26,377 nucleotides of DNA from a virus. The position numbers were made by a program, and so were the translations under genes. The DNA is taken from the IMG/VR virus record IMGVR_UViG_3300045135_000943, positions 1 through 26,377 of that record; one strand, written 5' to 3'. Shown piece after piece: positions 1-26,377 of this stretch; position 1 is the first letter of the stretch, and the number at the start of each line of letters is the position of its first letter. Below the pieces are notes generated by a model that was not told the origin of the DNA, did no database searches, and saw only the letters and a list, made by a program, of their open reading frames with translations.

Positions 1-10
1 CTGCCACATA

Positions 11-442
11 TCAACCCCCTAGTGCTGCACTGGCTATCACGAAGATTGCGTAAGAGCCAATGAGTCCAAGACAACCAGCGACTATAATGCTTGCATACTG
101 CCAGCGTTGGTTAATCTTTTTGATTCTTTCGTTACGCTCTAACAACCTAGCCTTACGAGCTTCTGCTTGAAACTTAACGAAGTCATCCCATAGACCTGCT
201 CGACCGTGATACTGCATCAATTCTCTTAGCTCGTCTTCGGCTTGTTTGATCTGTTCCAGTGCTGCAAACTCTTCAGCGTCACTCGTAAAGCCATTCTTTT
301 TTGCTTGCCGTAACTTAAGGTCTTCTTTGGCTGTAGTCATCTGACCGATGAAACCAAAGCAATCGGTTAAGTCTTTACCGTTTGCTACGAACTCTTTAAC
401 TACTGAGTAGGCGGCATTGAACGCGGCAAGCTCTGCTATCAC
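11..442 (-). CDS. Hypothetical protein with a C-terminal membrane segment
   Basis: A 143-residue protein. Roughly the first 110 residues are charged and probably helical, with a motif around GRAGLWDDFVKFQAEARKAR. The C-terminus carries one hydrophobic stretch (about residues 115-140, ASIIVAGCLGLIGSYAIFVI), so it is probably a tail-anchored inner-membrane protein. The start is a GTG whose last two bases overlap the TGA stop of the gene before it, a GTGA overlap typical of translational coupling. Proteins of this look are recurrent in marine phages near the end of the tail region, where lysis genes often sit, but nothing here proves a lysis role. The stop lies 10 bases from the window edge, so its downstream neighbours are not visible. 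Confidence 0.75.
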   Translation of the reverse strand: MIAELAAFNAAYSVVKEFVANGKDLTDCFGFIGQMTTAKEDLKLRQAKKNGFTSDAEEFAALEQIKQAEDELRELMQYHGRAGLWDDFVKFQAEARKARLLERNERIKKINQRWQYASIIVAGCLGLIGSYAIFVIASAALGG

Positions 443-690
443 TTGTCAGCCTTGGTATCGAGCTTCTTATCTATTGCATCTAGCTTGTTAAACAGCCGAT
501 CCATATCAGCCTTGAAGTCTTCACGCTTTACGTATTCACCAGCCACTAGAACCTCGATGCGGTTAACCTTTTCAATCAACTGATCGTCAGCCTTTTGCAG
601 TTCTTTTACCGCGTCCCAGATGACTTTCAGGATCCAACCGAACGCTGAACCCACTACCGCAATCAAAGCATTGATTAGACCCTGTTCCAT
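439..690 (-). CDS. Small membrane-anchored coiled-coil protein (XhlA/holin-like in layout)
   Basis: An 83-residue protein with an N-terminal hydrophobic segment (about residues 5-27) followed by a charged heptad-like helix (about residues 28-80) ending KKLDTKADK. This layout resembles small phage membrane proteins such as the XhlA type that sit beside holins, but no diagnostic motif is present. It overlaps the next gene (11-442) by four bases, so the two membrane proteins are probably made together. A role in lysis is inferred from position and topology only. Confidence 0.75.
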   Translation of the reverse strand: MEQGLINALIAVVGSAFGWILKVIWDAVKELQKADDQLIEKVNRIEVLVAGEYVKREDFKADMDRLFNKLDAIDKKLDTKADK

Positions 691-699
691 GATAACTCC

Positions 700-1101
700 T
701 TACAAGAAAACGCGACTCGGTGAATTAGGCACAACGCCGTATAACGCATCCAGCGCTTCGACAGTTTCACGCATAGCATCGCCAACAAGACGAACGTTAA
801 CGTGCCAGCCGTCCACTGGTGCTGTCTCAGGGTATTCATTGCCCTCAGCGTCAGTCAGTGTATTACCCGTTGGTTCATGGATAACACCAACCACGTCAAT
901 GGCGTAGTCGTGAGTGTGTGTAACCAAGTATTTTTCACCGTCAGCCACCTGAGTCGATTCACCAGTTTCTTCATCTACAACAGTTATATAATCCTGTTTG
1001 TAAAAATCCGAAAACACCTGAGGTAAATCATTTTCAGAATTTAAACGTATAAAAAAATCAACTTTTGGTGCTTCAATTACTTCTTCAATTACTTGTTCCA
1101 T
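700..1101 (-). CDS. Hypothetical phage protein
   Basis: A 133-residue acidic protein with no signal peptide or membrane segment. The C-terminal half includes PVDGWHVNVRLVGDAMRE, a stretch I associate with small conserved phage proteins found after tail-fibre genes. The start codon overlaps the stop of the endonuclease gene (TAATG), so it is translated right after it. The spacing to the next gene is nine bases. No enzymatic motif is visible. It might be a virion-associated or fibre-associated protein, but that is only a guess from position. Confidence 0.7.
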   Translation of the reverse strand: MEQVIEEVIEAPKVDFFIRLNSENDLPQVFSDFYKQDYITVVDEETGESTQVADGEKYLVTHTHDYAIDVVGVIHEPTGNTLTDAEGNEYPETAPVDGWHVNVRLVGDAMRETVEALDALYGVVPNSPSRVFL

Positions 1102-1646
1102 TATGCCGCTCGTCCATGGTTGGGGTGATAGCCTAATAATTCTTCAGCAAACTGTCTTGCCTCAACAGCTATATTGAAATCTTTAAAAAAACCTATGCTA
1201 ATTCGTTTGTTTTTATTATATATGTATGCAAACCATTTTTTTGTGCTTTTATCGAAACTAACGCCAACCACTCCGCTTGTGTTTGTTTTTGGCTTCTTCA
1301 TGTTCCTATTGTTTTCTTCGCGAGACACTGACCGCAGGTTGCACAGACGATTATCTGTTTTATCGCCGTTAATATGATCAATAAACTCAGGAAACTCACC
1401 ATAAGAAATAGCCCACGCAACTTGATGAGCGCGCATCTGCTTTTTAAACATATTGCTGTATAGATATCCACGGCTATCCACTGTATTAAAAGCTGGCTTT
1501 CCTGCAAACCTAGTGTTGAATAATTTTCTAAACTTTTCTCGCGGCTCAACATCGCTTTCCCGTACTTTCCAGATTAAGCTTCCAGTTTTTGGATTGTAAT
1601 CAACAGACTTTCGCAAAAGGTCTGGTGTCAATTCCTTAAACCTCAT
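1101..1646 (-). CDS. HNH homing-type endonuclease with AP2 DNA-binding domain
   Basis: A 181-residue protein. The HNH core is at about residues 74-105, with H74 and the signature FIDHINGDKTDNRLCNLR (D90-H91 and the downstream N residues). A C-terminal AP2-type DNA-binding domain follows (about residues 123-174, SGVVGVSFDKSTKKWFAYI and a later GFF). This HNH-plus-AP2 layout is standard for free-standing phage homing endonucleases, which cut alleles lacking them and spread by repair. The gene starts by ATGA overlap with the fibre gene and ends overlapping the next start, so it is tightly packed between a fibre gene and a hypothetical gene. It looks more AT-rich than its neighbours, consistent with late acquisition. 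All key HNH residues appear present, so it is probably active. Confidence 0.9.
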   Translation of the reverse strand: MRFKELTPDLLRKSVDYNPKTGSLIWKVRESDVEPREKFRKLFNTRFAGKPAFNTVDSRGYLYSNMFKKQMRAHQVAWAISYGEFPEFIDHINGDKTDNRLCNLRSVSREENNRNMKKPKTNTSGVVGVSFDKSTKKWFAYIYNKNKRISIGFFKDFNIAVEARQFAEELLGYHPNHGRAA

Positions 1647-3241
1647 AAGGTTAGCTCCTGTAGCTGTGCGTTAGTCAGGCGACGTGGGTAGTATTTGATT
1701 GACTTGATGTGGCCGTTGAGTTGGCTTCCACCATTAGTGCTTACGCCAATATTTAATACCGCACTGATGTTTGGTATGCTTGCGCTTGTATCGCTTGCTA
1801 TAGTCCCACCATCTACTACTGATGAGATATCATTTTGTTTAAAGCCTGACGCAAAAGAAAACTCAGTATTATCTGAGATGCTGTCAATAGTATTAAACTT
1901 AGCTTGATCTACTCCACCATCCCGAATAAATGTTCTTACTTTGCTTACCGATGTATAAAACTGAATTGAATCGCTTGCCCCTGAACCGAAAGCCGCAAAC
2001 CAAACTAAAGAGCTAGCGTCATACGGAGTTGCTTTTAACGCGAACGTCCCCTCATCCTGCCGATAACCAAACCCACTCGTCGCTATACTCGCAACATCTG
2101 CCGAGCGTGTAGCGGTTGAGCCGCTTGTGGGGATGTAGCTTGTGGGGAATGAGCCTGCTTCAGCCTGTGGGCCCCAGATGTAAACACCTGACACACCATC
2201 ACCAGCAAAGGTTTCTGCCCCTAAGTCATTTAATAACTGAATCCACGGAACCCCGCTTGCATCTGTATCTGTGTCAGTAATTGATATTCTGTACCAACCG
2301 TTACCGACATCAGTTATTGAATACGCTTCTGGTGTTGTAGTTCCAATTAATGAACCATCAGTAAGGTCTACAACGATTGACTCACCGTTACCAGTGTCGT
2401 GTCTTATTGCTATTGTGGTGTATTCTGCGGCTTTTGCATAAACGCTAAAGGTATATTGAGCATTACCAAGTCCAGCAGAAAAGTAAAGTCTTTGCTGGTC
2501 TGAGTTTGTAGAAGCATAAGCCTTTACTGCGGTATTTGTTCCATCTGGTGCAATTCCAGCATTTAGCTGTAAATATCTCAAGCCACTTGAGCTAATCCCA
2601 GAAAATGTCGTTTCACCCCAACCAGAAGTAAAATCGCTGTATGAAATTGAGTTAGTCCTACTTTCCTCCACCAACAGCCCCAACAGGCTGCCGTCTGCAT
2701 CATACTCGATACGCGGTATGTTGTTAGGATGGTTGAATAGGACTAGGTCGCCGTCCGAGGTGTCGAAGGTGACTTCTTTTACTGATACGTTGTCGAAGTT
2801 TGACGAATGTCCGTCAACATTAGCTTGCAAACCAATTCGAACGTAAGTAGTGGTGGTTAGTGCAACAAAATTAACAACAATAGTTTTATCTTGAGCAATA
2901 TTTAATTCCTCATAAATTTGGTCGCCGTTCCACGTTGTGCCAATTCTGACACGAGCAGGATCACCAGTATAATTTACATCAATAGAATATTGATAAACCT
3001 TGCCCACTTCGGTTTGTAATTCTTGAAACGCAAAACCATACACAGCTCCATCATTTGTAATAACTATTTCACCATTATTGACCGATAAAATGGCATTACT
3101 AGAAGTCCAACCCGTTGTATCACTATCAAAAGTCCCATTCGTAACCAACTCAGCCCCATACTTAACACGCCTTAAAGCGGTGCCACTACTCGCACGGGTG
3201 AAGTCGATTAGGTCTTGTGCTTTACCGTATGTTCTAGCCAT
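1643..3241 (-). CDS. Tail fibre / receptor-binding protein with carbohydrate-binding-like modules
   Basis: A 532-residue beta-rich protein. Visible modules in order: a short N-terminal segment (1-28); a CBM4/9-like jelly-roll (about 29-155) opening with GAELVTNGTFDSDTTGWT; a linker with a conserved GLLVEESRTN motif (about 189-198); a phage-spike module (about 198-385) containing FSVYAKAAEYTTIAIR and GDGVSGVYIWGPQAEAGS; and a C-terminal LamG-like module (about 390-532). The same modules occur in the preceding fibre gene, so the two are related. This family of modules binds surface sugars, so receptor recognition is the likely job. The start overlaps the previous stop by one base, and the stop overlaps the endonuclease start (ATGA). 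Confidence 0.8.
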   Translation of the reverse strand: MARTYGKAQDLIDFTRASSGTALRRVKYGAELVTNGTFDSDTTGWTSSNAILSVNNGEIVITNDGAVYGFAFQELQTEVGKVYQYSIDVNYTGDPARVRIGTTWNGDQIYEELNIAQDKTIVVNFVALTTTTYVRIGLQANVDGHSSNFDNVSVKEVTFDTSDGDLVLFNHPNNIPRIEYDADGSLLGLLVEESRTNSISYSDFTSGWGETTFSGISSSGLRYLQLNAGIAPDGTNTAVKAYASTNSDQQRLYFSAGLGNAQYTFSVYAKAAEYTTIAIRHDTGNGESIVVDLTDGSLIGTTTPEAYSITDVGNGWYRISITDTDTDASGVPWIQLLNDLGAETFAGDGVSGVYIWGPQAEAGSFPTSYIPTSGSTATRSADVASIATSGFGYRQDEGTFALKATPYDASSLVWFAAFGSGASDSIQFYTSVSKVRTFIRDGGVDQAKFNTIDSISDNTEFSFASGFKQNDISSVVDGGTIASDTSASIPNISAVLNIGVSTNGGSQLNGHIKSIKYYPRRLTNAQLQELTL

Positions 3242-5598
3242 TAGACTGTCAGACCTCCGTTAGTAAATGATGATGGCTGCCCGTCAAAGGTTAGACTCAA
3301 TGACGGCTCCGTTGATGGTTTGGTGGCTTCAGCAATGCCAGTGTCGCCTATGTCTCGATCCCAGATGCGGAATTCAGATACCGTACCCATGTAGTCAGTG
3401 GCAATCGTAAGATTAGTAGCTGATAAATCAGGCAAGGCTGTTGGTGTTGTGTTGGCTGTCAGTGCTACGCCATCTACCGCGCCATTGATAAAGGTTGAGC
3501 CATTACGTGATGCGATGTTAAATGGCACATTAATATCTGGGGCGTAGTCACTACCCGCTCCTATAGACTGATCAGCTACCCCCGCAATTTCTTGTGTAAA
3601 CTGTACCTGCCCAGTCAATGCACCGGCATTATAGATGTCTGCAACAATCCTGTTATCCAGATCTTTTTGCCATGAAAAAATCTTTACATCATACCCACCC
3701 TCATCCGCATAATTTATCTCACCAGCCATCGCAATGGACACAGACAATGGGTTGATCTCGCGGACGGAAATGTTGTCGATGGAGCCACTAAAGTTATTGC
3801 CATAAATGTAAAGCAATCCAGAAGTGGTTGATGGAATTAAAATAGTGGAGTATCTACCTGAACTTGTTATGTTTGCTCCGAAAGTAGAACCAATTTCAGC
3901 CCTGAGATATGTGCCTCCCGTCATTATGACATCAAACTCAATAAGCAAAATCTTGCCTTGTTGGTTGCTTATGTTTTGATTGATGTTTACGCTTGATGAA
4001 ACAGCAGTAGCGACACCACCACTAATAGACCATCCAGTACCTAACGTCCAATCACTATCCGTATCAAACGTCCCATTAGTTACAAGCTCATCACCAATAT
4101 AAGTCGGCTCAGGCCATGGCAGATTAGCGTATGGGACTGTGACTGTCTCAGCGGCTCGGGTTACACTAGAACCGTTGGTGGGAATTAGCGATGAAGGCGT
4201 TGACCCAAGCTCAAGCTGTGCTTGATGTACATAAACACCTGAAACACCATCTGCGGCAAAAGTTGGAACCCTTCCGTCTGTAAGGCTTTGAATAAATCCG
4301 ATTCCAGACGAGCCCGTAGCGGTAGCATCAGCAGGAAAAGTACAAGAACACCTAAACCAACCATTACCTTCGTCTTTTATTGTAGCCGTAGCGGTTGCTG
4401 ATGTGTTGCCAACTACACCGTCTTGCAAATCAAAGTTTGCATAATCGTCAGCAGAATAAGCGCCACCTACAACAATTTGTATGTATCTATACCCATTTTG
4501 TTTAAGGTAAAAAGAAAACGTATAACTATTACCTGATGTTAGGGAAAATTGCTGAGCTACATAATGACTGCTCAATGCTGTAGTAGGTATTAAGGCATAT
4601 CCCGATGTTTCCCCATCTAATCCCGTTGTTGATGCTGAAGTTGGCCGAGTTACCTCATTAGAAAAACTCCACGCTGATTGTGTAGGATCGTTGCTATATA
4701 ACCACAAGTTAGTCCTTGGCTCAGACTCAACCAGTATCCCCTTATTAACCCACTGGTCACCGTTGTACTTATGATGCCCACGGCGAGGTAGGTAGACTGC
4801 TAAGGATGTTGTAGGTACGTATGAGTCACCACGGTCAGGGTTGTTTACCATGCCGCCGAGGTCGGAGCGGTATAGGTGGGCGCCCCAGATGTAAATGCCT
4901 GAAGCGCCATCGCCAGTGTAAAGTATTTCAGAACCTACAACGCCGCCATCTGATGGCATAGGGTGAATTTGAACCAAATTTCTTTGGCGATCATCATAAG
5001 TGATTGAGCATAAATACCACCCTTCGCCAACGCTTTGAATTTGTGCAAAATCTATGCCGGTCCCAGTAGAACCTACGGTTCCAGATGCAAGATTAAAGAT
5101 AACGCCGCCAGCGTCCCAACTTCCCCCAATGTTAGTGCGAAGCATGACGTAATCATACTCGCCTGCTTTAACGTAAACACTAAAAGTTTCTTGATTAGAA
5201 ACAATGGCGATTGTCTGTTGGGTAGAATGCTCCACACTTGAAGTTGCGCTGGCAATTATTTTATCAGCCGTGGTCGCCCCATCAGGAGCAACAATTACAT
5301 TGTTTTCAACAGTGGCATTTGTCTTAACCCAAGCCGCATTATCAAACTGCTCACTATACGTCAGAAGATTATGCGGAGCCCACTTAATCAGCCCATCACT
5401 ATCCACCATAGTCGCATTGCCGTTACGGGTGAAGGTAAAGGCATCGTTTAGGGATTTGGATGATCCGTTGGTTAGGTAATAATTATCCTCAAAGTTAAAC
5501 AGTAGTTTAGGATACTGACCGTTAACACCTGCTTCACGCAGTGCCTGATTAATGCGGTTAGGTGACCGCTGGACATTAATACCAATATTAACTGCCAT
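3241..5598 (-). CDS. Large tail fibre protein with duplicated spike modules
   Basis: A 785-residue beta-rich fibre. The N-terminus (about 1-75) may attach to the tail tip. Two tandem copies of one module follow. The first opens with NLLTYSEQFDNAAWV and ends around GDGASGIYIWGAHLY. The second opens with NLWLYSNDPTQSAW and ends around ADGVSGVYVHQAQLELGS. Next come a CBM4/9-like jelly-roll opening ELVTNGTFDTDSDW and a C-terminal LamG/concanavalin-like domain (about 620-785) with FRIWDRDIGD. The duplicated module is about 45% similar by eye and recurs a third time in the next gene. It is probably a host-surface glycan binder. It abuts the genes on either side by one-base overlaps. Confidence 0.8.
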   Translation of the reverse strand: MAVNIGINVQRSPNRINQALREAGVNGQYPKLLFNFEDNYYLTNGSSKSLNDAFTFTRNGNATMVDSDGLIKWAPHNLLTYSEQFDNAAWVKTNATVENNVIVAPDGATTADKIIASATSSVEHSTQQTIAIVSNQETFSVYVKAGEYDYVMLRTNIGGSWDAGGVIFNLASGTVGSTGTGIDFAQIQSVGEGWYLCSITYDDRQRNLVQIHPMPSDGGVVGSEILYTGDGASGIYIWGAHLYRSDLGGMVNNPDRGDSYVPTTSLAVYLPRRGHHKYNGDQWVNKGILVESEPRTNLWLYSNDPTQSAWSFSNEVTRPTSASTTGLDGETSGYALIPTTALSSHYVAQQFSLTSGNSYTFSFYLKQNGYRYIQIVVGGAYSADDYANFDLQDGVVGNTSATATATIKDEGNGWFRCSCTFPADATATGSSGIGFIQSLTDGRVPTFAADGVSGVYVHQAQLELGSTPSSLIPTNGSSVTRAAETVTVPYANLPWPEPTYIGDELVTNGTFDTDSDWTLGTGWSISGGVATAVSSSVNINQNISNQQGKILLIEFDVIMTGGTYLRAEIGSTFGANITSSGRYSTILIPSTTSGLLYIYGNNFSGSIDNISVREINPLSVSIAMAGEINYADEGGYDVKIFSWQKDLDNRIVADIYNAGALTGQVQFTQEIAGVADQSIGAGSDYAPDINVPFNIASRNGSTFINGAVDGVALTANTTPTALPDLSATNLTIATDYMGTVSEFRIWDRDIGDTGIAEATKPSTEPSLSLTFDGQPSSFTNGGLTV

Positions 5599-5789
5599 TA
5601 GTTAGATTCCTTTGGCTGATTCTGCAAGGCACCATCAACACTGGTCGCCTCAATTAATGACACGCTTAAGCCGCCCTGCGGTGTTAACGATACGCCTCGC
5701 GTCACAAACGAAACAGTACCTGCAATCGTAGACCCTTGCTCGATATTGATCGAGTAAGCGGTGCGCGTTGGCGAGCTAACACTAATCAT
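5598..5789 (-). CDS. Small hypothetical tail-region protein
   Basis: A 63-residue protein without recognisable motif, membrane segment or signal. Its composition (many Ser/Thr/Val, few charges) suggests a small beta domain, similar in flavour to its neighbours. It overlaps the previous gene by eight bases and the fibre gene start by one base, so it is locked into the tail operon. It may be a small structural adaptor between tail tip and fibre, but no sequence evidence decides this. Confidence 0.6.
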   Translation of the reverse strand: MISVSSPTRTAYSINIEQGSTIAGTVSFVTRGVSLTPQGGLSVSLIEATSVDGALQNQPKESN

Positions 5790-6099
5790 GCGAAATATCC
5801 TCGAGGATGATCACGCTGAATGTCTCGGTGCTGAACACCTCACCAGAACTATCGGTGAACTCGATGTCGCACGAGTGAGTTCCAGCGCTCCACGTATCCG
5901 TCTGCGCCGCAGTAGCCGATAAGACAAACACACCGTTTGAGCTATCAGTTAGGGTCACAGTCAAGGCCGAGATCAGCGTATCGTTTTGGCGTATGTGAGC
6001 GCGGATTGACCAGTCGGTGATATCAGCAACGACGCCGCCCTCAGTGAGCGTAATCACCCACTCAAGGGTATCGCCTTGCTTGTGAGTGATACTTGCCAT
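5782..6099 (-). CDS. Small Ig-like/BppU-like beta-sandwich tail protein
   Basis: A 105-residue protein with an alternating beta pattern. It has an opening QGDTLEWVITLT, a middle DWSIRAHIRQND, and a late AGTHSCDIEFTDSSGEVFST. This resembles the N-terminal domain of baseplate upper proteins (BppU-like), which serve as structural adaptors. The same pattern (GDxxxW, then a strand ending near W/FxxG, then IExTxSSG) is seen in the N-terminal half of the gpW-like connector at 19013-19606, so the fold seems to be used twice in this virion. It overlaps the next gene by eight bases. The structural role is inferred. Confidence 0.65.
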   Translation of the reverse strand: MASITHKQGDTLEWVITLTEGGVVADITDWSIRAHIRQNDTLISALTVTLTDSSNGVFVLSATAAQTDTWSAGTHSCDIEFTDSSGEVFSTETFSVIILEDISHD

Positions 6100-6375
6100 T
6101 TACACCACCAGTGCGCTGATGCCAGTTGCGGTAGTACCTGTAGACTTAACGCGCTTAACAGAACAAGTCAGCGTGTGAAAATCAGGTACGGTCACAGTTC
6201 GCTCGTTTCCGTCTTTATTCAAAAATACGACATCACCGCCAGTCTCAACATATAGCCCAATAGCGATATTCCCTGCGCCTACGTTGTCCGTAGAATCATT
6301 CGGGGTAACAGGCACCATGTCATAGACCAAACCAGATTGATTCGGTGAATTAGTGTATACGAATGGGTTAGCCAT
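6100..6375 (-). CDS. Spike base protein (RCAP_Rcc01079-like)
   Basis: A 91-residue protein with VYDMVPVTPNDSTDNV, then GLYVETGGDVVFLNKDGN, then a C-terminal RVKSTGTTATGISALVV. This order (VTPNDST, ALYVGTGGDV-like, TGTTATGI near the end) is the hallmark of the small spike-base family first seen in the Rhodobacter gene transfer agent and widespread in phages, where it sits at the base of the tail spike. A good Shine-Dalgarno (TAGGAGG) lies before the ATG. A possible promoter lies just upstream, so this may begin a fibre transcript. Confidence comes from motif order and position after the J-like gene. Confidence 0.8.
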   Translation of the reverse strand: MANPFVYTNSPNQSGLVYDMVPVTPNDSTDNVGAGNIAIGLYVETGGDVVFLNKDGNERTVTVPDFHTLTCSVKRVKSTGTTATGISALVV

Positions 6376-6400
6376 AACAGCCTCCTATAGAATTGTGTTG

Positions 6401-6429
6401 ATTATACCATCTTATGCTGGATCAATGAA
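6401..6429 (-). promoter_or_regulatory. Candidate extended -10 promoter for the spike/fibre genes
   Basis: On the minus strand TGGTATAAT (6409-6401) is a perfect -10 with the extended TGn motif. A weak -35 TTCATT (6429-6424) sits 17 bases upstream. Predicted transcription begins around 6394, giving a short leader with the TAGGAGG ribosome-binding site of the gene ending at 6100. It starts inside the end of the upstream gene (stop at 6412). It would let fibre genes be expressed independently of the long structural transcript. Confidence 0.45.
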
Positions 6430-6603
6430 TGCGTATTTTTTGACCTCGTCACCCATCCTGATTTGCATGAAAAATGTATAAATATCCTGACCCGCCATAT
6501 CAGCTTTGAGTCGATCAACTTCTGCTTGGGCGTCTTGAGCGCCGACCACTTCAGATACGACCACTTCTTCCATGTTTGCGGTTATATAGCCAATCTCAAT
6601 CAT
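6412..6603 (-). CDS. Small hypothetical tail-tip protein
   Basis: A 63-residue acidic protein starting MIEIGYITANMEEVV, with no known motif and no membrane segment. Its start overlaps the stop of the J-like gene by four bases (ATGA type), the usual sign of translational coupling. Small genes at this place after the tip protein are common in siphophages and may be tip or fibre accessory proteins. Function unknown. Confidence 0.6.
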   Translation of the reverse strand: MIEIGYITANMEEVVVSEVVGAQDAQAEVDRLKADMAGQDIYTFFMQIRMGDEVKKYAFIDPA

Positions 6604-9566
6604 GCGATATTCTCGATAGTTCCACCAAACCCATTAAGCTGGCCAGTTATACCGCTATACGATGCCGCAAACTGATAAGCCAGCCTAAACTCGGTTGCCG
6701 TGCTTGTTTTGCCAAACGTGATGCTAAGGTTTCGCTCGTCTCGCGTACTGTTATTGCCCAGCGTAACCACCTTAAATACAGACGTTGATTCGGGTGAAAT
6801 CCATGTTCCTGAGCTAGTCCATACGTCTGGGTTGTAGTACATCGTATCGCCAGTAGTAAACAACGCCGTAGGATAGGCCGCGCCAATATAAGTTCGGTCA
6901 TTTACCGAGTCGTAGTAAACATCCACAACACTAGCCGCGCCACTCGATCCGTTAGATGTGTCAGATACAGCGCCAGCCGAATCGAAAAGGTCAATTTTGT
7001 TGCCATCGACATACACTAGCTGTAAAAACATTCTCGGGTAAGAAACATGCGTAACCGTGCCTATTGTTACCGTAGATGCACCCTTGCTTTTCTTTTGCAT
7101 AAACAAGTAAAGAAGCGGGGCAGATGGAAGCGAGTTTGAGTTTGACACGGTAAAGTTAACGCCTATATCTACTTTTTGACGCTTGTCTAAATTAAGCTCT
7201 GGCGCTGGCAACGAAAACGCCGTGCTGAATCCTGCAACATTAGATATAGATGCGTTTAGCTCAAGATACACTGGGTAAGTTTCTGTGACGTCACCAGTGA
7301 TCTTGTCAACGGTCAAAGAATTGGTGGCGATTTGTTGTGCGGTAATAGATCCATCGACCACTAGATCACCAGATATCAAGCTCGACACCTGATTCCACGC
7401 CGATCCCGTGTACTGCCATGCGTACGTAACATCAACAGCGCCAGTCGTATCTCGAGTGATAACCGTGTCACCAGTGCGCGGGTTTCGTCCTGCCGCAGTC
7501 ACAAACTCAGTTCCGCTGGGTGCCGCGTTATCGTCGGTCACAATGGTGAATAGGTCGTTAGCGTTAAGAACCTCGTTATCGCCAACAACTGTAGATCCCG
7601 AATCCTTGAGATCAGTCCCAATCGTAGCGCCTACCGTTGCATTGTCCGCAGGCTTATCGTCACCATCCACATCAGCCCAAGGGATTACGCCGACTGTGGC
7701 TGTGATGGTTGAATTGTCTTCGTTGGGGTTTCTATCTGATACAGCTGTCGCGTCTTCCCCTGTGGTGTAAGCCCTGGCGCGGACCCAGTACCATCTTTGA
7801 TCCCCCACCGCCACTTGGTCTGCCACGGTCGTACTATCGTGGATAAACTGGGTGCCGTTCACGGTGCCTAGCAGCACACGATTATTCCAGTCAGAATCTG
7901 GTGACGCGAATACTTCGATGTACAGTATTCCGTCCATGTTTTCTGGGTTGTCCCAGTTTAGCGTAATGTTCTTAAGCCCGGCTGTGGCCTGCAGGTTTTG
8001 CGGATCAGCAACGCCACGAAATCCTTCGACAATAGTTCCGCTTGACGTAATAGTTGAATATTCTGCGGTGGCTGGATCTGCATATGCGGCTTCATTGTCT
8101 TCACGCAAAGTCAAGCTAATACCACCATCACCTGAGTCGCTTAGCGTCCAAGCTAGGCACATGAAAACCTTGTTTGACCAGTTGAACTCATCCAGTGTCA
8201 GGCTGACTCGATCTCCGACCGCGACCTCCATCCCTTTAAGATTGACAGGTAGTGTGACAACCTTTTGCTGGTCTGATTGCTTGATTAGTTTATAAGCAAT
8301 GCGCTGCGCCATGTACCGATCATTCGTCATGGGCAGTTGAACTTCCTTGGTTAGAATCTCGCCATTATCGCGGTCCCTTGCTGAGTCAAGATAGACCTCG
8401 GGAAACTCGGTGGCCTTGTGATTCTGGGTTGGGTCAATAAACGTACCGTTAACAGTGTTAAAGCGGTCTGAGCGCTCCACAGATGTTTTCACCGACACGG
8501 CACCCATAAGGCTGTCTTCATCCAAAGAAACCGTTGGCTCCTCGTACACACCAGCCCGGATCACAAATTGACCATTGGTGTAAGTCAGCATGCCGTTCAT
8601 TGCTGACAGTATTTTATTGATATTGGTCTTATGGGTGTCAGTAGCAAATAAGACGCCATTACAGGTAAAGCGCTTTTGATTGCCGCCAGGGGTTGTGTAT
8701 GCGCCCATAACCAGTGCATCGCAAGCATCAGCGGCAGTTGACACCGAGTCCCAATCAATACGGCTTGAACTAATTGACATACCAAATTTGGTATTGGTCA
8801 GATAGTCAGCCAGGCATAATGCCGGGTTATCGCTCCAGGCAGTAGTGGCTGTTCTAGGATCATAAACCTTGCGACCCTTAACTAGCGCCTTAATTGCTTG
8901 CGGCGTGTACTTGTCCCAGGTTGCCTGGCTGTCGTCTTTCATCAGCCAGTGTGTTGATATGTAAGCCAGCCCAGTGCCTTTATGGTTTGCTGTATACGAA
9001 CCAAATGCAGTGACTAGGTCTGCGTCAGCTGTTTGACCCGAAGCGCCTAAATGTTTATTGATCTTGCAGATGTTGTAGCCAAAATCTATGCCATCTTGAT
9101 CGTTAAACTGGTTGCCACCCGTTGGACCAAAAATCCCTGACGTGACAAATCCATTGCCGTCAATATTGCTGCTTGATATCACTTCATTATCAAAGTGGAT
9201 ATCTGTAATTGCCTCAACCTCGTGCCCAGCCAAGACAACGGCATGCGCCATAACGCGGTTCTTTGATCCGTATACACCGACAAAGGATATCGGCCCGGAT
9301 ACCAGCGCTTCGCCATAGATGATCTTCTGTGGCTCAATGGTGCTTCTGACGGTGCGCTGCCGAGATGCGTCTGTATCCATCTTTGGCATTTCGTACAAGT
9401 TGGAGATAAGCTTGTTGGCAATGGTGGCGCCCGCCACGATGGCGGTAACACCAGCAATAAAACCAACGGCTGTTGTCGTAATGGCAACTGCGCCAAAGGT
9501 AATAGCGGATGTCGCCGCTATGCCAACCGCCGCAATTAAGTTATAAGCTATTGTTAATGCCGCCAT
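6600..9566 (-). CDS. Tail tip / host specificity protein J-like
   Basis: A 988-residue protein in the position of lambda J, directly after a K-like peptidase gene. The N-terminus is strongly hydrophobic and Ala/Thr-rich (about residues 5-52), as in many J-type proteins of this group. It is followed by EPQKIIYGEALVSGPISFVG, the central tip domains, a fibronectin type III-like domain (about 525-625, with LKNITLNWDNPEN), and a segment SITAQQIATNSLTVDKI typical of the J C-terminal hinge. The C-terminal 200 residues are beta-rich. I chose the ATG at 9566 rather than an upstream in-frame start at 9629 because it has a GGGTTGGA ribosome-binding site and the upstream 21 residues overlap the previous gene and look uncoded. 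It overlaps that gene by 13 bases. The role is assembly of the tail tip and receptor contact. Confidence 0.85.
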   Translation of the reverse strand: MAALTIAYNLIAAVGIAATSAITFGAVAITTTAVGFIAGVTAIVAGATIANKLISNLYEMPKMDTDASRQRTVRSTIEPQKIIYGEALVSGPISFVGVYGSKNRVMAHAVVLAGHEVEAITDIHFDNEVISSSNIDGNGFVTSGIFGPTGGNQFNDQDGIDFGYNICKINKHLGASGQTADADLVTAFGSYTANHKGTGLAYISTHWLMKDDSQATWDKYTPQAIKALVKGRKVYDPRTATTAWSDNPALCLADYLTNTKFGMSISSSRIDWDSVSTAADACDALVMGAYTTPGGNQKRFTCNGVLFATDTHKTNINKILSAMNGMLTYTNGQFVIRAGVYEEPTVSLDEDSLMGAVSVKTSVERSDRFNTVNGTFIDPTQNHKATEFPEVYLDSARDRDNGEILTKEVQLPMTNDRYMAQRIAYKLIKQSDQQKVVTLPVNLKGMEVAVGDRVSLTLDEFNWSNKVFMCLAWTLSDSGDGGISLTLREDNEAAYADPATAEYSTITSSGTIVEGFRGVADPQNLQATAGLKNITLNWDNPENMDGILYIEVFASPDSDWNNRVLLGTVNGTQFIHDSTTVADQVAVGDQRWYWVRARAYTTGEDATAVSDRNPNEDNSTITATVGVIPWADVDGDDKPADNATVGATIGTDLKDSGSTVVGDNEVLNANDLFTIVTDDNAAPSGTEFVTAAGRNPRTGDTVITRDTTGAVDVTYAWQYTGSAWNQVSSLISGDLVVDGSITAQQIATNSLTVDKITGDVTETYPVYLELNASISNVAGFSTAFSLPAPELNLDKRQKVDIGVNFTVSNSNSLPSAPLLYLFMQKKSKGASTVTIGTVTHVSYPRMFLQLVYVDGNKIDLFDSAGAVSDTSNGSSGAASVVDVYYDSVNDRTYIGAAYPTALFTTGDTMYYNPDVWTSSGTWISPESTSVFKVVTLGNNSTRDERNLSITFGKTSTATEFRLAYQFAASYSGITGQLNGFGGTIENIA

Positions 9567-9964
9567 AAATTCCAACCCGTTACAAGATATTTTTCGGATA
9601 CTTCTGCGAGACCCTTTTTGGTCACGCAAACAATATTGTCGCCGTACCTAATCCCCATTAGCTCGCCAATAATTGGCACCTTAACAAGGCATGGGTCACC
9701 TTGTTCTGGATAGCGTCTTGTCTTGAAGATGCTATCCATAAGCGGCTCAAAACCGCCGTACAGCCCAATAATATCATAGGCCGACTTCTCGCTCGAATAG
9801 GTAATAAATCGCTTGTAGTCGCGTCCTGTTAGCTCAGACGCCATATGGGCGACAAACGCGCAACAATCAGAATCCCCATACTTGAAGTCGCGCCGCTTCC
9901 AGGTGAGTAGCGCGCGTTGAACATCAATACGTGAAATTGGGGATGCTAATAATTGTGTCGTCAC
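9554..9964 (-). CDS. NlpC/P60-like tail protein (DUF6950-type, lambda K position)
   Basis: A 136-residue protein. The motif FKYGDSDCCAFVAHMASE (C34/C35) is the expected catalytic-cysteine segment of this NlpC/P60-related family. A later hydrophobic strand and IRYGDNIVCVT could carry the histidine partner region, but a catalytic His is not obvious. Proteins of this type take the lambda K position, between the L-like and J-like genes, and are thought to be cell-wall peptidases or tail-tip structural pieces. The start is a GTG at 9964, inside the end of the previous gene (41-base overlap). Loss of a clear His leaves open that it is structural only. Confidence 0.75.
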   Translation of the reverse strand: MTTQLLASPISRIDVQRALLTWKRRDFKYGDSDCCAFVAHMASELTGRDYKRFITYSSEKSAYDIIGLYGGFEPLMDSIFKTRRYPEQGDPCLVKVPIIGELMGIRYGDNIVCVTKKGLAEVSEKYLVTGWNLWRH

Positions 9965-10553
9965 GTCCGCCGCCAGTAAGATTTTCAGACTTGTTGCTTT
10001 TCCACAGAATCTTAACGCCTTCTATGTCCTTCAAGAACTCAAAGAACAGGTCACTTGAATCCGTTTTCTGCTGCTGCGCATGGGTGTACTTTAGGTTGGA
10101 TGATCGGTCAAACTTGGCCAGCTCAGATTCACAAGTAATTGTTATCGCGTCGCCGTTTGAAGATCCTGCGGTTATGGTCATTACATCCATAAAGCCAGAC
10201 CAGACCTGCACCGGTGTATCTATGAGCGCATCGTCTTCATTGAGCGCACCAAGATAGATAGTAACGTCTCGCATGAAGTAGTCTTCGGTCAACGCGGCAG
10301 CAGACATTGTTGGGTCTAAGGCGGACAAAGTTAAGCTAATAGAATAAGGACTAACCTCAGCGCCTTCTTGTATGGATGAGATTGATCCAAAACTGCCAAC
10401 ACCAAGCCAGTCATGGCCGCCCCAAGTATAGGTACCAATGCCGTCGTGAGCGTAAGCGGTGCCTGATGCAAAGTCCATTTCGGCAAACATTATAATCTTT
10501 ACGGTCTGCTCAGTTAATGCATTCTTCAGGGAGGTGGAGAAGCTTCGACTCAT
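9924..10553 (-). CDS. Tail-tip protein, DUF2163-like (lambda L position)
   Basis: A 209-residue protein starting MSRSFSTSLKNAL. It contains AEMDFASGTAYAHDGIGTYTW, a beta-rich core and a WSGFMDVMTIT segment, the pattern of the DUF2163 tail proteins (as in gene transfer agents and many siphophages), which form part of the hub around the tail tip. No enzyme motif is seen. It overlaps the preceding gene by four bases and the K-like gene by 41 bases. Placement between an M-like protein and a peptidase-like protein supports a tip assembly role. Confidence 0.75.
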   Translation of the reverse strand: MSRSFSTSLKNALTEQTVKIIMFAEMDFASGTAYAHDGIGTYTWGGHDWLGVGSFGSISSIQEGAEVSPYSISLTLSALDPTMSAAALTEDYFMRDVTIYLGALNEDDALIDTPVQVWSGFMDVMTITAGSSNGDAITITCESELAKFDRSSNLKYTHAQQQKTDSSDLFFEFLKDIEGVKILWKSNKSENLTGGGRDDTIISIPNFTY

Positions 10554-11152
10554 GCCAATACATCCTCAATCGCTTCAATCGTAATGTTAGACACGTACAG
10601 GCTTTGCGTTGACCATGCAGGGTTGTTTGTCATCATAAACACACCATAAGGCGCGGCGTATTCAATTGATTCATCGTTGTCCGGGCTTTTTCGTATCGGT
10701 GGCGCGATAGGAATATTCAACACGCCACTTGCACTCGAATCAACGTCTGCTGTAACTATGTGCAACTCATTGTTAAATGATATATAGTCGCCAGCCGCAA
10801 AATACGTTGACTGACTGGCCGTCGCACCATCGGCCAAAAGTGTCGAACCTGTTTGGCCCGCACCCTGTACCTTTGGCGTTTGTGGCGGGATCGCCGTTCC
10901 GTATCTTACGGCACCATAATCCGAGATTCTCATCCTATGAGTTTGGCCGTCAAGCTTGGAAATAAACGCCTGCAGCTCGGATCGCTGTGCGCCAGTCAGG
11001 TTGGAAAACGTCATTGTCGTCTTCCAATATGACCCCTTACGCGATACGGTTTGGATCGCACCAGATAGTGGCGACTGGAACGTCTTAGTATTCGTCACTA
11101 ACTCAAATGTCTGCCGAGTCGGTGTAATGTCCGGGAAGTTATACGTCGCCAT
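10550..11152 (-). CDS. Distal tail / minor tail protein (lambda M position)
   Basis: A 200-residue beta-rich protein starting MATYNFPDITPTRQTFELV. It has a central RMRISDYGAVRYG and a Gly/Thr-rich loop (QGAGQTGSTLLADGATASQ, about 113-131). It directly follows the tape measure gene, where siphophages encode distal tail proteins. The N-terminal part (QTVSRKGSYWKTTMTFSN) resembles the tail-fold that rings the end of the tube. The start overlaps the tape measure stop by one base. The family is not named here because I cannot fix it from memory. Confidence 0.7.
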   Translation of the reverse strand: MATYNFPDITPTRQTFELVTNTKTFQSPLSGAIQTVSRKGSYWKTTMTFSNLTGAQRSELQAFISKLDGQTHRMRISDYGAVRYGTAIPPQTPKVQGAGQTGSTLLADGATASQSTYFAAGDYISFNNELHIVTADVDSSASGVLNIPIAPPIRKSPDNDESIEYAAPYGVFMMTNNPAWSTQSLYVSNITIEAIEDVLA

Positions 11153-13389
11153 TATACTAACCTTTGTCTACGCAGCAGGTCTTGAACTTGCTTGACTGTC
11201 TGCTGTGATGTGATCTCCATTGCCGCTACGATCTTCTGATCGACCTCTGGGCCTGAACCACTAGCGTCGATGTTATTGACGATAGTAACGCCGCCCATGT
11301 TTTGGTTCTTAGTGTGATCGATTACTGTTTCATTGGGGTGAAGGATAGCCGGGAATCCACCCTTGCCGTCAAGCCCGCCAGAACGCGGTCCAGCGCCTGT
11401 GAAGCCGCCACCCTCGAACGATTGAGCTTTGATCTGGGCAACCTGTGCCATACCGTTAGCGACCGCTAGGGCGGCGAATACAGGGCCGAGAGGCATACCG
11501 TAAGACGCCAATGCCTTCGTAGCTGCCGTGTGTGTGTTCATAATCGCCTGGGCGATCTGTACAGCTTTCTGCAAGGCAAACGCTTTCTTGTTGTATCTTG
11601 AAATACCAGATAGCTGACTATCAAGCTCACCCAGTACAAAGGTCGTCTTATCGCGCTCGGTCTTCTTCTCGAACTCGGCTCTCTGCCTTGACCCTTCGAT
11701 CTGGGCTCTTTCCAAATCAGAGACATCGCCCTCTTTCATCCTAGCGTTAATGATCGCTTCAGCAGTCTCGTTGGCGATAGCTTTTCGGATCTCAGCATAG
11801 GATCTTGATAGCTGAATACCAGCCTCTTCTGCCTCTTTTAGTGCATCAAGCTTCTGCTGCTCTCGTGATCGGATTTGGTCGATCTCTGACATGGTATCGA
11901 ATTCAACTTTTTGGGCGGCAGAGCGAATCTTTTCTTGCTCTTTTGCTTGACGGTCAATCTCAGCCAAAATGCCAGACTGCACTTCAGACAAGGCATCTGC
12001 GTAGCGTTGCTCCTCTTTAATGCGAGCATCAACAGATTTTTGCTGTAGCGCCGCTAGGTCGGCAAAATACTTCTCATTGAGACGACGCTGTAGATCCAGG
12101 GTCTCTTCTACGCTCAGCTCAGTGTTTTGAGTAAGCTGATCAAAGTTCTTGCGATAGTCCTCGTTGAGCTTCTCGAGGTCGGTCATAAGGCTTCTGCGCA
12201 AAGACTCAATATCGCTAGTCACCTTCTCAAAGCCGGGATCAATTTCTGTATTGTTGAATTCTTCTATGGCAGCGGGAAGGCCTTTGCCGATGACCTCTCT
12301 CAGGAACTCGGCTTGGTCTTCGGCGGATTTCATCTCATGCATTGAAGAGACAACAGAGTGCGCAAAATTAACAAATGCCTCATTTCCAGCTTTGGTTCCA
12401 GATGCCATCTCGAGCAACTGGTCCTGAACCATTGCAAACCCTTCGCCGCCGCCAAGCTGCGCTAGTTGAAGAGCAGACGCTAAATCTTTTGCTTCGTCAA
12501 CTGTTAGGCCAAATTCATTCTTTAGAGATTTTACTGCTGCTTCTCGCCTAGCCACCGCAGTTTGATCAGATCCCGCCGCATCTAAATCCTGAATACCTTT
12601 TTTAAGGCGATTTACGCTAGACCCAAACGCCTCATTCGCAAGCAAAGTAGCGTTCATAGCCTGCAAGTAATTCTTCTGCAAAGTAATCTTGGCTAGATCT
12701 TCAGATGATTTGGCTAAGTCAATAAAGTCTTGAGTTAGGGATCGGGTACCAGTAGCCACCTCCAAATTAATGGTATTGGCAAGGTCGCCCATTACCTTCT
12801 CTAGTTCACTAGCAACCTTCTTGGTCTTCTCGGACTCTGTAAAGAACACCGACATTGCGGCGGCAATAGCAATAACGGCACCAGCCATGGCTCCGCTCGG
12901 CCCCAATACAGAAGCAATCTGCGAGCCCTGCTGACCAAAGACCAGCATTGCATCGGTGCCCATCTGCATCTGAACTGCAATATCCTGGAACTGGTGGCCA
13001 AGCTGACCCGCCATGCCTCGAAGCTGTCGAGATCTACGCTGTCCGTCGGTTAAGGCTTGGTTGTTGCGATGCTGAGCCGCAGTCGCCATATCGGTTGCGT
13101 GAGCGGCGTTCATCTCAGCCATTTGCTTCTGGCGCAACTCGTTGGCTGAGTTTTGCAGGGTTTTTATGCGCCGAATCTCAGACAAGCTCGCACCATCAAG
13201 CGCCGCCTTGGCGCGCTGCATGGCGTCCTTGCCCTTCTTAAGCTCAATGTTTTGCAGGCGAAGAGAGTTGATTAAACGATCAGTGGAGCCGCTAGCGCCT
13301 TTGGTCTTCTTGGCAATCTTATCAAGAGATGCGCTAGCGTTGTCTTTTACCGCGAAGTCTAGAAGGACTACGCCGCCTGTATTTGCCAT
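11152..13389 (-). CDS. Tail length tape measure protein
   Basis: A 745-residue protein, much of it alpha-helical and charged. The segment MAGQLGHQFQDIAVQMQM at about residues 126-143, followed by FGQQGSQIASVLGPSGAMAG and a hydrophobic helix to about residue 183, is the classical N-terminal signature of lambda-family tape measures (prophage tail length TMP). Long coiled-coil stretches (about 390-590) fill the tube. A Gly-rich C-terminal part (FEGGGFTGAGPRSGGLDG) and a final helix follow. At roughly 0.15 nm per residue the predicted tail is near 110 nm. It begins inside the frameshifted part of the chaperone gene (56-base overlap), an arrangement conserved in siphophages. Confidence 0.93.
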   Translation of the reverse strand: MANTGGVVLLDFAVKDNASASLDKIAKKTKGASGSTDRLINSLRLQNIELKKGKDAMQRAKAALDGASLSEIRRIKTLQNSANELRQKQMAEMNAAHATDMATAAQHRNNQALTDGQRRSRQLRGMAGQLGHQFQDIAVQMQMGTDAMLVFGQQGSQIASVLGPSGAMAGAVIAIAAAMSVFFTESEKTKKVASELEKVMGDLANTINLEVATGTRSLTQDFIDLAKSSEDLAKITLQKNYLQAMNATLLANEAFGSSVNRLKKGIQDLDAAGSDQTAVARREAAVKSLKNEFGLTVDEAKDLASALQLAQLGGGEGFAMVQDQLLEMASGTKAGNEAFVNFAHSVVSSMHEMKSAEDQAEFLREVIGKGLPAAIEEFNNTEIDPGFEKVTSDIESLRRSLMTDLEKLNEDYRKNFDQLTQNTELSVEETLDLQRRLNEKYFADLAALQQKSVDARIKEEQRYADALSEVQSGILAEIDRQAKEQEKIRSAAQKVEFDTMSEIDQIRSREQQKLDALKEAEEAGIQLSRSYAEIRKAIANETAEAIINARMKEGDVSDLERAQIEGSRQRAEFEKKTERDKTTFVLGELDSQLSGISRYNKKAFALQKAVQIAQAIMNTHTAATKALASYGMPLGPVFAALAVANGMAQVAQIKAQSFEGGGFTGAGPRSGGLDGKGGFPAILHPNETVIDHTKNQNMGGVTIVNNIDASGSGPEVDQKIVAAMEITSQQTVKQVQDLLRRQRLV

Positions 13390-13869
13390 CGTTTTTCTGC
13401 CTCTCAGCCTTGATGTTTAAGTACGTAAACCAATGGTTATACTCATCGGCTGTCATTTCCAGAACTGTCGAAAGAGGCTGACCAAGGTGCTCCGCAAGAT
13501 GATACATGTAGTATAACTCGGTCGGCTCTCCTTGATCATTAGTTAGTTTTTTTCGCGATCCTCTTCAGTCTCGCCACTAACCTGCAACACGAAGTTTGCC
13601 AATTTCGCAACAATGTCTGGGTCAACACTGCGACGAAGCTTAACCTTGTCGCCAATATCAAACACCGCATTGCCTTCAGCATCTGTTAGGCCAAAGATGA
13701 CGGCGTACACCATGTAGTCTGCGGTATCGCCATCAGCTCGAGCCAACCACTTAGATCGGTCTTCCAGGGTGAGGTTTTTGCTATAAAGCTCAACACCCCA
13801 CTCTGAAACCTCAATCTTACGGACGGCCTTTGAGCTAAAATGCTCTACCGCCTTATCGATTAATGACAT
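13334..13869 (-). CDS. Frameshifted tail assembly chaperone (gpGT-like), -1 product
   Basis: The 0-frame runs from 13869 to the slippery site, then shifts -1 and continues to a TAG at 13336-13334, giving about 178 residues: 108 shared with the short form plus 70 more. The added part contains ELYYMYHLAEHLGQPL and a Trp in DEYNHWFTYL, a pattern (small helical T domain with leucines, MTxDEY and W) I recognise in gpT-like domains that contact the tape measure. The end overlaps the tape measure start. In lambda and most long-tailed phages the G:GT ratio set by the shift is needed for tail assembly, with the longer form recruiting the tape measure. Neither frame alone would explain this sequence. 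Confidence 0.85.
13543..13869 (-). CDS. Tail assembly chaperone, short form (gpG-like)
   Basis: A 108-residue protein starting MSLIDKAVEHFSSKAVRK and ending ETEEDREKN. It lies between the tail tube gene and the tape measure gene, the place of lambda gpG. A charged helical protein with a segment VELYSKNLTLEDRSKWLARA matches the tail assembly chaperone family. Its last sense codons contain the frameshift signal, after which a -1 read-through makes the long form described separately. It starts one base after the tube gene stop. Confidence 0.88.
   Translation of the reverse strand: MSLIDKAVEHFSSKAVRKIEVSEWGVELYSKNLTLEDRSKWLARADGDTADYMVYAVIFGLTDAEGNAVFDIGDKVKLRRSVDPDIVAKLANFVLQVSGETEEDREKN
13546..13552 (-). 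promoter_or_regulatory. Programmed -1 ribosomal frameshift site A-AAA-AAC
   Basis: Reading the minus strand, the 0-frame is GAA AAA AAC TAA, so the heptamer A AAA AAC fits X XXY YYZ exactly, and the stop codon follows at once. A seventh A precedes it. Slipping one base back continues the open frame for another 70 codons. A pause-inducing structure further on is not obvious to me by eye, but the adjacent stop itself could help. This site type is well established for chaperone frameshifts. Confidence 0.9.
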
Positions 13870-13870
13870 A

Positions 13871-14260
13871 TTACGCTACCGTAGATTCCGTCAATGCGCC
13901 GTTGCCGGTTGCTGAGAACGAAGCCTCAACCAGGCCATCAAACGAAGCGCTCTGGCTTACTGAGCTAATGATCGCAGTGCCGCTCCAATAAACCGCACCA
14001 GAAGTGTCTTCTGAGTACAGGTTTAAGGTAACCTCAGTGCCCACATCAAGCGCCAACTGACCGTTGGTGTCGGTGTCGTCCCAGTATGCATTGAATGACG
14101 CAGTCCAAGACTTTTGGGTCGCCTTGTTGCTCATCCATGCGTCGCCCATGACAGTGTCATTAACCACTTCGCTGGTCTGCTCTACTGACCAGTCGCGGAT
14201 TTCAGCAACGGCATTTGCGCCGATTTTTACCGCTCCGTCTTTACCTACTCGTGTTGCCAT
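13871..14260 (-). CDS. Major tail tube protein (lambda V-like)
   Basis: A 129-residue beta-rich protein, starting MATRVGKDGAVKIGANAVAE. It has the tail-tube pattern of an N-terminal strand pair, a central WMSNKATQKSWTASFNAYWDD and a C-terminal FDGLVEASFSATGNGALTE. The SWTASFNAYWDDTDT segment is common among marine and gene-transfer-agent-like tube proteins. It sits directly before the chaperone, the standard place. The start ATG has a GGAGATGAG ribosome-binding region. It polymerises into the tail tube around the tape measure. The product should be one of the most abundant in the tail. Confidence 0.85.
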   Translation of the reverse strand: MATRVGKDGAVKIGANAVAEIRDWSVEQTSEVVNDTVMGDAWMSNKATQKSWTASFNAYWDDTDTNGQLALDVGTEVTLNLYSEDTSGAVYWSGTAIISSVSQSASFDGLVEASFSATGNGALTESTVA

Positions 14261-14270
14261 CTCTCATCTC

Positions 14271-14708
14271 CTAAGAGTTAATTGAACCTTCTGTTGAGTG
14301 GTATTTTACCTCAACCGTTAAAATTCCGATACCCACCGGCTGATCGCCATCGCCAGAAAACTGCGAGTTGAATGCGGTAACCTTGGTGTCCTTGGCCAAA
14401 CCGCTGCGATCAACGTCGGTATAAAGCGCATCTTCGATCTGTGCGCATATCGTATCAAGGGTGGTGTCATAGTTAGCCACCGCACTGACATAGACCTCTA
14501 TTGTCAGCGTTAATATTCTTTCCTGCGTTCTCGGCAGGCCCATGGTCAGATAGGCTGTGTTTTCACTATCTGCGTACACAGTAATGCCGGGCAGGCTAGC
14601 GCTCGATATCGGGTAGAGACGGGAGGCAAACACGTTGCTACCAGTCAATGAAAGCCCGGTAATCGCGGTCACTACGTCGTTTCTGATTGACGTCCTAATG
14701 TGAGCCAT
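14271..14708 (-). CDS. Tail terminator / minor tail protein U-like
   Basis: A 145-residue protein with MAHIRTSIRNDVVTAITGL at the start, a segment LPGITVYADSENTAY, and TLTIEVYVSA. This is the pattern of lambda gpU-type tail terminators (short N-terminal helix, then beta strands), which cap the tail tube. It starts by one-base overlap with the previous stop and ends 10 bases before the tube gene. No gpZ-like gene lies between it and the head-tail joining gene, in contrast to lambda. Confidence 0.75.
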   Translation of the reverse strand: MAHIRTSIRNDVVTAITGLSLTGSNVFASRLYPISSASLPGITVYADSENTAYLTMGLPRTQERILTLTIEVYVSAVANYDTTLDTICAQIEDALYTDVDRSGLAKDTKVTAFNSQFSGDGDQPVGIGILTVEVKYHSTEGSINS

Positions 14709-15013
14709 TACTGCCTCTCGAGCATAATATCGGTAAACCCAGTTCCGTCGCCCATGATAACCCGAACGATGTAAGTTACTGAATTTATTACCATTTGGTC
14801 GCCTTCCTGAGCGCTTGAGACGTCAGCGGTGCGACACAAAACATGCGGCTGCGTTAACGCGACAGGAATGTTCCCGCCAGCGTCAACCGCCTCGTAGGCA
14901 TTGTCAAATATGCCAACGATTGACACTTGAGTACCGCCAACCGGCGTATAGAGCACCGTGTCGCCAAAATCGGCGAGCATGATCTCCCTATCGTCAGCGG
15001 TCTCGACTGCCAT
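14708..15013 (-). CDS. Head-tail joining protein (gpFII-like)
   Basis: A 101-residue protein starting MAVETADDREIMLADFGDTV. It contains RTADVSSAQEGDQMVINSV and ends in VRVIMGDGTGFTDIMLERQ. This layout (short, DxG turn, DxMxIN, C-terminal D-M-x-LER) resembles head-tail joining proteins of the lambda FII type, which sit on the head connector and receive the tail. It lies between a 77-residue capsid-neighbour gene and the tail terminator, consistent with that role. One-base overlaps on both sides. Confidence 0.7.
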   Translation of the reverse strand: MAVETADDREIMLADFGDTVLYTPVGGTQVSIVGIFDNAYEAVDAGGNIPVALTQPHVLCRTADVSSAQEGDQMVINSVTYIVRVIMGDGTGFTDIMLERQ

Positions 15014-15246
15014 TACTCTTCTTCAGCCTCTACGGCCTCTTCAACCTTCTTAACCTTAGCTCGGCGCTTTGGTTTAGTCTCTACGTTGAGACCTATAGAG
15101 CGGTCTTCAAGCTTGCTCTCATCGTGCGGAACAACCCGGCCAATGCCCATCAGGTTTTCTGCTAATTCTTTGTCAAGCTCCACTACATCGCCCACTTTGT
15201 GGGTAGAGCCCTTGATCACACATGATCGAATTACTTCGTATTTCAT
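15013..15246 (-). CDS. Small head-region protein of unknown function
   Basis: A 77-residue protein with a folded N-terminal domain (about residues 1-45, KYEVIRSCVIKGSTHKVGDV) and a highly charged C-terminal tail (KPKRRAKVKKVEEAVEAEEE), which is basic then acidic and probably disordered. Small proteins of this type are widespread just after capsid genes, and their function is usually unassigned. It follows a hairpin structure after the capsid gene. It may be a minor capsid or head-tail accessory factor, which I cannot establish. Confidence 0.65.
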   Translation of the reverse strand: MKYEVIRSCVIKGSTHKVGDVVELDKELAENLMGIGRVVPHDESKLEDRSIGLNVETKPKRRAKVKKVEEAVEAEEE

Positions 15247-15263
15247 ATTCTGTCTCCGTGGAG

Positions 15264-15286
15264 AAAACCTCCCCCGGAGGGGAGGT
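15264..15286 (-). terminator. Hairpin terminator or attenuator after the capsid gene
   Basis: On the minus strand ACCTCCCC is followed by a TCCG loop and GGGGAGGT, an 8-bp stem, then TTTCTCC. This looks like a weak rho-independent terminator or partial attenuator. It lies 8 bases after the capsid stop and before the next start. Partial termination would keep capsid messenger above the downstream genes. The T-tract is short, so it may instead stabilise the 3' end of a processed transcript. Confidence 0.55.
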
Positions 15287-15294
15287 CATATCGT

Positions 15295-16530
15295 TTAGCT
15301 GCCGCCGTCGTTGCCTAAGCAGAAGCTTACAGCGTGACGTACTGCCACATCGACCGTCTGGAATGCTACCAGGCGTACAGTGCCGGTAGTTGACAGGCTA
15401 TATGGATCTACAGTTAAGTCAACGCCAGACCACATGCCGATCAGCAAGTCGTTAAAGTTGCCGAAGTAGGCATCGCCAGAGGCACACTGGTTAGATACAA
15501 CAGTGTTGTAGCCGTTAGCGCGACCGTCAGGGCCAATAACGAACTGAGCAGTGTTAGACGCTTTCTCAACAGTCTTCAACGCGCCGTACATTGCCGCAGG
15601 CATAATGTAAGCCAAGTTACCAAGAAGAGCATTGTCTTCTGCAACTTTGGTTTCCATATCAACAACCTGAGCAAAGGTTGGGATCAAGTCAGGCGCAGTA
15701 CCGAAGTCTACGGTGTTGATGCCTGAAGTGTTCTTGATACCAGTGGGCTGGCCAGAAGAACCAGAGCCTGACAGAGCCGCCAAGTCAATGGCAAGAGCCA
15801 AAGCCATAGCAAGGTCGTCGCGAACAAGGTTTTCCACACTTAAGCTAGACTGCTGTCGTAGCTGGCGCGTGATGTCCGTGTAAGCCGCAAGCTGGCGGGG
15901 AACCATAGATACGGTGCCGAAAGTAGGTTCTGACTCAGTAGCCGCACCGCCTTCAGTATCGATCCAGGCCGCAGTAGAAGCAGTCGCCTTGCGTGGGATC
16001 TTCACGTCACCAGACAAGCCGGTCAACATGCGAGCACCAGCAGCCATGACAGAAGAGCTGTTTCGCAACACGTCAATGAACTCACCCTGACGGAAGTCAT
16101 CTGAGAACAGTGCAGAGTCGTCGCCTGAGTTCAGGTCACGTTTGCCAAGCACTTCGAATGGAACCATGATACCTTGGGGATCACGGCCATACTTCTGAGC
16201 AGCGGCACGAGATACTTCAAACTCAAACGCAGCGGCTTCTTGAGCGCGACGGTCGGTTGGGTTAGCCAAAGCATTAACTACTTTGAACAGTGAGAAACGC
16301 TTCTGCTCTTTCTCAGTCAGACCAACTTTCTGGTCTTCCAAAGCGCGAGTAGAGCCGATGACATCTAACAGTTCACCACGGAACTCTTCGATGCTACGAC
16401 CTTCTGCAATCGCTTTCTGAGCAAGGTCAGAGCGGCTGTGTTTTGCGCCTAGCTCAACAATTTGAGCGGCGTTACGTTGTGCGGCTTTCTTGGCTTCTGC
16501 CTCAACCGCTGCAATATCGACTTCAGACAT
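15295..16530 (-). CDS. Major capsid protein from an internal start (HK97-type)
   Basis: Within the fusion an in-frame ATG at 16530-16528 (MSEVDIAAVE) has a strong GAGGAGA ribosome-binding site six bases upstream. Translation from there gives 411 residues, the normal length for an unprocessed HK97-fold capsid protein with a helical delta domain at about 1-105. The mature coat probably begins after cleavage around residue 110. That two starts in one frame make different protein ratios is inferred from the sequence; the internal ribosome-binding site is plain. Confidence 0.75.
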   Translation of the reverse strand: MSEVDIAAVEAEAKKAAQRNAAQIVELGAKHSRSDLAQKAIAEGRSIEEFRGELLDVIGSTRALEDQKVGLTEKEQKRFSLFKVVNALANPTDRRAQEAAAFEFEVSRAAAQKYGRDPQGIMVPFEVLGKRDLNSGDDSALFSDDFRQGEFIDVLRNSSSVMAAGARMLTGLSGDVKIPRKATASTAAWIDTEGGAATESEPTFGTVSMVPRQLAAYTDITRQLRQQSSLSVENLVRDDLAMALALAIDLAALSGSGSSGQPTGIKNTSGINTVDFGTAPDLIPTFAQVVDMETKVAEDNALLGNLAYIMPAAMYGALKTVEKASNTAQFVIGPDGRANGYNTVVSNQCASGDAYFGNFNDLLIGMWSGVDLTVDPYSLSTTGTVRLVAFQTVDVAVRHAVSFCLGNDGGS

Positions 16531-17550
16531 AATAGTCTCCTCATTTTGAAAGTCGGTTCTAATTACAGGTTCGGGGGATGCTTGCTTGGCGGGCTCACCT
16601 TCAACTTCCAGGTCGGCAGATCGCCCAAGACCTACTGAGGTGTCAGCAGGAATTGATACCAAACTTGCCTCCATTGGCTTCCAAGACTTAGCCACATAAG
16701 TGTCCTTGTCTTTTCTCTCCAACTTGTTAATCGAGTAGCCCACACTAATATTAGTACGGATTCCGTCGATCACGTCGTCAAAAGCCTCTTTAGCCAGCGC
16801 ACCCTTCCCAAAGCGCACCGTCGCCCGGAGTCGCCGGGCCGAGCTATCGAGTTCGACACTTTTTACCACGCCTACGACTTTAGTCGGGTCATGGTCGAGC
16901 AAAAGGGGAGCCCTGCCTGAGTTCAGGAATGACAGGTCAATCGCCTCCTCGCTATGCTCTAATACTTCTTTACCAAAAGAACGCATAACCGGCTCTTCCG
17001 AGCTTACTGCGATCTTGGCTTCGCGTGCTTCTTCATCAATCGGCGAAGAGTCAATAACCATCGCACGGTGTTCAAGTTCCACCGATGCTAGGCGGTCGCC
17101 TTCGGTCGCCTCTTCAGGAGCATTTACAGGCTCCTCTATGGCCTCTTCGCGAACTTCTACTTCATCTTCCATAGTATTTTCCTCAAGCTCGTCATAAGCT
17201 CTTTCATCCATACTCTCAATTCTATCACGAATTTTCTTGCTCCACGAGAAACCTGCGTCGCCGCCCCAAAGTAACCACGCAATCTTTCCTGCGCTGGGGT
17301 ATCCCTCCTCGCCTTGATTAAAGCCTTCAGCCTCTTTATCAACTTCGTGACGAGAAAAGAATGAATACATACGCTTGACAGTATCAATAGATAGCTCACG
17401 CCCGTTAACAATGTCACGAGCACGAGCAACGCCCACAGCAGTACCGCCTCGACCGTACTCTTCACGGAGGGCCAATCCACGCTTGGCGGCAGAAACCATC
17501 CCGCGTGTTGGCTTAGTATCAATGTCTTCACCTTTATACTTCGCCATCAT
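15295..17550 (-). CDS. Prohead protease fused to HK97-fold major capsid protein
   Basis: A 751-residue fusion. Residues about 1-115 form a helical domain (RARDIVNGRELSIDTVKRMY). Residues about 155-310 are an S78-type prohead protease: LLLDHDPTKVVG with H220 and TNISVGYSI with S269 are the expected catalytic pair. Residues 341-751 are an HK97-fold major capsid protein, including FTYDI-like YTDITRQLRQQSSLS and VKIPRKATAST. A single open frame joins them. A second start at residue 341 with a strong ribosome-binding site is described separately. The first two codons are both ATG; the second (17547) is better spaced from AAGGA. The start overlaps the portal gene end by 17 bases. The protease likely cleaves itself and the capsid delta domain during head maturation. 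Confidence 0.92.
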   Translation of the reverse strand: MMAKYKGEDIDTKPTRGMVSAAKRGLALREEYGRGGTAVGVARARDIVNGRELSIDTVKRMYSFFSRHEVDKEAEGFNQGEEGYPSAGKIAWLLWGGDAGFSWSKKIRDRIESMDERAYDELEENTMEDEVEVREEAIEEPVNAPEEATEGDRLASVELEHRAMVIDSSPIDEEAREAKIAVSSEEPVMRSFGKEVLEHSEEAIDLSFLNSGRAPLLLDHDPTKVVGVVKSVELDSSARRLRATVRFGKGALAKEAFDDVIDGIRTNISVGYSINKLERKDKDTYVAKSWKPMEASLVSIPADTSVGLGRSADLEVEGEPAKQASPEPVIRTDFQNEETIMSEVDIAAVEAEAKKAAQRNAAQIVELGAKHSRSDLAQKAIAEGRSIEEFRGELLDVIGSTRALEDQKVGLTEKEQKRFSLFKVVNALANPTDRRAQEAAAFEFEVSRAAAQKYGRDPQGIMVPFEVLGKRDLNSGDDSALFSDDFRQGEFIDVLRNSSSVMAAGARMLTGLSGDVKIPRKATASTAAWIDTEGGAATESEPTFGTVSMVPRQLAAYTDITRQLRQQSSLSVENLVRDDLAMALALAIDLAALSGSGSSGQPTGIKNTSGINTVDFGTAPDLIPTFAQVVDMETKVAEDNALLGNLAYIMPAAMYGALKTVEKASNTAQFVIGPDGRANGYNTVVSNQCASGDAYFGNFNDLLIGMWSGVDLTVDPYSLSTTGTVRLVAFQTVDVAVRHAVSFCLGNDGGS

Positions 17551-19012
17551 CCATTCCTTCTGGCGGCACCGGACTCATATTGGCCGCATAGGGCTCTAAC
17601 GCATAAGACACGCCGAACTGCTCCATCAACGCCTTATCGCGCACAATCTGAGCCAAAAGCTCCTCGGTGTCTTTGCCATAGTTCGCCGCCACGTCCTGTA
17701 GGGACAAGATTCCAGCCTTCATGCCTTCAATCGCGGCTCTCATTTCCTTGGCTGGGTCAACCCACTGCCAAGCTCGGCCACGGAAGGTCGCGGCATCTGC
17801 AAACTTGCCGTATGTCGATAGAGGAAAGCTCACCGAGCCCATCTCCATGGCAGACTCAAGCCAAGACTCAAACACAGGTCGCATAAAGTGCTCGATAAAG
17901 AACTCTTGCAAGTTTTGGTAGCGATCCCGATCCTCTAGCGCACCTTGGCGGATGCTTGAATAGCTAGTGGCTTCTAAATCGTTTGCAAGCGATGTGTACG
18001 ACACGCCGAGACCCGAGGCAATACCCTTAAGCACCGACTTGTGAAAGTCGTCAAACTCGCCAGACGGGAAGGTCGGGTCGAAGCTAGAAAACGTAACATT
18101 ATCAGGAAGTTGGTGGAAGGTTCCTGGTTCGGCGATTATCTGTGGAACATTATCCTCGTATTCATCCGCCGGGAACGCATCACCCGTGTTAGATGAGAAG
18201 AATCCCATCTTGCTTGCCGATACTCGAGCATTAATGACAGCCGCTTCGCGGAATCCGTTAAGGTGCTTGAGCGCAGGAATCGCCGCCGCTGTCCAAGGCT
18301 CGCCACGAGTTTGCCCTGCTCGATTAGGCATGTAAATATGCATAACGCGGTCAGCAGGCACTCGCACATGCTTACTCTTGGTTGAAAGGCTGGCGTAATC
18401 GTAATCGCCAGGGTGGTAAGTCAGAAGGTGGTACGCAACAGGGCGCTTAAACTTGTCAAGCTCCACCCCCATACGAATATCGTTGCCATTAGGGTGGGTT
18501 TCGTTCTTTTGCTCATCTACCATGTCTGGCTCGATGATCTCAAGCGCAAACGAATCTCTAAATGACGCACTTCGGTGCTTGATAATAAAGACCTCGCCAT
18601 CGCGCGCCAAGCCCTCAATCACCATCTTCTGCAAATCGACCAAGCTCATGCGCCCATCGACCGTACAGCGCCCCATTCGGCTCCATGCAGAGAATGCGTT
18701 CTCAACCGCTTGGTTGCCATCCATGTCAAGCACGCCGTTCGGAGATAAGGCCTTGACCTGCAAGGTAAAACCTTTTTTGCCGACGACGTTGTCTTTCACC
18801 AGCTCCAAATACTTCTTGACGTACTCGTTATTACGCGCAAGCTCGCGAGAGCGGTTCCGTATGCGTCGAATGACTGGGTAAAGCTCAGAATCGGCACTTC
18901 GGTTAGAGTCAAAAAGGTCGGATAGCAGTCTGGATGTGCTTGCAGCCGCATAGTCCCGCTTTTTGAGTCGCTTCGGCTCCTCTTTGGGCTTCAGGAAGTC
19001 AAACAATGCCAT
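17534..19012 (-). CDS. Portal protein (lambda-type, phage_portal_2 family)
   Basis: A 492-residue protein, close to the 533 residues of lambda gpB. It starts MALFDFLKPKEEPKRLKKRD, with ASTSRLLSDL soon after, then RNRSRELARNNEYVKKYLEL and KGFTLQVKALS, the hallmark N-terminus of this portal family. In the middle lie GVSYTSLANDLEATSYSSIR and EFFIEHFMRPVFESWLE, also typical. It follows the gpW-like gene with the stop TAA directly touching the start ATG. It forms the dodecameric ring through which the terminase packages DNA. It overlaps the protease start by 17 bases. Family assignment is firm. Confidence 0.95.
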   Translation of the reverse strand: MALFDFLKPKEEPKRLKKRDYAAASTSRLLSDLFDSNRSADSELYPVIRRIRNRSRELARNNEYVKKYLELVKDNVVGKKGFTLQVKALSPNGVLDMDGNQAVENAFSAWSRMGRCTVDGRMSLVDLQKMVIEGLARDGEVFIIKHRSASFRDSFALEIIEPDMVDEQKNETHPNGNDIRMGVELDKFKRPVAYHLLTYHPGDYDYASLSTKSKHVRVPADRVMHIYMPNRAGQTRGEPWTAAAIPALKHLNGFREAAVINARVSASKMGFFSSNTGDAFPADEYEDNVPQIIAEPGTFHQLPDNVTFSSFDPTFPSGEFDDFHKSVLKGIASGLGVSYTSLANDLEATSYSSIRQGALEDRDRYQNLQEFFIEHFMRPVFESWLESAMEMGSVSFPLSTYGKFADAATFRGRAWQWVDPAKEMRAAIEGMKAGILSLQDVAANYGKDTEELLAQIVRDKALMEQFGVSYALEPYAANMSPVPPEGMDDGEV

Positions 19013-19606
19013 TTAGAACCTCACCTGAACTGTAGAGCCATTTCGTTTGCCTTTTTTCGCTAACTCATTGTTTCTTAAGCGAGAAACTTCTTTTTTGTAG
19101 TAGTCTCGGGCCTGTAAAAGCTCAGAAAATGATAATTTGGTTAGTGACCGACCAGCAATTGTGTACTCGGCCACATCAGAGTCGGCCTTCCCGGCCAACA
19201 GTGTCTCAATCTTAGCAACCATAATCTCCGCGTGATTGCGAGGATCAGCTTGGTTGCTGTCCATGTCGGGAATGGCTTCAAAATCACCAGTATCCACAAC
19301 AATGCGGTTGCCAGAGCTGGTCTGCGTAATCTCAAGCTGCCAGTGATACAAGCCCGGCAAGAATGACTCGCTGGTGGCTGAGCTAACCGTAAACAGGTAA
19401 TAATCGTCAGTAGAGCTACCTGACTGAGGTAACTTAATCTCGGTCGAGCCGCCACCAGTAATACGCGCAACGTATTCCGCCGTATAGCCTGACGAAGTCG
19501 GGTAGTCGTCAGCAATATCCGAGCGCTTCCACTGAATATAGTCGCCAACTACAATTTCTACTGGTTCGCCTTCAGGCGCATTAGCCGCATCGAATAAATT
19601 AGCCAT
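19013..19606 (-). CDS. gpW-like head-tail connector with an extra N-terminal Ig-like domain
   Basis: A 197-residue protein in the exact place of lambda gpW, between the large terminase and the portal. The C-terminal 65 residues (about 128-197, EIMVAKIETLLAGKAD, then YTIAGRSLTKLSFSELLQAR) match the gpW pattern of helix, short strand pair and helix. lambda gpW itself is only 68 residues. The first 125 residues are beta-rich (VVGDYIQWKRSDIADD, YHWQLEITQTSSGNRIVVDT) and resemble the 105-residue tail protein at 5782-6099. I see a fused accessory domain here. The stop touches the portal start. gpW stabilises packaged DNA and joins the tail; the added domain's role is unknown. Confidence 0.75.
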   Translation of the reverse strand: MANLFDAANAPEGEPVEIVVGDYIQWKRSDIADDYPTSSGYTAEYVARITGGGSTEIKLPQSGSSTDDYYLFTVSSATSESFLPGLYHWQLEITQTSSGNRIVVDTGDFEAIPDMDSNQADPRNHAEIMVAKIETLLAGKADSDVAEYTIAGRSLTKLSFSELLQARDYYKKEVSRLRNNELAKKGKRNGSTVQVRF

Positions 19607-19609
19607 CCA

Positions 19610-21481
19610 TCACCGCCATGAGTTGACGAAATTCTTACCTGTTGATGGAACAAATGACCGCTTCCTCTTGTTTTCCTTCGGTTTTTCCTCGGGAATAGGG
19701 GTTTTACCAGCGGTGATTGTCATTTTATCCACCAAAGTATTGACATTGATGCCCAGTATAACATAACAGGCATATGCGTACACCATGCAATCTAGTGGCT
19801 CATTTCGCTTGTAGATTTTCTGGAATATACGCCGTTTGAAGCCCTTTTCATACTTTGTCACGATCTTTTCTGCCGTTAGACCACGAAAATACTCGTCATC
19901 GAGGTAGTCTGAGAACCGAACATGCCCTGCGCCCTGCTCCTGAATGCGTAACCTACTGAAAATTAAGTCTTTTGCGGTGTCAACCCCAATCGAAAATAGC
20001 GGGCATTTGGCAATATTGTTCTTGCTCGGACGCCCAGATATCGGCTTTCCTTCGCCGCCGACCCCTTTTATGGCAAAAACCCGCCTTCCCGCATGCTTTT
20101 TGCAGTACTGGTAGACCGAGTTGGTAAAGTGACCGCCAGAATCCACGCAAGCGCCGCGAATATTCATATACTGGCCGTCTTCGCGTTCATATGAGGCAAA
20201 AAGTATGCTATCTAGCGAATTCCAGAGCTGTGGCGTGCTAGGATCGCCATATAGCGATAAGTGCTTGAAAACAAAGAGTTCTTCGTCTTTACCGATGCCG
20301 ATAATAGTCGCTTCAAGGCGGTTATCCTGGCAATCGACCCCCGCCACCAATATGCCGACCTCATCTGGTATCTTTTCCATCGGCTCACGCCGATCAGACA
20401 GCCCTATGGGGTCAATAGAGTCGCCACCCGACTCATCCCACGTCTCAGCCAAAGAGACGTTGATAAAGCTTTGTAGGTCGTTTGTCGCCTTCTTCTCCAT
20501 AAACGAGCGCACAATGTCTCGCCATCGTCTAAACGAAGAGTAAAGCTCACTGAGATGGTAGCTCACATGCCCAAGCGTTGGTTTTTCGGCCCGCCACTCG
20601 CCAGAACGAAGCGCCACCCGTTTCTCGCCATCTGAAATAAGCGACCCGCACTCACAGCAAACGTATCGAGCCGTCTCTGGATCGCCGTCATCCCACTGCA
20701 CATACTTCCACTCAAGCGTAATAAACTGATTGCAATGCGGGCACGGTATCCAGAAGTGCCGCTGATCGCCGTCAATGAATGACGATTCCACGAACGACGA
20801 GTCCTTGATGGTTGGCGTCGAAGTCACCAGCAGCTTGCGCTGATCACCAAAAGTGGCCGCACGCTGCCAAAGCAAAGACACCGGGTGGCCTTCTGCCGTG
20901 TACTCGTAGCCGTCCACCTCGTCGCAGAAGATCTTAGGGGCAGAACGACCGCGCATTGTCCGAGGACTGCCCGACCACGCAAACATTAAGAACCCGCCAG
21001 GGTAGGACTTCATCGTTTGGTTGTTGACGCCCTCGCGAGATCGAGGCTTAGCGATCCTGTCGCTCAGGACGTCGTTCGACTCCACCATGGGGTTGAACTT
21101 GGTCTCCAGCCACGTATGCAAATCGCCTTGGCTTGGCTGCATCATTATCTGGCTAGACGGGTCGTGCGCCACAAAGTAACCCATCGCACAGTTAAGAATT
21201 TGCGTCTTACCTGTCTGGGCACCCCACATCAATGTAATCCGCTGTACCTCGGGATTGGCGAACATGTCAAGTGGCTCAATCTGATACGGCGCGTTATCAA
21301 ACCGTATCGGTCCGGGAATAGCGTTACCCATGGGTATGCGGATATTCGCCTCAGCCCATTCGGACGGCGTATAGTTTGGGGGTGGGCGCAAGAACACGCG
21401 CGCTCGATCTATCGACCTGCGTATTCCCTCCGGATTGCTGTATTGATTGACCTCAGTCTTCTTCTTCGAGCGTTTCGCCAT
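19610..21481 (-). CDS. Terminase large subunit (GpA family)
   Basis: A 623-residue protein, near lambda gpA (641). An N-terminal SEWAEANIRIP and a Walker A GAQTGKT (about 87-93) are followed by Walker B KIFCDEVDGY (D187, E188). A zinc-finger-like pair CPHC and CCEC (about 247-250 and 275-278) is followed by the C-terminal nuclease, with GVDCQDNRLEATIIGIG and later ACVDSGGHFTNS giving the acidic metal ligands. This is the GpA family, which in lambda cuts at cos sites and drives packaging. I chose the ATG at 21481. The frame can begin two codons earlier at a TTG, but the ATG is better. It starts inside the end of the small subunit gene. Confidence 0.96.
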   Translation of the reverse strand: MAKRSKKKTEVNQYSNPEGIRRSIDRARVFLRPPPNYTPSEWAEANIRIPMGNAIPGPIRFDNAPYQIEPLDMFANPEVQRITLMWGAQTGKTQILNCAMGYFVAHDPSSQIMMQPSQGDLHTWLETKFNPMVESNDVLSDRIAKPRSREGVNNQTMKSYPGGFLMFAWSGSPRTMRGRSAPKIFCDEVDGYEYTAEGHPVSLLWQRAATFGDQRKLLVTSTPTIKDSSFVESSFIDGDQRHFWIPCPHCNQFITLEWKYVQWDDGDPETARYVCCECGSLISDGEKRVALRSGEWRAEKPTLGHVSYHLSELYSSFRRWRDIVRSFMEKKATNDLQSFINVSLAETWDESGGDSIDPIGLSDRREPMEKIPDEVGILVAGVDCQDNRLEATIIGIGKDEELFVFKHLSLYGDPSTPQLWNSLDSILFASYEREDGQYMNIRGACVDSGGHFTNSVYQYCKKHAGRRVFAIKGVGGEGKPISGRPSKNNIAKCPLFSIGVDTAKDLIFSRLRIQEQGAGHVRFSDYLDDEYFRGLTAEKIVTKYEKGFKRRIFQKIYKRNEPLDCMVYAYACYVILGINVNTLVDKMTITAGKTPIPEEKPKENKRKRSFVPSTGKNFVNSWR

Positions 21482-21941
21482 TCGCAAGCGTCTCTAGTAC
21501 CGAATCGACTTCAGACAAGATGATTTGCTTGATCCTAAATTCATCCATCTCCCCTACCAAACGCAGATAACATCGCTCGGGTATTTTTCTTAGATTGGAA
21601 CGAAGCTCGGCGTATTGGTTCTTAAGCGCCTGCTCCACTTCGGCAAGTTCTGCAACTTCGCCTTTCTTCTTCGCCAAGTCGAGTTCAGCCAGCGCTGCCT
21701 CCGCAGAGATCTTCCTGCGCTGAGCTTCCTCCTTGGAAAGGCGGTCAGAATCGCCAGTAGCCTTATTGACAGCCCGCTTTTCGCGCCACTCGATGACTTC
21801 TCGGGTGTCAAACTTGTGCTGCTGCTTACCCTGGACTCCGCGCTCATAGATTGGCATACCCTCGCGTATCCACGCGTGGAGAGTTGGGCGCTGAATCCCG
21901 TACATTAACATTAGATCATTGGTTTCTACTATCATTTTCAC
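21453..21941 (-). CDS. Terminase small subunit (Nu1-like)
   Basis: A 162-residue protein. The N-terminus (about residues 6-55, NDLMLMYGIQRPTLHAWI) has a winged-helix DNA-binding domain like lambda Nu1, which recognises cosB. A long charged helix (about 65-110, KEEAQRRKISAEAALAELDL) and a C-terminal helix that binds the large subunit follow. The start could be a GTG at 21941 or an ATG at 21935; a putative promoter upstream places the transcript start almost at the ATG. The large subunit gene starts within its last 29 bases. It binds the packaging region just upstream and starts packaging with the large subunit. Confidence 0.9.
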   Translation of the reverse strand: MKMIVETNDLMLMYGIQRPTLHAWIREGMPIYERGVQGKQQHKFDTREVIEWREKRAVNKATGDSDRLSKEEAQRRKISAEAALAELDLAKKKGEVAELAEVEQALKNQYAELRSNLRKIPERCYLRLVGEMDEFRIKQIILSEVDSVLETLANGETLEEED

Positions 21942-21970
21942 AGTATAGCTTACTTATTTGTGTTAATCAC
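21942..21970 (-). promoter_or_regulatory. Candidate promoter for the terminase and structural operon
   Basis: On the minus strand TATACT (21947-21942) is a good -10, and GTGATT (21970-21965) 17 bases upstream is a poor -35. It is close to the terS start, predicting initiation near 21935, so a leaderless or short-leader transcript would result. The -35 overlaps a 12-bp palindrome, so a bound protein could control it. The weak -35 suggests that an activator or a phage factor is needed. It follows a terminator, where a new promoter is expected. Confidence 0.4.
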
Positions 21971-21977
21971 TAGTGAT
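21966..21977. repeat. 12-bp perfect palindrome ATCACTAGTGAT (candidate operator)
   Basis: A perfect dyad, ATCACTAGTGAT, overlaps the -35 of the candidate terS promoter and lies 25 bases upstream of the terS start. It has the size of a homodimer operator. No regulator gene is visible nearby, so what binds it is unknown. Confidence 0.6.
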
Positions 21978-22293
21978 GAAATTTGTAATTAAATCAATAG
22001 GTTACGCAGAGTCTAAAGAGCGCGCTCGCGCAGCACCCGCGGCCCACCACCCCAGGAGGACCCACTTTTTCCTTGCAAATCAAGCATTTAGGTCGATTTG
22101 CTTAAGTTTTGGCTTAGGTTTGGTTTTATGGTGCGCGCGCTATTGTCGATTGATCTAATAATTTTCGCGTGCGTGCGATGGCATGCCCTAGGACGTATTG
22201 TGTGCGTCGCTGCAGGCTTTTAATTTGCTTTTACTGCTAGGGTACTGATAGAAATAAAAGCGCTCAGGCGCGCATTGCGGGCTTTGTGCGGGC
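21978..22293. other. Gene-free gap, candidate cos-type packaging region
   Basis: About 316 bases with no plausible minus-strand gene, directly upstream of terS, where lambda-type phages carry cosN and cosB. It contains a GC-rich block (about 22019-22068, with GCGGCCCACCACCCCAGGAG) that could hold cosN, a perfect IHF-consensus site nearer terS, an inverted repeat GCAAATC (22075-22081) / GATTTGC (22095-22101), two near-tandem 12-mers (GCTTAAGTTTTG 22100-22111 and GCTTAGGTTTGG 22112-22123), and 8- and 6-bp palindromes at 22180-22192 (GGCATGCC and CCTAGG). The order GC block, IHF site, terS matches lambda. No terminal cohesive end can be read from the sequence alone. Confidence 0.4.
21992..22004 (+). 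promoter_or_regulatory. Perfect match to the IHF-binding consensus
   Basis: AATCAATAGGTTA fits WATCAANNNNTTR at every constrained position. It lies about 50 bases upstream of terS. In lambda, IHF sites bend cosB so that the terminase small subunit can bind. The match could occur by chance in AT-rich DNA, but position and perfect fit make it plausible. Confidence 0.5.
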
Positions 22294-22320
22294 ATAAAAA
22301 AACCGCCGTAATGGCGGTTT
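22294..22320 (-). terminator. Rho-independent terminator ending the accessory operon
   Basis: On the minus strand AAACCGCC is followed by an ATTAC loop and GGCGGTTT, then a run of Ts (TTTTTTT including the stem end). The stem is 8 bp with a GC-rich core. It lies about 20 bases after the 40-residue gene and before the packaging region, so it separates accessory genes from structural genes. The plus-strand reading lacks a strong T-tract. Confidence 0.85.
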
Positions 22321-22339
22321 ATGTTTTCTCTGGTTTAGT

Positions 22340-22462
22340 CTATCGCCGTAGCAATTCAAGCGTGACAATTAGCGCGACAACCAGACACAAAGTAATTGCG
22401 TCGTGTTTTTTTTGTTGTCGCTCTTGATACGCGCGCACGCGGTTTTTTTCGTCTAGTAGCAT
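22340..22462 (-). CDS. 40-residue single-pass membrane miniprotein
   Basis: A short frame starting MLLDEKNRVRAYQERQQ, with a hydrophobic helix ITLCLVVALIVTLELLRR near the C-terminus (about residues 23-40). The ATG overlaps the previous gene's stop (ATGCTACTAG) and an AAGGTG ribosome-binding site lies eight bases before it. The polar basic N-terminus followed by a single membrane helix suggests a small inner-membrane protein. The following intrinsic terminator ends the operon. The function is unknown; holin-like or inhibitor roles are possible. It is easy to miss because of its size. Confidence 0.6.
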   Translation of the reverse strand: MLLDEKNRVRAYQERQQKKHDAITLCLVVALIVTLELLRR

Positions 22463-22770
22463 TGTTCGGCACCTTGTATATGATCCGCGACAATCAATGC
22501 TAAGCAGTGTGCCGCCATCGTTTCTACTACTGTGTCAAATTCAGAAAACATGCGCTCTGCCATACATTCTAAAATTTCCCGCGCCTCCTCATATACAAAG
22601 CGATCATTTGTTAGAACGTATTGTATAAATTCCAGCTGATGCAGTGTGCTTAAGCAGTGTATTTCATCGTATGCGCAATCTAGTGCACCCCAATGTATTG
22701 GCTCATCATTGGGCATTCCAACCATGCGCGCGGTAGTTTCTACCAATTTTAAAACCTGTCTTGAATTCAT
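22453..22770 (-). CDS. Hypothetical protein, possible member of a local paralogue group
   Basis: A 105-residue, mostly helical protein. Its C-terminus, FDTVVETMAAHCLALIVADH, aligns without gaps to FEDICAMMAHYVLYLMIGDQ of the 191-residue protein (23511-24086), and more loosely to DDIADHALYFVVGENME of the 96-residue protein (24083-24373). I infer an accessory family of three genes in one operon. Four cysteines are scattered through the sequence without a CxxC pair. It is separated by two bases from the preceding gene. The function is unknown. Confidence 0.65.
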   Translation of the reverse strand: MNSRQVLKLVETTARMVGMPNDEPIHWGALDCAYDEIHCLSTLHQLEFIQYVLTNDRFVYEEAREILECMAERMFSEFDTVVETMAAHCLALIVADHIQGAEQCY

Positions 22771-22772
22771 TG

Positions 22773-23507
22773 TTAGCCTCTCACTATTAAGTTTGCATTT
22801 TGGTACTTGCTCTCATACCGATTAGAGCGCGACCCATGAACGGTTATTGCAATGTTCACCTTGTCGCTTGCGCCATCGCATAGGCCACAATCGATACACT
22901 GAATGCCTTTGCTATCGCTTAAGCATTCAATCTCGTTAGGCAAAAAATCCGCCTCTTTGGTCTTTACTCTAAAAGTCCGCGCGCCTAAGGCGTGCAGTTT
23001 TTGCGCTTGTTTAATTGTGTCCGCGCTTGCCATGCAATAGCGCAAAATGCGTGAATCAAAGTTTTTGTGCGCTACTTGATGAGTGTATCCCGTTTGGGTG
23101 GATGGTTTAACCGCTCTTACAAATCCATGCCAAACCAAAAAAGGCACAGCCGCGGGGTCACCATATGCGCCCAAGCGTAGCGCGCGGCCTTGCATGCGCT
23201 CTAGATCCGCCATTGTTGCCTTTGGGTACGTTCCGCGCTTGTATGCGCGCCATACTGACAATGGGGCTTGCCCCAAGTTCACATAGCACGCGCCACCCAA
23301 ATGGTGGCGGTGAACGCACGATCCGCACACTGAAACATCGTTACCCGATTGACTTGCGTCGATGGGTGACTGATCCGCGCGCAAAATCCAAGTTTGCACC
23401 ATGTTCCCTGTTTTAACGTTACTTGTCTCAAGTGTCGCAATCACAACGATAGGCGCGCCATCCAATACGCTTGCGCCCTCATATAAAATAAATCCCTTTG
23501 CTTTCAT
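22773..23507 (-). CDS. Cysteine-rich protein of unknown function (possible zinc binding)
   Basis: A 244-residue protein. A first Cys cluster CGSCVHRHHLGGACYVNLGQ (C61, C64, C74, H67-H69) is followed by APLSVWRAYKRGTYP, a stretch I have seen in uncharacterised phage and plasmid proteins. A second cluster (C195, C204, C207, C210) is near the C-terminus, in CIDCGLCDG. Together they could form zinc sites or even an iron-sulphur site. No nuclease or polymerase signature is obvious. Codons are rich in GCG and CGC compared with the structural genes, like the rest of this block. The gene is flanked by gaps of two to three bases. It may be a DNA-metabolism accessory factor, but this is not shown. Confidence 0.7.
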   Translation of the reverse strand: MKAKGFILYEGASVLDGAPIVVIATLETSNVKTGNMVQTWILRADQSPIDASQSGNDVSVCGSCVHRHHLGGACYVNLGQAPLSVWRAYKRGTYPKATMADLERMQGRALRLGAYGDPAAVPFLVWHGFVRAVKPSTQTGYTHQVAHKNFDSRILRYCMASADTIKQAQKLHALGARTFRVKTKEADFLPNEIECLSDSKGIQCIDCGLCDGASDKVNIAITVHGSRSNRYESKYQNANLIVRG

Positions 23508-23510
23508 GTT

Positions 23511-24086
23511 TTACGCTCCGTATGTCTTTTTAAGTGTTTTTGCAATCGTTAACGCCTCATCCAAATTGTCGCAATAAAAATAGGCAACCGTTTGGCAATC
23601 GTTATCGTCCAAACCGACATATACTTGCGCTTGCGGATCAAAAACATAACCACAATCGCCATCGGTCATCAAGATACGCATTCCGTCGTTCAGATCTATA
23701 CAATGACCCACACATCCACCACCAGTGCTTATATCTGTAAATCCTAGTTCCGCGATTTTTCGATTAGACTCTCTTAATAGTAATTCCACTTGATCGCCTA
23801 TCATCAGATAAAGGACATAGTGCGCCATCATTGCACAGATGTCTTCGAAGCTTTCTTCGCCACTCTTACAATCAATGACCATTTCGTTTGCGCTTTCGTA
23901 AACTTCCTGAAAGTGATCACGCGCAACACTAATAGCAGACATGCAAAAACTTGCGCTTTCCGTCCACTTCTTTTCACTGATCACATCAATGATCAGATCA
24001 GTTTTAAAATCGCTTTTATCGCTCAATTGTTCGATCAGATCGCTTGATGCAATGTTTACTAGGTTTTCAAGTTCAAATTTGTTCAT
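23511..24086 (-). CDS. Hypothetical two-domain accessory protein
   Basis: A 191-residue protein. The N-terminal part (about 1-110) is helical and acidic, ending in the motif FEDICAMMAHYVLYLMIGDQ shared with its neighbours. The C-terminal part (about 120-191) is different, with GGGCVGHCIDLNDGMR, then YVFDPQAQVYVGLDDND and a final helix DEALTIAKTLKK, and looks like a small alpha/beta domain. No known family is recognised. The start overlaps the previous gene's stop (ATGA). Five GATC sites fall within 63 bases (23979-24041). It could be an anti-host or regulatory protein by position, but there is no direct evidence. Confidence 0.65.
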   Translation of the reverse strand: MNKFELENLVNIASSDLIEQLSDKSDFKTDLIIDVISEKKWTESASFCMSAISVARDHFQEVYESANEMVIDCKSGEESFEDICAMMAHYVLYLMIGDQVELLLRESNRKIAELGFTDISTGGGCVGHCIDLNDGMRILMTDGDCGYVFDPQAQVYVGLDDNDCQTVAYFYCDNLDEALTIAKTLKKTYGA

Positions 24087-24373
24087 ATTTGACCCCTTAA
24101 GATTGTTTCCATGTTTTCGCCCACCACAAAGTAAAGCGCATGATCGGCTATATCATCCGCGCTTGTGTCGCCGTATTGATTCGCGATATCTAATGCCTCG
24201 GCATACGCGCGTGGGTACTCAATTTCGCACCATTCCAAAAAATCCGCGCTTTTGAGCTCAATAAAATCAAATTTTGAAATTGCATAATTAATCGACTCTT
24301 CTATGTCATCGATTAACAAAAATTGATCCGCGGCTAATTCCGACGCGCATTGTATTGATTCCAGTAAAATCAT
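24083..24373 (-). CDS. Hypothetical acidic protein, possible paralogue
   Basis: A 96-residue acidic helical protein beginning MILLESIQCASELAADQF. Near the end DDIADHALYFVVGENMETI resembles motifs in the two relatives at 23511-24086 and 22453-22770. It is the shortest of the three and lacks the C-terminal domain. It follows a two-helix membrane miniprotein by three bases and has a G-rich ribosome-binding site (GGGGGG). Function unknown. Small size, acidity and operon position make inhibitor or DNA-mimic roles imaginable but unproven. Confidence 0.65.
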   Translation of the reverse strand: MILLESIQCASELAADQFLLIDDIEESINYAISKFDFIELKSADFLEWCEIEYPRAYAEALDIANQYGDTSADDIADHALYFVVGENMETILRGQI

Positions 24374-24376
24374 TTT

Positions 24377-24541
24377 CTAAACCCCCCTTTTAACGATTGA
24401 CGATATAAGCAAAAAAACAAATCCCACAACAAAGAACAACAAAGCAAAGCCAATCGCGCCCGCATTTGGTGTAAATGTCGCGACATATAGACCGCTAATC
24501 ATAAACAGCGCGCTAAATAATAAGTTTAAGTAAAAGCTCAT
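24377..24541 (-). CDS. 54-residue membrane protein with two predicted helices
   Basis: A short frame, MSFYLNLLFSALFMISGLYV followed by a hairpin turn TPNAGAIG and a second hydrophobic helix ALLFFVVGFVFLLIS, ending SIVKRGV. It has a good Shine-Dalgarno (AAGGGAAGGG) and lies about 40 bases after the candidate promoter, so it is the first gene of the accessory operon. The stop comes three bases before the next start. The two-helix topology resembles small holins or inner-membrane accessory proteins, but its place among accessory genes argues against a late lysis role. Confidence 0.65.
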   Translation of the reverse strand: MSFYLNLLFSALFMISGLYVATFTPNAGAIGFALLFFVVGFVFLLISSIVKRGV

Positions 24542-24588
24542 TTTCTACCCTTCCCTTAGTGAATGCCCGCAATGGGGCGACAGGTGCA

Positions 24589-24617
24589 AGTATACGAATA
24601 ATGAACAAAAGTGATAA
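24589..24617 (-). promoter_or_regulatory. Candidate sigma70 promoter for the accessory operon
   Basis: On the minus strand TTATCA (24617-24612), a 17-base spacer and TATACT (24594-24589). Four of six and five of six consensus matches. Predicted initiation near 24582 leaves a leader of about 40 bases before the ATG at 24541. The genes from 24541 to 22340 follow in close succession and end at a terminator, so this would define a full transcription unit. Confidence 0.55.
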
Positions 24618-24694
24618 TAACAATATCGAATAAAAGCGCGCTTTTTTATAACACGCCTTTTTTTCGTAGGTATATAAAGAAGGGAGAGCGCGAC

Positions 24695-24744
24695 CATAGG
24701 CAACCCAAAAAACACCCATAGGCCACCAAAAAACACGCATAGGC
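24695..24744. repeat. Three CATAGGC direct repeats at 21-22 base spacing
   Basis: CATAGGC occurs at 24695-24701, 24717-24723 and 24738-24744. The intervening bases are also similar (CCAAAAAACACSCATAGGC). The 21-22 base period is two helical turns, so the same face of the DNA is presented. This suits cooperative binding of a regulator or initiator protein. They sit about 80 bases upstream of the candidate promoter. Confidence 0.6.
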
Positions 24745-24842
24745 CTGAAAGCCGCGTATTTGCTGGGCTGTGGGCAATCGACCCAATTTAAGGTTAGTGA
24801 ACACTATCAGTTTAGGCCGCGTCAGGCCTGATCAGACGCCTA

Positions 24843-24871
24843 CCCCCCCCTAAAAACGCCCTACCCCCCCC
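24843..24871 (-). repeat. G-run cluster with G-quadruplex potential
   Basis: The minus strand carries eight Gs (24871-24864), then TA, GGG, CGTTTTTA, and eight Gs (24850-24843). Four or more G tracts with short loops (one of eight bases) could fold into a quadruplex in the transcript or single strand. The homopolymers may also slip during replication. Confidence 0.5.
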
Positions 24872-24971
24872 ACCGTGGGATAGTAAAAGGGGGTACCGTG
24901 GGATAGTAAATAAAAAACGCCTACCCCCACCGTGGGATAGTAAATAGCCAGACCCACCGTGGGATAGTAAA
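24872..24971. repeat. Four direct copies of ACCGTGGGATAGTAAA
   Basis: Exact 16-mers on the plus strand at 24872-24887, 24895-24910, 24929-24944 and 24956-24971, separated by 7, 18 and 11 bases. Two are preceded by the longer unit TAAAAACGCCTACCCCC. Most copies carry a small dyad CCCAC-C-GTGGG followed by an asymmetric ATAGTAAA. They begin 8 bases after the gpZ-like gene's stop. Irregular spacing excludes a CRISPR. They resemble iterons or a multi-site operator. Confidence 0.85.
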
Positions 24972-24979
24972 TAAATTTT

Positions 24980-25678
24980 TTATCGACCGGCGATGCGATG
25001 AAATTCTTTTTGGACGATGTCCTGGAAGTTCGGCCCGAAATTTCTGTCAAAAGATTGCATGAAATTTTCCTGGGCGACATCTGGCGCTTGCGGGAAGGTG
25101 GCTCTCTGGCGACGGCTTTTTCGGCTTAGGTACACAAGCAGCTTTGGCTTTCGGTTCTTACCTTTGCCCACGAACTTAAATAGACCGAACTTGCCGCGCT
25201 TAGTCCGCCCCAGTCCAAAGTCGCTCCCCTTCATCCCCTTGCGCAAGCTTGGAGCCGGGAAGTTCGTATCGGCCTTAGCAGCGGCAATCATCATCCGCTG
25301 CTGTAGCCAGTTGCGCGGATAGTTCCCGCGTTTATTGACCGTCTTTACTTTAGACTTTTTGTTCGGCTCTGGTATCCGGGAATTTCCGCGCCCCTTCCTG
25401 GTGCCGCCAAAAATAACCTCCCGCATGTATTCCCGGTCACCTTTAAAGTAAATCGCCCCCCGGAGGTTACGCTTACTGCTCGCAATGTACGACATGCCCT
25501 GCTTGGTAAACCGCACCGGGCCGCCCTCGATGCCGCCCTGGTCCATCGCGGTCTTTACACCATTGATGCCATGCTGAAACGCCCGGTTCATCGTCAGAGA
25601 GGTCGCAAACGGAATCTGGCTTTCCGCCAGGTTGCGGATGGCCTCGGGCAGCTTATCGAGCTGAATCTGAACCGGCAT
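24980..25678 (-). CDS. Putative minor tail protein Z-like (tail completion), displaced
   Basis: A 232-residue very basic protein. The N-terminus (PEAIRNLAESQIPFATSLTM, about residues 11-30) starts a helix like that of lambda gpZ, followed by NRAFQHGINGVKTAM. The body is rich in Lys/Arg/Gly (KGKNRKPKLLVYLSRKSRRQ near residue 180), ending in a helix NFGPNFQDIVQKEFHRIAGR. This layout matches prophage minor tail protein Z, which caps or joins the tail. In lambda, Z lies between FII and U, but that place is empty here (14708), so the gene seems to have moved upstream of the terminase. Its Shine-Dalgarno GGAGG lies within a copy of the 16-bp repeat, and the repeats flank it on both sides. It looks GC-richer than neighbours. 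Assignment is by pattern, not certain. Confidence 0.6.
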   Translation of the reverse strand: MPVQIQLDKLPEAIRNLAESQIPFATSLTMNRAFQHGINGVKTAMDQGGIEGGPVRFTKQGMSYIASSKRNLRGAIYFKGDREYMREVIFGGTRKGRGNSRIPEPNKKSKVKTVNKRGNYPRNWLQQRMMIAAAKADTNFPAPSLRKGMKGSDFGLGRTKRGKFGLFKFVGKGKNRKPKLLVYLSRKSRRQRATFPQAPDVAQENFMQSFDRNFGPNFQDIVQKEFHRIAGR

Positions 25679-25685
25679 AGGGGCC

Positions 25686-25732
25686 TCCGTGGGATAGTAA
25701 AGGTTTCACCACCCCCACCATGGGATAGTAAA
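25686..25732. repeat. Two more copies of the 16-bp repeat upstream of the gpZ-like gene
   Basis: TCCGTGGGATAGTAAA at 25686-25701 and ACCATGGGATAGTAAA at 25717-25732, one mismatch each from the four downstream copies and in the same orientation. The first copy, read on the minus strand, ends in CACGGAGG and supplies GGAGG five bases before the ATG at 25678. The second copy begins three bases after the preceding gene's stop. Confidence 0.85.
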
Positions 25733-25734
25733 TA

Positions 25735-26061
25735 TCAATGGATCTTAGTCATACCATCCATCGGGTAATACTGTCGCATTGTACCACGGCGCTCTTGCTT
25801 TCTTAAATGCGCGCAACACGTTCGGCACCAAACGTAAATCATCATCACAAAGTACGTTGCCACCTCATCAAACGGCTCCTCCGCCATGCCGGTAATCTCA
25901 CGCAGATCTAGCGTTCCAATATCCTTGACGATTGCCACTGGGATAAGATCCGTTTTTGCCACCGCGTACACGTCGCGCAGGCAGACATCGCCAAGAAAAT
26001 AGTCTGGCACGTTACCGACGAGGTTTTCTATTGGTGTTCCCACATTGCTGAAGTCGATCAT
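25735..26061 (-). CDS. Hypothetical protein
   Basis: A 108-residue protein. I start it at the ATG at 26061 (MIDFSNVGTPIENL) because GGGAGAG lies about ten bases before it; the longer frame to 26109 would begin in a poor context and overlap its neighbour more deeply. It contains EEPFDEVATYFVMMIYVWCR followed by TCCAHLRKQERRG, a Cys/His-containing basic stretch. A hydrophobic middle could be a buried helix. The FDEVATYF segment is loosely like FDTVVETM of the accessory group but too short to claim kinship. The start lies 50 bases inside the 46-residue gene. No function is recognised. Confidence 0.55.
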   Translation of the reverse strand: MIDFSNVGTPIENLVGNVPDYFLGDVCLRDVYAVAKTDLIPVAIVKDIGTLDLREITGMAEEPFDEVATYFVMMIYVWCRTCCAHLRKQERRGTMRQYYPMDGMTKIH

Positions 26062-26152
26062 CTTTCTTCTCTCCCTTATCCTTAAATATCCTATCAAAAT
26101 TATCGTCAAACTTGCTTTTATCGGTTGGTCGTTGCTTGCTTCCTTTGCCCAT
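26012..26152 (-). CDS. Small phage protein, 46 residues
   Basis: A 46-residue frame starting MGKGSKQRPTDKSKFDDNFD, then RIFKDKGEKKDDR. I recognise this opening (GKGSKQRP, then a F(D/E)xNFDRIF motif) from tiny conserved proteins in many tailed phages, function unknown. It has GAGGGAA before the ATG, lies within the end of the zinc-ribbon gene (35-base overlap) and overlaps the next gene by 50 bases in another frame. The basic start and helical remainder suggest nucleic acid contact. Confidence 0.7.
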   Translation of the reverse strand: MGKGSKQRPTDKSKFDDNFDRIFKDKGEKKDDRLQQCGNTNRKPRR

Positions 26153-26291
26153 ATTTTCCCTCACATTTAGAGCAGTAGTGCTCTACGTCTTTGTGCTTAA
26201 ACCCGTAGTCAATAATAACTCTGCACCCGTTACAGAGTAATGCGCCAGCACCGCCGTTAAACTTCACGATTGCGTTCTTGTACTCTTTCAT
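26118..26291 (-). CDS. Small zinc-ribbon protein, 57 residues
   Basis: A short frame starting MKEYKNAIVKFNGGAGALLC. It has two CxxC pairs, CNGC (C20, C23) and CSKC (C40, C43), separated by 16 residues including HKDVEHY. That is a classic single zinc ribbon, seen in many small phage proteins near replication or nucleotide-metabolism genes. The function is not known. It overlaps the following gene by 35 bases and begins three bases after the fragment at 26294. Zinc binding is inferred from the motif. Confidence 0.7.
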   Translation of the reverse strand: MKEYKNAIVKFNGGAGALLCNGCRVIIDYGFKHKDVEHYCSKCEGKYGQRKQATTNR

Positions 26292-26293
26292 AA

Positions 26294-26377
26294 CTATTCC
26301 TTCACAAAAACACCGCCCTCAATCATTCTGCCTTTGCGGTCTTTAATCTCATTCCATGCGCCATCGCAACACTGGGT
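26294..26377 (-). CDS. 3' fragment of a gene cut by the window edge
   Basis: The last 27 codons of an open frame that enters from beyond 26377: TQCCDGAWNEIKDRKGRM, then IEGGVFVKE and a TAG. The frame is open to the window edge and stops three bases before the zinc-ribbon start, so it fits the compact gene train. No function can be read from so short a piece. Confidence 0.5.
   Translation of the reverse strand, partial: TQCCDGAWNEIKDRKGRMIEGGVFVKE

Follow-up and report, generated by a model that had tools for sequence, protein, structure and literature searches.

A putative gpG/gpGT frameshift site followed by a covarying RNA stem in the tail module of a virus record

The tail module of the IMG/VR virus record IMGVR_UViG_3300045135_000943, from a marine-type phage, very probably encodes a chaperone pair of the lambda gpG/gpGT type, made by -1 ribosomal frameshifting at an A_AAA_AAC heptamer with a slip that is probably promoted by a downstream stem. 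The stem is a real conserved RNA structure, as proven by covariation among relatives. Frameshifting of tail chaperones is already established (Levin 1993 and Xu 2004, as cited in PMC5009743). The frameshift described here is this already-known mechanism and the stem is its variant part. The ratio of gpG to gpGT is crucial to lambda tail assembly, and the open sources describe no structural stimulator for it. Compensatory evolution pinpoints the bases of the stem, which makes the tuning of the gpG:gpGT ratio by the phage directly testable.

Organization of the tail module and of the shift site

The structural genes are located on the minus strand of the record, whose positions 1 to 26,377 were analysed as a whole and are referred to as the window. 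The module is arranged in the order tail terminator, tail tube, G, (T), tape measure and distal tail. Gene G sits between the major tail protein gene and the tape measure gene, an interval that holds two overlapping frames, G and T (Table 1). In a PHROG search, G matched the tail assembly chaperone family phrog_344 with an E-value of 2.3e-10. Neither G alone nor T alone matched a tail family in Pfam or NCBIfam, a sequence search of the PDB returned chance matches only, and a profile of G found zero relatives among 84,980 genomes.

An earlier note, written from the sequence alone, had placed the pair at 13334-13869, and these coordinates proved exact when re-read on the minus strand. The heptamer does occupy the last sense codons of G with the stop immediately next to it (13552-13546 and 13545-13543, respectively), as the end of the gene reads GAT CGC GAA AAA AAC TAA. 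The -1 frame runs for the 70 further codons that had been announced, up to a TAG at 13336-13334, and it overlaps the beginning of the tape measure gene, which starts at 13389, over 56 nt. Both the 0 and the -1 frame are open over a stretch of about 20 nt, which contains exactly one heptamer of the form X_XXY_YYZ. The pair had also been said to be missed by simple gene calling. Simple gene callers indeed drop the T part because it has no usable start codon.

Table 1. Features of the frameshift locus and of the neighbouring genes
Feature	Position	Strand	Evidence
Major tail (tube) protein gene, directly upstream of G	13871..14260	minus	phrog_1407, E 7.3e-18
Gene G, 0-frame tail assembly chaperone (gpG-like), 108 aa, ATG start	13543..13869	minus	phrog_344; position in tail module
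Upstream TGA closing the -1 frame, 12 nt 5' of the heptamer	13565..13567	minus	Sequence
Shine-Dalgarno-like GAGG, a possible 5' stimulator located 7 nt before the heptamer	13560..13563	minus	SD core counts in relatives
Slippery heptamer A_AAA_AAC, in the 0 frame	13546..13552	minus	Read from sequence; conserved in relatives
0-frame stop TAA, directly 3' of the heptamer	13543..13545	minus	Sequence; same spot or +1 codon in 55/55 distinct T-anchored loci
T extension in the -1 frame (70 codons and a stop codon), lacking a usable start codon	13334..13546	minus	phrog_337; pN/pS 0.22
5' arm of the stem, UGAUCAAGG	13530..13538	minus	Fold and covariation; eight core pairs standard in 53/53
3' arm of the stem, CCUUGGUCA	13479..13487	minus	Fold and covariation; 12 independent two-sided changes counted on the tree
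Tape measure protein gene, 745 aa, 56-nt overlap with the T frame	11152..13389	minus	phrog_1538, E 4.3e-31

Conservation of the heptamer

Loci related to G were taken from viral contigs. Relatives of T were fetched with peptides of the T frame only, a query that cannot favour loci carrying the heptamer. The T-anchored set comprised 80 loci, 55 of which are distinct, and each of these 55 has a 0-frame X_XXY_YYZ heptamer placed 7 or 10 nt ahead of the stop codon of G. This heptamer is A_AAA_AAC in 52 loci and G_GGA_AAC in three. The G-anchored loci consist of 72 with A_AAA_AAC and a group of eight with A_AAA_AAA. Family-wide, the end of G is GAC/GAT-CGC-GAA-AAA-AAC-TAA. On a tree from which the columns of the heptamer and of the stem were left out, G_GGA_AAC was derived from A_AAA_AAC twice independently. 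This change swaps the 0-frame lysine codon AAA for the glycine codon GGA while the slippery motif stays, which indicates that selection acts on the motif rather than on the peptide.

The same arrangement was found in phage records whose G is 27-33% identical. The heptamer is A_AAA_AAC in phi3LM21 and in Pelagibacter phages, and G_GGA_AAC in RcCronus, for which a joined CDS is annotated. In Roseobacter phages (CRP group), A_AAA_AAC was present in 80/80 fetched loci. A sub-group of the relatives (L124, L127, L129, L130 and L139) displays A_AAA_AAA followed by GC in place of A_AAA_AAC; the family stem described below is missing there and a different hairpin forms further downstream in the fold. 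In the Pelagibacter-phage family (L275-L354), nine A precede the C in 80/80 loci, and transcriptional slippage could contribute at this nine-A site.

The seven A in a row of the present site and the nine of the Pelagibacter relatives bring up transcriptional slippage as an alternative, in which the mRNA itself would be altered and the fusion would result from normal translation. We regard it as very improbable at this locus. Three distinct relatives, of two origins, carry GAGGGAAAC, which contains no run longer than three, and have the same T frame. In addition, the covarying stem located 7-8 nt downstream is what a stimulator of ribosomal shifting would look like, whereas slippage of a polymerase on a homopolymer gives it no obvious function. 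A second alternative is that the frame break is a sequencing error, since indel errors are common in homopolymers, or the scar of a decayed gene or pseudogene. Its likelihood is negligible, as all 55 distinct loci, which come from independent samples, show the same break, also at GAGGGAAAC, and purifying selection acts on either side of it. The artefact or pseudogene reading is refuted by this conservation.

The T extension

The T frame is under purifying, protein-level selection. Its pN/pS ratio is 0.22, close to the 0.21 of G, and the two remaining frames of this DNA give 1.2-1.5. Absence of a junction peptide and of conservation of the -1 frame in relatives had been named in the earlier note as grounds for rejecting the pair, and the frame was found to be conserved. 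The T-domain-like character that the note ascribed to it is borne out by homology. The T sequence of this phage alone matches phrog_337 weakly (E 0.021), and this family is matched by 10/10 members of the T alignment with E <= 0.1 (best 0.0023). Lambda T matches phrog_337 as well (E 4.7e-07), and lambda G is a weak match to phrog_344 (0.049). A mixed alignment that included distant T sequences was too variable for searching, and one of its rows proved to be out of frame.

Another possible reading is that T is translated separately, through initiation at an internal codon or re-initiation beyond the stop of G, so that no fusion would be made. A T-frame ATG is present at 13507 with AAGGAG upstream of it. 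The distance between this SD-like sequence and the ATG, about 20 nt, is too long, and the ATG position is occupied by GTT or ATT in several relatives (RVY, HVY, FIY). The conserved part of T begins right at the frameshift (LxxDQG), where there is no start codon, and an internal start leaves the conserved in-frame heptamer unexplained. Separate translation of T is thus hardly credible in comparison with a fusion made by frameshifting.

The identification of T represents a gain for annotation, as several public records of this group omit T or list a loose hypothetical ORF. T was absent from the annotation of the HTVC and CRP records that were inspected, and the hypothetical ORF p41 of phi3LM21 is a piece of T.

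A covarying stem downstream of the heptamer

The earlier note had seen no obvious downstream structure. This statement does not hold, as a stem with strong covariation begins 7-8 nt 3' of the heptamer. In the RNA fold, UGAUCAAGG pairs with CCUUGGUCA to form a 9-bp stem closing a 42-nt loop (13529-13488). The stem starts 7 nt after the heptamer and its conserved core starts at 8 nt. As a single sequence, this phage gives a modest folding signal, with z between about -1.5 and -2.8 according to the stretch folded, which makes the stem easy to overlook.

Covariation was assessed on 53 junctions with pairwise identity below 90%. The eight core pairs of the stem are standard in 53/53 junctions, and five core pairs underwent double changes. 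Pair 1 is G-C or C-G, pair 2 is A-U, C-G, G-C or G-U, pair 4 is C-G or G-C, pair 5 is A-U or G-C, and pair 8 is G-C, A-U or G-U. Counted on the tree, the compensatory, double-sided changes amount to 12 independent events. Both arms of the stem encode conserved peptides, DQG and HLGQ, and a null in which codons are redrawn and the protein is kept was therefore used. The mean number of stem pairs is 8.7 versus 6.7 under this synonymous-codon null, and complete 9-bp stems are formed by 36 sequences versus 1.4 after randomisation, the relatedness of the sequences being not fully removed by these null tests. The stem also ranks first when all pairs of columns between -59 and +150 are scanned. In that same scan no second stem shared by the relatives as a whole was found as a pseudoknot partner for the loop. 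No match to Rfam was obtained in the window. The stem is not universal: it is absent from the L124 group, and the Pelagibacter relatives show no conserved stem.

The usual spacer between a heptamer and a -1 stimulator is 5-9 nt (PMC5009743), a range that includes the 7-8 nt observed here. Judging from its position and its conservation, the stem probably sets the frequency of frameshifting. It could alternatively be real and have another role, such as limiting translation of the tape measure gene or protecting the mRNA, and the T frame does reach the tape measure start about 90 nt past the stem. Such a role is unlikely, although less so than the alternatives considered above. The fixed position of the stem 7-8 nt after the heptamer matches known -1 stimulators, and the stem of Roseobacter phages, which has a different 3' partner, is also located near the heptamer, at 6 nt, so that the spacing is shared.

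A contribution from the 5' side was also considered. An SD core (GAGG or GGAG) is present 5-16 nt upstream of the heptamer in 50/53 relatives, to be compared with a mean of 36.8 and a maximum of 47 in 1000 redraws of the synonymous-codon null. The mean hybridisation energy of the SD duplex is not beyond the codon null. The upstream GAGG is perhaps a co-stimulator of the slip.

Stems at other tail-chaperone sites

The stem of the Roseobacter-phage family (L195-L274) comprises 12 bp and joins GCGAUCCAUUCA to UGAAUGGGUCGC, arms that are also given as GCGATCCATTCA and TGAATGGGTCGC. It begins 6 nt after A_AAA_AAC and closes about 80 nt. Paired bases occupy 96% of the cells and covariation is modest; pairing exceeds that of sequences with redrawn codons (11.6 versus 10.1, with a maximum of 10.6). 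Two different stems with a similar start indicate that the spacing, and not the partner sequence, is common to the two families.

In lambda, the single fold of the 80 nt following GGGAAAG (from record position 10109) gives -36.4 kcal/mol with a z of -3.2, and an 8-bp closing stem is located 7 nt after the heptamer. The relatives of lambda that were fetched amount to two representatives at 97%, too alike for covariation to be assessable. A tentative and rather doubtful extension is that tail-chaperone frameshift sites in general, possibly including that of lambda, would have overlooked long-loop stems 6-8 nt after the heptamer which would set the gpG:gpGT ratio. The open-access papers searched contained no report of a covarying stem at a tail-chaperone site; subscription papers, including the primary lambda ones, lie outside this body of work, which makes the absence uncertain.

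Comparison with known systems

The locus resembles lambda gpG/gpGT in its gene order, in the -1 shift near the end of G and in the overlap of T with the tape measure gene. Both T parts match phrog_337, and the lambda mechanism is reviewed in PMC5009743. The two systems differ in the heptamer, which is G_GGA_AAG in lambda and A_AAA_AAC here, and in the stop, which begins 15 nt beyond the heptamer in lambda and directly adjoins it here. The T part is 70 aa long, whereas that of lambda is 144 aa long. A covarying downstream stem further distinguishes this phage from lambda.

RcCronus, to which RcRhea and RcSaxon can be added, is similar in that the RcCronus G is 29% identical and its frameshift is annotated as a joined CDS. 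Its heptamer (G_GGA_AAC) is also directly before the stop but differs in the X bases, and a single fold displays a local hairpin only.

The frameshift cassette of Escherichia coli dnaX comprises an upstream SD, a short spacer and a compact hairpin. The layout of the present locus resembles that of dnaX, with an SD-like sequence upstream, an A_AAA_AAx heptamer, a short spacer and a downstream stem. In contrast, the dnaX gene is unrelated, and its hairpin is compact whereas the loop is about 42 nt long here. The shift site of dnaX is A_AAA_AAG (PMC5009743). The g-t genes of the haloarchaeal virus HCTV-2 use A_AAA_AAC as shift site (PMC5009743), as in the present case, although their host is an archaeon.

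Proposed mechanism

The heptamer, the selection on the T frame and the homology of G and T point to the known gpG/gpGT -1 ribosomal frameshift. The pair proposed in the earlier note is thus strongly supported by gene order, by homology of both parts, by purifying selection, by the placement of the heptamer and by RcCronus. From the sequence we infer frameshifting at this locus, its efficiency and its role in assembly, the stem being the putative stimulator. Most ribosomes would read G and stop at TAA, giving gpG (108 aa). A minority would slip by -1 on A_AAA_AAC, where tRNA-Lys and tRNA-Asn would pair anew with AAA AAA. The slipped ribosomes would translate 70 further codons, giving gpGT (178 aa, ...REKN-LTNDQGEP...). 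The stem, placed 7-8 nt downstream at the mRNA entrance of the ribosome, would raise the slip, and the SD-like GAGG would perhaps help. By analogy with lambda, gpG would coat the tape measure protein, and gpGT would recruit the major tail protein through its T domain.

Lambda requires its two products in a ratio of about 30:1, and there gpG attaches to the tape measure protein while T attaches to the major tail protein (PMC5009743). The efficiency at two other tail-chaperone sites is reported to be 6-7% (PMC3711429). A point against the proposed mechanism is that slippage in E. coli is far weaker on A_AAA_AAC than on A_AAA_AAG (PMC5009743), and E. coli may not be the host of this phage.

Other features of the window

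A 751-aa ORF at 15295-17550 combines a prohead protease (Peptidase_S78) and a major capsid protein (Phage_capsid). Among the genes downstream of the tail module, an HNH endonuclease with a weak AP2-like domain (1101-1646) is probably a homing endonuclease. The intergenic region 24860-24985, on the minus strand, contains four spaced copies of TTTACTATCCCACGGT, most of them then followed by GGG. Each copy of TTTACTATCCCACGGT includes the near-palindrome CCCACGGTGGG, and the copies look like repeated operator or origin sites.
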